Shown here in pieces: positions 1 to 64,000 of a stretch of DNA of 64,000 nucleotides (positions are counted from its first letter, which is position 1; the number at the start of each line of letters is the position of its first letter). Source of the DNA: Deltaproteobacteria bacterium (GTDB lineage Bacteria > Desulfobacterota > Desulfarculia > Adiutricales > Adiutricaceae); the NCBI GenBank assembly GCA_031278635.1, contig JAITKA010000064.1:1-64000 (forward strand), read 5' to 3'. The translations under genes and the position numbers were made by a program. The notes beneath the pieces are model-generated. The model was not told the origin of the DNA. It ran no database searches and saw only the letters and a program-made list of their open reading frames with translations.

Positions 1-66
1 GTATAATCTAAGTTGGCGTCTTCGTTAGCCTATCGGAAAAAAATATGGCTTAAAATGGCTCGGCGT

Positions 67-520
67 GAGGGCAAGGTTTTTGGCAAAATCGCGACAAACC
101 AGGCCGTCCATTTTTTGGCAAAATGAGCCAAACCAGGCCGTCCAATTTTGGTCAAAACGACCCGTCATTGTCCCGCCTTACCATGGGGCTAGCCCAAGCC
201 TCGCCCGGGCCATGGCCCGGCCAAAGGCGAATGGTTATTTTTGCCGGTACTGGTTGTCTCAAAATCGCCGGCAAATTTTGTTAAAAAATAGCCGTAAACC
301 AAGCCGGCCAATCCTTGGCGCTATATAGTCTAAATTAACGGATTCATTGGTTTATCTGTGAAATAGTATGTATTAAAATACACACCGGGAGGGCAAGCTT
401 TTCGGCAAAATCGCGACAAGCCAGGTTGGCCAATTTTGGTCAAAACGACCCGTCATTGCCAGCCTTAGCATGGGGCGAGCCAAGGCCTCGCCCTGGGCCA
501 GGGCCCGGTCAAAGGCGAAG
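67..520 (+). repeat. imperfect direct repeat (two copies, ~67-235 and ~389-520)
   Basis: Shared gagggcaag...ttggcaaaatcgcgacaa...ccaattttggtcaaaacgacccgtcattg...catggggc...; copy 1 has an extra ~35 bp internal duplication. Confidence 0.8.
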
Positions 521-660
521 GGAATCCCCGGGGGTTTGGAAAATTACCGGAGAAACATAAAGTTACCCTTATGCCGGGGAGCGTGGTTCCGGTTTTGGGA
601 ACGATTGCGTTAGCGTTGGGCCAATAAAGCCTTAGGGGCCGAATGTACCGGGTGCGGGGA

Positions 661-1680
661 TTACGCGTTACGCCATTTGGGGGCGTAGGGGTCGGCCGGG
701 AAGCCGCTTTCGAGGGCGTCCCGGATGCCGGCCATGCCCTCAAGGATGGTAAGGGAGGGCTCGAAATTCAGGACCTGTTTTATTTTGGAGAACTTCACGA
801 AGTAGTCCCGTAAATCGGGGACTGCGGGCTCGTAGGTCACGTGGGCGTCCGGCCTAAGTTTGAGGAGAAGGTCGCCCAAATCTTTGAACTGGATATTTTG
901 CTCGTCCGAGCCGACGTTGAAAATTTGGCGATCCACCAGGTCGGCCGGGGCCTCCAGGGTCAGCCTAAAGGCTTTGGCCACGTCGGATACGTGGACGAGG
1001 GGCCGCCACTGCTCGCCGGAAAAGATCTTGGCCTGACCCCTTAGGGTAATGTCCCTCACGAGGAGGTTCACGGCCAGATCGAAGCGGGGCCTGGGGGAGA
1101 TGCCGTAGACGGTGGCCAGCCTTAAGACGGTGGGGGAAAAGGAGGGATTTTTGGAAACGGAAAGGATCCTTTCCTCGGCCCTGGCCTTAAGTTCGGCGTA
1201 AAGGGATATGGGGGCCAAGGGGGACTGCTCGTCCAGCTTTTCACCTTCCCTTGTGCCGTAACAGGAGTCGGTGGAGGTGAATATGAACCGGCTGACGCCC
1301 TGCCGGGAGGCGGTCTCCAAGAGGTTTAGGGCGGCCAGATAGTTGACCTCAAGGGCTGCGTCGGGGTTACGGTCGCAGGCGGGCTCGCCCACCAGGGCGG
1401 CCAGGAGGATCACGGCCGAGTGGCCCTTCACGGTGGCGTTAACCAGGGAGATGTCCCTTACGTCGCCGTGGACGATAGTAAGGCCCGGCTTGTTGGCTAT
1501 GAAATCGAGGGGCTCGGGCCCGTGAAGGAGCGAGTCCAGGACGGTCAGCCCATAGCCCGCCGAAAGGAGTTCCGAGACTATGGGGAGACCCACGTAACCG
1601 GCACCGCCGACGATTAAGACTTTGCCGGGGGGTGCGGGTATGGGCGAGGGGTCCGGTAAGGCGTTTTGATTTTCGTTCAT
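661..1680 (-). CDS. NAD-dependent epimerase/dehydratase (extended SDR)
   Basis: GGAGYVG nucleotide-binding motif near the N-terminus, SLYAELKARAE (YxxxK-type) motif, 339 aa ORF. Confidence 0.85.
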   Translation of the reverse strand: MNENQNALPDPSPIPAPPGKVLIVGGAGYVGLPIVSELLSAGYGLTVLDSLLHGPEPLDFIANKPGLTIVHGDVRDISLVNATVKGHSAVILLAALVGEPACDRNPDAALEVNYLAALNLLETASRQGVSRFIFTSTDSCYGTREGEKLDEQSPLAPISLYAELKARAEERILSVSKNPSFSPTVLRLATVYGISPRPRFDLAVNLLVRDITLRGQAKIFSGEQWRPLVHVSDVAKAFRLTLEAPADLVDRQIFNVGSDEQNIQFKDLGDLLLKLRPDAHVTYEPAVPDLRDYFVKFSKIKQVLNFEPSLTILEGMAGIRDALESGFPADPYAPKWRNA

Positions 1681-2871
1681 GGTGAGATGACCAGCCGGGA
1701 ATATTTAATGGTTGGGGAAAACTATGCAAAAAAAACCGAACGTCCGTATGGCCACGGCCTAAAAAAACGTCCGAATAAACTACATTATATATGGGCGCTT
1801 AGCCAGGATCGGTGAAAAAAGCCCCTTCGGTGGGGCGAATAAAACCTTAGGCCAGAGGCGAAAAAGCGAGGTCCGATCCCGGTAGGCTGTGTCAGGGAGA
1901 GGTTAAACCGCTCCGCTGGGTGGCCATGATTTAGTCGCGGCCTACGATAAACCGGGCGAAAGGCGGCCGGCCGCTTAACCCCAACAGGGCGTAAAACTTA
2001 ACGTTTCCGTGCCCGGATGGGGATTCCGCCGGGTTAGGGAGGCGACGCGGCGGTGCCTGGCTTTCGAGCCCTCGCTGCGTGGGGTAGCCATGGCCTAGCC
2101 GTTATGGGAACCATGGATCTAAGCCAGCGGTTTTTTTGGAGAAAAAAAACAAGCTTGGACCAAAGCCTTTAGCCGTGTGAATTTTAACACAAAGCTGGGT
2201 TAATGGTAAGTGGCCGGATTGTTGGGGAAGCGAAGGTTTGGCACGTTTCAGGTAGGCGGTGGTAAGGAGGTATTGTCGATACGACCTAATTTTTTATTTG
2301 GTGAAAAGTTGTATGTGGTTAAGTTGTTTGACTAAAAAAATGCTGGGGGTATTGCCGTTTGACAGGATAAAAGTGTATATTGACATGTCAAAAGAAAATC
2401 TAAATCTTGCAGCGAACGTTCGTTAGCTCAAAAAGCCTCGAAAAATCAGCGATTTGATATTTTACTGCGTGGATTTGTGGATCAGGTGATTAAAAAAAAC
2501 ATTTAAATTTAAAGTAAAAAAATGTTATGATATTTCCTACTTAAAACGACCGATATCGACTCGAAATTTCGAGACGTTCCGGTTCCGGACTGAACTTTGA
2601 TTGAAAACCTTAAAGCCGCGCCGCAAACGTTGTCAAAATAAAAGGTTCGGTTCCCGGAAAATCCTAGAATAACAGAATGAAGGCGAAATTACCCGTCCGG
2701 CGTATCGCGGCGAGTATAAGGCGAAAACGAAGGGCGATTAAGCCGCCGATTTCTGGATCAATCAATACCGGCCCGTTTGGGCCAAGTCGCAAAGTGGGTT
2801 TTGGCGCATTGAAACAGGTGCCCCAGACCGTATTTTCGCATTCATTACTCCAAAGGAGAAGGGGAAGAATC

Positions 2872-3084
2872 ATGAAAGTTAACGGCGAAGCGTTCAAAGA
2901 GGCCAGGCTAAATAAGCTGATGAGCAAGTTACATCTAGCCAGCAGTTCCGGCGTGTCTCCCAACATTATTAAAAACATAGAACTCGGCAAGACCGCCAGA
3001 CCGGATCTAATCCGCAAGGTCGTTCTCGCCCTGGGCTTAACCGTCGAGGAGGCCTTCGAGAAAAAGATGGTAAAACACAATTGA
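2872..3084 (+). CDS. small XRE/Cro-like HTH protein (copy A)
   Basis: ~70 aa MKVNGEAFKEARLNKLMSKLHLASSSGVSPNIIKNIELGK...; HTH pattern; purine-rich RBS (aggagaagggg) upstream of ATG; ORF track start at 2677 is probably too long. Confidence 0.7.
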   Translation: MKVNGEAFKEARLNKLMSKLHLASSSGVSPNIIKNIELGKTARPDLIRKVVLALGLTVEEAFEKKMVKHN

Positions 3085-3201
3085 TAATGCTATAAAAGAC
3101 CCTGATTTAAAATAAAATAACGATTAGACTTGTAATTGCGATATTTAATATGCTATAGGCTAAAATTAGGGGATTTTATACATTCGTCAAGGGTAAACTA
3201 T

Positions 3202-3245
3202 ACAATGACGCGTTCGCCAAAACACCAAGGCGAACGCGTCATTGT
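3202..3245. repeat. perfect 17-bp inverted repeat
   Basis: ACAATGACGCGTTCGCC-aaaacaccaa-GGCGAACGCGTCATTGT. Confidence 0.9.
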
Positions 3246-3894
3246 TTTCCAGGGGTTGGCTAGGCCCAAAAATGCGTCGGGAGTCCTGGGCAAAAGATAC
3301 GGGTGGCCCTCGCTTGGTTGGTTTTAGGGAGGTGAGGATTTTAAATTAATTGTCAAGTAAATAAGGTAACGTATTCGCTGGTGCGAAAAGCCAATGATTC
3401 GTTGGCCCAGGATAATTTTTCATCAATAAATTTAACTGAACAGATTTAGATGATCATAAAAAGGCTCTTGATTTAGGCTGATCGAAATTTCGCTACGATA
3501 AATCGTAGGAATAGATCGGAAAGTATGGAGGGTTAGCTGTAATTTTTGTCATGCGAAATTGATTCAAGCTGGAATTATCTGAAAGTCATGGGGAGCGTTA
3601 AAAATTTTCGCATTTAATTTTAGATATTTAAAAATAATTTCCTGAAAGCTCGGCGCATTTAAATTGTCAATAAAATATGACAAAACGTACCGGTTCCGGC
3701 CCCAATTTTGAGAGATGATTTTAAGGCCACACAGCTTGCGCTAATATTTCCGGAAGGTTTGGTTCGAGAAAACTCCCATTGATTCAAAGAGGCCCAGTTT
3801 GGCCCAAACCGTAAAGCCGGTTTGGGCCTTTTGATACACGCGCACCAGATCGTATTTTCGGGTTCACGGCACCTAAGGGGAAGGATCCTACAGT

Positions 3895-4415
3895 TAACGG
3901 CGAAGCGACTAGGGAAGCTAATACATGGCGCCGTTAACATCTGCCGGAAGAGCATCTGCCGGAAGAATTTTTTGGCCTTAACCCGGGCGCCCTTACCGGA
4001 AAATTGGCCATGATAATGTCCGGCCCCTCACGTATCCCGCGACAATCCACGACTTCTTCTACGTTTTCATCGTTTCAATGGACGCACCTGTCCAGGCACC
4101 AGGAAACGAGACCAACCAACCCTATTTCGGCCATGATAGACCAGTCGTCGAATCGCCCGAATGACGGTATGTCGGTTACGACGGTTGTTTTAGGCATATA
4201 TCCCGGCGGGGATTTTCTGTGGGGGGCGGGGTAGTGGGGAGAATGAATCGTCATGGCCGTCATGGCCGTCATGGCCGGTTAAATCCCTTCGGCCTCGCTA
4301 GCCCCCCCGTCGCAAAAACGTTTCCGCTCCTGGCCGCCCCGGGCTCGTGACGGTGGCTCTGGCCCTGGGCTTGACTGCAAGGGAGGCTTTCGAAAAAAAA
4401 GAGGGTAAACGGAAC
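3895..4415 (+). pseudogene. decayed XRE-like HTH gene (copy B)
   Basis: 'gttaacggcgaagcg' at ~3893-3907 matches the copy A start without its ATG; 'gtggctctggccctgggcttgactgcaagggaggctttcgaaaaaaaa' at ~4352-4400 matches the copy A C-terminus (VALALGLTAREAFEKK); ~400 bp of unrelated sequence lies between. Confidence 0.6.
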
Positions 4416-5237
4416 CTATAATCGTATAAAATAGCACGATAAAAATAAATAGATTTCAATAGTAATATATTATTGTCCTAAAGCCAAATGATTGGCGAAA
4501 ATTATACTTTCGTCAAGGGGAAACCATGGAGCGACACATGCGCCAATGGTTTGTGGCGGAAGCGTCGCTCGCCGGCGGGGCCGGAGGAGGGAAATGCCCA
4601 ATGATTACGTGGTATTGGGCGTGTGTGTTCACCTGGATCGCAGAAGATTCGGCGGGGTTTTTGTTTGGGTCGGTTGGGGAAATGAAATTGATGGCTGGGC
4701 AAAAGGGCAAAGATTTTGCTGGGCGTGACAAAATTATATCAATAATTTAAGGGTGTTATGATAGAGAAATTAAAGTATGTCGGATTATGTTGGCGAAATA
4801 AAAATTTCGCGGCGACAAATTTGGACGTTAGATGGGAAATTTTGAAGGTTTAGGTCGGGTTTTGTCTAGCGCGAAAAAAATATTTTTGGCGGGAAGGGGG
4901 GCAAAAAGGGGCGGGCAGGATGGGGTTTTCGCGTTTAATATTGGGGTGTTAGTGTGAATGGGGTTGCGAATGTGGGGCGTTCGGGAGGGCGAATGATTTG
5001 ATCGGGGCAAAAAAAAGACTTGAAATTTCAAACGATCAATCGTAAGATCTCGCTCCCAAAAACATGGGGGTTCCCTTGGATTGGAACGATCGTTTTGTCG
5101 TCCGTACGAAGATTGCTTAAGGGCGATGGAAACGGTGCAAAGATCGGGGATTAAGCGCGGGCAGGCCGATTGCGGCTTATGGCAATGGACCGGCCCGTAC
5201 CATCAAACCGAGAGCGGTTACCACAAAGGAGAATCCT

Positions 5238-5459
5238 ATGTCGCTTGTTCACGTTAACGGAGAGGCTTTTTTCGAGGCGAGACTCGAGAGGTTTTTAAGC
5301 CAGGAAGCCTTGGCCGGGAAAGCCGGCGTTTCTTCCAATGCCATCAAAAGGATGGAAAGGGGCCAAAAAATCGGTTCCGAGATTACCCGCAAGGTGCTCA
5401 TGGCCTTGGGTATTAGCGTCAAGGAGGCTTTGGAGAAAAAGTTCGTTAGGTTTGGCTGA
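5238..5459 (+). CDS. small XRE/Cro-like HTH protein (copy C)
   Basis: 73 aa MSLVHVNGEAFFEARLERFLSQEALAGKAGVSSNAIKRMERGQK..., paralogous to copy A; RBS 'aaaggag' upstream. Confidence 0.75.
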   Translation: MSLVHVNGEAFFEARLERFLSQEALAGKAGVSSNAIKRMERGQKIGSEITRKVLMALGISVKEALEKKFVRFG

Positions 5460-5762
5460 GCGTTGGTGACCGCGGGAAGGCGGGCGCGGCCGGACGGGGG
5501 CAGGCGATTGCCCTTTCGGATGGTACACCCGCGAGTTGGCTAGGCGCGGTGCCGTTTGGGCCATGACCCGTGAGGGGAAATGGCCTGGCGGGAACGTGGC
5601 CGGCGATTGCATCAACCGAAATGGTCAAGGATTGGCCCCAACGCGTCCCCCATGGCTTGGGCCGGGGGGACGCGCTGGGGATTTTTTTTGTGGGGGGAGG
5701 GAAAGGCTTTTGGTGGGGGCGTTTGGGAGGGAAAGGTATGGGAGGCGCCGGGGCGTGATATA

Positions 5763-8285
5763 ATGTCGGGCGTGAAAAGCGATACTTTGACAAATACCAT
5801 GGCCGAAAACCAGGGGATTTTTTTTGTGGCCGTCGATAGTCCCGCCCCCGATTATTTTAGTTACCTGGCCCCGCCGGACACGGAGATTATGGTCGGCCAG
5901 ATGGTCAGGGTGAATCTGAACGGGCGGGAGCTTTTGGGCTACGTCATGGGGCCGGACAACGGCGGGCCGGCCGAGGGCCGGGGGTACAAGCTTAAGGCGA
6001 TTAGCCAGGTCGTGGTGCCGGAGCCCTTGTTCGGCCAGGATTTGGTCGATCTGGTGGGGTTCGTCTCCAGGTATTACATGTACCCGCCCGGGTTGTGCGT
6101 CAAGGAAATCTTGCCCGGGGGCCTATCGCCCAAGCTCAAGGTGGGTTACAGGATAACCGGGAAGGGGCTGGCCTTGGTCGGGGAGGGCCCGTCGGCCCTG
6201 GGGCTGATGGCCGAGGCTTACCCCGAGGCCGTCCCGGCCGCCAAGGTGGCGGGGCGCGGGGGGCCGGCGAAGCCGGGGGAGCTGCGCAGGCTGCTGAGGA
6301 AAGGCCTGGCCGAGGTCGTCTACGACATGGACGGTCAGTGGGGGGGGTTCACCCACGAGTGGTACGTTTCGCCGGTGGGGGCGGAGGGGCCGCTTCCTAG
6401 GCTGGGGCCCAAGGAGGCGGAGTTTTACGGCTTGGTCAAGGACGCCCCGCCCACGCCCATGAAGCATTACCGCGACGTTTTGGGATTCAACCCGCACGTT
6501 CAGGCCAAGAACCTCTGCCGCAAGGGCCTGGTGGCCATGGAAAGGCGCGAGAGGTTCAGGGACGACCCCAGCCGGGCCCTGTCGGTCGCGCCGACGTCCA
6601 TAGAAAGTCTGACCGGGGATCAGGAAAGGGCCGTGGCGGCCATAAACGGGGCCATCGGGGGGGGCGAGCGGGCCGGCTTTTTGCTCTTCGGGGTCACCGG
6701 GAGCGGCAAGACGGAGGTATATCTAAGGGCGGCCGAGAGGGCCTTGGCCAAGGGCAAGGGCGTCCTGTGGCTGGCCCCGGAGATCGCCCTGACCATGGGC
6801 CTGGAGGGGCGCCTGAAAGAGCGCTTCCCCGGGCAGGATCTGTCCATCCTCCACTCGGGCCTGACCCCGGGCCAGCGCCACGATCACTGGGTGGCCCTGA
6901 GGCGGGGGCGGGCCAAGCTGGCTTTGGGGGCGAGGAGCGCGGTTTTCGCGCCCATAGCCGATCTGGGGCTGATAATCGTGGACGAGGAGCACGACTGGGC
7001 CTACAAGCAGGACGAGGGCCTTAGGTACCACGGGCGGGATTTGGCCGCCTGGCGGGCCCAGGCCTCGGGCGCCGTGCTGGTGCTGGGCTCGGCCACCCCC
7101 TCGCTTGAGAGTTACCACCGGTCCCTGGAAGGGAAGCTCACGTTGCTGCGGCTCCAGAGCCGCCCGGGCTTGGCCGTTTTGCCTGAGGTGAGGATAATCG
7201 ATTTGCGGCTGGAGGGGAAGCGTTACGGGCCCATCGCCCACCAGGTCAAGGCCAACCTGAAAGACACCTTCGAGCGGGGCGAGCAGGCCCTGATGTTCAT
7301 AAACAGGAGGGGTTTGGCCAACCTGCCGCTGTGCCTCTCCTGCGGGGAGGTCATAAAGTGCCCCCATTGCAGCCTTTCGTTGACCCTGCACTCGAATTTC
7401 GACAGGGTTTGCGAGGCGGGGGAGGGCGATGACGGGCTGGCCGAGCTGAGGGCCGACAACCTGTTGGTCTGCCACGGTTGCGGCTACAGGGCCAGGCCGC
7501 CCTCGGTTTGCCCCAAGTGCAAGTCCAAGCTGTTCCGTTACCTGGGGGTGGGCACGGAGAGCCTGATCCGGGAGATGGAAAAAAGTTTCGGCAAAAGGGG
7601 CCTGCGGCTCGACACCGACAGCACGAGGCTCAAAGGGGGCCTCAAGGACATTTTGGAGAGCTTCTCCGCCGGGGAGGCCGATTTTTTGGTCGGGACCCAG
7701 ATGGCCGCCAAGGGGCACGATTTCCCGAACCTGACCATGGTCGGGGTGGTCGAGGCCGACATAGGGCTGAACGTGGCCGATTTCAGGGCCGCCGAGAGGA
7801 CCTTCCAGCTCCTGAGCCAGGTCGCGGGCAGGGCCGGCCGGCGGGAGAGGCCGGGGGCCGTGTTCATCCAGACCCGCAACCCGGATCATTACTCCATGAC
7901 CTCGGCCAGGGACCATGATTACGAGACCTTTTTCGCCAACGAGATAGCCATCAGGCGGGAACTGGGTTACCCGCCCTTCTCGAGGATGGCCCTTATTCGT
8001 TTCAGCGGCCCGGAAAGCGGGAAGGTCGAGGAGGAGGCCCAGTGGGCCGCCGACAGGGCCAGGGCCCTCTCGGCCGCCAAGGCGCCGGGCGAGATCGAGA
8101 TATTCGGGCCGGCGCCCTGCCCCATGACCAAGCTCAAGGAAAAGTATCGCCACCAGATCATGGTCAGGGCCGACAGGGCCGAGGATCGCCACCGCCTCCT
8201 CAGGAGGCTCTTGCCGGAGGTCAGGAAAAGGAAGCCCGTCGACATCGGCCTGACGGTGGACGTGGACCCCTATAACCTGATGTGA
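5763..8285 (+). CDS. priA: primosomal protein N' (replication restart helicase PriA)
   Basis: Walker A GVTGSGKTEVYLR, DEEHD box, zinc-binding CLSCGEVIKCPHC / CHGCG / CPKC motifs, QVAGRAGRRERPG; ORF extends upstream to 5580 but conserved sequence starts at ~5763-5799. Confidence 0.93.
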   Translation: MSGVKSDTLTNTMAENQGIFFVAVDSPAPDYFSYLAPPDTEIMVGQMVRVNLNGRELLGYVMGPDNGGPAEGRGYKLKAISQVVVPEPLFGQDLVDLVGFVSRYYMYPPGLCVKEILPGGLSPKLKVGYRITGKGLALVGEGPSALGLMAEAYPEAVPAAKVAGRGGPAKPGELRRLLRKGLAEVVYDMDGQWGGFTHEWYVSPVGAEGPLPRLGPKEAEFYGLVKDAPPTPMKHYRDVLGFNPHVQAKNLCRKGLVAMERRERFRDDPSRALSVAPTSIESLTGDQERAVAAINGAIGGGERAGFLLFGVTGSGKTEVYLRAAERALAKGKGVLWLAPEIALTMGLEGRLKERFPGQDLSILHSGLTPGQRHDHWVALRRGRAKLALGARSAVFAPIADLGLIIVDEEHDWAYKQDEGLRYHGRDLAAWRAQASGAVLVLGSATPSLESYHRSLEGKLTLLRLQSRPGLAVLPEVRIIDLRLEGKRYGPIAHQVKANLKDTFERGEQALMFINRRGLANLPLCLSCGEVIKCPHCSLSLTLHSNFDRVCEAGEGDDGLAELRADNLLVCHGCGYRARPPSVCPKCKSKLFRYLGVGTESLIREMEKSFGKRGLRLDTDSTRLKGGLKDILESFSAGEADFLVGTQMAAKGHDFPNLTMVGVVEADIGLNVADFRAAERTFQLLSQVAGRAGRRERPGAVFIQTRNPDHYSMTSARDHDYETFFANEIAIRRELGYPPFSRMALIRFSGPESGKVEEEAQWAADRARALSAAKAPGEIEIFGPAPCPMTKLKEKYRHQIMVRADRAEDRHRLLRRLLPEVRKRKPVDIGLTVDVDPYNLM

Positions 8286-8460
8286 GGGGCCCGGGCATTA
8301 CCGCCCCCCCGCCCCGCGCGGGGCGGGAGGGACTAATATATCGTTAGGCGCTCAATTAAGCCTATGTGATGATTTATTTCGCTTTTGTTTTTTCTAAGCT
8401 TGACGGAGGCCGGTAAAGGGCCTATGCTAGCAAAGTCAATTTTCTCTGGAGGCCATTTCC

Positions 8461-9885
8461 ATGGTTACGATAGCCCCGTTCAAGGGGGTGGTTTACGGTG
8501 ACTCTGAGCTTCAAGCCAACGGCCAGGATCTGTTCGCGCCACCTTATGACGTTTTGACCAAAGCCCAGAGGGCCGAGTACCTTAACAGCCATGCGCATAA
8601 CTTTCTCCACATCGACCTGGGGGAGGTTTTGGAAGACGATCCCGATCCCATGAGCTGGCACGCCAGGGCGGCCACGACTCTGACCTCGTGGCTCACGGGC
8701 GGCGTCCTGAGCAGGAGGGACACGCCGTCGATGGTTCTCGTGGATACCGAGTGGAAGCACCCGTTGACCGGGAGGCGCCTGACCCGGCTGGGGTTGATCT
8801 GTCTGATGCGCCTGGAGCCCCTGGACGGGGGCGGGAAGGTCAGGCCCCACGAGAAGACCTTCAGTTACCATAAGATGGAACGCCTGGATCTGATGGAAAA
8901 GACGGGGGCCCAGCTTAGCCCGGTCTTTGGCTTCTTTCCCGACCCGGAGGGCAAGATCCTCCAATCGATGTACGGCATGATGGGCGACTCGGCGGACCTG
9001 AACGTGACCGAGCGCGCCGGCATGACCCATCACGTGACCTTCGTCCAGAGTAACGACAGCCTGTCCGGGCTCGTGGCCGGGTTCGCCGACACCACCGTGT
9101 ACATAGCCGACGGGCACCACCGCTACGAGACGGCCATCAAGTACCGGGAGAACGTTTTGGCCGAGCTGGCCAAAAACGGGCAGGAGCCGCCCCCCAACTC
9201 GGCCATCGACTACGTCATGATCTATCTGTCCTCCATGGCCGATCCCGGCCTGTGCGTCCTCCCGACCCACAGGGTATTGTCGTGCTGCGATCTCTCCAAC
9301 GACGAGATTTTGAAGGCCCTGGAGCCCTACGCCGAGGTCAAGGCCTTCCCCAAGCCCAAGGACGGGTCCAGCGAGTCCCCCCTGCACGAGCTGCTGAAAA
9401 AAATGGGCCGGGACGACGCCAAGGGCCTGACCGTCTTCGGGCTCTGCCTGCGGGACACCGACACCTATTATTTCGTCAAGGTCCGGGAAAGGGTCAAGCA
9501 CAAGCTGATCAAGGCCAAGCCCGAGGACAAGAACCTGCTCGGCCTGGACGTCTCGATTTTGACCAACGTCATACTCAAGGAGGCCCTGGGCTACACCGAG
9601 GGCGACCTGGACGACCCCAAATGCATCTCCTATTTCTCCTCCGTCAAGGAGGCGGTCGACGCGGTCAACGAAAACGGCAACCGGGCGGCCTTCATCCTGA
9701 ACGCCACCAGCCTGGGGGAGATCATCAAGGTGGCCGAGGACGGCATGACCATGCCCAGGAAGGCTACCTATTTTTACCCCAAGGTTTCCAACGGCATAGT
9801 CCTTAACCTCATAAACCCCATGGACACCTTGCCGGATCCGCTAAAGTCCCAGAGCCCCGGGATGGGCCCGGTCAGCGATTTTTAG
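8461..9885 (+). CDS. DUF1015 family protein
   Basis: PFKGVVYGD...LFAPPYDVLT start, VYIADGHHRYETA motif, RBS ctggaggcc. Confidence 0.85.
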   Translation: MVTIAPFKGVVYGDSELQANGQDLFAPPYDVLTKAQRAEYLNSHAHNFLHIDLGEVLEDDPDPMSWHARAATTLTSWLTGGVLSRRDTPSMVLVDTEWKHPLTGRRLTRLGLICLMRLEPLDGGGKVRPHEKTFSYHKMERLDLMEKTGAQLSPVFGFFPDPEGKILQSMYGMMGDSADLNVTERAGMTHHVTFVQSNDSLSGLVAGFADTTVYIADGHHRYETAIKYRENVLAELAKNGQEPPPNSAIDYVMIYLSSMADPGLCVLPTHRVLSCCDLSNDEILKALEPYAEVKAFPKPKDGSSESPLHELLKKMGRDDAKGLTVFGLCLRDTDTYYFVKVRERVKHKLIKAKPEDKNLLGLDVSILTNVILKEALGYTEGDLDDPKCISYFSSVKEAVDAVNENGNRAAFILNATSLGEIIKVAEDGMTMPRKATYFYPKVSNGIVLNLINPMDTLPDPLKSQSPGMGPVSDF

Positions 9886-9888
9886 GGG

Positions 9889-10818
9889 GTGGCCACGGAA
9901 AGCCAACCGGCCGGGGTGGCCGGGGACCCTTTGGGCGAGGAGAGGGCCCAGGCCAAGATAAACCTTTCGCTTAGGGTTTTGGGCAAAAGGCCGGACGGGT
10001 ACCATGAGCTCATGGGCCTGATGGCGAGGGTCGGGCTCCACGATGAGGTGAGCCTGTCGCTCGCGGGGCCCGGCGGCGAAGACGTTTTGGCCTTCGAGGA
10101 CCGGATAGGGGAGCCTTTCGGGGGGACCCTGGCCGGGGACGGGGAATTCGCGGGGCCGCGGAACCTGGCCCTGAGGGCCGTGCGGGCCTTCAGGGAGGAG
10201 ACGGGCCGGCCGGGGGGCCCGGTCAGGGTCAGCCTGGTCAAGGGCATTCCGTTGGGCTCGGGGCTGGGCGGGAGCTCCTCGGACGCCGCGGCCGTTTTGA
10301 GGATTTTGGGCCGGAAATGGCCCGTGGGCGGGGAGAGGCTAGGGCGTTTGGCCCTGGGCCTGGGGGCCGACGTGCCGTTTTTCCTCGGGGCCGGGCCGTT
10401 TTGCTGGGCCGGCGGGGTGGGGGAGCGCCTCAGGCCTTACCACGGGCCCATGCCAGGGGGCTACGCGGCGCTGGTCAACCCGGGGATTAAATTGTCCACG
10501 GCCAAGGTATTCGCTCAATTGGGGTTGACATCCGGGCTAAAGGGTAGTATTAGTCTTATCGCGGAGTCGGTTCAAGGCGACGGGCAACCTTTCTGGGGGG
10601 TCAATGACCTCGAGGGGGCGGCCGTCAGCCTTTGCCCCGCGTTAAGCATGGTCCGCGAGGCGATCGCCAAGGCCGACCCGGCGCCCGTTCGCATGGGCTT
10701 GTCGGGCAGCGGGGCGACCTATTGGGCCGTGTACGGCCGGTTGGGCGAGGCCCGGGCGGCGGCGGGCTCATTGGCCGGCCAGGGCTTTTGGGTCAGGGTC
10801 GTTACCCTCGGCCCGTAG
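9889..10818 (+). CDS. ispE: 4-diphosphocytidyl-2-C-methyl-D-erythritol kinase
   Basis: AQAKINLSLRVLGKRPDGYHEL and PLGSGLGGSSSDAAAVL GHMP-kinase motifs. Confidence 0.92.
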   Translation: MATESQPAGVAGDPLGEERAQAKINLSLRVLGKRPDGYHELMGLMARVGLHDEVSLSLAGPGGEDVLAFEDRIGEPFGGTLAGDGEFAGPRNLALRAVRAFREETGRPGGPVRVSLVKGIPLGSGLGGSSSDAAAVLRILGRKWPVGGERLGRLALGLGADVPFFLGAGPFCWAGGVGERLRPYHGPMPGGYAALVNPGIKLSTAKVFAQLGLTSGLKGSISLIAESVQGDGQPFWGVNDLEGAAVSLCPALSMVREAIAKADPAPVRMGLSGSGATYWAVYGRLGEARAAAGSLAGQGFWVRVVTLGP

Positions 10819-10929
10819 CGGGGACGGTAGGCGCAAAATTATCGAGAAAATTTTCGCGAAAATGGATCGTTAGGGCCCCGAAGAGAAAGGGGTTTGTTGG
10901 CCGATATTTAGTTTTTCGGCGGTTAACGT

Positions 10930-11006
10930 TGGGGCGTCGTCAAGTGGTTTAAGACACAGGGTTTTGGTTCCTGCATTCGAAGGTTCGAATCCTTCCGCCC
11001 CAGCCA
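10930..11006 (+). tRNA. tRNA-Gln(TTG)
   Basis: Acceptor TGGGGCG/CGCCCCA, anticodon loop TTTTGGT (TTG), T-arm AGGTTCGAATCCT, encoded CCA. Confidence 0.93.
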
Positions 11007-11259
11007 TATTTTTCTCTACCCAGCCAATCCCGTCGCCAGGCGAAAACCTTGGGGTCGATGAAACGACGAGAGTTTTGCCGACGATCTTGGCTGGTTATTG
11101 AAAGCTTGTTGAAAATGCAGGGGTTTTCGTAGTCTCGTCAATTTTCATCGTGACGTCGTTGTCCCCCCAATGCTTGACTGCGTACGTTTATTTGAAAAAG
11201 TAAACGTCTTTTTATTTGTACTGACCCATAGTTATGGGTCATTATATCGACGGTACTTC

Positions 11260-12213
11260 ATGCCTAACGATATTGTGATGATCTCGGGCAACTCCAACGT
11301 TGGCTTGGCCACCGAGATTTGTGAGTCCTTGTGGCAGCCCTTGGGCGTGGCCCAGGTCAGGCGTTTCTCGGACGGCGAGATACTCGTGGAGATTGGCGAG
11401 AACGTCCGCGGACGGGACACTTTCGTCATCCAGTCGACCTGTAACCCCGTGAACGACAACCTCATGGAGCTTCTATTGATAATAGACGCCCTCAAGAGGG
11501 CCTCGGCCAGGAGGATCACGGCGGTCATCCCCTATTACGGCTACGCGAGGCAGGACCGCAAGGCCCAGCCGCGGGTCCCCATCTCGGCCAAGCTGGTGGC
11601 CGACCTTCTGACCGCGGCGGGGACGACCAGGGTTTTGGCCATGGACCTCCACGCCGGGCAGATCCAGGGCTTCTTCAACATCCCGGTCGATCACCTCTTC
11701 GCCGCCCCGGTCATTTTAAGCTACATAAAAGAAGCCTTCCTAAAAGAGGGAAGTCCTGATATAATACTCGTTTCGCCGGACGCCGGCGGGGTCGAAAGGA
11801 CGAGGTACCTGGCCAAGAGGCTCTCGGCCCCGTTGGCCATCGTCGATAAAAGGCGGGAAGCCCCCAACGTCGCCAAGGCCATGAACATCATCGGCGACGT
11901 CCAGGGGCGCCGGGCCCTGATCATAGACGACATGGTCGATACGGCGGGGACCCTGACCCAGTCGGCCGATTTCGTCAAATCCAAGGGGGCCATAGACGTG
12001 GTCGCCTGCGCCACCCACCCGGTTTTTTCCGGCCAGGCGGTGGATTTGATCAACGGGTCGTCGCTGACCCAGGTGGTCGTGACCAACACCATACCCCTTA
12101 ACCCTGGCGGGCGGGACGTATCCAAGATAAAGGTCCTTTCGGTGGCTTCCCTGCTCGCCGAGGCCATCAGGCGCATCCACCAGGAAGATTCCGTAAGTTC
12201 TCTTTTCATTTGA
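11260..12213 (+). CDS. prs: ribose-phosphate pyrophosphokinase
   Basis: [13 protein letters not shown]..., [32 protein letters not shown] motifs. Confidence 0.93.
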
Positions 12214-12257
12214 CGAACCCGCGGACGATAGCACGTTTTTTCGGAGGAAATTATACC

Positions 12258-12917
12258 ATGGGTCTCAACGATACCCTCGCCGCCTCGCCCCGCGAGGCCG
12301 GCGGCAGCAACCTGGCGGGACGCCTCAGAAGGGAGGGCCGGCTGCCGATCGTCTTTTACGGTCACGGCCTTTCGGAATCCCAAAGCCTCACGATCGATTA
12401 CGCCCAGTTCAAGTCGGTTTTTTTGGGCACCGAGGGCAACCGCTTTCTCTACACCCTGGCCCCCGAGGGCCAGGAGTCGGCCCCGGCCCTGCTTAAGGAC
12501 TACCAGGTCGATCCCGTCAGCCGCAAGGTCATCCACGCCGATTTCCAGAGAATCGACCCCCAGAGGGCCGTGACCGTCCAGGTCCCGGTGACCATGGTCG
12601 GCAAGGCCGCCGGGGTCGAGAGGGGCGGCCAGATGCAGCTGGGCGAGAGGGAAATCACCGTCTCGGGCCTGCCCGCCGACATCCCCCCGGTCATCGAGGC
12701 CGACGTGTCCGCCCTGGGCCTGGGTCAGACCATGCACCTCTCCCAGGTCAAGCTCCCGCCCACCCTCAGGCTGGTCAGGACCGCCGATTTGCCCGTGGCC
12801 ATGGTGGCCGTGCCCAAGGGCCTTAAGGCCGAGGCCGACGCCGCCTCGGGCGTGACCCCCGGGGCCAAGGCCGCCGACAAGAAGGGCGACGCCAAAAAGA
12901 AGACCGACAAAAAATAG
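12258..12917 (+). CDS. rplY: 50S ribosomal protein L25/Ctc family
   Basis: LRREGRLPIVFYGHG..., VDPVSRKVIHADF, TL5/Ctc-type C-terminal extension with charged tail. Confidence 0.88.
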   Translation: MGLNDTLAASPREAGGSNLAGRLRREGRLPIVFYGHGLSESQSLTIDYAQFKSVFLGTEGNRFLYTLAPEGQESAPALLKDYQVDPVSRKVIHADFQRIDPQRAVTVQVPVTMVGKAAGVERGGQMQLGEREITVSGLPADIPPVIEADVSALGLGQTMHLSQVKLPPTLRLVRTADLPVAMVAVPKGLKAEADAASGVTPGAKAADKKGDAKKKTDKK

Positions 12918-12942
12918 TTTCGTCCCCTTGCAAAAAAAACAG

Positions 12943-12967
12943 CCGGCCCCCCAGGGGCCGGTTTTTT
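12943..12967 (+). terminator. intrinsic terminator after L25 gene
   Basis: ccggccccccaggggccgg followed by a T run. Confidence 0.8.
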
Positions 12968-13122
12968 CGTTGGGGGCAAAAAAATGGGTGGCGTTTGCGT
13001 CAAAAAATGGGTATATTTACGGCTGGAAACGGATCAGTCATGCCTTTTTTGGCCATTTTGACGAAAAATGGCCCAGCGATTTCCTCCGGCCTGGCCGGAG
13101 CCCCGGAATAAAGGAGACGAAT

Positions 13123-13656
13123 ATGGACGATTTTATGGAGCTCGCCTTAAAGCGCCAAAGTTGCCGCCAGTACCAGGACAAGCCCGTCGAGCATGACAAG
13201 CTGCTCAAATGCGTCGAGGCCGCCCGCCTGAACCCCTCGGCCTGCAATTCCCAGCCCTGGAGCGTGGTCGTGGTCGAAAGCCCCGACGTCGTGCCCGAGG
13301 TGGCCAAAACCACGATGCAGCTTGGCATCAACGAGTACATCGGGAACGCCAAGGCCTTTTTCGTGATCGTCGAGGAGTACGCCAAGCTCATACCCAACGT
13401 AGCCAAGGTCCTCGACAGCCAATACTGGGCCAAGGGCGACTTGGGGGCCTTCGCCTACGCGCTGTGCCTGCAGGCCGAGTCGCAGGGCATTGGCACGTGC
13501 ACCTTGGGCGTTTTCGACCGCCCCAGGCTGCGGGAGCTTTTGTCCATCCCCCAGGATAAAAACATCTTCCTGGTCATCGCCGTCGGCTACCCGGCCAAGG
13601 ATCACGTCAGAAACAAGCAGCGTAAGCCCATCGAGGAAATCGTCCGTTTCGTCTGA
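13123..13656 (+). CDS. nitroreductase family protein
   Basis: MDDFMELALKRQSCRQYQDKPVEHDKLLKCVEAARLNPSACNSQPW; RBS aaaggag upstream. Confidence 0.88.
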   Translation: MDDFMELALKRQSCRQYQDKPVEHDKLLKCVEAARLNPSACNSQPWSVVVVESPDVVPEVAKTTMQLGINEYIGNAKAFFVIVEEYAKLIPNVAKVLDSQYWAKGDLGAFAYALCLQAESQGIGTCTLGVFDRPRLRELLSIPQDKNIFLVIAVGYPAKDHVRNKQRKPIEEIVRFV

Positions 13657-13674
13657 GCCTAAGGCCCCCGGACC

Positions 13675-13706
13675 AAAAAAGCCATCGCCCCGTCGATGGC
13701 TTTTTT
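13675..13706 (+). terminator. intrinsic terminator
   Basis: aaaaaagccatcg-ccccgt-cgatggctttttt. Confidence 0.8.
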
Positions 13707-14102
13707 GGTTCGGGGCCGTAAAAATTTTTTGACGATCGGGGTTTTGGCCGGGGGCCATTCGGCCGCCTGGCCGATGGCCAAGGGACGGTTTGGGGGCCGA
13801 ATGGCGGCGGCGGGCCGGGATTAAGCGGTCGTAATGTTGACTGATAGTCAATAAATTGGTTAGTCAGTGCGTAAAACATTTGTTGAAAAATGTCTAAATT
13901 TTTTGACTGGTGGGTTAGCCCCGGCCCTTTGGCGATTAACCGGGGTTGCTTGGATCGGGCCACGGGAGGGGCCGGAAAGTGCGCGATAATTGCCGTATTT
14001 AGAAATAGTTATCGCCGCGTGGGCCCCATGGGCCAAAATGGGGGCCGGGGCCGCCCAAGGCGCGTCAGTCCCTTTGGGGTCAAAAAAGTTTGAAAAAAAA
14101 TC

Positions 14103-14130
14103 TTGACAATGACTTTCGCTGTGGTATACT
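14103..14130 (+). promoter_or_regulatory. sigma70-type promoter upstream of fhs
   Basis: TTGACA - 16 nt - TATACT. Confidence 0.7.
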
Positions 14131-14350
14131 GCCTTTCACCTAAACGGATCGGTCGCTTCCCAAGAGCTTAAATATTGAGACGGGCAAATTTTGTTTAGAT
14201 ATTTTGTTGGCCCAAAGGTCCATTTTCGCCCGGATCCCGGCGGATGGGCCAATCGGTTCGAAACGAGAGATGGCCAACGGCCCGGAGCGGATAACGTTCC
14301 CGGCCCGAACCCCTGGAATAAAACCATTGTTTCGGGGGGCTGGATTAACC

Positions 14351-14378
14351 CCAAACCCTGGGAATGGGTTTTTTTGTC
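14351..14378 (+). terminator. terminator-like hairpin inside the fhs leader (candidate attenuator)
   Basis: AAACCC-tgggaat-GGGTTT followed by T run, between the promoter at 14103 and the fhs start at 14527. Confidence 0.55.
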
Positions 14379-14526
14379 TTCAATCCAATCTCACCTTATC
14401 ACAGATGGTGGTGGCTTTCCGACCGCGTACCTAGGTTGGTCCCGGAAGCCGTAGCCAGGCCCCGGCCGCTGAAGATCCCTGTGCCGGGGGAAAATCAAGA
14501 ATTCCAAAATTACGGAGGAATCTTTC

Positions 14527-16308
14527 ATGGCTTTAAAATGGCAAGACTTGACCGCCAAGGGCGCCAAGGATTACGAAATCGCCGAGGCGGCCGAAGCGTC
14601 TCAATTGAGGAAAATTAAGGACGTAGCCGCCGGCATCGGCCTCACCGATGACGAGGTACTCCCTTATGGGCATTATATCGCCAAAATCGACTACGCCAAG
14701 GTGCTTAGCCGTTTGGGCAATAAGCCCGATGGCAAATACATCGACGTTACCGCCATCACCCCGACCCCCTTGGGCGAAGGCAAGTCCACCACCACCATGG
14801 GCCTGGTCCAGGGCATGGGCCACCTCGGCCTGAACGTCACCGCGGCCATCCGTCAGCCCTCCGGCGGCCCGACCATGAACATCAAGGGCTCGGCGGCCGG
14901 CGGCGGCATGAGCCAGTGCGTTCCCCTGACCCCCTTCTCGCTGGGCCTGACCGGCGACATCAACGCCATCATGAACTCCCACAACCTGGCGATGGTGGCC
15001 GTCAACTCCCGCATGCAGCACGAGCGCAACTATGACGACGCCACCCTGGCCAAGCGCGGCCTGAAGCGTCTCGACATCGACCCCACCAGGGTCGAGTTCG
15101 GCTTCATCCTTGACTTCGCCGCCCAATGCCTCCGCAAGATCATAATCGGCCTCGGCGGGAAGCAGGACGGCTACCTGATGGAGTCCAAGTTCGGCATCGC
15201 CGTCAGCTCCGAGATCATGGCCATCCTGGCCGTGGCCGCCGACCTCAAGGACCTGCGCGCCCGCCTCGGCCGCATCGTCGTGGCATACGACAAGAAGGGT
15301 AACCCCGTCACCACCTCGGATCTCGACGTGGCCGGGGCCATGACCGCCTGGATGGTCGAGGCCATGAACCCGAACCTCATGCAGACCCTCGAGGGCCAGC
15401 CCTGCTTCGTCCACGCCGGCCCCTTCGCCAACATCGCCATCGGCCAGAGCTCCATCGTGGCCGACCGCCTGGCCCTTAAGCTCTCCGACTACCACGTGAC
15501 CGAGTCCGGCTTCGCCGCCGACATCGGTTTCGAGAAGTTCTGGAACCTCAAGTGCCGCTTCTCCGGCCTCATCCCCAACGCCGCGGTCATCGTGGCCACG
15601 GTCAGGGCCCTCAAGTGCCACGGCGGCGCGCCCATCCCCGCCCCCGGCAAGCCCCTGCCCGAGGAGTACAAGGTCCCCAACGTCGGCCAGGTCGAGAAGG
15701 GCTGCGAGAACCTCCTCCACCACGTTAACGTGGTCAAGAAGTCCGGCATCAGCCCGGTCGTCTGCATCAACTCCTTCGTGACCGACACGGCCGACGAGAT
15801 CAAGGCCATCCGCGACGCCTGCGTGGCCGCCGGCGCCCGCGTGGCCGTCTCCGATCACTGGCTGAAGGGCGGCGAGGGCGCCATAGAGCTCGCCAACGCC
15901 GTTAAGGACGCCTGCGAGGACGTGCCCAAGTTCAAGTTCCTCTACGACCTCGACCAGCCCCTCAAGGACCGCGTCGAGATCATCGCCAAGGAGGTCTACG
16001 GGGCCGACGGCGTGGATTACAACCCCGACGCCCTCAAGAAGCTCGAGGGCTTCCAGAAGGATCCGGCCACGGCCAAGCTGGGCCTCTGCATGGTCAAGAC
16101 CCACCTGTCGCTGTCCGATAACCCGACCATCAAGGGCGTGCCCAAGGGCTGGAAACTGTTCGTCCGCGACGTCCTGATCTACGCCGGCGCCGGTTTCGTG
16201 GTGCCCGTCGCCGGGGCCATCACCCTCATGCCCGGTACCGCCTCCGACCCGGCCTATCGCCGCGTGGACGTCGATACCGAGACCGGCAAGGTCAAGGGCC
16301 TCTTCTAG
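14527..16308 (+). CDS. fhs: formate-tetrahydrofolate ligase
   Basis: [20 protein letters not shown]-loop, [22 protein letters not shown] acggagg at ~14513. Confidence 0.96.
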
Positions 16309-16350
16309 CGAAAACCCCTTCGCCCGGCCGTTTTCGGCCGGCAAAAAAAA

Positions 16351-16378
16351 ACCGCCGCGAAAGCGGCGGTTTTTTTTT
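16351..16378 (+). terminator. intrinsic terminator after fhs (between convergent genes)
   Basis: accgccgc-gaaa-gcggcggt + T9. Confidence 0.85.
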
Positions 16379-17600
16379 ACTGGAAGCGCAGGGCCTCGAT
16401 GGGGTTTTGCCGGGCGGCCTTCCAGGCCGGGTAGAAGCCGAAAAAGAGCCCTATGCCCGCCGAGACGGTAAAGGAGAGGACCATGGAGCCCGGGGTCACC
16501 ACCACGCTGGTCCGCCAGATGGCCTGGACCGTGTAGGCGCCGACCGAGCCGATGAGGAGCCCCAGGATGCCCCCGGTCAGGGAGACCAGGATGGCCTCCA
16601 GGATGAACTGGGTCAGGATGTCCCGGCGCCTGGCCCCGATGGCCAGCCGGATGCCTATCTCCCGGGTCCTCTCGGTGACCGAGACCAGCATTATGTTCAT
16701 GATGCCTATGCCGCCCACGGCCAGGGAGACCGAGGCTATGGCCCCCAGAAGGAGGGTCATGGCCGAGGCGGTGGCCTCGGCCGAGGCCATGACGGCCGAG
16801 AGGTTGGAGAGGAAAAAGTCGTCGTCCTGCATGGGATCGACCAGGTGGTGGCGTTCCCGGAGGAGCTCCCTGATCTCCGTCTCCAGGCGGGGCATGATAT
16901 CGGCGCTGTCGGCCTTGAGCATGATCATGCGGACCATGCCCCTGAACTGGCTCCCGGCCAGGTAGCGCTGGGAGGAGGTGAAGGGGACGATGGCGGTGTC
17001 GTCCTGGTCCCGCCCGTCGAGGCTTTGGCCCTTGGCGGCGAGGAGCCCCTCGACCACGAAGGGCACGTTCTTGACCCTGATCGTCTGGCCTATGGGGTTA
17101 ACCGAGCCGAAGAGCTCCTTGGCCACGCTCTGGCCCAGCCAGATGGTCCTGGAGCCCGACGAGACGTCCAGGGAATCCATGGCCCGGCCCCCGGCCAGCT
17201 CCCACGAGCGCACGGTCAGGAAATCGGCGTTGACGCCCATGACCATGGTGTTCCAGTTCTGGCCGCCGGCCACCAGCTGGCTGTTGTTGTTGACGACCGG
17301 GGTCGAGGCCGCTACCCCCGGCAGCTGGGCGAGGGCCTCCGAATCGGACTCGTTGAGGGTGTGGCGGCTGCCCGAGCCGGAGCGGACGCCCCCGGCGTTC
17401 TGGAAGCCGGCCAGGATGACGAAGACGTTGGTCCCCATGCTATCGACTTGCTTCTTGACGGTTAGCCTGGTGCCCTCGCCCACGGCCAGCATCAGGATGA
17501 CGGCGGCGACCCCGATGACCATGCCCAGCATGGTCAGAAAGGAGCGCATCCTGTTGGCCCCGATGGCCCGGACGGCCTCAAGCAGCATGGCTGGGAACAT
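16377..17600 (-). CDS. MacB-like ABC transporter permease
   Basis: FtsX-type topology; SFLTMLGMVIGVAAVI N-terminus, GIMNIMLVSVTERTREIGIRLAIGAR motif. Confidence 0.9.
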   Translation of the reverse strand: MFPAMLLEAVRAIGANRMRSFLTMLGMVIGVAAVILMLAVGEGTRLTVKKQVDSMGTNVFVILAGFQNAGGVRSGSGSRHTLNESDSEALAQLPGVAASTPVVNNNSQLVAGGQNWNTMVMGVNADFLTVRSWELAGGRAMDSLDVSSGSRTIWLGQSVAKELFGSVNPIGQTIRVKNVPFVVEGLLAAKGQSLDGRDQDDTAIVPFTSSQRYLAGSQFRGMVRMIMLKADSADIMPRLETEIRELLRERHHLVDPMQDDDFFLSNLSAVMASAEATASAMTLLLGAIASVSLAVGGIGIMNIMLVSVTERTREIGIRLAIGARRRDILTQFILEAILVSLTGGILGLLIGSVGAYTVQAIWRTSVVVTPGSMVLSFTVSAGIGLFFGFYPAWKAARQNPIEALRFQ

Positions 17601-18311
<711 letters not shown>

Positions 18312-18312
18312 G

Positions 18313-19614
18313 CTAAAACCTCGGCCTGGGGCCCGCCCCGCCACCGGACCCGGTCGCGCTCAGGAGCGTCCGGTCGCCCTCGGGCTGGTTCTCGCCGATG
18401 ATGACCTGATCGCCCTCCCTCAGGTCGCCGGATTTAACCACCGTTTGCCGCAGGTCGCTCATGCCCAGGGTCAGGGAGACCATCCTGGGCTTCCCGTCCT
18501 GGCCCAACGCGTAGACCCGGCCATGGGTCTCCGTTTCCCCGCCCCCGGCCTTGGCCTCGGCCGGGGCGGCCCCCTGGCCCCCGCCCCAATGGCCGACCGC
18601 CCCATCGGGGGTCCCATCGGGAGCCCCATCGGGCGGTGGCCCGCTTGGCTTCTCCGCCGCCTGGGCGGCGGCGGTGGCGGGCGGGGTCTCGGCCCCGACG
18701 GGCCGGTAGTTTAAGGCCGTGTTGGGGACCAACAGGACGTCGCTTTCCTTGTAAAGCTCGATGTCCACGTAGGCGGTCATGCCCGGCAACAGTTTAATGT
18801 CGGGGTTATCGACGTCTATGATGACGTCGTACGTGACCACGTTGGAGGTTATGGTAGGGTTCAGGCGGATTTGCCGCAGTTTCCCCTTAAAGGACTCCCC
18901 CGGGTAGGCATCGACCGTGAAGGTCACGTCCAGGCCGGGGGTGAGCCTGCCGATGTCGGCCTCGGAGAAGCTGGCGTTTATCTGCATCTTGGTCAGATCG
19001 CCCGCGATGTCTATCAGGGTCGGGGTCTGGAAGCTCGCGGCCACGGTCTGGCCCACGTCAACGGCCCGGTTGATGATGACCCCGTCCACCGGGGCCACGA
19101 TGCGGGTGTTGTTCAGGTTGTACATGTCCTGGGCCAGGGAGGCCTCGTGCTGGGCCACGGTGGCCTTGGCCATTTCCAGGTTGGCCTGGGCCGTGTCGAA
19201 TTCCTCTTTGGGGGCCGATTTGGCCTGAAAGAGCTTTTCCTGGCGGTCGAATTTCAGCTGGGCCAGCCTCTCCTGGGCCTGGGAGTTGGCCAGGTTGGCC
19301 TTGGACATGTCGGCCTTGGCCTGGAAGAGCTGATCGTCCAGGACCATCAAAAGCTGGCCCGCCTTGACGCTGTCGTTGAAATCGACCAAAATTTCCTTTA
19401 TCGTCCCCGAGATTTGGGTGCCGACGTTAACCACCATGACCGGGTTTATGGTGCCGGTGGCACCCACGGCGATGCGGAGCTGTCCCTTATTTACCCTCTG
19501 GGCGCGAAAAATGTTCTCACTCCGCTGGTCCCCGAGGAGCGTGGGGAGGGCATAGGCGAGGCCCCCGGCGATGATCAAGACGACGATGATTTTTACAAGT
19601 GTTTTCAGTTTCAT
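18313..19614 (-). CDS. efflux transporter periplasmic adaptor subunit (MacA/HlyD-like)
   Basis: N-terminal TM, biotinyl-lipoyl-like GTINPVMVVNVGTQISGTIKEI, APVDGVIINRAVDVGQTV; Gly/Pro-rich insertion near C-terminus. Confidence 0.88.
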   Translation of the reverse strand: MKLKTLVKIIVVLIIAGGLAYALPTLLGDQRSENIFRAQRVNKGQLRIAVGATGTINPVMVVNVGTQISGTIKEILVDFNDSVKAGQLLMVLDDQLFQAKADMSKANLANSQAQERLAQLKFDRQEKLFQAKSAPKEEFDTAQANLEMAKATVAQHEASLAQDMYNLNNTRIVAPVDGVIINRAVDVGQTVAASFQTPTLIDIAGDLTKMQINASFSEADIGRLTPGLDVTFTVDAYPGESFKGKLRQIRLNPTITSNVVTYDVIIDVDNPDIKLLPGMTAYVDIELYKESDVLLVPNTALNYRPVGAETPPATAAAQAAEKPSGPPPDGAPDGTPDGAVGHWGGGQGAAPAEAKAGGGETETHGRVYALGQDGKPRMVSLTLGMSDLRQTVVKSGDLREGDQVIIGENQPEGDRTLLSATGSGGGAGPRPRF

Positions 19615-19700
19615 AAGCGTATCGGGAGCCTCGATTTTTCTAGTGTTTCATGGCCAAAAATGCCTTAATCCTTGGCCAAAAAATGGTACGGTCCTAAATA

Positions 19701-21272
19701 TTACGCAAAATCGGCGCCAATGTCCAAAAGGCTCTTCCAGGCCCCCGGCACGTGGGCCAGGATCTCGGTGGGGAATAGCCCCCTGTCGGTCAGCCCCGAG
19801 CTCGCCAGGTCCGCGGCCAGCCCATGGAGGTGGACGGCCAACGCCGCCGCCCCGAACGGCCCCAGCCCCTGGGCCAAAAGCCCCGCCGTGAGGCCGGTCA
19901 AAAGATCGCCCGTGCCCCCGGTCCCCAAAACCGGGCCGCCGGTGAGGTTGACCAGAAGCTCCCCCCCGGGCCCGGCCACCAACGTATGCCGGCCCTTGAG
20001 GACCACGACGGCCCCGGTCATCCCGGCCAGGGCCCTGGCCGCCCCGGGCCTGTCGGCCTGTATCTGGCCCGCGCCGAGGCCCAGAAGCCTCCCCGCCTCC
20101 CCCGGGTGGGGGGTGATGACCCTCGGGCCCCTGGCCGAGGCCAGCACCCCGGCCTTCCCGGCCAGGGCCGTCAGGGCGTCGGCGTCCAAAACCAGGGGTT
20201 TTTCCAGGCCCGTGGCCAGATCGAGCGCGAGCCTTTGGGCCTCCTGGCCCAGCCCCAGCCCGGGGCCCAGGGCCAGGGCCTCCCGGCCCGCCATGAAGTC
20301 GGTGAGGACGTCCGCCGCCTTGGCGGAGAACTCCCCCGGGAGGCTCTCGGGCAAGGCCAGGGTCATGGCCGAGGTCAGCTTGGCCTCCAGGATCGTGGCA
20401 AGGGACGCCGGATGGGCCGCCGTGACCAGACCGCAGCCCGACCTCTGGGCCCCCAGGGCGGCCAGGACCAGGGCCCCCGTCTTGCCCGAGGAGCCGCCGC
20501 AGATGACCGCGTGGCCGAACGTGCCCTTATGGCCCCCTCCGGGCCGTTCCGGTACCAGGCTTGCCGCGTACCTTCCGTCCAGGGCCTCGGCCCCTGGCCT
20601 GGCCCTCCCGAACATGGCCGGGCACAGGCCGATGTCGCCCAGGCGCACCTGGCCGCACAGCTCCGGGCCCCTCCCCAGGAACAGCCCAAACTTCAGGGTC
20701 CCCAGGCTCACGGTCAGATCGGCCCGCAAGACCCCGGGCCCGGCCTCCCCGCTATCGGCCGACAAACCCGAGGGCAGATCCACGGCCAGGACCCGAAACC
20801 GCCTCCGCCCGGCCGCCGCGGCCAGAACCCTGGCCGCCTGGCCCTCCAGGGGCCGGTCGAGGCCCGTCCCGAAAATGGCGTCGATGACCAGCCCGTACCT
20901 ATCGAAGTCCGGCAAGGGGTCGTCGGCCGACTCGATGACCCTGACCCCCAGGCCCAGTTTTTTCAAAAGGCCGTAATTGACCAGGGCGTCGCCCGTGGGT
21001 TCCCTCCCCGGCTTCCTCACAAGGCGGCAATCGACCGCGTGCCCCAGGGCCGAGAGGAGCCTCGCCAGGACGAAGCCGTCGCCCCCGTTCTGGCCGGGCC
21101 CGGCCAGAACCAGGACCCCGTGGGTCCCCTTGGCCAGATCGGGCCAGAATTCCAGGGCCGCCCTGAGCGTCGAGCGGGCGGCGTTTTCCATGAGGACGAT
21201 GCCGGGGAGGCCGAATTCATCCATGGCCACCCGGTCCAGGAGGCGGCTTTCCTGGCTGGTCGTAACGTACAT
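19701..21272 (-). CDS. nnr: bifunctional NAD(P)H-hydrate epimerase / ADP-dependent dehydratase
   Basis: YjeF N domain (GPGQNGGDGFVLAR) and C domain (LVLDADALTAL, TPHPGEAGRLLG, GTGGTGDLLTG). Confidence 0.9.
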   Translation of the reverse strand: MYVTTSQESRLLDRVAMDEFGLPGIVLMENAARSTLRAALEFWPDLAKGTHGVLVLAGPGQNGGDGFVLARLLSALGHAVDCRLVRKPGREPTGDALVNYGLLKKLGLGVRVIESADDPLPDFDRYGLVIDAIFGTGLDRPLEGQAARVLAAAAGRRRFRVLAVDLPSGLSADSGEAGPGVLRADLTVSLGTLKFGLFLGRGPELCGQVRLGDIGLCPAMFGRARPGAEALDGRYAASLVPERPGGGHKGTFGHAVICGGSSGKTGALVLAALGAQRSGCGLVTAAHPASLATILEAKLTSAMTLALPESLPGEFSAKAADVLTDFMAGREALALGPGLGLGQEAQRLALDLATGLEKPLVLDADALTALAGKAGVLASARGPRVITPHPGEAGRLLGLGAGQIQADRPGAARALAGMTGAVVVLKGRHTLVAGPGGELLVNLTGGPVLGTGGTGDLLTGLTAGLLAQGLGPFGAAALAVHLHGLAADLASSGLTDRGLFPTEILAHVPGAWKSLLDIGADFA

Positions 21273-21688
21273 GCGTTCCCCCCCCACCATGGGCCCCCGC
21301 CGGGGCCGGGCCTCGGTAATCGATGAATTTAAAGGCCGCCGTCCCCTTTGGGCGACTAGGTTTCCCTAATTTGCGACTCTTTCGCATTATGTCATAACCA
21401 TAAAATTCCATCAACCGGCCAATACCGTCTTGTCGGGCCAAGGCGGTATCGGTGCGCCCCTGGGCCCTCGGCCCAACCATGGCCAAACCAGGCCGATGGT
21501 ACGATTAATCCCAAATGGTTATGAAGGTGATAGATTTTTTTTGCACTATCCGGAATTCTATGTTTTAATCCTTTCGTTGAAGGCTTCTCCACCGAAAGGA
21601 GTCGACCCAAAGGAATAGACCATGGATAACGAACCATTTTTTTGTCTATTTTTGACAAATTCGTTAAACTTCATAATTAACCAGCGGA

Positions 21689-21868
21689 ATGTCGGCTGTA
21701 TTGAATGGTTCATTCAGGCATCAGCGGGCCATGACCGCACCGGGCGGCGTCTGGCTCGGCCTGGCATGCCGGGTCAGCGCCCGGGTGAACGGCGGCGCGC
21801 CGCCGTTGGCCAACGTCACGGCGCTTGACCGGGGTTATTGTCCCCGAAAAGAAGGGTGGGTAAAATGA
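21689..21868 (+). other. sub-threshold 59 aa ORF with ATGA overlap to the next gene
   Basis: MSAVLNGSFRHQRAMTAPGGVWLGLACRVSARVNGGAPPLANVTALDRGYCPRKEGWVK read from sequence; no clear RBS. Confidence 0.25.
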
Positions 21869-23160
21869 AATCGCCTGGAATGGGAAAGAAGAACGCCAAA
21901 ATTAGGGCCGCCATGGCAAAAGCCGAAAAATCCATGGCCGCCAAGGCAAAAGCCTGGAAAGCTGAAGGCGCCGCGGCCGGGCCCGCCGGGGCTAAGACTG
22001 GGTATGCCGAAGTCGCATGGATTCGGTCCGCGATGGCTGAATTGATAAAATTCCGGGACGAATTGGCGAATATCCAATGGAAGACCGAAGTCATTGTGGA
22101 TAGTTTCGATGATTGGCGCGAACACATCTTACAGTTCTCGGAGCTTTCGTCCCTTAGGGGCGTACCGGGAAGCTCCCTTGGTATGGGAGAAGGGAAGATT
22201 TTTGCAAAAGTAAGCGAAAGCGATAAGAATAAGCTGATAATTTACCTTAAAGGTCTTGGAATCAGGGATTTGGAGAGCTTCAGGAGTACATTGGGAATAT
22301 TATTCAACTCTGATTATGAGCATAGCGCTTTTCGTGACTTACGGGAGAAGCGCTCTGGAGTTAACCCAAATACCATGAGCGACGGGGACCGCAGGATATT
22401 TGACAGCTTGATGGCTTTGGACGAACAATTGAGCGAAATATGCGGCAAGCTCGGCTTTCTCGCCTGGGATATTGGCGAGTGCATCGGCTTGTGTCGCCAC
22501 GCATATTCCGCCGGGCTCCTTTCGAAGGAAGACCTTTGGGCAATTAGCGTCGCTAAGGCGAGGTTCGCCTCCGAGCACTATGACGATTGGGGCGAATATG
22601 CGCTTTCCTATGCCAGCGGCGGCATATATTGTTTGTACCTTCGAATGTCGTGCTATAAATTAAGCCAGACCTTCGCAACCTCTTATATAAAGAAGCATTT
22701 CAGCCTTCTGCGGAAATTGACCGCGCCGGGGGGTCTTTGGCGCACGTCCTTCTGGCCGAAGTACTACGAGGGTGGAAAGAAATGCCTTATTCACCCCAGG
22801 GATCTTCGCATATTGATTCCCGAGTATATCGTGGCTTCCAAGGTTTTACGGGCTCATTTGTGTCCCGGTTTCGCTTTCGCGACGAATGTACTCGCTCGCG
22901 CCACGGACCGCATCATGGTGGACGGCGCGAAGGTGGGACTCATGTATCGCGAGTCGCCTCGAATAGTTGAGGACAGCGGTTGGCGCTTCGCCGCCGGTGA
23001 CGAAAGCTATGATTACAAGCGCAAGCGGAAATACTTCCCCGTATTTCACCTAAGCACGATCAGCAATTATGATCCGGATATCATCGAATTTTTGAATATG
23101 GAAACCGGAAGCGTGCTGCGACGAACCGACGGGGGCCCGCTGCATCCGGTTGATGGCTGA
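21865..23160 (+). CDS. DUF1266 + DUF2185 (Imm33-like) domain protein
   Basis: Middle: LAWDIGECIGLCRHAYSAGLLSKEDLW...DDWGEYALSYASGG (DUF1266-like); C-term: KVGLMYRESPRIVEDSGWRFAAGDES...STISNYDPDIIEFLNMETGSVLRR (DUF2185-like); Ala/Lys-rich N-terminus. Confidence 0.7.
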   Translation: MKSPGMGKKNAKIRAAMAKAEKSMAAKAKAWKAEGAAAGPAGAKTGYAEVAWIRSAMAELIKFRDELANIQWKTEVIVDSFDDWREHILQFSELSSLRGVPGSSLGMGEGKIFAKVSESDKNKLIIYLKGLGIRDLESFRSTLGILFNSDYEHSAFRDLREKRSGVNPNTMSDGDRRIFDSLMALDEQLSEICGKLGFLAWDIGECIGLCRHAYSAGLLSKEDLWAISVAKARFASEHYDDWGEYALSYASGGIYCLYLRMSCYKLSQTFATSYIKKHFSLLRKLTAPGGLWRTSFWPKYYEGGKKCLIHPRDLRILIPEYIVASKVLRAHLCPGFAFATNVLARATDRIMVDGAKVGLMYRESPRIVEDSGWRFAAGDESYDYKRKRKYFPVFHLSTISNYDPDIIEFLNMETGSVLRRTDGGPLHPVDG

Positions 23161-23551
23161 TAAGCGCTCGCGAAAGACCCGCGCTTCCGGCGCTCGCGGG
23201 CGTGACGGCGGGGCGCCATATTTCTTCTCGGGCCAAGGCGCGATCGTGGTTCATTTTTTAATCCATACCACGGTCATGACCGTCCCTTGCTTAACGCCGT
23301 ATGGATTGATAGACTGTTCATTGACCCTGATCGCCGTTTGGCCGGCCCCAAGCCGGCCCTCCCAGGGTCCCCCCGAAAGCCCCCATCCCGAGGCCTTTGG
23401 GGCCGCCAAAAACCGCCCTTCGTTTCCCCTGGCCCCGGGGCCGGGGCGCTTTCGCGGGAGGTGGCCAAATAACCCACGGTCAAGGGCTTCCGCCCTTAAA
23501 ACCTAATCCCTCCCCATGGCCAGGCCTAGGGGATCACTTGGGGAAGACCCG

Positions 23552-24433
23552 ATGAGCTTTAAGCCTTTGATTTTGGACGATCGACCCACTTTCGTGGAAA
23601 TGGAAAAGCGGTACCCCCTTTACACCTCGGACGCAAATTTCACCAACATGTTCATCTGGCAGGGGTTTTATAATTTCTCGTGGACCACCGCCCACGACTG
23701 CCTTTGTTTGATCTCCCATCCAAGCGGGGGGACACCCTTTGCCATGCCGCCTCTGGGCCCACCGGAAAATAAGCTTAAGGCGGTAGAGTTTTTGATCGAG
23801 AACATGGACGAGCCTAGGCTCTCAAGGATTCCCGGGGAACTGACCGAGGCCGTGAGAGCGGCCCACCCAACCTGGCGCATCGAATCCAACGCGGATAACG
23901 ACGACTATGTTTATTTGGCCGAAAAGGTAATAAACTTAAGCGGCCGGAGGATGCACCAGAAAAAAAACCATTATAATGGCTTCGTGAAAAGTTACCGCCA
24001 CGAGCTGGTAACCATAACCCCTGACCTTCACGACGAGCTGGTGGAGGTCGAGGCCAAGTGGCTGATCTCCAAGACCGAGAAGATCGGCGAGGAGTCCCAC
24101 CTCCAGATAGAGAAACAGGCCGTCCATTTGCTCCTGGAGCATTTCTCGACCTTAGCCATCCAAGGCCTGGCCATACGGGTGGAGGGCCAGATAGAGGCCT
24201 TCTCCCTCGGCGAGTCCCTAAGCCCGGACACGGCCCTGATCCACGTGGAAAAGGGCAGCCCGACCATCCGGGGCATTTACGTGGCCCTGTGCTCGAGCTT
24301 CTGCCGGGTGGCCTTTTCCGACAAGACGTACATCAACCGGGAGCAGGACCTGGGCCTGCCTGGCCTTAGGTGGTCAAAGGAATCCCTCAAGCCAGACCAT
24401 ATGAGGAAAAAGTTCGATATTTGGCCCCTTTAG
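23552..24433 (+). CDS. DUF2156 domain-containing protein
   Basis: LDDRPTFVEMEKRYPLYTSDANFTNMFIW start, INREQDLGLPGLRWSKESLKPDHMRKKF C-terminus. Confidence 0.82.
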   Translation: MSFKPLILDDRPTFVEMEKRYPLYTSDANFTNMFIWQGFYNFSWTTAHDCLCLISHPSGGTPFAMPPLGPPENKLKAVEFLIENMDEPRLSRIPGELTEAVRAAHPTWRIESNADNDDYVYLAEKVINLSGRRMHQKKNHYNGFVKSYRHELVTITPDLHDELVEVEAKWLISKTEKIGEESHLQIEKQAVHLLLEHFSTLAIQGLAIRVEGQIEAFSLGESLSPDTALIHVEKGSPTIRGIYVALCSSFCRVAFSDKTYINREQDLGLPGLRWSKESLKPDHMRKKFDIWPL

Positions 24434-24552
24434 CCTTCGGTGCCTTCGAAGCCTACCTAAGCCTTCGAAGTTTTCGAAGCTGTCGAAAATATTTCGTGGC
24501 GTATCATGGATCGTTTGACGGGTGCGCCCTCAGGGGCGCCGGGGAGACATGT

Positions 24553-25122
24553 ATGTTCAAAACCTCACCAGCCGACTGGCTATCAAACTGGTCAGCCAGA
24601 GGTATCATATCGATTTCGTTGGCCCTTTCCCTCGCCCTTGTCGCCGCCTGCGGCGGGGTCTCCGAGGAGGATCTCCAAAACCTCAAGGCCGAGAACCTGG
24701 CCCTGGAAGCCGAGCTCGAGCAGGAAAAGCACCAGTCCGACGTCCTGAACCGGGCCCTGACCAACGCTTACCGCGAGAGGGACCGGCTGGTCGATCTCCT
24801 GAACGCCCAGCCCCAGGTCCCCGAGCCCGACTCCGCCGAGGTCGCCGCCGCCACCGAGGCCGCGGCCACCGAGGCGGCCACCGAGGCCGCCACCGCCCAG
24901 GCCGCGGCCGCCGCCCCCGCCGCCGGGGGGGCGGGCGCCCAGCCGGGCCAGACCCCCGCCGCCTCTGGCGATGTCTACGTCGTCCAGACCGGGGACACCC
25001 TAAGCACCATCGCCCAGCGGCATAATACCTCCACGGAGATCTTATTGGCTTTAAATCCCTACCTTACGAACCGTAACAACTTCATGGTTTGGGAAAACGA
25101 TAAAATACGATTGCCAAGATAA
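24553..25122 (+). CDS. LysM-domain protein with N-terminal signal/lipoprotein-like segment
   Basis: ALSLALVAACGG lipobox-like, coiled coil, ATEAAATEAATEAA linker, C-terminal YVVQTGDTLSTIAQRHNTSTEILLALNP. Confidence 0.8.
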   Translation: MFKTSPADWLSNWSARGIISISLALSLALVAACGGVSEEDLQNLKAENLALEAELEQEKHQSDVLNRALTNAYRERDRLVDLLNAQPQVPEPDSAEVAAATEAAATEAATEAATAQAAAAAPAAGGAGAQPGQTPAASGDVYVVQTGDTLSTIAQRHNTSTEILLALNPYLTNRNNFMVWENDKIRLPR

Positions 25123-25222
25123 CTAATAGCGATTCCGACTATAAATTACCCCTATGATTAGATTTTTATACATAATTACCCTAGTGCCGCTTATCAATCT
25201 CTCGTTACGCTTTGCCCTTAAG

Positions 25223-25270
25223 GCCGCGGTCGAAGGATTGGGCCTTAAGGGCCAAACCTTCGACCGCGGC
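25223..25270. repeat. long near-perfect inverted repeat
   Basis: GCCGCGGTCGAAGGattgggccttaagggccaaaCCTTCGACCGCGGC. Confidence 0.9.
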
Positions 25271-25686
25271 AAGGCCGGAACGCGCGCCGGGAAACAAATT
25301 TGCGACGATTATCCCCTAGGCATACATGATATCGCTCTATAGCGGAGACGATATTCGCCCACCGATATGCCTTTTTTGCCCTTACGCCGAAAAATAATTT
25401 TCCCTGGTGAAAAAGGACTAAATTTGACCGACGGTTCCATCGGGTTCCCGCCAAAAGAACTACGAGAGTCCCTGGAACCAACGATTTATCGGCCCGAAAC
25501 GTTTGATTTCCCGGCACCGGTCGCCCATAACAAGCTGTAATTGCCACGCCGGGAATCCCGGGGCAATTACCGCAAAAAATTTTTTTTATGGCTGGGGTAT
25601 GCCATCAGCCATAAAAGCGTGCCGTAAGGACCATTGATTGCGTACCAAAGTCAGGCCAAAAGGGGCGACGGTTAAGGCTAAATCCC

Positions 25687-26820
25687 ATGCGAGACAGATC
25701 GGAGTTTAAAAAAGCCAAGCGGGTGGTCGTCAAGATCGGTAGCTCCCAGCTGTGCGAGCGGGAGTCACTGTCCTACGATCGCTTCCGGGCCCTGGCCAAC
25801 CAGGTGGGCCAGATCCGGCGGCGGGGCGTCGAGGTCATTTTGGTCACCTCGGGGGCCGTGGCCGCCGGGATGACCAAGCTTGGCTTCACCGCCCGGCCGA
25901 CGACGGTGAGGCTCAAGCAGGTCTGCGCCTCGGCGGGCCAGGTCAGCTTGATGGCCGCCTGGGACAAGGCTTTGGCGGTTTTCGATCTCAAATGCGCCCA
26001 GATACTTTTGACCGCCGACGATCTGGCCGACCGGCGGAGGTTTTTGAACGCCCGAAACACCATGATTTCCCTGGTCGATATGGGGGTGGTCCCCATCGTG
26101 AACGAAAACGACACCGTGGCCGTGGAGGAGCTCAAGGTTGGCGACAACGACACCCTGGGCTCGATGGTGGCGAGCCTGGTGGAGGCCGATCTGTTCATCA
26201 ACCTGACCGACACCGACGGGCTTTACGAGAGCGACCCCCGCTCCGACCCATCGGCCGCCCTGGTCAGGGAAGTGAGCGAGGGTTGCGGCCCCGGCCTGGA
26301 AAGGCTAGCCGGGGAGGGCGGGCCCCTGGGCGCGGGCGGCATGTACACGAAGGTCAGGGCGGCCTCGCGGCTGGCCGAACGGGGGCTCGCCAGCGTCATA
26401 GCCAACGGCCGGGCCAGGGACGTTTTGGCCCGCCTGATAGACGGCGAGGAACTGGGGACCTTTTTCAGGCCCACGAAAAACCAGCGCAAGGCCCGCAAGC
26501 ATTGGCTGGCCTTCGCCGCCAGGCCCAAGGGCGCCCTCTCGGTGGACCCCGGCGCGGCCGCCGCCCTGGTCGAGAAGGGCAAAAGCCTTCTCCCTAGCGG
26601 GATCATGAACCTGACCGGCCTCTTCGACGTGGGGGACCCGGTCTCCATCGTGGGGGCCGACCAAGAGGAGCTGGGCATCGGCCTTAGCAACTACAGCGCC
26701 CCCGAGGTGGAAAAGATCATGGGCCGTCCCAGCGCCCAGATAGAATCCATCCTGGGCTACACCCATTCCGAGGAAATCGTTCACCGGGACAACCTGGTGA
26801 TTTTCAAGGCCGCCCAATGA
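25687..26820 (+). CDS. proB: glutamate 5-kinase
   Basis: RVVVKIGSSQL, VTSGAVAAGMTKLG, NENDTVAVEELKVGDNDTLGSMVA, C-terminal PUA-like domain. Confidence 0.94.
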   Translation: MRDRSEFKKAKRVVVKIGSSQLCERESLSYDRFRALANQVGQIRRRGVEVILVTSGAVAAGMTKLGFTARPTTVRLKQVCASAGQVSLMAAWDKALAVFDLKCAQILLTADDLADRRRFLNARNTMISLVDMGVVPIVNENDTVAVEELKVGDNDTLGSMVASLVEADLFINLTDTDGLYESDPRSDPSAALVREVSEGCGPGLERLAGEGGPLGAGGMYTKVRAASRLAERGLASVIANGRARDVLARLIDGEELGTFFRPTKNQRKARKHWLAFAARPKGALSVDPGAAAALVEKGKSLLPSGIMNLTGLFDVGDPVSIVGADQEELGIGLSNYSAPEVEKIMGRPSAQIESILGYTHSEEIVHRDNLVIFKAAQ

Positions 26821-26864
26821 TTCACGTTTTTCGTTCGGGAGTATAATGGCCAAAGGCCGGCCCA

Positions 26865-27506
26865 TTGGCCATGGCCAAGGGCGCCGGCTTTTGGGAGGTC
26901 GCCATTGTGGAAAAAATAATCGCCAAAGCCTTCGAGGAGTTAACCGAGTCGCTGGGGCTGGCCTACAAAAGGTCGGATCTTTTGGTCAGGGCCGCCGACA
27001 TGATCTCGGGCTGCCTGACCCAGGGCGGGGTCGTCTATCTCTGCGGGAACGGCGGCAGCGCCGCCGAGGCGCAGCATTTCGCCGCCGAGTTCGTGGGAAG
27101 GTTTTTGATCGAAAGGCCCGGCCTCTCCGCCGTGGCCCTGACAACGGATACCTCGAAGCTCACGGCCATAGGTAACGATTACGGCTACGGGGAGGTCTTC
27201 GCGAGGCAAATAAAGGCCCTGGGGAGGCCGGGGGACGTATTGTGGGGCCTTTCCACCAGCGGGACCTCCAAAAACGTCCTTAAGGCCTTCGAGGTGGCCT
27301 CGGCCGGCGGGCTGGGGACGATTTTCATGTGCGGCGCGAAGATCCACGATCCCGGCGCGGCTGACCTCATAATCGACGGCCCGGCCCCCAACACGCCCAG
27401 GATCCAGGAACTCCACCTCCTCTACGGCCACGTCATCTGCCAGCTGGTCGATCACGTAATCGTGGAGGGCGGCGCCGCCGCCCTGGGCCGAGGCCGCTCC
27501 CGGTAA
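26865..27506 (+). CDS. gmhA: SIS-domain phosphoheptose isomerase-like protein
   Basis: VYLCGNGGSAAEAQHFAAEFVGRF, GLSTSGTSKNVLKAF, ELHLLYGHVICQLVD; a GTG start at ~26906 is an alternative. Confidence 0.88.
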   Translation: MAMAKGAGFWEVAIVEKIIAKAFEELTESLGLAYKRSDLLVRAADMISGCLTQGGVVYLCGNGGSAAEAQHFAAEFVGRFLIERPGLSAVALTTDTSKLTAIGNDYGYGEVFARQIKALGRPGDVLWGLSTSGTSKNVLKAFEVASAGGLGTIFMCGAKIHDPGAADLIIDGPAPNTPRIQELHLLYGHVICQLVDHVIVEGGAAALGRGRSR

Positions 27507-27518
27507 GGATTTTAATCG

Positions 27519-28481
27519 ATGAAACCTAAGCTTCCCGAGCTGGATTTTGGCTCGGTCAGATTCTCGAGCCTAAAGGATCGCCCCTCGAAGGTTAACCTCA
27601 CCGATTTCGCCAAGCCGCTGGTCCCGGGGGGTAGCTTCGCCGGTTTCGTCGATGGCCTGTCCGATATCCTGGCCGCCAAGGACATAAAGGACGCCGCGGC
27701 CTCGCTGGCCAGGGCCGCGAAAGACGGGCGGACCGTCATGCTGGCCATGGGCGGCCACCCGATCAAGGTCGGCCTGGGGCCGGTCATTTGCCAGCTCCTG
27801 AGGGGCGATCTCGTCTCGTCCATATCCGGCAACGGCGCGATCATGGTCCACGACACGGAAGTCGCCCTGACCGGGGCCACAAGCGAGGACGTCGCCGCGG
27901 GCCTGGGGAAGGGCGATTTCGGGGTGACAAGGGAGACGGGCGAGATAATCGCCATGGCCATAAACAGGGCCGCCGAAAGCCGCGAGGGGCTTGGTCGGGC
28001 GCTGGGCCAGACCCTGATCGACCTTAAGGCCCCCAACCTCTCGGTGAGCGTCTTGGCGACCGCCGTCATGGCCGGTAAGCCCGTGACCGTGCACGTGGCC
28101 ATCGGGAACGACGTCTACCACATCCACCCCGCCTGCGACGGCGCCAACCTCGGGGCGGCCACCATGGACGACTTCAAGACCTTCTGCCGGATTGTGGCCA
28201 CCCTTGGCCAGGGGGCCTTCATTAACCTCGGCTCGGCGGTCATCATGCCCGAGGTCTTCCTCAAGGCCCTGACCCTGACCCGGAACATGGGCTTCGCCGT
28301 CGATGGCCTTACGACCATAAACATGGATTTCATCAAGCAGTACCGCCCCTCGGTCAACGTGGTCGAGCGCCCCACCAAGGGGAGCGGCCGGGGCTATACC
28401 CTGATCGGCCACCACGAGATCATGTTCCCGCTCCTCATGGGCATGGCCATGGAAAAACTCGCCGCCATGGGTGAAACGTGA
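27519..28481 (+). CDS. conserved protein of uncertain function (possible deoxyhypusine-synthase-like fold)
   Basis: 320 aa ORF with good coding character; adjacent to gmhA-like gene; family call is tentative. Confidence 0.5.
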   Translation: MKPKLPELDFGSVRFSSLKDRPSKVNLTDFAKPLVPGGSFAGFVDGLSDILAAKDIKDAAASLARAAKDGRTVMLAMGGHPIKVGLGPVICQLLRGDLVSSISGNGAIMVHDTEVALTGATSEDVAAGLGKGDFGVTRETGEIIAMAINRAAESREGLGRALGQTLIDLKAPNLSVSVLATAVMAGKPVTVHVAIGNDVYHIHPACDGANLGAATMDDFKTFCRIVATLGQGAFINLGSAVIMPEVFLKALTLTRNMGFAVDGLTTINMDFIKQYRPSVNVVERPTKGSGRGYTLIGHHEIMFPLLMGMAMEKLAAMGET

Positions 28482-28981
28482 GAAAGGCTCTCGGCATCCT
28501 CCTGGGGCTCTTCCTGGCCCTGGCCCCGGGCCCCCTCCTGGCCCCGGGACCCATCCTGGCCCAGGACAAGCCCGCCCAGGCCGGCCTGGCCCCCGCCTTG
28601 GGCGAAAAACCCCTGACCGCCCGCTCGGCCGCCCACCTCTACGAGCTCATCAGCCGCGAGCCCCCGCTGAGCAAGCAGGAAATCCAGGCCTACGAGGAGC
28701 ACCTTGAGTCCATAGTGGCCCTGGACGCCGATCCCTCCCTCATGCCCGAGATCCTGGAGCGAACGGGCTGGACCCAGGAACGCTTCACTTACGTGGTCAC
28801 AAAAGTGAGCGTGGGCCTCTCCAATATCCTGTACCCGGAAAACCCCAGGCTCATAAACGCCCCCGATTTCGTCAACCCCACCCCCGCCGAGAGGGAACTG
28901 ATAGTCGATCGCCTCAAGGAGCTGGTCAAAGGCTACCAGAACCTCGCCAAACCCAAGCCCGTGTCCAAAGGGAATCGATAA
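28478..28981 (+). CDS. hypothetical exported protein
   Basis: 167 aa with signal peptide-like N-terminus MRKALGILLGLFLALAPGPLLA; overlaps preceding stop. Confidence 0.6.
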   Translation: MRKALGILLGLFLALAPGPLLAPGPILAQDKPAQAGLAPALGEKPLTARSAAHLYELISREPPLSKQEIQAYEEHLESIVALDADPSLMPEILERTGWTQERFTYVVTKVSVGLSNILYPENPRLINAPDFVNPTPAERELIVDRLKELVKGYQNLAKPKPVSKGNR

Positions 28982-29036
28982 TCCCAAGCCTTCGGGGGGC
29001 TTGCCCTTTGGCCGGGCCAAAGGGCAAAAATAAGCC

Positions 29037-30053
29037 CTATTGTCTCTCCAGCTCGGCGACCCTGTCCCTGGCCTCCAAGTTCCCGTTTTTAATGGCTAAT
29101 TTGTACCATTTCAGGGCTTCTTTTTCGTCCTGGGGCAGCTCCCCGGTGTCGTAGAGGTAGCCAAGGTTATACATGCACCTGGCGTCGCCCTGGTCGGCCC
29201 CCTGGGTAAACCACTTTTTGGCCTGCTCGGCGTTTTTGGGGACGCCCTCGCCCTTGGCGTACATGACCCCGAGGTTATAGCGGGCGTCCATGTCGCCCTG
29301 CTCGGCGGCCATGGTGAACCACTTTAGGGCCTGGCCCGGTTCCTTGGGCAAGCCCTCGCCGAAAAAGTAGGCCAGGCCCAGGAGGTACTGGGCGTTCGGG
29401 TAGCCCTGGTTGGCGGCCAGCTGGTAATACTTGACGGCTTGCTTCATGTCCTGGGCCTTGTCCTTGCCCATTCCGTAAATCAGCCCCAGGGAATACTGGG
29501 CGGTCGGGTGGCCCTGATCGGCGGCCATGCGGTAGTATTTGATGGCCTCGTCGATGTTTTTCGTGGCGCCGTCGCCGTTCTGGGTCATGACCCCGATCTG
29601 GTACTGGGCCTCGGCGTGGCCCTCGTCCGCGGCCAGTTTCAGGTACTTGTAGGCCTCGGGCTTATTGGGGCTGGTCCCCTCGCCGTTGTAATACATGAGG
29701 CCCAGGAAAAGCTGGCCCACGCTGGAGCCGTTGTTGGCCGCGCTTTTGAAATACTCCAGGGCTTTTCCCGGGTCCTTTTTGACCACGTGGCCATTGTAAT
29801 AGAGCGAGCCCATGACCATCTGCGAGCGGGGGTAACCCTCGTCGGCCAGCTTGGCGCTCAGGTCGTGGGCCTTTTTGTAGTCCCGCTTGACCCCGTTGCC
29901 GAAATAATACCTCTCGGCCAGCTGATCCCTGGCCACCAAATCCCCGCCGTCGGATAACTGGGTCAGCGTGGCCGCGTCAGGCATCTCCTGGGCCATGGCC
30001 AACGGACACGAAATCAAGGCGAGCGACAGCATGAAGAAAATTAATCGTTTCAT
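29037..30053 (-). CDS. Sel1-like repeat protein, exported
   Basis: Signal peptide MKRLIFFMLSLALISCPLAMAQ then repeated A..W(Y)...AA.QG...AQY.LG..Y..G.G units. Confidence 0.9.
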   Translation of the reverse strand: MKRLIFFMLSLALISCPLAMAQEMPDAATLTQLSDGGDLVARDQLAERYYFGNGVKRDYKKAHDLSAKLADEGYPRSQMVMGSLYYNGHVVKKDPGKALEYFKSAANNGSSVGQLFLGLMYYNGEGTSPNKPEAYKYLKLAADEGHAEAQYQIGVMTQNGDGATKNIDEAIKYYRMAADQGHPTAQYSLGLIYGMGKDKAQDMKQAVKYYQLAANQGYPNAQYLLGLAYFFGEGLPKEPGQALKWFTMAAEQGDMDARYNLGVMYAKGEGVPKNAEQAKKWFTQGADQGDARCMYNLGYLYDTGELPQDEKEALKWYKLAIKNGNLEARDRVAELERQ

Positions 30054-30261
30054 AACCCACCAACGTATCGGCGCGCCGGCGCCGAAAAAGCGCAAGCGCT
30101 TGTAATGATGTGATTTTCCTGGGCGAGCCCATGGCAAAGGGCGGGGCCCGGGGCCCCGTCCCTCGGTCCCGTATCGAAGCATTATAGTACAGAACGGGAA
30201 AGAAAACCCGCGACCTAAAATTTCGCCGACGGTTTTTGCCCTTGGAAGGCCAAGTCCCCCG

Positions 30262-30903
30262 TCATCGGGGGTTTGTGGCCCGGTAGCAAAACTCGCAGGT
30301 CCGGTCGCCGGTCATGATGGTTTTGTCCCTCTCGAGGGTCACCCCGGGGGCGTAGCCTTCCATGAAGGCCCCGTCCCGCCCGCAGGAGACCAGAAAGCCA
30401 AGGTCGGTGAGGCCCATCTCCCGGTACATGTCGGCGTAGCCGCAGCGGGAGACGGAGTAGCGGAGGGTTTTATCCGTCGATTCGAGGACGGTCATGTCCA
30501 GGGCCCCGCCGCTGGACCAGAGGGGCAGGATTTGGGCGAAGGTCGTAAGGTCGGTGGCTACCTGGGACTGGGAGGCCTTTTGGCGGCCGGCGGCCCGGGC
30601 GTCGTTGACGATGGCTTGGCCGATGAGGCGCCCGGCGGCCGGTTGGCCATGTCTCTCGGCCAGTATCCGGTAAAAATATTTGACCAGGTCGATCTCGATG
30701 CGCCTTTGGGCCAAAATGGTCACCGGGGTTTGGCCCTCGAAGGGCGAGGGGGACGGGGAGGCCCCATGGGCGGCCAGGGACCGGCTGACTATGGACCGGG
30801 CCTCGGCCTCACCCAGTTCCTGGGCCATGGCCTCCTCGATGGGTTTGACGATGTTGGCCTCGATTTTCTTTTTTTCCGCTAGATAGTCCTGGCTGGTGGT
30901 CAT
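30262..30903 (-). CDS. L-2-amino-thiazoline-4-carboxylic acid hydrolase-like protein
   Basis: RCGYADMYREMGLTDLGFLVSCGRDGAFMEGYAPGVTLERDKTIMTGDRTCEFCYR pattern. Confidence 0.7.
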   Translation of the reverse strand: MTTSQDYLAEKKKIEANIVKPIEEAMAQELGEAEARSIVSRSLAAHGASPSPSPFEGQTPVTILAQRRIEIDLVKYFYRILAERHGQPAAGRLIGQAIVNDARAAGRQKASQSQVATDLTTFAQILPLWSSGGALDMTVLESTDKTLRYSVSRCGYADMYREMGLTDLGFLVSCGRDGAFMEGYAPGVTLERDKTIMTGDRTCEFCYRATNPR

Positions 30904-31027
30904 TTGGGGATCCTTTCCCGGGGTGGGCGCAAAAACCGAAGAGGGCCGCCCCGGCCGGCATAACCGGGGCGACCCTTGGGTTAAAGGCCGGCCAGGGGCC
31001 GCCGGTGGGGCCCCTGGCCTTGCGTCG

Positions 31028-31402
31028 TTAGGCCTTCCAGAGGCCGTGGAGGTTGCAGTACTCGCGGGCCACGGCCGGGCCCTCGTCGGCCTGGAAGGTG
31101 ACCTCGGGGGCCTGGCCGGGGGCCAGGCGCTTGAACTGGCGGATGCCGTTCACTTCCAGCTCGATCCACTGGATGTAATGCTTCTCCTCCATGGGGTGGG
31201 CCACGGAACCCACGGCCACCTTGTAGCCGCCGGGGACCTTGGTTATGACCGGGACGTGCTTTTCCTTGGCGGCGTCGGTGGTGTTGGCGATAAATTCCTT
31301 CATCGGGGCGGCGCAGCAGCTAAGGACGCCGGCGCCTTCTATGGCTACCTCGACCATCTGGCCGCAGGACTCGCATTTTAAAACATTACCAATCTTGGAC
31401 AT
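31028..31402 (-). CDS. desulfoferrodoxin (superoxide reductase)
   Basis: CESCGQMVEV...LSCCAAPM Fe site I; HYIQWIEL...YCNLHGLW site II ligands. Confidence 0.93.
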   Translation of the reverse strand: MSKIGNVLKCESCGQMVEVAIEGAGVLSCCAAPMKEFIANTTDAAKEKHVPVITKVPGGYKVAVGSVAHPMEEKHYIQWIELEVNGIRQFKRLAPGQAPEVTFQADEGPAVAREYCNLHGLWKA

Positions 31403-31492
31403 GAAACACCTTATTTCGTGTAATGGGTTTTAGAAAGTTTGCTATATTCCGTCAGTAAGCCTAAGGCCGGGGCGGGTGCCCCGGGATTGGGC

Positions 31493-32062
31493 TTAATCGT
31501 GCAGGAACTCGAAGTAGGCCGGCGGATGGGCGCAGGCCGGGCAGGCGGTGGGCGGTTCCGTGCCCTCGTGGATGTAGCCACAGTTGCGGCAACGCCAGGT
31601 GACCTTCTTGGGCCTCTTGAAATGGGTCCCGTCCTTGATCTCCCCGAGGAGCTCGAGGTAGCGCCGCTCGTGGTATTTCTCGGCCACGGCGATGGATTCC
31701 ATGACGTCCCCGATGAGCTTGAAACCCTCCTCGCGGGCGATTTTGGCGTACTCGGGGTACATCGAGGTCCACTCGAAGTGCTCGCCGGCGGCCGCGGCGA
31801 TCAGCTGGCTGGAGGTGTCCTCCTTGAGGCCGGCCGGGAAGGCGGCGGTGATGGTGGCCTCCCCGCCCTCCAGGAAGCGGAAAAGCCTTTTGGCGTGCTC
31901 TTTTTCCTGATCGGCCGTCTCGGTGAAGATGGAGGCGATCTTCACGTAGCCCTCCTTGGTGGCCACGGAGGCGGCGAAAGTGTACCGGTTCCTTGCTTGG
32001 GACTCGCCGCAGAAGGCGGTCAAAATATTAACCTCGGTCTTGGAGCCTTTCATTGAAGTCAT
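31493..32062 (-). CDS. rubrerythrin
   Basis: FCGESQARNRYT, EKEHAKRLFRFLEGGE diiron motifs; C-terminal CRNCGYIHEGTEPPTACPACAHP rubredoxin domain. Confidence 0.93.
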   Translation of the reverse strand: MTSMKGSKTEVNILTAFCGESQARNRYTFAASVATKEGYVKIASIFTETADQEKEHAKRLFRFLEGGEATITAAFPAGLKEDTSSQLIAAAAGEHFEWTSMYPEYAKIAREEGFKLIGDVMESIAVAEKYHERRYLELLGEIKDGTHFKRPKKVTWRCRNCGYIHEGTEPPTACPACAHPPAYFEFLHD

Positions 32063-32456
32063 ATGACACCCGTGATTCGCCCCGGGCATGCGCCGGGGCG
32101 GTAATTTGGTCCCGGGCCCAGGGCCTTGGCCCGCGCCGGGAACCGTATGGCTGCCGGCCGCCAACCGGGGCGCCCCATGGGGCGCGGATCGATCGGCCGG
32201 TAATTGGCTGAATACGCTAGCTTTGGATTCAGGGGGCCCCTGGCCCCCGAAGGTTTTGTCAAGCCGGTAATAAGCTTAACTTGTTGAAAGCATATTAATT
32301 TTGGCGGGAGAAGTCAAATTCATATGCGGGGCCGAAATATTTCTAATGAAAAACAAGGGTTTAAATCGACAAAAAAAGGTAGCTTTGGTTTCTAATGACA
32401 AGGAGCGTTGGTCGGAAGGACGGAAGGGCGGAAGCCGGGGGTTATCGCGGACGGGC

Positions 32457-32488
32457 AAAAAACCCCAAAGGCCGGTCAGCCTTTGGGG
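32457..32488 (-). terminator. intrinsic terminator of hisD
   Basis: ccccaaaggc-cggtca-gcctttgggg with T run on minus strand. Confidence 0.8.
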
Positions 32489-33777
32489 CCGAGCCTGACC
32501 TCGATGGTTTTGGCGTGGGCGGGGAGGCCCTCGGCCTCGGCCAGGGCGGTGACCGTCGGGGCCAGCCCGGCCAGGGCGGCGGGGGTGAGCTTCTGGAAGG
32601 TCATCTTTTTCTGGAAGCTATCGACGGAGAGGCCGGAGAAGGCCCTGGCCGAGCCGCCGGTGGGGAGGACGTGGTTGGGGCCCGTGGCGTAGTCGCCCGC
32701 GGGGATGGGCGAGTGGTGGCCCAGGAATATCGAGCCGGCGTTCCGGACCGAGCCGAGATGGGACATGGGGTCGTCGATGGCCAGCTCAAGGTGCTCGGGG
32801 GCGTACTCGTTGGCGAAATCGAAGGCCTCGGCGAGGCTCGGGGCGAACAATATGGCCGCGTTGGAGAGGGCCTCCCGGACGATGCCGGAGCGGGCGAGGG
32901 TCGGGATGGCATCGCCCACCAGGGCCGCGACCGACTCGGCCAGGGCCCTGTCCGTCGCGACCAGGACGGCCGAGGCCTGGGGGTCGTGCTCCAGCTGGGA
33001 CATGAAGTCCCAGGCCAGGAATTCCGGGTTGGCCGTGCCGTCGGCTATTATGAAGCCCTCGCTGGGCCCGGCCGGCTGGTCGATATCGACCTCGCCGAAA
33101 ACGGCCATCTTGGCGGCCGTGACCCAGGCGCTCCCAGGGCCGACGATTTTATCCACCCTCGGCAGCCCGGCGAGGCCGTAGGCGAGGCAGCCCACGGCCC
33201 AGGCCCCGCCCAGCTTGTAAATCTCCGTGGCCCCGGCCAGGTCCAGGGCGGCCAAAATGACCTCCCTCGCCAAAAGCCCCGGGCCGGGGGGCGTGGTGGC
33301 CACGATCGTCCCCACCCCGGCCACCTTGGCCGGGACGACGTTCATGAGGGCGCTTGAGGGGTAGGCCGCCCGGCCCCCAGGTATGTAGACGCCGACCCTG
33401 GCGAGGGGCCTCGTGACCCGGCCGGCCAAAAGGCCCTCGGCGATTTCCGTTATCCGCATGGGCGGCCCCAGCTGCGTGAGGTGGAAGCGCTCGATGTTTT
33501 CCCTGGCCTTGGCCAGGGCGGCCAGGAGGGCCGGGTCCAGGGACGCCTTGGCCCGGCTTATCTCCCCCTCGGTGACCCTGAAGTCCCTGACGGTCGGGTT
33601 TTCCCTGAGGCCGGAGTACTCCCGGGCCAGCTCCCTCTCCGGGTCGGCCCGGAGGGCCTCGAGGATCCGGCGCGTTTTGTCCATGAGGTTTTTCAGGTCC
33701 TCGGAGGAGCGGGCCAGGATGGCTTTCCGGCGCCCGGGCTTAAGCCCGGACAGGGTCTCGACTGGTATCATGTCCAT
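32476..33777 (-). CDS. hisD: histidinol dehydrogenase
   Basis: VGVYIPGGRAAYPSSALMNVVPAKVAGV, GPGSAWVTAAK, DQPAGPSEGFIIAD. Confidence 0.95.
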   Translation of the reverse strand: MDMIPVETLSGLKPGRRKAILARSSEDLKNLMDKTRRILEALRADPERELAREYSGLRENPTVRDFRVTEGEISRAKASLDPALLAALAKARENIERFHLTQLGPPMRITEIAEGLLAGRVTRPLARVGVYIPGGRAAYPSSALMNVVPAKVAGVGTIVATTPPGPGLLAREVILAALDLAGATEIYKLGGAWAVGCLAYGLAGLPRVDKIVGPGSAWVTAAKMAVFGEVDIDQPAGPSEGFIIADGTANPEFLAWDFMSQLEHDPQASAVLVATDRALAESVAALVGDAIPTLARSGIVREALSNAAILFAPSLAEAFDFANEYAPEHLELAIDDPMSHLGSVRNAGSIFLGHHSPIPAGDYATGPNHVLPTGGSARAFSGLSVDSFQKKMTFQKLTPAALAGLAPTVTALAEAEGLPAHAKTIEVRLGPKG

Positions 33778-33801
33778 GGTTCTTTCGGGCTGGCGGCGGC
33801 C

Positions 33802-34293
33802 TCAGCCGTCGGTTTGGTTTTTCCCGCGCCTCTCGCGAAAAAAGGCCTGGATGAGGGCGGCGCAATCCTCGGCCATGAGGCCGCCCGCCACCACCGGGCG
33901 GTGGTTGAGCCAGGGCATCCCGTGGAGGCAAAGCCTGGAGCCGGCCGCGCCCCATTTGGGCTCCGGGGCCCCGTAGAAGATCCGGTCGAGGCGGGCGTGG
34001 ATGGCCGCCATGAGGCACATGGGGCAGGGCTCGATGGTGCTGACCAGGATGAGGCCGCCCAGGCGGTAGTTCCCCTTAATCCCCGCCGCCTTGCGCATGG
34101 CCAGGATCTCGGCGTGGGCCGTGGGATCGGAGAGGGCGATGACCTGGTTGCGGCCCGAGGCCAAAAACGTGCCGTCGGCCTCGGCCACGACAGCCCCGGC
34201 CGGGACCTCGCCCTGGCCCGCGGCCAGCCTCGCCTCGTCCAGGGCCATGGCCATGAGCCTCGCCGTGGCCTCGGAGTCGATTTCCAGGGGCAT
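33802..34293 (-). CDS. tadA: tRNA-adenosine deaminase / nucleoside deaminase
   Basis: AHAEILAMRKAA and EPCPMCLMAAIHARLDRIFYGA zinc motifs. Confidence 0.9.
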   Translation of the reverse strand: MPLEIDSEATARLMAMALDEARLAAGQGEVPAGAVVAEADGTFLASGRNQVIALSDPTAHAEILAMRKAAGIKGNYRLGGLILVSTIEPCPMCLMAAIHARLDRIFYGAPEPKWGAAGSRLCLHGMPWLNHRPVVAGGLMAEDCAALIQAFFRERRGKNQTDG

Positions 34294-34315
34294 CCGTCTT
34301 ACCTAACGGGGGCCT

Positions 34316-34858
34316 CTACTTCCAGGCGCAATTTTCGCGAACGAACTTGAAAGATTCCGGCAGGTCGCTCACGTTGAAATAAGATTCTATGGCCTCGGAA
34401 GAGTCGGCCTTTTCGACCTTTACCAGCAATAGCCGGGCCTTCAGCAGATCCTTTATGAACGATTCGGGATTCGGGACCATCAGGGACTGGGAGTTGGCCG
34501 TTAAATTCCACTTGCCGTTTTTCATCTTGCCTTCGTCATACTGGTACTGGACGTTAAATTTCTTGCCTTTTTCGCTACTTAATGGGGTATCGAAGGCAAA
34601 GAAGGTGAAATTTTTCCCCCCTTGGCAACCGACGTGCACGGTGGCGCTGTCCAGGGTCACTTTGGTCATGTGGCTGGAAAAGGAGCTCTTGGCCACGAAG
34701 GCCGTGGCCGGGACCCCGGGGTTACCGTCGTCAAAAAGGGCGAACCAGTCGCCGATATTTTTTTCGGTATATTCCGCCTTAATTTGACCCGCCTGGGCCA
34801 GTAAAAAGAAGGCGATGAAAAACGAACAGAAAAGTTTCACTATCATAATTTGACTCAT
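34316..34858 (-). CDS. hypothetical exported protein
   Basis: Signal peptide MSQIMIVKLFCSFFIAFFLLAQAGQIKA; no recognised domain. Confidence 0.6.
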   Translation of the reverse strand: MSQIMIVKLFCSFFIAFFLLAQAGQIKAEYTEKNIGDWFALFDDGNPGVPATAFVAKSSFSSHMTKVTLDSATVHVGCQGGKNFTFFAFDTPLSSEKGKKFNVQYQYDEGKMKNGKWNLTANSQSLMVPNPESFIKDLLKARLLLVKVEKADSSEAIESYFNVSDLPESFKFVRENCAWK

Positions 34859-35242
34859 GACTTTAAGTGTCAAGAAAAACAGGTCAAATGAGAACAATAT
34901 TTGCTAAAAGTTTAACCATGGCCATACTTTAGCACATAGGCTATTTTATGTCAAGGCCCGGACGATCCCCCCTCCCCCGCCAAAGGGCGGCGGGGGAGGG
35001 CGTTTTCGCTTATGGGCATTATATGGTAAAATAAAGGCGGTAATAAGGCGGCAACAATATTCATTTTTCGTCGCTTTTGGTTATTTTTAAAATAATCAGA
35101 TAGATACGGGTGAGGGTTTGGCCCGGGAGGGCGGGCGAAACGCCCTTGGTTCGGCAATCGGGTGATTGGGGGAGAGAAGGGGCGGCCGCTAATTTGGGGG
35201 GTGGGCAAAAGAGAGAACTTTTTGTTCTTTTATAAGCTCAAA

Positions 35243-35282
35243 CGCATTCATCCGCCAGGCTAAAGTCTGGCGGATGAATGCG
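35243..35282. repeat. perfect 16-bp inverted repeat, 8-nt loop
   Basis: CGCATTCATCCGCCAG-gctaaagt-CTGGCGGATGAATGCG. Confidence 0.9.
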
Positions 35283-35329
35283 ATTGGGCTCATAAAATCC
35301 GATGAAAATATTCGTAGAGGGTTGCTTTA

Positions 35330-35706
35330 ATGAATTATCTTTGCATTGCTATTGGGGGTGATTTTGGGGCATTATTACGATATTTATCAAGTCAATTTAT
35401 CAATATAACTCTAAATAATAGATTTTTATTTGGAACGCTTTTTGTTAATTGTATTGAGCATTATTGATATATTTTTTGATAAGCTTTATTTATATATTCG
35501 ACTTCAATATTAAATGGAGATTGTTTTTAGTGACGTGATTTCTTGGAGGTTATACAACGTTTTCTGCATATTCATTGGAAATGGTACAATATTTTATTAG
35601 CGGAAACATTAAATATGCCATTGTAAACATACTGTTGAACAATATTTTATGCATATTGTTAGTATTAATTGGCATATGGGTGAACAGGATAATTTTCGGA
35701 AAATAA
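35330..35706 (+). pseudogene. crcB: degraded CrcB-family fluoride channel gene
   Basis: MNYLCIAIGGDFGALLRYLSSQF...FLFGTLFVNCIEHY* then in another frame GGYTTFSAYSLEMVQYFISGNIKYAIVNILLNN...GIW; frameshift and stops; strongly AT-rich. Confidence 0.8.
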
Positions 35707-36364
35707 TGGGACGCGGGGGCCATTCGGGGGCTTGGCCTGGGGGGAAGCCATGGGCCGCGCCGGGCCCCGGAAACCGGGCCTCGGAAACCATGCTCCCGGA
35801 TGTCCAAGGGGCGGTTGGCCACGCGCCGGGCCGGCGGGGGAAAATGCCGGGAGAAGGCATTTTGCAAAATTAGTGCCAATGCTTCAAGATCAGAGGGCTT
35901 TTTAGATAAATATGTGACGCTTTTGCCATGCCATCAAATAGAAGGTGGTTTACAAATTTCACGGCAAAGTGTAAAATAACCCTGAGCTTACTACAAGCGG
36001 GTGGGTTAAGCCCCACGGTAGAAGGCTGGTTGAAAAAGTCCGCCGTCCCATGAGTATCGCTGACAAAAAAACGCGCTAGCCGCGGCATTCCGTCCGATCA
36101 AAATTGGTTAACTAACTAGTGTTTGTTAACATTGTTTACAAAGATCGGTTTTTTGCCGTTGTGGTTGTTTTTGTGGTTGAATCGATGGCATAGCTTTATT
36201 TGACGATTATGAATTAATTAGGGCTTTTTTCATCAGATTGTTTAACATCTTGCGCTAAAGCGATTTATGTGCATATATATAGGGTTCCGACAACACACCT
36301 GGTTTGAGACCGCTCAAACCGCATTCCGCCTCGACGCTGGTCGAAGGTTACCTGGGTTATTTTT

Positions 36365-36886
36365 ATGTCAGACAGGAAATACGAATTCTCGTGGGAACTA
36401 ATCGGTGATTTGGACAACGCCAGGCCAAATCTGGGGCCAACCCTGCGCATAGAGGCCTATCGGCTTCTTCAGTTTTGCACCCGGGATATTTTGGAGCAAA
36501 GGTACGGGACTGAAGCCGCCGATGAGATCTTCTATCAGTCCGGGGCCTTAGCCGGTCGTAATTTCTACGAGAACGTCCTTGACCACAAGCCCACGGATAT
36601 CCAGGACCTGGTCAAGCAACTTCAGACCCTGCTCAAGGACATCGGCATAGGCATCTTCAAGGTCGAAAAGCTCAGCGAGAACCTGGAGTGCATCATGACC
36701 GTTTCCGAGGATCTGGACTGCTCGGGCCTCCCCGAGCTCGGTTACGGGGTCTGCGTCTACGACGAGGGCTTCATCTCCGGCATCCTGGAGTCCTTTACCG
36801 GCCGTCCTTTCGACGTGAAGGAGATCGACTGCTGGTGCACCAACGAGCGCACCTGCCGTTTCGAGGCCAAGCCCAAGGCCCAGTGA
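36365..36886 (+). CDS. V4R (4-vinyl reductase-like) domain protein
   Basis: YGTEAADEIFYQSGALAGRNFY..., CVYDEGFISGILESFTGRPFDVKEIDCWCTNERTCRFEA. Confidence 0.82.
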   Translation: MSDRKYEFSWELIGDLDNARPNLGPTLRIEAYRLLQFCTRDILEQRYGTEAADEIFYQSGALAGRNFYENVLDHKPTDIQDLVKQLQTLLKDIGIGIFKVEKLSENLECIMTVSEDLDCSGLPELGYGVCVYDEGFISGILESFTGRPFDVKEIDCWCTNERTCRFEAKPKAQ

Positions 36887-37062
36887 TCCTGTCCGTGGCC
36901 AGCGAACTTGTCGCCGGCCCTTACGCCCATGGGGGGCTGGTGCCGGTGGCCCCGGGCCGGGGGCGGCAAATTCGCGCCGGCGTCCAAGGTTTTATTTACG
37001 AAAAGGGAGGCTGGACGCAAACGACGTAAGTTTGGTCAGCCTCCCTATTAACGTGGCCAGTA

Positions 37063-38157
37063 GTGACTGAAACGTACCAAGAAAAGAAAAGGCTAAGCCA
37101 CTTCACCAAGGCCCAGGCCGAATCGATGTTCAAGTTTCTTGAGAAGGTCATTACCGAGAGCAAGACACCTGTTCTACCCCCAGAATATGCCCAATGGGAT
37201 ACTTTTAATTCCCTTTTTCAGCACACCAGTGAGATAAAGTCGGCCCTGGCCAACTTCGCCAAGGGCGATTTGGACCTGCGGGTGGTCAAGAAAGGGGCCA
37301 CGACCGGTAACCTCAAGGCCATCCTGGCCAATCTCTCCCATCTAGCCTGGCAGTTCAAGGTGGCCGCCCAGGGCGACTTTAGCCACACCGTCGATTTCAT
37401 GGGCGAGTTCTCCGACGCCTTTAACCTCATGACCTCGAACCTCGCCCGCCACGAAAAAGAGATAAGCGAAAAGCAGCAGCAGCTCGCGGTCATGGCCGAG
37501 GAGCTAAAGAAAGAGATCCGCCACCGGGACATGGTCGAGGCGGCCTTAAAGGAGAGCGAGAACAATTACCGCAACCTGGCCCTCCACGATCCCCTGACCA
37601 AGATCTACAACCGCAGCTATTTCAGCGAGGCCGGCACCAGGGAGGTCGAGATAACCAGGCGCAGGGGCGACGAGTTGTGCCTCCTGATGATGGACCTCGA
37701 CAAGTTCAAGCGCTTTAACGATACGTACGGCCACCTTAACGGTGACTCCGCCCTTATCCACATAACCAAGATAGTCCAGGAGATACAGCGCAAGACCGAC
37801 ATCTTCGCCCGCTTCGGCGGGGAGGAGTTCGTGCTTTTGCTGCCCCAGACCCCCTTCTCGGGTGGCAAGATCATAGCCGAAAAGCTTAGGTCCGAGATAG
37901 CCTCGCGGCGCGACCCGGCCCCGAACTGCTCGGAACCCATAACCATAAGCATAGGCCTGGCCTCCCTGACCCAGGTGGATACCCTGAGGGAACCCTCCTC
38001 GGAGGCGGTCCTCCGCGACCTAATCTCGCGGGCCGACTCGGCCTTGTACGACGCCAAGAAACTGGGGGGTAATTGCGTGTGCTATTACGCCCCGAAGGAC
38101 GAACCGAACGTGTCCCACGTCCAGGCCGGCCTGGGCGTCAATAAGCTGTCGGCCTAG
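37063..38157 (+). CDS. diguanylate cyclase (GGDEF domain)
   Basis: HDPLTKIYNRSYF, FARFGGEEFVLLLPQT (GGEEF), GTG start. Confidence 0.9.
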   Translation: MTETYQEKKRLSHFTKAQAESMFKFLEKVITESKTPVLPPEYAQWDTFNSLFQHTSEIKSALANFAKGDLDLRVVKKGATTGNLKAILANLSHLAWQFKVAAQGDFSHTVDFMGEFSDAFNLMTSNLARHEKEISEKQQQLAVMAEELKKEIRHRDMVEAALKESENNYRNLALHDPLTKIYNRSYFSEAGTREVEITRRRGDELCLLMMDLDKFKRFNDTYGHLNGDSALIHITKIVQEIQRKTDIFARFGGEEFVLLLPQTPFSGGKIIAEKLRSEIASRRDPAPNCSEPITISIGLASLTQVDTLREPSSEAVLRDLISRADSALYDAKKLGGNCVCYYAPKDEPNVSHVQAGLGVNKLSA

Positions 38158-38381
38158 GGCCCGGCGGAAAACCGCCGGGAGGGCCACCGGGGAAAGAACG
38201 AAAGGACCGATGGAAGGCGATTTGGGAGGTTGCTTATCAATTTAAGTCAAAACGTTAAATAGGCAAAGAAGTAAAAATAACGAAATTCATGATATTTATG
38301 TGTGGCTTTTAGCCCTTCGAGGGGCCTTTTGGATAGTCGGGAATTTTCCTTTGGCCTCAAAATTAGTGACGTCGTGGCCTA

Positions 38382-40142
38382 GTGAATAGATTTACCCTGA
38401 GTTTAAAAATAATATTGAGTTTTGCCGCCGTGGTCGCGGCGGCCCTCGTTTTGCTGATCGTGGTCGTCGTGACCGCCGAAAGGGAACTGGCGACGGAAAG
38501 GGGCTTGTGGCCGGGCATGTGGGAGCTGGGCCACGTGGCCGGGTCCCTTGGCCCCGGGAGCGATCGAAGCGCCGCCGGGAACCGGGTCCGGGAGTCCCTG
38601 GCCCAGTCCCCCGGCAAGGGCGCCACGGGCCCCCTCGCCGAGGCCGGGGCGCGGGTTAACTCCCTGGCCCAGCTTCGCGAGGGCCTCGATCGGGCCACGG
38701 CGGAGTTTGGCCAAAAGAAAGGCGCGCTTAACCTCGCCGCCCTGGAATTGGCCCTGGCCCGGCCCGGGGACGGGGTCCCGGCTGAACTTTCCGACCTTCT
38801 GGCCTCCGTCCTGGGGCTAGGCGACAAAAATCCCCCCCAAGCCCAAGACGTCCAAGCGGTCAAAGGGAAGCTCGAGGCCTACGGGGCCAAGTCGGCCCAG
38901 GGGGCCGGATCCGCCCTGACCGGGGCCCTGGGCGGGCTTTCGCGGAGCCTGGACGACTTCGCGGCGGCCCTTGCGGCCCTGTCCAAGGCCGGGGCGGATC
39001 TGTCCGCCCAGTCGGCCGCCCTGGCCAAGGCCCCTGGGGTGGGGGCGAGGCCGGCCTACGGCCTCTGGCCCAAGGTCACGGTCGGCATCCTGGCGCTACT
39101 GGTCCTCTCGGGCGGCCTGGTCCTCCTGTTGATAGCCAAGGCCATAAGGCCCCTCTCCCGCATCCAGGGCTGGCTCGACAAAAGCTCCAGGGACGTAACC
39201 AAAACCTCCGTCTCGCTTTCGCGCTCCAGCCAATCCCTGGCCAAGGGGGCCGCCGAGAACACCAAGGCCGTTTTGGACGCCATCTCCAGCCTCGAGGTCC
39301 TCCTGAGCACGGCCAAGCGGAACGCCGGGCACGCGGGCCAGGCCAAGGCGCTGATCGACCGGGCCAAGTCCTTCGTCGACGAGGCCCACGAGACCATGCT
39401 CCATATCTCCGCGACCATGGAGGAGATAAAGAATTCCGGTGAGGCCAGTAGCCAGATCGTCAAGACCGTCGACCAGATAGCTTTCCAGACCAACATCCTG
39501 GCCCTGAACGCCGCGGTCGAGGCGGCCAGGGCCGGGGAGGCCGGGCTCAGCTTCGCCGTGGTCGCCGACGAGGTCAGGAACCTGGCCAACAGCTCCTCGG
39601 CCGCCGCCAAAAACACCACCTCGATTTTGGATTCCAGCCTAAGGCGCATCACCGAGGGGGCCGATCTGGTCAAGATGGCCGAGAAGAGCTTCGAGGCCCT
39701 GGTGACCGTATCCGACGAGGTGGCCAACCTCATGACCGGCATCACCGAGGACAGCCAGGGCCAGGCCAGGGAGATCCAGGACGTCCATCAATCCATCGCC
39801 ATGATGGACAAGGTCACCCAGGAAAATTCCATGGAGGCCGCCGAGGCCGGTAACATCTCCAAAGAGCTTACAAGGCAGGCCGATCTCCTGAACCGGACCA
39901 TAGCCCACGTGGCCAGCGTGATCACCGGCGCCGAGGGCGCCGTGGCCACCGGGGCCGGGCTTTGGGACGAGGGCCCGGGCCAGGGGCCCGAGGGGGGCCG
40001 GCCGGGAAAACGCTCCCGCCAGACCGAGGGGGCCCGGATCGGGGCCCCCGAGGCCGAGCCGGTGCCCGTGAAAAAGTCCTTCGGCAAACCTTCCCAAAAA
40101 GCCATGGACAAGGCCCTCCCGATGGACGACGATTTTTTCTGA
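38382..40142 (+). CDS. methyl-accepting chemotaxis protein
   Basis: Two TM segments; [57 protein letters not shown] signalling hairpin. Confidence 0.93.
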
Positions 40143-40968
40143 GGCCCCGACGTGACTTGTTTGTCGTGACTTGTTTGAAGGCCAGAAATCTCGGTAATTC
40201 GTATCATATTTAAGTAATTTTAGGCTGCATATGGAAGTTTAAATTGTTGTTAAATCTAGCAAGGCAGACGGTTTAAAATTTTTAAGCAGAAAAAAGTCGA
40301 TTATTGGCCTTCTAACTGGTGGCTTGTCTATAATTAAATATTGACTTACAACGAATATTAGTTACAATAAGACTAATATTTCGGCAAGATCTCCAAGCCG
40401 TTTTCCGACGCCTCAGGGCGGCCCCCATGGCCCCCCTTAGGCTTGGCGGTAAATTGACCCTAATTTAGGGTAACGAAGGGGGTTTTAACGGAAACGTAAA
40501 TACAAAAAAGCAAAGAGTTTTTATCGTAATTGGTTAATGGCATATTATTGGAACTCCAAAAAGCAGAAAATTAATGGTCTTTAATTAGCGAAATTGTCTT
40601 GGTTAGGCCCCGGTTGATGCGATAAAGGGCGAAAGGTCTGGCGTAAGGCCTTGATCGGCCGCGGGGGCCCGGGATCCAAGGCGTCGGTTTAGCGTGGGGG
40701 AATCACTGACTTTTCGCGGTTTGGCTTAAGTTTCCAAACCCGCTTGTATTTTGGCAACGGGACCTATAGAATAATTATTTAAAGGTTACGTTCACTTCTA
40801 AGCCGCGTTTTAATCTTGTTGGTTCGGTGTCATTAAAGTAAGTGGACGGTTCCTCCGTTTCGCCCCCGTTTTCTATTCCATCGATAGGGTCCATACGTGG
40901 TAAGCCCAAGAACCCCCCCAACGATTAGGGCCCGCGGCCCGTCAAGCGGGCGGTCAAATAATAAACCC

Positions 40969-43515
40969 ATGGAGTCTCCAGCCTTGCCAACCCCCAGGAC
41001 AAAATACGTTTCGCCGCCCCGGCCCCCGGCAACGGGAAAAGGGTTATCCCTGACCGTGGCCTGCCTTTCCCTGGCGTTCATACTCTCGTCAGGGCCTTTG
41101 GCCCTGGGCCAAACGCCCGAGGCGGGGCCCCGGGGCCAGGCCGCCTCCCAGGCCGAGGCGGCGCGGTACGGGGGCACGACCGACATCGTTCTGACCAAAA
41201 CGGTCGAGGTATATTCCTACGAGGATCTGACTTTTTCCATCGACAGCTACACCATAAAGCCAGGCGACAACATAGCCAACATCCTCAAGGCCCAGGGCGT
41301 GTGGCCCCAGCAGCCGGACCAGAAACGGGAGTCCCAGTTACTTAGGCTCGTAAGCGAGCTAAACCCGGTCATCGCCAACCTAAACCAGATCTCGTCGGGC
41401 CAGACCATCTACCTGCCCTCGTCAAGGGGCCTGGACGAGGTCAAGGCCCAGGCGCAGGCCCAGGCCGCCCTTTTGGAAAACCTCGAGGCCAACCCGGACG
41501 CCAAGAAGGTAGCCACCTACGAGTTGGATCAACCGACCCAGAGCCCGGCCAGGGTGGTGGTCAGGAGGCAGATGCCGCCCGAGGAGGAGCTGGCCGAGGG
41601 CGAGTTTAAGCTGTGGCCGGACGGGAAGCCCCCCGAGGGGCCGCCCGCCGAGGAAGCGGCCCCGGTCGCCCCGATGAACCCGATCATACCCTTCGTGGGC
41701 CAGGGCCGGCAGCCGCCCGCGCCGGCGCAGGCGCAGGTCGCGGCCAACCCCGAGCCCGCCGGGGAACCCCAGGCGGCGCCCGAGCCCCCGGCCCCGGCCA
41801 GGGCCCAGGCCGCCCCCGTAAGCGCGCCCCAGGGCCCAGGCAACGAGGGCCCGCTGGCCACGTCCGCGGACGGGACGGTCTACCGGACCGTCAAGGTCAG
41901 GAAGGGCGACACGCTGGAGAAGCTCCTGCGGCGCGAGGGCCTGGACAGGAACCTCATCTACCGGCATTTGATAAAGCTGACCGTGGAGCTGAACCCCGGC
42001 CTTAAAAACCCCAACCTCATAGTCGCCGGGGCCGAGCTTAGGATCCCCGCTTCCGGCGGTTACCTGGCCGGTTACGGCGAGGCGGCCACGGTGGCGGCGG
42101 CCGAGGTCGCCCCCGCCCCCGCGCGGACGGCCAAGGCCGAGCCGGAGCCGGCCCCGAGCCCGCCCAGCTCCGGGGCCAAGGACCCGGCCCCGGTTGGCGC
42201 CGGGAAATACGTGATACCGACCAAAAGGCTCCCGGCGGCCCCCCTCCCGACCATGGAGGCCTTAAACGCCCGGACGGCGCTGGGGATTATTTTCACGAGG
42301 CTGGGCGAGAAGCTGGTCAGCAAGGGCCGGCTGTTCATGCCCCTGGATGAGCCGCCCCATTTCGATATCGATACGGCGGTTATACCGATAATTGAGTTCA
42401 ATAACAACCGGAAGATAATATTGGACTTTAATGGCGATATCGAGGCCGGTCTGATCAAGCGTTTTACGGATAAGTATACCGAATATTCCGTCTTCCAACC
42501 GGCCAAAAAGGAAAGCTTGGACAAGGCCCTGGAGCGCCTTCTGGCCTTGGCCAATTACTACCGCGTGTACGGGAAAAACCAAGCCTTCGAGGGCGGGCGG
42601 GACGTGAAGCTCAAGATCACGGCCGACTGGCTGATCTGGCCCTCGGTGGATAGCTGGAACAAGGGCCAGCCCACCATAGTCAACCTGGCCCCCTCGGCCG
42701 AAAACGGGACGCCGCCGGTCTGGGTCAGGTTCCTGAACGAGCACGGCATGAAGGTCATAGACCTCTTCCAGGGCCGCGTCATCGGGCCCTCGGGGGCCTC
42801 CCCGACCCCGGTCAACAATTTCACGGTCATCGAGGTGGACCAAAACCCCAGCGCCTTCGCCGTGGCCCTAATCAGGAGCCTGGGTTACTCGCCCAGGGTC
42901 GGGGTCACCGTCGATAACGAGAGGGGCAGGGTGGTCACCGGCGGGGCCGAGGCCAACCTGGGGAATTTCCCCCCGGTCTTCTGGGAGACCGAGAAGGGCC
43001 GTTTCATCTTGGAGTATGGCGAGTTCTCGACCGAGGATCTGCAAATCTTGAGGAAAAACGGCTTCAACATCATCTCCAGCCCCAAGGAATTCCGGCCTGT
43101 CCTGAAGGCCATACTGGACAGCGAGAACATAACCCTCGGGGGGAACCTGGTCCTGAACGGCAACTCGACCGGCGGGCCCTCGATAGAGCTGACCATAGCC
43201 GGCCAGAGCTTCCAGTTTAACGGGCGGTCGTATCTCTTTACGCCCGTTAGCCTTCCCGAGAACATGACTTCCCTGGACCCCAACCAAAACGTTGTGGTCC
43301 TCCATTACAAACAGGGGCCGGCCACGGTGATATCGGGCGGCCCCGCCCCGGGCCAGGGCGGCCAGGCCACGGCCGCGCCTACGGCGCCATCCGCCCCGGC
43401 CGCCCAAACCGGTCAGACCGATCAAGGCGGCCCGGCCCCGGCTTCCGGGGCCATGACGGCGGAGACTTTGACCGACGGGGCCGGCTCGGCCTCGATAACG
43501 GTCGAGCCATACTAA
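40969..43515 (+). CDS. large LysM-domain exported protein
   Basis: Signal-like N-terminus; two LysM-like modules (SYTIKPGDNIANILKAQG..., VKVRKGDTLEKLLRREG...); Pro/Ala-rich linkers. Confidence 0.75.
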   Translation: MESPALPTPRTKYVSPPRPPATGKGLSLTVACLSLAFILSSGPLALGQTPEAGPRGQAASQAEAARYGGTTDIVLTKTVEVYSYEDLTFSIDSYTIKPGDNIANILKAQGVWPQQPDQKRESQLLRLVSELNPVIANLNQISSGQTIYLPSSRGLDEVKAQAQAQAALLENLEANPDAKKVATYELDQPTQSPARVVVRRQMPPEEELAEGEFKLWPDGKPPEGPPAEEAAPVAPMNPIIPFVGQGRQPPAPAQAQVAANPEPAGEPQAAPEPPAPARAQAAPVSAPQGPGNEGPLATSADGTVYRTVKVRKGDTLEKLLRREGLDRNLIYRHLIKLTVELNPGLKNPNLIVAGAELRIPASGGYLAGYGEAATVAAAEVAPAPARTAKAEPEPAPSPPSSGAKDPAPVGAGKYVIPTKRLPAAPLPTMEALNARTALGIIFTRLGEKLVSKGRLFMPLDEPPHFDIDTAVIPIIEFNNNRKIILDFNGDIEAGLIKRFTDKYTEYSVFQPAKKESLDKALERLLALANYYRVYGKNQAFEGGRDVKLKITADWLIWPSVDSWNKGQPTIVNLAPSAENGTPPVWVRFLNEHGMKVIDLFQGRVIGPSGASPTPVNNFTVIEVDQNPSAFAVALIRSLGYSPRVGVTVDNERGRVVTGGAEANLGNFPPVFWETEKGRFILEYGEFSTEDLQILRKNGFNIISSPKEFRPVLKAILDSENITLGGNLVLNGNSTGGPSIELTIAGQSFQFNGRSYLFTPVSLPENMTSLDPNQNVVVLHYKQGPATVISGGPAPGQGGQATAAPTAPSAPAAQTGQTDQGGPAPASGAMTAETLTDGAGSASITVEPY

Positions 43516-43593
43516 AGAGGAGAGGTGATCCGGGCCAAGTCGCCCGCGAAGTCCCTTCGCGGCTTTAAGCGTACGCACTCGAGATGAGTCACG

Positions 43594-46542
<2,949 letters not shown>

Positions 46543-46577
46543 GCGGCCATGCCTTCCCGGGATGGCGAAACCAAAGC

Positions 46578-47234
46578 ATGTCGCCCATCGATCAAAGCGC
46601 GCCCTTCGAAAACGGGGCCAAGCCCTTCCCGGCCGACACGGCCCTGATCCTGGCCGGCGGCCGCGGGCTCAGGATGGGCTATGACAAAAAGCGCCTCGCC
46701 CTTGGGGGCAAATCGGTCCTGGAAAGGCTGCTGGAGGGGCTCGGTCCGCTTTTCGCCAAGGTATTGGTGTCCTCGAATGACCCAGTCCCCGGCCTTGAGG
46801 CGCTCCCCGACACCCTTGGCTCCGGCCCCCTGGCCGGCATTTACCAGGGCCTCCTTCACTCCCCCTCGGACTGGCTATACGTCATCGCCTGCGACATGCC
46901 CTTCGTGAACCCCGGCTACATCGCCCATCTGAGGTCGATCGTGGCTTTGGGGGCTTGCGACGTCTGCCTGACCTCCCGCCAGGGGGGCCGCTATGAGCCC
47001 TTTAACGCTTTTTATTCCAAAAATTGCCTAAACGTAATAAAAGAGGCCTTGGAAAGGGGAGAATACAAGATTCAACCGGTCGTGGACCGCCTGAGGGTGG
47101 CCGTGATCCCCCCCGAGATCGCCAAAACCTTCGGTTCCGAGACGATGTTTTTCAACATCAACCGCCCCGGGGACCTGGATCGGGCCGAGGCCCGCTTACG
47201 GGACGCGCCTCCCGGCCCGAAGGGAGACCCCTGA
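46578..47234 (+). CDS. mobA: molybdenum cofactor guanylyltransferase
   Basis: ALILAGGRGLRMGYDKKRLALGGKSVLERLLEGL, VIACDMPFVNP. Confidence 0.88.
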   Translation: MSPIDQSAPFENGAKPFPADTALILAGGRGLRMGYDKKRLALGGKSVLERLLEGLGPLFAKVLVSSNDPVPGLEALPDTLGSGPLAGIYQGLLHSPSDWLYVIACDMPFVNPGYIAHLRSIVALGACDVCLTSRQGGRYEPFNAFYSKNCLNVIKEALERGEYKIQPVVDRLRVAVIPPEIAKTFGSETMFFNINRPGDLDRAEARLRDAPPGPKGDP

Positions 47235-47463
47235 TCCCCCCAAAAAAAATGGCGTCCCGCGACGCCCCTTTGAAGGCCGGCCGCCGATACGGCCTTTTTT
47301 CCTCCCGCATAAATTTCACTCCCATAAATTTCCGCGTTTTTAATTAAAACTCCCCCTCGCCCGGCCCCCGGGCAAAAAAATAACGCCGGGATTCGGTCGG
47401 CAGGTCTAGCCATGCCGCGTCCCGGCGTCGGGTCATGACCGGGTTCCACCCGGCAGGGTTAAC

Positions 47464-47994
47464 TCAAAGGGTGGCCTGGGTCCAGGAGCCGCTCACGGCG
47501 GCCCGTCGCCTGTCGGCGATCTCGTCGCGGAGCTCGCTTTCGGTGACCAGTTCCAGGGCGTCGGTCAGGCAGACCCGGACGCAGGCCGGCGAGTCGGCCA
47601 CGCCGGCGCAGAGGTCGCATTTCAGGGCCACGCACTTGGGCATGCCGTCGGGCATCGTCTGGCCGGTCTCGACCATGTCCATGGCCCCGAAGGGACAGGC
47701 CAGGACGCAGTTCTTGCAGCCGATGCACTTGTTGGCGTTGACCAGCACGCGCCCGGCCTCCATCCCGATGGCCCCGGAGACGCAGGCGGCCTTGCAGGCG
47801 GGCGTCTCGCACTGGCGGCAGTGGATGGGCGCCGTGACCGAGGACGTTTTGACCATGAAAAGCCTGGGGTTGAACTTGTAGTCGTCGTACCCGAGCTCGA
47901 AGAGCCGACGGCCCTCGTGGGCCACAACGCAGCTTATGAGGCAGGTCCGGCAGCCGATGCAGCGGCCGGGGTTGGCTTTGATGAAGGAGTTCAT
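47464..47994 (-). CDS. 4Fe-4S ferredoxin, HydN/HycB-like (partner of Cys-FDH)
   Basis: Four Cys clusters: CIGCRTCLISC, CRQCETPACKAAC, CIGCKNCVLACP, CDLCAGVADSPACVRVC; overlaps FDH stop. Confidence 0.9.
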   Translation of the reverse strand: MNSFIKANPGRCIGCRTCLISCVVAHEGRRLFELGYDDYKFNPRLFMVKTSSVTAPIHCRQCETPACKAACVSGAIGMEAGRVLVNANKCIGCKNCVLACPFGAMDMVETGQTMPDGMPKCVALKCDLCAGVADSPACVRVCLTDALELVTESELRDEIADRRRAAVSGSWTQATL

Positions 47995-50180
47995 GCGCGG
48001 GCGTCCTCCCTTGCGATCCCCATCGAGGATCTGATGTCGGTGTAAATGCGCCGGACCTCGTTCTCGGCCCAGTCCTGATCCTCGATCCTCTCCACTTTGG
48101 CGGCGCAGTACTTATACTCCGGCGTCCGGCTGGTGGGGTCGAGGGAAGATATGGTCAGCTCGTTGCAGGCGCCGATCCACCACTGGTAGGTCATGTACAC
48201 GGCCCCGGGGCGGACCCGCTCGGTGGGCAGGCACCTCGCGATGATGGCGCCGCGCTTGGAGAGGACCCTGACCAGATCGTTGGCCGAAACGTTCAGGGAG
48301 AGGCAGTCCGCGGGGGACATCTCGACCCAGCCCGGCTCGTCCTCCAGGTTCCTGAGGGTCCGGCAGTTGCCGGTCATCGTCCTGGCCGAGTAGTGGCCCA
48401 CCTCCCTGACCGTGCACAGGGTCAGCGGGTAGTCCTTGTTCTCCACCTCCGTCGGGGGGTGGTAGTGGGCGGTCCCGAAGATGCCCCGTCCGTCGGGGGT
48501 GGCGAAATGGCCGCCCTTGTGGAGGTACATCGTGCCCGTATCGGCTGGGCCCTTGTCGAGGCAGGGCCATTGGACGCTTCCCTGTCGCTCGATCTTCCCG
48601 TAGGTGGCCCCGGTGAACTTCGGGGAGAGGTCGAGCATCTCGTTCCAGATCTCCTCGGTGTTCCCGTAGCCCATGGGGTAGCCCATGGCCGTCGAGACCA
48701 GGCAGATGATCTCCCAGTCGTCCTTGATGTCACCCACCGGTTCGACGACCTTGCGGATGCGCTGGAAGCCCCGGTCGGAGCTGGTGTAAACCCCGTCGTG
48801 CTCGCCCCAGGAGGTGGCGGGCAGGATGGCGTCGGCGAAGAGGGCGGTTTTGTTGAAGAAGATGTCCTGGACGACCACGAAGTCGATGGCCGCGAGGGTC
48901 TCCCTGAGCTCGGCCAGATCGGGGTCGGACTGGGCCGGATCCTCGCCGAAGATGTAGTAGGCGTGAATCCTCTTGGCCGGGTCCTTCTCGTGGACGACCC
49001 GCTCGGGCACCCTGGTCAGTTGGAGGCCGGGCTCGGTGGGCAGCGACTTGACGCCCCAGGCCTTGGCGAATTTGGCCCGGGCCTCGGGATCGGCCACCGA
49101 CTGGTAGCCGGGAAAGACGTCCGGGAGGACGCCCATGTCGCAGGTGCCCTGGACGTTGTTCTGGCCCCGCACCGGGCCGGTGCCCGTGCTGGGCCGGCCG
49201 AAGTTGCCGGTGAGCATGGCCAGGCTGCAGAGGCTTTTGACCACCTCGACACCCTGGGAGAACTGGGTGACGCCCATGCCCCAGAGGATGACCGACCGCC
49301 GGCTCCCCGCGTAACGGCGGGCCGCCAGCCTGATGTCATCGGGGCTCAGGCCGGTTATTTCCCCCACCCGCTCGGGCGGGTACCCCAGGACCAGCTCCCG
49401 GAAAGCCTCGTAGCCCTTGGTGTGGTCCCTGATGAAGGCCTTGTCCTCCAAGCCCTCCTGGATTATGACGTTGGCCAGCCCGTTGGTCAGGGCCAGGTTG
49501 GTTCCCCCCTTGAGGGGCAGGTGAAGCTGCGAGATCCGGGCCGTTTCGGTGATCCTGGGATCGGCGCAGATGATGAAGGCGCCCTTCTCCCTGGCCTTGA
49601 CGATCCTGCGGGCCACGACCGGGTGAGAGGTGGCGGCGTTGTAGCCGATGTTGAAAATGACCTCCGCGTCCTCGATCTCGGGGATGGAGAGCGACATGGC
49701 CCCCTCGCCGATGGTCTGCCGGGAGCCGGCGACCGAGGCCGCGTGGCAGATGCGGGCGCAGTGGTCGATGTTGTTGGTGCCGACGCAGGCCCTCATGAAT
49801 TTTTGCATGAGGTAGTTGGGCTCGTTGCCGGGCCCCCTGGCCGAGGCGGCCCCCATGATGGAGTCGGGTCCCCACTTGGCCTTGACCTTGGTGAGGTTGT
49901 CGGCCACGAAAGAAATGGCCTCTTTCCAGCCGACCACCTCCAGCGGGGAGCCCTTGCCCCCTTTGCGGATCATCGGGGCCCGCAGCCTTTTCGTGAGGAT
50001 TTTTGGGTCATTAAGGAAGTCCCAGCCGAACCAGCCCTTCAAACAGGCCTTGTCGTCGTTGGTCCGGCCCTGGACGGGGTGGACGTCGAGGATTTTGTTG
50101 GCCTCGACGTCCGTGGTGAACAACAGCTGGCAACCGGCGCCGCAATAGCAGCAGGTTGTCTGTGTCTGACGTACGGTCAT
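47991..50180 (-). CDS. fdhF: molybdopterin formate dehydrogenase H-like, cysteine form
   Basis: CCYCGAGCQL...CLKG 4Fe-4S site; NIDHCARICHAASVAG places Cys at the active-site position; GPVRGQNNVQGACDMG-like motif. Confidence 0.9.
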   Translation of the reverse strand: MTVRQTQTTCCYCGAGCQLLFTTDVEANKILDVHPVQGRTNDDKACLKGWFGWDFLNDPKILTKRLRAPMIRKGGKGSPLEVVGWKEAISFVADNLTKVKAKWGPDSIMGAASARGPGNEPNYLMQKFMRACVGTNNIDHCARICHAASVAGSRQTIGEGAMSLSIPEIEDAEVIFNIGYNAATSHPVVARRIVKAREKGAFIICADPRITETARISQLHLPLKGGTNLALTNGLANVIIQEGLEDKAFIRDHTKGYEAFRELVLGYPPERVGEITGLSPDDIRLAARRYAGSRRSVILWGMGVTQFSQGVEVVKSLCSLAMLTGNFGRPSTGTGPVRGQNNVQGTCDMGVLPDVFPGYQSVADPEARAKFAKAWGVKSLPTEPGLQLTRVPERVVHEKDPAKRIHAYYIFGEDPAQSDPDLAELRETLAAIDFVVVQDIFFNKTALFADAILPATSWGEHDGVYTSSDRGFQRIRKVVEPVGDIKDDWEIICLVSTAMGYPMGYGNTEEIWNEMLDLSPKFTGATYGKIERQGSVQWPCLDKGPADTGTMYLHKGGHFATPDGRGIFGTAHYHPPTEVENKDYPLTLCTVREVGHYSARTMTGNCRTLRNLEDEPGWVEMSPADCLSLNVSANDLVRVLSKRGAIIARCLPTERVRPGAVYMTYQWWIGACNELTISSLDPTSRTPEYKYCAAKVERIEDQDWAENEVRRIYTDIRSSMGIAREDARA

Positions 50181-50535
50181 AAGCGTCCTTTCGCCCGCGA
50201 GCGGCGGTATCCGTGCGGTTTTTGCCGATCGCCTCCCACGACGGTCGCCAAACCCCGCGTTTTCGCCCCAGGCGCCTCGCCACGCCTGAGCGGTCGTCCC
50301 GGCCTACCCTGGGGCTCCCCATGGCGGATCCCCTGGTTCCCCCCGGGCGGATCGCCCGGGCGTGAAACGCAAGCCGGAAAAAACGCCGTCGGGGAAAATC
50401 CGACGGCATGTTCTTATAATGCCCCGTATTCTCTGGTTTATTCATGAAAAGGACCATCGTCCGGGGCGGAAAGCCCGGCCAGGGCCGCGACCTATGGGCC
50501 CATTCCCGGTCCCGTTCAGTCTTTGGGAACCCCGC

Positions 50536-50808
50536 TTAGGCGATACCGTCAGGCAACGGGGTATATCGCCGTTTACCCGCGGGGTCCGTTTCTACTTTAT
50601 AGATCCCTTGTATGTTTATATTGGCTTTTTTTATAAGTTCGATTGCCTTAGGTAAGTCCGTTAGATCTACCCTTAGGCAAAATCCGCAATCCGAGCCAAG
50701 CTCGGAGGGCCGTCCCATGACGGCGACCGGCAAATCCCCCGATAAAAGGACATCCTCGGCGGCAATCGTGGCCGCCGTGCCGTGAAAGGTGATTACCGCT
50801 TCCGTCAT
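50536..50808 (-). CDS. DUF3343 (putative Se/S carrier-like) small protein
   Basis: MTEAVITFHGTAATIAAEDVLL...SDCGFCLRVDLTD...; located in Se/Mo gene island. Confidence 0.7.
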   Translation of the reverse strand: MTEAVITFHGTAATIAAEDVLLSGDLPVAVMGRPSELGSDCGFCLRVDLTDLPKAIELIKKANINIQGIYKVETDPAGKRRYTPLPDGIA

Positions 50809-50854
50809 GGTTCGCTTATCCCAAAAGCGGCCCAAGCCAAGCCTTGGCCGGTCG

Positions 50855-51865
50855 TTAGCCCCCTATGCCGTACATCCCGACCGGGCCCTTGTAGGTTCGG
50901 TCCTCATCGTTTGGCCCAGGTTTGGCGGAACCGGCGAAAAGGTGGCCGGTGGGTTTACTGGCGGCCAAGCGCCCCATCGCTTCCTTGATTTCGTCGTCGG
51001 AGGCCCCCGAACGGACGAGGGGTTTAAGGTCCAGGCCGGTATCGCTGGCCAGGCAAGGCTTGAGAAAGCCATCCGAGCCCAGGCGCAGCCGGGTGCAACT
51101 GGAGCAGAAACCATGGCTCATGGCGCTGATAAACCCTATTTTCCCCTTAAAGTTTGGTAGGCTATAGTATACGGCCGGACCGTTCCCGATCTTGGCGTCG
51201 TCGGGGCTCAGGCGCCCAAAACGGCTTTCGATGAGGGCCATGATCTCGTCGGTCGGGATGCCCTCCAAGCCGGTAGCCACGCCCATGGGCATGAGTTCGA
51301 TGAACCGGACGGCGAGCACTTCGTTCGCGGCCAGTCCGGCCAAATCGACCAACGTGGACTCGTTATGATGGCGAACCGGGACGCAGTTGATTTTAACGGG
51401 GATGCCCATCGACTTGGCCCGGCCCAAACCGTCCAAGACCGCCAATAGTTCGCTCCTGCGTGCCATTTTGGCGAAGATGGCCGGATCGTTCGTGTTAAGG
51501 CTAATGTTGATGCCCGCCAGGAGCGACGGGGCCCCATCGCCCAGGCGCCCCAGGAAGTCGGCCAGGAGCAACCCGTTCGTGGTGAGGGTGACTTGTTCCA
51601 GGGATGGTATCCGGTGAAGGGCCCTTAGGAACCACTCAAGGTTTTTCTGCAGCAAGGGCTCCCCGCCGGTCAGTTTCACGCGCCTGACCCCCAGTTCGCA
51701 CAAGAGCGAGCAGAGGCGGAGGGTCTCCTCCAGGCGTAGGAACGAGGAGTGGGGTTTCCATTCGACGCCACCCTCTGGCATGCAATACACGCAGCGCAGG
51801 TTGCATCTGTCCGTAATGGAAAGCCTAAGGTAATCCATGGATCTTCCGGATGGATCCAACATCAT
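50855..51865 (-). CDS. moaA: GTP 3',8-cyclase MoaA
   Basis: LRLSITDRCNLRCVYCMPEGG, KLTGGEPLL, C-terminal FCSSCTRLRLGSDGFLKPCL. Confidence 0.93.
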   Translation of the reverse strand: MMLDPSGRSMDYLRLSITDRCNLRCVYCMPEGGVEWKPHSSFLRLEETLRLCSLLCELGVRRVKLTGGEPLLQKNLEWFLRALHRIPSLEQVTLTTNGLLLADFLGRLGDGAPSLLAGINISLNTNDPAIFAKMARRSELLAVLDGLGRAKSMGIPVKINCVPVRHHNESTLVDLAGLAANEVLAVRFIELMPMGVATGLEGIPTDEIMALIESRFGRLSPDDAKIGNGPAVYYSLPNFKGKIGFISAMSHGFCSSCTRLRLGSDGFLKPCLASDTGLDLKPLVRSGASDDEIKEAMGRLAASKPTGHLFAGSAKPGPNDEDRTYKGPVGMYGIGG

Positions 51866-52095
51866 GGTGAAAGCCTCGCGAGAGATTGGTTCTGTTATGG
51901 TTAGCTAATCTTGGTCAAAAAATTCACGGATAAATTTTTTCGTCAAAAAAAATCGTACTCTAGAACATTTTAAAAATTATTGGAATGTCTATGAATCAGC
52001 AAAAACACCTAAGTCCGTAAAACTAGGAAAATTTAGCGAATAATTCCCACGTATTTAAGAAACAAGCGTCGGAAATCAGGGGTTTTTGCGGCTCG

Positions 52096-53343
52096 TCACT
52101 GGTTCGTCAAACCCAGTTTCACTATTTCAACGATGTCCCCCACCGCCAGTCCCTTCAAGCCTTCCTTCATGTCCACCAGGCAATTGCAGCCGGGGAGGGA
52201 GAAAAGCCGGCCGGAGGAATGGTCGTCGGGCAGAAAGACCTCCGGCAGCCTGGCCTCGGTCGGTAAGACGAGGCGGGCCCGTAGAAAGCGCCGTGGGGAG
52301 CTTCCGCCCTTTCCCCCGGAAAAGGGGGTTTGGAGCACGGCCTTGGCCCGCGTCAGGGTCAGGTCGGGCCGGTGGGCCAACCTGGCCAGGGCCGGCCTCA
52401 CGAGTAGCTCAAAGGTGGCCAGGGCGGCGAACGGGTTGCCCGAGAGGCAAAACATCGGTTTTCGGCCATGCCGGCCGCACATGAAGGCGTGCCCGGGTTT
52501 GAAGGCCAGACGGTGCACGTCCAGCTCCGCCCCGAGAAGGCCGAAGACCCGCCCCATGATGTCCTTGTCGCCGACGCTGACCGAGCCGGTGCTGATTATG
52601 ATATCGAGGGCGCCCGCCGTCCCCGCGATAATCCGGGCGGAAGGCCCGGGATCGTCGGGGAGGATCCGGTGCGGGCTGGTGGCGAAACCCAACTCGGCGA
52701 GGCGGGCGTTAAGCATGATGCCGTTACTGTTGTAGATTTTGCCCTCGGCCAAGGGGCCGCCGGCCGGGGAGAACTCCTCGCCGACGCAGAAAACCCCTAT
52801 GTTGGGCTGCCTGAAGACGGTGATCCTTTCGAGGCCCGCGGCGGCGAGCATGGCCAGGTGGGCGAAATCCAGTTTGGTGAAAGGTTTTATGAAGACCTCC
52901 CCGACCTTGATGTCCTCGCCGCTGAAAATATAATTCTCATGCTTTCTGGCCGGTCGCGGGATCAGCGCCCAGCCAGAATCGACGGTCACGATCTCCTTGG
53001 GCAGCATGCAGTCGGCGCCCGCGGGCATGGCGGCGCCGGTCATGATGGAAACGGCCTCCCCGGGCCCCAGTTCCCGGCCGAGGACCGACCCGGCGTAGAC
53101 GGCCCCCACGACCCTGAGGCGGGCCGGGTTGTCCGCGGTGGCCCCCAGGGTGTCCGCCCCCCGCATGGCGTACCCGTCCATCGAGGACCGGTCGAAGGGC
53201 GGGACGGCCGTCGTGGTTCTCACGTCCCCGGCGCTTACCAACCCGAGCGCGGCCTCGATCGGGACGTTCACGGTTTCGTTCAGGGGCTCTATCAGGTAGT
53301 CGAGACGTTCCAGGGCCGTTTCAAGCGTGGCCGAGGTAATCAT
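52096..53343 (-). CDS. moeA: molybdopterin molybdotransferase MoeA
   Basis: DRSSMDGYAMRGAD, IMTGAAMPAGADCMLPKE, STGSVSVGDKDIM, CLSGNPFAALATFE; conserved start at MITSATLETALERL. Confidence 0.92.
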   Translation of the reverse strand: MITSATLETALERLDYLIEPLNETVNVPIEAALGLVSAGDVRTTTAVPPFDRSSMDGYAMRGADTLGATADNPARLRVVGAVYAGSVLGRELGPGEAVSIMTGAAMPAGADCMLPKEIVTVDSGWALIPRPARKHENYIFSGEDIKVGEVFIKPFTKLDFAHLAMLAAAGLERITVFRQPNIGVFCVGEEFSPAGGPLAEGKIYNSNGIMLNARLAELGFATSPHRILPDDPGPSARIIAGTAGALDIIISTGSVSVGDKDIMGRVFGLLGAELDVHRLAFKPGHAFMCGRHGRKPMFCLSGNPFAALATFELLVRPALARLAHRPDLTLTRAKAVLQTPFSGGKGGSSPRRFLRARLVLPTEARLPEVFLPDDHSSGRLFSLPGCNCLVDMKEGLKGLAVGDIVEIVKLGLTNQ

Positions 53344-53996
53344 CGTCCCCGCCCATTGGGCAGCGCCGGGGCGAACTGCCGGAAAAAGTCCCCGTTGGCG
53401 GGGCTCCCCAATATCCTCAGGGCCAGTTCCCTCGCCGCCTTGCCGTCCAGGGGCGAGTCCGTCTCCAATAGGACGTCGGCCAAATCCGCGACCTTGTCGG
53501 CGCTGGGTTTCATGGGCCCGGAAAAGTTCCTTATCATGACGAAGATGCCTGGTTTGACGAATTCCCGGAGGCTGTTGGATTCGGCTATGACCAAGCCCAT
53601 CGGGGGAAGCGATTTGGCGAAAGCCTCGTAGCCCGCCGATAGGCGGTCCCGCAGGGACCGGAGCCAAAAAACCCTCTCGGCCCCGGCCGCCAACAACCGG
53701 GAGGTGTCGGTCCCCGATGAGGGGTCCAGCTCCTCGGCCAGGACGAACGGCTCGGTGAAGGAGCAGGCGCCGCAGCCCTCACCGTTGCGGTGGCAACCGT
53801 CCCCGGCTTTTTCCGCCGTGGTCACCTTGAGCGCTATCACCTTGAAAATTTTACTAAAAGCTTCTATCAGGGCGCAAGATAGGGTGGTTTTGCCCGTGTC
53901 GGTTCCGGAAGCTCCAACCATAAAGAGATACTTTGCGTTTATCAGCCCATTAATTGGCTTAACGTTATTTTCAATCGTATAATGAAGTTGATACAT
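53340..53996 (-). CDS. MobB-like P-loop NTPase with Cys-rich insertion
   Basis: VGASGTDTGKTTLSCALIEAF P-loop, CHRNGEGCGAC cluster; ATGA overlap with moeA. Confidence 0.65.
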   Translation of the reverse strand: MYQLHYTIENNVKPINGLINAKYLFMVGASGTDTGKTTLSCALIEAFSKIFKVIALKVTTAEKAGDGCHRNGEGCGACSFTEPFVLAEELDPSSGTDTSRLLAAGAERVFWLRSLRDRLSAGYEAFAKSLPPMGLVIAESNSLREFVKPGIFVMIRNFSGPMKPSADKVADLADVLLETDSPLDGKAARELALRILGSPANGDFFRQFAPALPNGRGR

Positions 53997-54423
53997 AAAG
54001 CGAATGTGACCTAACTGGTACGTTTAAACGATATAAACAGGAAAAAGTTATTAACTGATTGTTAACAAACACTTAAGCATGGTTAAGTTATAATATTACG
54101 CTTCCAGAACCATCCCGAGTCGCCCGTCTTGGCGCTTCAAGTCCCGTCTTAAACGGTACCCGCTCGCCCCCGTTTAAGCCGGGCCTTACCGGCCGGGGGA
54201 CGGCAGGCCCCGCGACATGGCCATAAAACGACCTTGAAGCGCCTCGGCGCTCCAGACCCCTTGACCCTAGGTTTTTGTGTGTGGGGGGTGTTGTGATTGT
54301 GCCGCCGTCGGGCAGCCAAGGCGCCACGGGGCGATTGAGACCGTTTACCGGCTGGTCTGGAAGGGGGGTAAGGTTCACGGTTTTTTGGCCGCGGGATCGT
54401 CTGGCAATCCAACTAAACGTCAA

Positions 54424-54550
54424 CTATTTTGGCCGTCGGCCCTATTGGGCCGTCAGGTTATGGGCCGTCAGCTATTTGGGCCGTCAACTCTTTTGGCTCT
54501 CAGGTTTTTGGCCGTCGGCTTTTTTTTCCATCAGGTTTTTTGGCCGTGAC
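54424..54550. repeat. degenerate short tandem repeat (TTTGGCCGTCAG-like, ~8 units)
   Basis: Units of ~14-17 bp: ctattttggccgtcggc / cctattgggccgtcagg / ttatgggccgtcag / ctatttgggccgtcaa / ctcttttggctctcagg / tttttggccgtcgg / ... Confidence 0.75.
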
Positions 54551-54709
54551 CCGATACGTTAAATATTTTAAACTCCTTTATGCACAAAGTAAATTTTTTT
54601 TAATTATCGATGCAAAGAAAAGCAAAAAATATAATATTTCGCTTTTCTCGAATTGGCCGGCAAAAGGCTACCTTTCAAGGGGAGCCTTTTGCCGGGTTAG
54701 GGAAAAGGG

Positions 54710-55252
54710 TTACACGGGCCGGTTAATTTCCGGCGAGGAAGCGGTCATGAGAACTTTGGTCCGTTTCATGGCCAAAAGTTCGGCGAGGTCCTCGCTCTCA
54801 ACCAACCTCAGGGCCTCGGTCGGGCAGACGCGCTTACAGGCGGGGCCGCCCTCGAGGCCGTGGCAGAGGTCGCATTTGTGGGCGACCGAGCGCCTGGTGC
54901 CGTCGGGGTTGAGCTGGAAACCCAGGGGAACCATGTGGACCGCCCCGAAGGGGCAGGCCTCGGTGCAGGATTTGCAACCGATGCATTTGTCGCGATCGAT
55001 TAGCACGGTCCCGTCCTGGACGCGGATGGCCCCGGACTGGCAGACCGACTTGCAGGCCGGGTTCTCGCAGTGTTTGCACTGGACCGGTACGCTGACGTTG
55101 AAAGTCTTGATGACCTTCAGCCGCGGGTGGAAGTCGTACCCGTCCGGATCGATCTCGTAAATGCGTTTACCCTCATGGGCGACGACGCAAGCGATGGTAC
55201 AGGTGCGGCAGCCGATGCATAGCAGCGGGTCGCCTTGGACATAACGGTTCAT
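54710..55252 (-). CDS. 4Fe-4S ferredoxin, HydN/HycB-like (partner of Sec-FDH)
   Basis: CIGCRTCTIACV, CKHCENPACKSVC, CIGCKSCTEACP, CDLCHGLEGGPACKRVC; overlaps FDH stop. Confidence 0.9.
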   Translation of the reverse strand: MNRYVQGDPLLCIGCRTCTIACVVAHEGKRIYEIDPDGYDFHPRLKVIKTFNVSVPVQCKHCENPACKSVCQSGAIRVQDGTVLIDRDKCIGCKSCTEACPFGAVHMVPLGFQLNPDGTRRSVAHKCDLCHGLEGGPACKRVCPTEALRLVESEDLAELLAMKRTKVLMTASSPEINRPV

Positions 55253-57444
55253 ATGGCTTTCCGTCCTTTCGCCACATCAATGCCCATGCTGAGGCGGATG
55301 TTCTCGTATTCCCTGAGGACGTAGCTTTCCGCCCAGGCCTGGTCTTCTATTTTTTCCACCCGGCAAGCGCAGTACTTGTACTCGGGGGTGTTGGAGATGG
55401 GATCGAGGGAGGCGATGGTCAGTTCGTTGCAGGCCCCAATCCACCACTGATAGGTCATGTAAACGGCTTGCTTCTTCACCCTGTCGGTCGGCAGGCATCG
55501 CGTGACGCAATGGCCTCGCTTGGAGATGACCTTGACCAGCTCGCCGTGCTTGACGCCCAGCTCCTCGCACAGGGCGGGGTTCATTTGGATCCAGCCGGGC
55601 TCGTCCTCAAGGTTCCGGAGAAGCCGGCAGTTTCCGCTCATCGTCCTCACCGAGTAATGGCCGACCTCGCGGGCGGTGGAAAAAATAAGCGGGTATTCGT
55701 TATTTTCCAGCTCGGTCGGGGGCTGCCAGTCGATGGACGAGAATTTGGCCTTCCCGTCGGGGTTGGCGAATTTACCGTCCTTGTGAAGGTAACTGGTTCC
55801 CTTGTCTTCCATGCCCTTACTCCGGCAAGGCCACTGGATGTTGCCGTACTTCTCGAGCTTTTCGTAGGTCGCCCCGGTGAAACTTGGGCAAAGGTCGATG
55901 ACCTCGTTCCAGATTTCCTCGGTGTTCCGGTACTTCATGGGATACCCCATGGCCGTCGAAATCCGGCTGATGATCTCCCAGTCCGTCAGGACGTTGGCGT
56001 CGGCCGGCGGGTCGATGACTTTCCGGATTCGCTGGAAGCCCCTGTCGCAACAGGAAAAGACGCCATCGTGTTCGTTCCAGCCCGTGGAAGGCAGGATAAC
56101 GTCGGCGTAAATGGCCGTCCTGTTCATGTAAATGTCCTGGAGGATGACCAATTCCAGTTTTTCCAGGGATTCCCGGACCTCGGCCAGGTCGGGATCCGAC
56201 TGGGCCGGGTCCTCCCCGAAGACGTAATAGGCCCTGATTTTTTTGGCCTCCGGCTCGTGGAGAACGTAATGCGGCACCTGGGTCAAGGGTATGCCCACTT
56301 TGTCCGACAAGGGGACACCCCAGGCTTTTTCGAATTTGGCCCGGATCTCCGGAACGGTGACGTTCTGGTACCCGGGGTACGAGTTGGGCAGGGCGCCCAT
56401 GTCGCAAGCGCCTTGCACGTTGTTTTGGCCGCGGACCGGGCCTATCCCGACGCCCCAGCGACCGAAATTCCCCGTCATGATGGCCAAATTGGCCAGGCCC
56501 TTGACCACGTTAACGGCCTGGGCGAACTGGCAGACCCCCATGCCGTAGAGGATCATGGATTGGCCGCTGGTGGCGTACATGCGGGCGGCTTTGCGGATGT
56601 CGTCCGGGTGCACCTGGGTAATGCCCGTCACGGCCTCGGGGGAATACTTCTTGCAGAGCTCCTTAAACTCGTCAAAACCAGAGGAATGCTCGGCGATGAA
56701 TTTGTCGTCGCACAAGCCTTCCTCGATGATGACGTGGGCGATGGAGTTTACCAGGGCCAGGTTAGACCCGTTTTTCAGCTGCAGATGGAGATCGGCGATC
56801 CTGGCCGTTTCAATCCGGCGCGGATCGACGCAGATTATCTGGGCGCCTTTCCTCTTGGCCCTGACGATCCTCCTGGCCACGATGGGGTGAGAATCGGCCC
56901 CGTTGTAACCGAACACGAAAAGAAGCTTGGCGTCCTCGATCTCGTGGACACCGTTGCTCATCGCTCCCGAACCTAACGAATACAGTAGACCCGCTACTGA
57001 GGGGGCGTGTCATATTCGGGCGCAGTGGTCGACGTTGTTCGTCCCTATCGCCGCCCTGGTGAATTTCTGCATGACGTAGTTGGCCTCGTTGCCGGGGCCA
57101 CGGGCGGACCCGGTACACATGATGGCGTCCGGGCCATGCTTTTGCTTGATTTCCATCAACCGGTTGGCGGTGTAACTTATGGCTTCGTCCCAACCGACCT
57201 CCTCCAGGGGGGAACCTTTCCCGCCTTTCCTGATGAGGGGGTTTTTGAGTCGCTTGGTCAGAATCTGTGGATCGTTTATGTAATCCCAGCCATAGTGGCC
57301 CTTTAGGCACAACGTGCTTTCGTTGGTTCGACCATGGGCCGGGACAGCCTCAAGGATCTTGTTTTGTTCCGGGTCGACTTTGAAGAGAATCTGACAACCC
57401 GCCCCGCAGTAGGCGCAGGTTGTTTGGACTTCATTAACGGTCAT
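55249..57444 (-). CDS. fdhF: molybdopterin formate dehydrogenase H-like, selenocysteine form (in-frame UGA at complement 57010..57012)
   Basis: Two same-frame ORFs (57010..57444 and 55249..56961) join through UGA: [36 protein letters not shown], aligned with ARICHAASVAG of the Cys paralog. Confidence 0.92.
56983..56999 (-). promoter_or_regulatory. bacterial SECIS-like hairpin downstream of UGA
   Basis: CAGTAG-cgggt-CTACTG perfect 6-bp stem with GGU in the loop, 10 nt after the UGA on the coding strand. Confidence 0.8.
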
Positions 57445-57577
57445 ATGCGAGTCCTTTCCTTATAGCCGTCGATACGGCAAAATAGGAAAAAGAAGAAAAA
57501 AAGACCTTTGTTTTTGGCTTTACGAATCCAAAATAGATTAACTATTTTAAAAGGGTGAAAAAGAGAGGCACCGCTAT

Positions 57578-57714
57578 GCGATACCGGCTATTCAACGACG
57601 ATCGGGTCACCCTAGGTGGCCATACCGGGCAGTATGGCCAAGGGGCAACGCGATACCGGCTATTCGACGACGATCGGGTCGCCCTCGGTGACTATACCGG
57701 GCAGTATGACCCTG
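57578..57714. repeat. 72-bp-period imperfect tandem duplication overlapping the MOSC gene 3' end
   Basis: gcgataccggctattcAacgacgatcgggtcAccct... (57578) vs gcgataccggctattcGacgacgatcgggtcGccct... (57650), about 54/59 identical. Confidence 0.9.
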
Positions 57715-58061
57715 GCCGTGTACAAAGGCGGGTCACGGCCGGTCAGTTCAATCAACGCGTCCTGGCTCCGGAGGCGAGTCCCCGGGGGAAAGGGCGATAA
57801 ATCCAAAGTGATCGCGAGATTCTCGCCCCGGGAACCGTATCCCCCGGCGGCCTTCGGCCCTTGGGGCGAAATGGGCCCGGTCTGGCTCAAAAGGACGAGC
57901 TGGGTGCTGCCCGGCCCGGTGTCGCAATCCCCGCTGAGGCCGAAATTTTTAAGGAGCTGCCCTTGGCCGACGCTTCGTTTGGGTTGGCCGATCACGCGGC
58001 CCGCGCAGACCGCCAAAATCTTGCCCGCGGCTTTTTTGGGGACGAAATCGATAACGCTCAA
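57660..58061 (-). CDS. short MOSC-domain-like protein
   Basis: KILAVCAGRVIGQPKRSVGQGQLLKNFGLSGDCDTGPGSTQLVLLS...GENLAITLDLSPFPPGTRLRSQDALIELTG...GIVTEGDPIVVE. Confidence 0.7.
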   Translation of the reverse strand: MSVIDFVPKKAAGKILAVCAGRVIGQPKRSVGQGQLLKNFGLSGDCDTGPGSTQLVLLSQTGPISPQGPKAAGGYGSRGENLAITLDLSPFPPGTRLRSQDALIELTGRDPPLYTARVILPGIVTEGDPIVVE

Positions 58062-58466
58062 CCCTGGTCCTTTGATTCACGGGTCGGCTCGCCCGAAAAC
58101 CGATATTCATAAAAGGAGTAAAAAACTTTGCTTTTAGCAGTGATATTAATACCTTTTTGGTGATAAAAGAATTGGCCGATTTAACGATTCGTTAGATGTT
58201 TTTTTGTCAAATTTTTCTGAAAAAAATGGCAAAATAGCCAGCTAATACTTTATTATTTTGACACAAATTGAAATAAAATGCAATATTTTTTTGGCACGGC
58301 CCTTTGCTTGGGTTAATGGATACTCAAAATTTGTTTAACAATGCGAGTTAACTAGTAATTGTCCAAAGAAAAGTTGTAAATATAAGTATTTTCAATAAGT
58401 TAAATGGGTGTTCAAATGGTTAGGTCAGGCCCGACTTAACGCCTGGGTCAGCGCCCCTGTCAGCGC

Positions 58467-59879
58467 TTAGGTCCCCGCCTTGGCCAGGCCCTGGGCCTGG
58501 GTCAGCGCCCGTTTGAGGAGCGGGTATTGGTCCGGGAAAATTGTCCTTACGTCAAAAAGGAGGCGATCCTTGAATATCCTGGCGACCACCGGGGGATTGC
58601 CTTGCCTTAGCTGTTCCTCGAGGGCGTTGATTGGCCGGTCGAGGGATTCGACGGAAACGGCCCAGGAGGCCAGGGGTTGCTCCGGGGCCGCCCCCCCGCC
58701 AATCCGGCCGCTGACCTCCAGTAGGGAGAGCTTAAGGCCCTGGAGGGGCCCCAAAACTTTTTTTAGCTTTAACGCCATGTTGCGTAATTCGGCTGGCGTA
58801 AGGTGGAGCATCCGGTAAGTGGGGATTAACCGCTTGGCCTCCTCCGGGTCCCGCAGCAGGCGCAGGGTGGTTTCCAGGGCGGCGAGGGTCAATTTGCCAG
58901 GGCGGATGGTCCGGGTCAAGGGGTGGGTTTTGATTTTGCCAACGATGTCCTTGCGGCCGACGATTAACCCGGCCTGGGGGCCCCCGAGAAGTTTGTCGCC
59001 GCTGAAACAGACGGCGTCGGCGCCTTGGGCCAGGGCTTTTTGGACGGGCGTTTCGTCCGTTATCCCCAGGCCGGACAAATCGATGAAAGAGCCGCTTCCC
59101 AAATCGACCACCAGCGGGAGGCCCTTTTCGCGGGCCAGCGAGGCCAACTCGGCGACGCTGGCCTGGGAGGCGTAACCGACTTGGCGAAAGTTGGAGGCGT
59201 GGACTTTGAGGATAAGGGCCAGCTCGATCCGCTCGGCGGCCTTCCTGTAATCGGCCAAAAGGGTACGGTTGGTGGAACCGACCTCCTTGAGGGTCACCCC
59301 CGAGGCCTCGACGATTTCGGCCAGGCGAAAGGAGCCGCCTATCTCCACCAGCTCGCCCCTGGAGATGGCAACGACCCGGTCCTTGGCCAAAACGGTCATG
59401 AGCGAGAAAAGGGCGGCCGCGTTATTGTTGACCGCGATGGCCGCCTCGGCGCCGGTAAGGGCGACAAGGAGTTCCTCGACCGCTTTCAGCCTGTCGGTCC
59501 GCCTCCCGGTAAATGGGTCGTATTCCAGGGTCGAGTAGCCGCCGGCCACCAGCCGGATTTGCTCCAGGGCGGCGGCGGACAGGGGCGCCCGGCCCAGATT
59601 GGTGTGCAGGACCACCCCGGTCGCGTTGATGGCCGGTCGCAGGACGGGTATCCGGTCCCCGAGGGCCAATTCTATGACCTGGGCCGTTAACGATTCCTCC
59701 GGGGGGATTTGGGTCAGCGCGCCTTCGAGCAAATCGGAGCGGAGCTTGGCCAGCGCCTCGCGAATGGCCTTGACCAATCGTGGGCGCGATATGCCCTTGA
59801 TGGCGGGAACCCCGGAAACCCAGGCGAGAACCTTTTCCACTTTGGGAATGTGTCTCAAAATTTCCGGGGCTTCGTCCAT
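58467..59879 (-). CDS. selA: L-seryl-tRNA(Sec) selenium transferase
   Basis: RPAINATGVVLHTNLGRAPLS, NNNAAALFSLMTVLA, FSGDKLLGGPQAGLIVGRKD (PLP lysine); probable start MDEAPEILRHIPKVEKVL (ORF extends to 60032). Confidence 0.95.
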   Translation of the reverse strand: MDEAPEILRHIPKVEKVLAWVSGVPAIKGISRPRLVKAIREALAKLRSDLLEGALTQIPPEESLTAQVIELALGDRIPVLRPAINATGVVLHTNLGRAPLSAAALEQIRLVAGGYSTLEYDPFTGRRTDRLKAVEELLVALTGAEAAIAVNNNAAALFSLMTVLAKDRVVAISRGELVEIGGSFRLAEIVEASGVTLKEVGSTNRTLLADYRKAAERIELALILKVHASNFRQVGYASQASVAELASLAREKGLPLVVDLGSGSFIDLSGLGITDETPVQKALAQGADAVCFSGDKLLGGPQAGLIVGRKDIVGKIKTHPLTRTIRPGKLTLAALETTLRLLRDPEEAKRLIPTYRMLHLTPAELRNMALKLKKVLGPLQGLKLSLLEVSGRIGGGAAPEQPLASWAVSVESLDRPINALEEQLRQGNPPVVARIFKDRLLFDVRTIFPDQYPLLKRALTQAQGLAKAGT

Positions 59880-60102
59880 TCTTTTAACCCTTTTGGTACT
59901 TTTCGTGAGGCGTTGGCCGCGATGGAATAGGTTTTGGGCAAGGCCGTGAAAGGCGGCCCAAAGCGGACTTTCCCCGGGGAAACCGGGGACGAAAGAGGCC
60001 CCCCAAAGGACTTGCCCTTGGTCGTAAGCCATGGTTTCGACTCGTGATTATTGCCCTTGGGACGCGGGCCGGGGTTGGGCCTTGGAGGGCCCTCCCCGTG
60101 GT

Positions 60103-60690
60103 TTAGATGTTTATCACCCGTCCCGCCTGGGCCATGGTTTGGGCTATGGCGAACATGTTGGTGACGTTACCGACTTTAAGCTTCGCTTTGAGGTTAAAAA
60201 AGTCCAGGCAAGCCCCACAAGTGCTGACGATGGTTCCTTTGTCAACCAACGTTTGGAGATCGGCCAGCGAATTCGAGCCTTCGGTGGTCAAGAAAGCCCC
60301 ACCGTTGAAAAACAAAAGGTACTCCGGGCAAGGCTCCACCTCGGTCAAGGAGAAGATGAAAGCCTTCAGGAGCGTTTTGCCTAAGGTTTCGTCGCCGTGG
60401 CCCATCGTCGGGCGGCTTATGGCGACCACCAGATTGCCGGTCTCCGGCTGGACCTTCCGGTCGGCGGTGGTGGCCTGGACCGTGATTGCCACGCTAAAGG
60501 TCCCATCCCCCAGGGTGGCGCTTTTAACCAGATGGCCCATGGTAAGGGCCATTTTGGTTAAATTTTGGACGGCGATGTCATTGTCAACCAAAATGGTCAC
60601 CGTCTGACCGGGCGTATGGTCTTTGAGCGCTTTTTTAGCGTTAATGACGGGAAGTGGGCAGGGCTGGCCTAACATGTTTACTGTTGTCAT
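60103..60690 (-). CDS. yedF: YedF-type sulfurtransferase-like selenium metabolism protein
   Basis: TusA-like MLGQPCPLPVINAKKAL N-domain plus DsrE-like C-domain (LLFFNGGAFLT...STCGACLDFFNL); between selD and selA. Confidence 0.88.
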   Translation of the reverse strand: MTTVNMLGQPCPLPVINAKKALKDHTPGQTVTILVDNDIAVQNLTKMALTMGHLVKSATLGDGTFSVAITVQATTADRKVQPETGNLVVAISRPTMGHGDETLGKTLLKAFIFSLTEVEPCPEYLLFFNGGAFLTTEGSNSLADLQTLVDKGTIVSTCGACLDFFNLKAKLKVGNVTNMFAIAQTMAQAGRVINI

Positions 60691-60824
60691 AGTTTTTCCA
60701 TTCTAATTAGTGTTGTAAAGGGTTTAAAAATCAGCTAATTTATTGTGGATTAGAAAACGTAAGTCATAAAAAATACCAACCAAATCTAGTATCCGTTCAC
60801 GGGCAAAGTGGCGATTCGCGAATC

Positions 60825-61856
60825 TCACAGGACCACCACGGCCGGGTCGCCGGGCCGGCGTTCCGAGACCTGGCCGATTATGGCCGACCGGGGGTCGTTG
60901 GTTTTCAGCGTCCCCAGCAAGGCCAAAGCTTGGTCGGCGGGGAGGCAGATGGCGAGGCCCCCAGAGGTCTGGGGGTCGTAGAGGATTTCTTCCTGGGCGG
61001 GGTCGAGACCGTCGAGCTCGACCCGGTTGGTCAGGTTGTTGCGGTTTCGCTGGCCCAGGGCGGTGGCGAAAAATTCCCTGGCGTAAGCCATGGCCCCGGG
61101 CAAGAGGGGCAGGGACTCGAAATTCACGTGGATGGTGAGCCGCTCGGCGGCCATCTCGCTTAGGTGCCCCAGTAAGCCGAAACCGGTGATGTCGGTCGCC
61201 GCGCTGACGGGAAACCCGGCCATGGCCTCGGAGGCTTGCCGGTTGGATCTGGTCATGGAACGGACCGCCCCGTCGAAATGCCCTTCCCTGGCCGCCCTGG
61301 CCCGGTTCGCGCTTAGGATCAGGCCAACCCCCAGGGCTTTGGTCAATATTATGGCGTCCCCGGGGTTCGCGGTGTCGTTGCGGCGGATTTTCCCCGGGTG
61401 GGCCAGCCCGGTCACGGCCAGGCCGTATTTGGGTTCCGGGTCGTAGATGGAATGCCCGCCTGCCAGGAAGGCCCCGGCTTCATGGATGACCTCGGACCCG
61501 CCGGCCAAAATCTCGGCCATGGTCCCGGGGTCCAGTTTTTGCGGGAAACAGACCAAATTCAGGGCCATGATCGGCTGGCCCCCCATGGCGTAAACGTCGC
61601 TTAGGGCGTTGGTCGCGGCGATTCGCCCGAAGAGGCGGGCGTCATCGACCATGGGGGGGAAAAAATCCACGGTGCTTATGATCGCCGTTTCCGGTGACAG
61701 CAGCCAGACGGCGGCGTCGTCGGACGTTTCGTAGCCCACCAGTAGCCTGTCGCAATCGCGGCGCGGCAAAAGGGTCAAAAACTTTGACAAAATGGCGGGA
61801 TCGACTTTCGCGCCGCAGCCGCCGGTTGGGCAAAAGGACATCAGGCTCTGGGACAC
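60825..61856 (-). CDS. selD: selenide, water dikinase
   Basis: GGCGAKVDP (Cys form active site), SDDAAVWLL, FFPPMVDDARLFGRIAATNALSDVYAMGGQP, TDITGFGLLGHLSEM, DPQTSGGL. Confidence 0.95.
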   Translation of the reverse strand: MSQSLMSFCPTGGCGAKVDPAILSKFLTLLPRRDCDRLLVGYETSDDAAVWLLSPETAIISTVDFFPPMVDDARLFGRIAATNALSDVYAMGGQPIMALNLVCFPQKLDPGTMAEILAGGSEVIHEAGAFLAGGHSIYDPEPKYGLAVTGLAHPGKIRRNDTANPGDAIILTKALGVGLILSANRARAAREGHFDGAVRSMTRSNRQASEAMAGFPVSAATDITGFGLLGHLSEMAAERLTIHVNFESLPLLPGAMAYAREFFATALGQRNRNNLTNRVELDGLDPAQEEILYDPQTSGGLAICLPADQALALLGTLKTNDPRSAIIGQVSERRPGDPAVVVL

Positions 61857-63823
61857 TTACGCGGGCCTTCCTGGTTGGGGTTTTTCCCGCCGGGGCGGGA
61901 AGGGAAAGAGTCGACGGCCAGGGGCAACCGGCCCGTCCCCGATTTGACGGCCAAGGCCCTGGTCTCAAAACTCTCGAGGAGGGCGAGGGCCACTTTCCGG
62001 GACGTGTTCAAGGCGTCGCGGAAAACGCTGAGCTCCACCGGGCCGTTTTTGGCCAGGGCTTGAAAATGCCCGAAGGCTTCCCCGTAGGCCTGGGCGTGCA
62101 TGTGGTATAGGTCGTCCAAGCGGATTAATTGACCCCCGCGAACCAAATAGGCCAAGGCCGCCTTGCGGCGACGGTTCCGATCCGGGTCATCGTTCGGGAG
62201 GACCTCCGAGGTGGCCATGGGTTTGAGGCCAAAATCCAGGTAGGTTCGCTCCAGGGACTCGACGAACTGGTTTTTGGCCTCGTCGACCTTGGGCTCGAAG
62301 GAGCGAAGGCGGGTGAACCCACCCTCCTGGACGGTAACGTCGCGGTCCTTCCAGTATCGCTGCAGCCCTTCCCAGGCGGCCGTGGAGGCGTTGCCGGCCA
62401 GCCTTGAGCGTATCTCCTCGGTCGAAAGCCCAAGGCTGTAAGGATTAAGTTTATGGTGATTGGTTAACAAACTCTTTATCTTTAGGGTTAAAGAATTAAT
62501 TTCCGACTTATGTATGAAAACGTCTTTGGCCAAGGGAACTATTAAGCCCTTATCGGCCAATACGTTGGCCTCGGCCCTGGCCGTGGGGCCCAGGTCGGCC
62601 CGGAGGGCCAATTCGGGCAGGGAGGCGAACGTGCCCGGTCTCTCGGCAATCGAGAGCTCGACCCGCTGCCTGAGGCTGCCGGACTCTTTCGTCTGGTACT
62701 GGTCGATGACGGCAGGCTTGTGGCGACGGTGTTTCTGGGGGTTGGCGTCCAGGATCGTCCCGCCCCCTATGGTGATGGCCGGGGAGGGGAACCGTATGAC
62801 CAGCCGATCGCCCCTGCGGGCCACCACGGGGTCGGTTAGGCGAAATTGGGCGTAATCGCTCTCGCCCGCGTTCAGGCGGTCGGATTCCATCAAAACGACC
62901 TTGGCGGTAACCTCCCGGGCGGCCAGGTGCAGTTGGACGAGCCCGTTGTTTTTCAGCGAAAACGGGGAGTTGGGCAAAATCGACAGCTGGGCGTCCAACA
63001 TGGGGGTGCCTCGCAGGCTGCCGACGGAGGCCAGCACGTCCCCCCGGTTTAAATCGGTTTTTTTTACCCCGGCCAGATTCAGGGCCACCCGTTGGCCGGG
63101 AAAGGCCTGGTCCGTCGTCAGGCCGTAGACCTGGATTTGCCTGACGCGACTGTCAATTTCCGCCGGGTAGACCCTGACCGGATCCCCGGTCTTGATTTGC
63201 CCGTCCAAAAGCGTGCCGGTGACCACGGTGCCGAACCCTTCCATCGAGAAGACGCGGTCAAGGGGCAGGCGGAAAAAGGTTCCCGGCAAACGCGGTTGGG
63301 TGAGCATCACCGAGTCGTGGAGCGCTTTGGTCAATTCGTCCAAACCTTGGCCCGTTTGGGCGGAAACCTCCACGATGGGCGGATCGTTCCCGAACGACCC
63401 CCCTATCAAAGATCGTATGTCGTCCGCGATGAGCCCGAGCCAGCCCGGATCGGTTATGAGGTCGCATTTCGTCAGGGCCACGACGCAGGACTTGATATCC
63501 AAAAGCCTTAAAATATCCAGGTGTTCCCTGGTTTGGGGCATGACCCCGTCATCCGCCGCCACGACCAGAAGGGCGATGTCGATCCCGCCCGACCCCGCCA
63601 GCATGTGACGCACGAAGCGTTCGTGCCCTGGGACGTCGATTATGCCCGCCACCAGGCCGTCCGGGAAAGTCAGGTGGGCAAAGCCGTTTTCGATGGTGAT
63701 GCCCCGCCTCTTCTCCTCGAGCAGGCGGTCGGTGTCGATGCCGGTCAAAACCCGGACCAAAGAGGTTTTGCCGTGGTCCACGTGGCCGGCGGTGCCGATG
63801 GTCATGTGCCTGGCGTGACTCAT
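61841..63823 (-). CDS. selB: selenocysteine-specific translation elongation factor
   Basis: [37 protein letters not shown] domain, [10 protein letters not shown], winged-helix C-terminal region; 3' end overlaps selD start. Confidence 0.95.
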
Positions 63824-64000
63824 CGGCGGTTAACCCCTCGCGGCGCCGCCCCCGGGGGGCGACGGCGAAACGTGGGACCGTGGGTTTGTGCCCGCGCCCC
63901 GGAAAATGGCTGTTGCGATACCCGTCTAAGCATGTTCTGACCCAAGTACGATGTTTAAACAGTCGTTACGTTAATTCATTAAGCCAATGGCTATAATATA

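Follow-up and report, generated by a model that had tools for sequence, protein, structure and literature searches.

The locus between an epimerase gene and priA in the stretch of DNA analysed here (64,000 nucleotides, hereafter called the window) raises the question whether its small XRE genes are copies of one regulatory cassette, each controlled by its own product through a common palindrome, or a set of separate units. A first-pass annotation described three equal copies of one module, A, B and C, that share a palindrome and of which B is decaying. In our analysis A and C are best read as XRE genes that each stand alone, regulate themselves and have a long structured leader, which is a known kind of system (probability roughly 0.6). 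Of the three equal copies, what stands is that B contains a duplicate of the A type; B as a whole is composite, and C is an older and distant paralog.

Setting and genes of the locus

The genome to which the window belongs, as contig 41, is 3.4 Mb in size and 92% complete, and relatives of its PriA protein occur in MAGs that carry the name Deltaproteobacteria or Candidatus Adiutrix. Termite guts are the known habitat of the published family Adiutricaceae (PMC9137090). Going by the PriA relatives, the genome would fall into this family, and the organism, a gut bacterium, probably comes from a termite. The features of the intact units are as follows.

661–1680, minus strand: epimerase gene, one flank of the XRE locus (priA forms the other)
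2502–2531, plus strand: promoter of A from a promoter scan, TTTAAA-18-TATGAT, with TG before the -10 (extended -10)
2560–2573, no strand assigned: CTCGAAATTTCGAG, a perfect palindrome about 29 bp past the -10, proposed operator of A
2574–2871, plus strand: 5' leader of A, predicted to be structured
2872–3084, plus strand: gene A, 70-aa XRE/HTH_3 protein (Pfam HTH_3, 26.7 bits)
3203–3248, plus strand: intrinsic terminator of A, a perfect 16-bp stem followed by TTTT
5020–5048, plus strand: promoter of C from a promoter scan, TTGAAA-17-TAAGAT, with the same architecture in sister modules
5049–5237, plus strand: leader of C, about 190 nt, with a TTGGATTGGAACG...GTT piece common to sister modules
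5238–5459, plus strand: gene C, 73-aa XRE/HTH_3 protein (Pfam HTH_3, 30.2 bits)
5638–5695, plus strand: probable intrinsic terminator after C, read from the sequence as a long GC stem followed by TTTTTTTT, separating C from priA

Both proteins score above the HTH_3 gathering threshold of 23 bits, and the promoters of the two genes were detected independently. Orthologs of A occupy the same place in the congeners G001 (88% identical) and G006 (83%), where the promoter block is 76–78% identical to that of the window and the -10 reads TATAAT. Purifying selection acts strongly on gene A (pN/pS 0.13–0.16) and less so on the other XRE genes of the locus. C groups with the XRE gene just upstream of priA in G005 (63% identity, support 99/98). 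In a tree of 39 XRE proteins, built from few alignment columns and unsure in its inner forks, A, the B and D genes of the sister species, C and the G005 gene form one clade (98/98), separate from the remaining XRE families in these genomes. The position between the epimerase gene and priA is conserved for these genes, and the place beside priA is also found in another genus (G016). The XRE genes of the locus were expanded and replaced in situ. The proposal that the whole module was duplicated, C included, is not supported: C matches A only over the coding sequence and the ribosome-binding site (62%). A separate repeat family, direct repeats about 290 bp apart and 70–87% identical, lies at 77–522 of the window.

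The palindromes at A and C

The palindromes were correctly placed by the first-pass annotation, with CTCGAAATTTCGAG at 2560–2573, CGAAATTTCG at 3483–3492 and TTGAAATTTCAA at 5020–5031, and the second palindrome ACGATnnATCGT indeed occurs in the window only at B (3495–3506) and C (5032–5043). Their common core, the 8-mer GAAATTTC, has exactly three occurrences in the 64 kb of the window, all at this locus (2563, 3484 and 5022). When the AT-rich region 1681–5237 was shuffled with preservation of dinucleotides, this fixed word was obtained at least three times with P=0.002, and some 8-bp palindrome at least three times with P=0.14. Genome-wide, moreover, GAAATTTC has 53 sites and the reversed control 33, so that the common 8-mer, taken by itself, is weak as evidence. 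Most other XRE paralogs lack the core in their upstream regions; in this genome it precedes none of them, and the exception is found in two congeners, where GAGAAATTTCTC lies upstream of a different paralog. That palindrome is found about 153 nt before the start codon of paralog H, just after a TTGACC-17-TAAAAT promoter (L099 in G004, L118 in G002). Upstream of yet another paralog, I, six congeners (e.g. L127) carry a TTAGA-N6-TCTAA inverted repeat between a TTGATT -35 and the -10, conserved with some base changes and likely another operator.

It may tentatively be proposed that the sharing of GAAATTTC reflects coincidence together with a common promoter ancestry of B and C, without a shared binding protein, which would be compatible with autoregulation of A. 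The chance figures above and the alignment of the B site with the C promoter point this way, whereas the A and C sites are alike over 22 nt (shuffle p 1.3e-3) and their proteins are paralogs.

Strong evidence at the sequence level comes instead from the 14-mer at A. CTCGAAATTTCGAG is identical and in the same position in the sister species G001 and G006, where its symmetry extends to 16 bp, and it always lies about 300–315 nt upstream of the ATG of A. The leader that follows it is only 52–55% identical between the window and these two species (75% between G001 and G006). With at most one mismatch allowed, the three genomes contain one copy each, always at A; a regulon search with the 14-mer in these genomes gave no second site, and the other four congeners lack the sequence. 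A single copy per genome, unchanged amid a diverged leader, is what a dedicated operator should leave as its footprint, and this comparison with relatives establishes CTCGAAATTTCGAG as a real, constrained site.

We propose that A and C are each transcribed from their own sigma-70-type promoter. The mRNAs would be short, ending at a strong hairpin terminator, with a leader (about 190–335 nt, the latter value for A) that roughly equals or exceeds the gene, of about 70 codons, in length. Most likely, a dimer of the A protein would bind CTCGAAATTTCGAG just 3' of its own transcription start and repress, rather than activate, its own synthesis; the single site per genome suggests that the promoter of A is its main target. 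XRE proteins generally regulate their own genes via palindromes located upstream (Wang et al. 2025, PMC12565409), and this pattern, together with the HTH_3 fold and the lack of adjacent partner genes, makes autorepression of A the most likely reading. C would probably act likewise, via TTGAAATTTCAA over the -35 and/or the palindrome in the spacer, and autorepression is plausible there. The earlier description as a self-contained autoregulated cassette fits A best of all readings and is plausible in the case of C; each unit has its own promoter, site, coding sequence and terminator.

The main caveat to CTCGAAATTTCGAG as the operator of A is provided by the orthologs in G002, G003 and G004. These proteins are 66–75% identical to A and have a near-identical recognition helix (SPNIIKN/SPNIVKN), yet within 700 bp a site resembling CTCGAAATTTCGAG is absent. 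This would fit control of A by some other cellular regulator that binds CTCGAAATTTCGAG, which we consider unlikely: with the palindrome present once per genome and only with A, such a regulator would have to be dedicated to one target.

Since CTCGAAATTTCGAG lies 3' of the predicted start and some 300 nt from the ATG, an RNA function in the leader is also possible. In its explicit form, the mRNA copy of CTCGAAATTTCGAG would fold into a small 5' stem-loop (CUCGA-AAUU-UCGAG) and thereby protect the transcript or set its pace, the long structured leader being the regulatory element. The consensus fold of the A leader is more stable than that of column shuffles (z about -4.6, from three sequences), and the leaders of the locus sets generally gave z values of -3 to -6 in this test, in which each set had only two or three sequences and the shuffles did not preserve dinucleotides; stable folding is for this reason a lead only. 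Rfam scans of the XRE locus in three genomes gave no significant match. The stem-loop itself shows no compensatory changes, and the AATT centre, its would-be loop, is invariant and symmetric. The 16-bp symmetry in G001 and G006 would be explained by binding of a protein dimer to DNA and is not needed for an RNA loop; a role as stem-loop seems improbable.

C differs from A. TTGAAATTTCAA overlies the -35 of the C promoter and ACGATcaATCGT (5032–5043) occupies the spacer. The -35 element ACTTGAWATTTC, followed after 17–18 nt by a -10, is also found before a G005 XRE gene, the B-type XRE genes of G001 and G006 and a conserved 55-aa ORF, and the C-type promoter is common to six modules in four genomes. 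A search of seven genomes with the C-type version of the motif gave ten matches, half of them at this locus (reversed control, five in all); none of the five matches outside the locus is linked to an XRE module. The left half of the element and the TTTC are conserved, the right half varies in relatives, and the palindrome is perfect in the window only. Because the right half is not conserved, the comparison supports the promoter element well and makes an operator at C only probable.

The 55-aa ORF (MLELGGEDKINHL...) is located between A and the B-type XRE gene in L088 (G001) and L089 (G006), with 64% identity, a pN/pS of 0.43 and its own C-type promoter. It has no match in PHROGs, PADLOC or NCBIfam, occurs in no other of 60 genomes searched, and has left no convincing remnant in the window. 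Just upstream of priA, L088 and L089 also contain an orphan C-type promoter (ACTTGTAATGTC / CCTTGAATTGTC) without an XRE gene directly after it.

The relic B

The remains of B comprise three pieces.

3483–3516, plus strand: remnant of a C-type promoter, TCGAAA-18-TAGGAA, holding the GAAATTTC and ACGATaaATCGT of B
3685–3907, plus strand: A-type leader and first few codons, start codon missing (blastn, 64% and 73% to the A leader)
4323–4546, plus strand: C-terminal codons (about 42–70 of A) and A-type 3' region with a decayed hairpin (tblastn 62%, blastn 69%)

The similarity of B to A in the leader and downstream, noted before, is real and amounts in blastn to 64% DNA identity over 2574–2664 versus 3685–3776, 73% over 2770–2892 versus 3791–3907 and 69% over 3018–3220 versus 4352–4546; CCGGTTCCGG is found at both 2579 and 3690. 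Its decay is confirmed as well, since B lacks both the start codon and the central part of the gene. The palindrome at 3483 was regarded as the counterpart of that of A. Some 200 bp separate it from the A-like leader further downstream, and since there is none directly before that leader, it does not correspond to the palindrome of A. The promoter remnant aligns with the C promoter instead, over 27 nt including ACGATnAATCGT (shuffle p about 7e-4). The same stretch has an alternative, stronger alignment to about 4802–4877, so that the remnant may have had another history. Judged from sequence comparison, B is a composite relic, consisting of a C-type promoter remnant with its palindrome followed by a decayed duplicate of A. 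Inside it lies a foreign stretch of about 415 bp (3908–4322), which has only short matches elsewhere and contains no identifiable insertion element. A terminator-like hairpin with TTTT at 3801–3828, within the B leader, is possibly the remnant of an attenuator.

We envisage a clade whose genes are copied, diverge and decay without leaving their place beside priA, B being what remains of one such event. A stronger proposal, that the array consists of fast-turning independent XRE units in which regulator and operator co-diverge, similar to incompatibility or immunity specificities, and in which the leader RNA is regulatory, appears improbable. If autoregulation of A and C is correct, the locus offers a small and clean test set for the co-evolution of small HTH repressors and their sites, since sister species carry paralogous XRE genes there whose promoter palindromes diverge, and it also shows that a regulator gene has kept company with priA in two related genera; otherwise the system is ordinary bacterial autoregulation.

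Relation to known regulators

That the XRE genes are antitoxins or phage-type repressors bereft of their partners (orphan HipB/HigA or Cro-like) is improbable, since the weak similarity to couple_hipB and RstR, and to HigA, HipB, 434 Cro and C.BclI in the PDB, together with the presence of an ORF of unknown family (the 55-aa one) in the G001 and G006 locus, has to be set against scores that all lie far below family cut-offs, the absence of an adjacent toxin or endonuclease gene, the strong purifying selection on A and the lack of a phage relative in one IMG/VR scan.

The AlphaFold model (pLDDT 90) has a fold close to C.BclI, C.Esp1396I, ClgR and 434 Cro. Controller proteins of type II restriction–modification systems (C.BclI, C.Esp1396I) agree with the proteins described here in size (about 75 aa), in predicted fold and in a palindromic site at their own promoter; here there is no adjacent restriction or methyltransferase gene, and the match to PADLOC Control_protein is weak. 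Identity as such a controller was rejected, the neighbours being the epimerase gene and priA. HipB and HigA antitoxins share the XRE fold, and autorepression via an upstream palindrome is their known mode of action. The first-pass annotation correctly noted that A and C lack a toxin-like partner: in the window, neither has an endonuclease, methyltransferase, toxin or phage gene next to it. The identity as type II antitoxin was likewise rejected, with couple_hipB scores of 21–27 bits against a cut-off of 71.65 and terminators that isolate A and C. Phage repressors of the Cro/CI type are similar in size and fold (434 Cro), whereas here the genes have a conserved chromosomal place beside priA, without phage genes next to it. 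Matches to PHROG HTH families were found and are weak. Another close parallel is with autoregulated XRE regulators (Wang et al. 2025, PMC12565409), in which a small HTH protein likewise has a palindromic motif upstream of the gene that encodes it. At its own promoter A has a conserved palindrome in three species and C a conserved -35 element; the differences from the published systems are that these are single-gene units, arranged in a local tandem array and preceded by long leaders.
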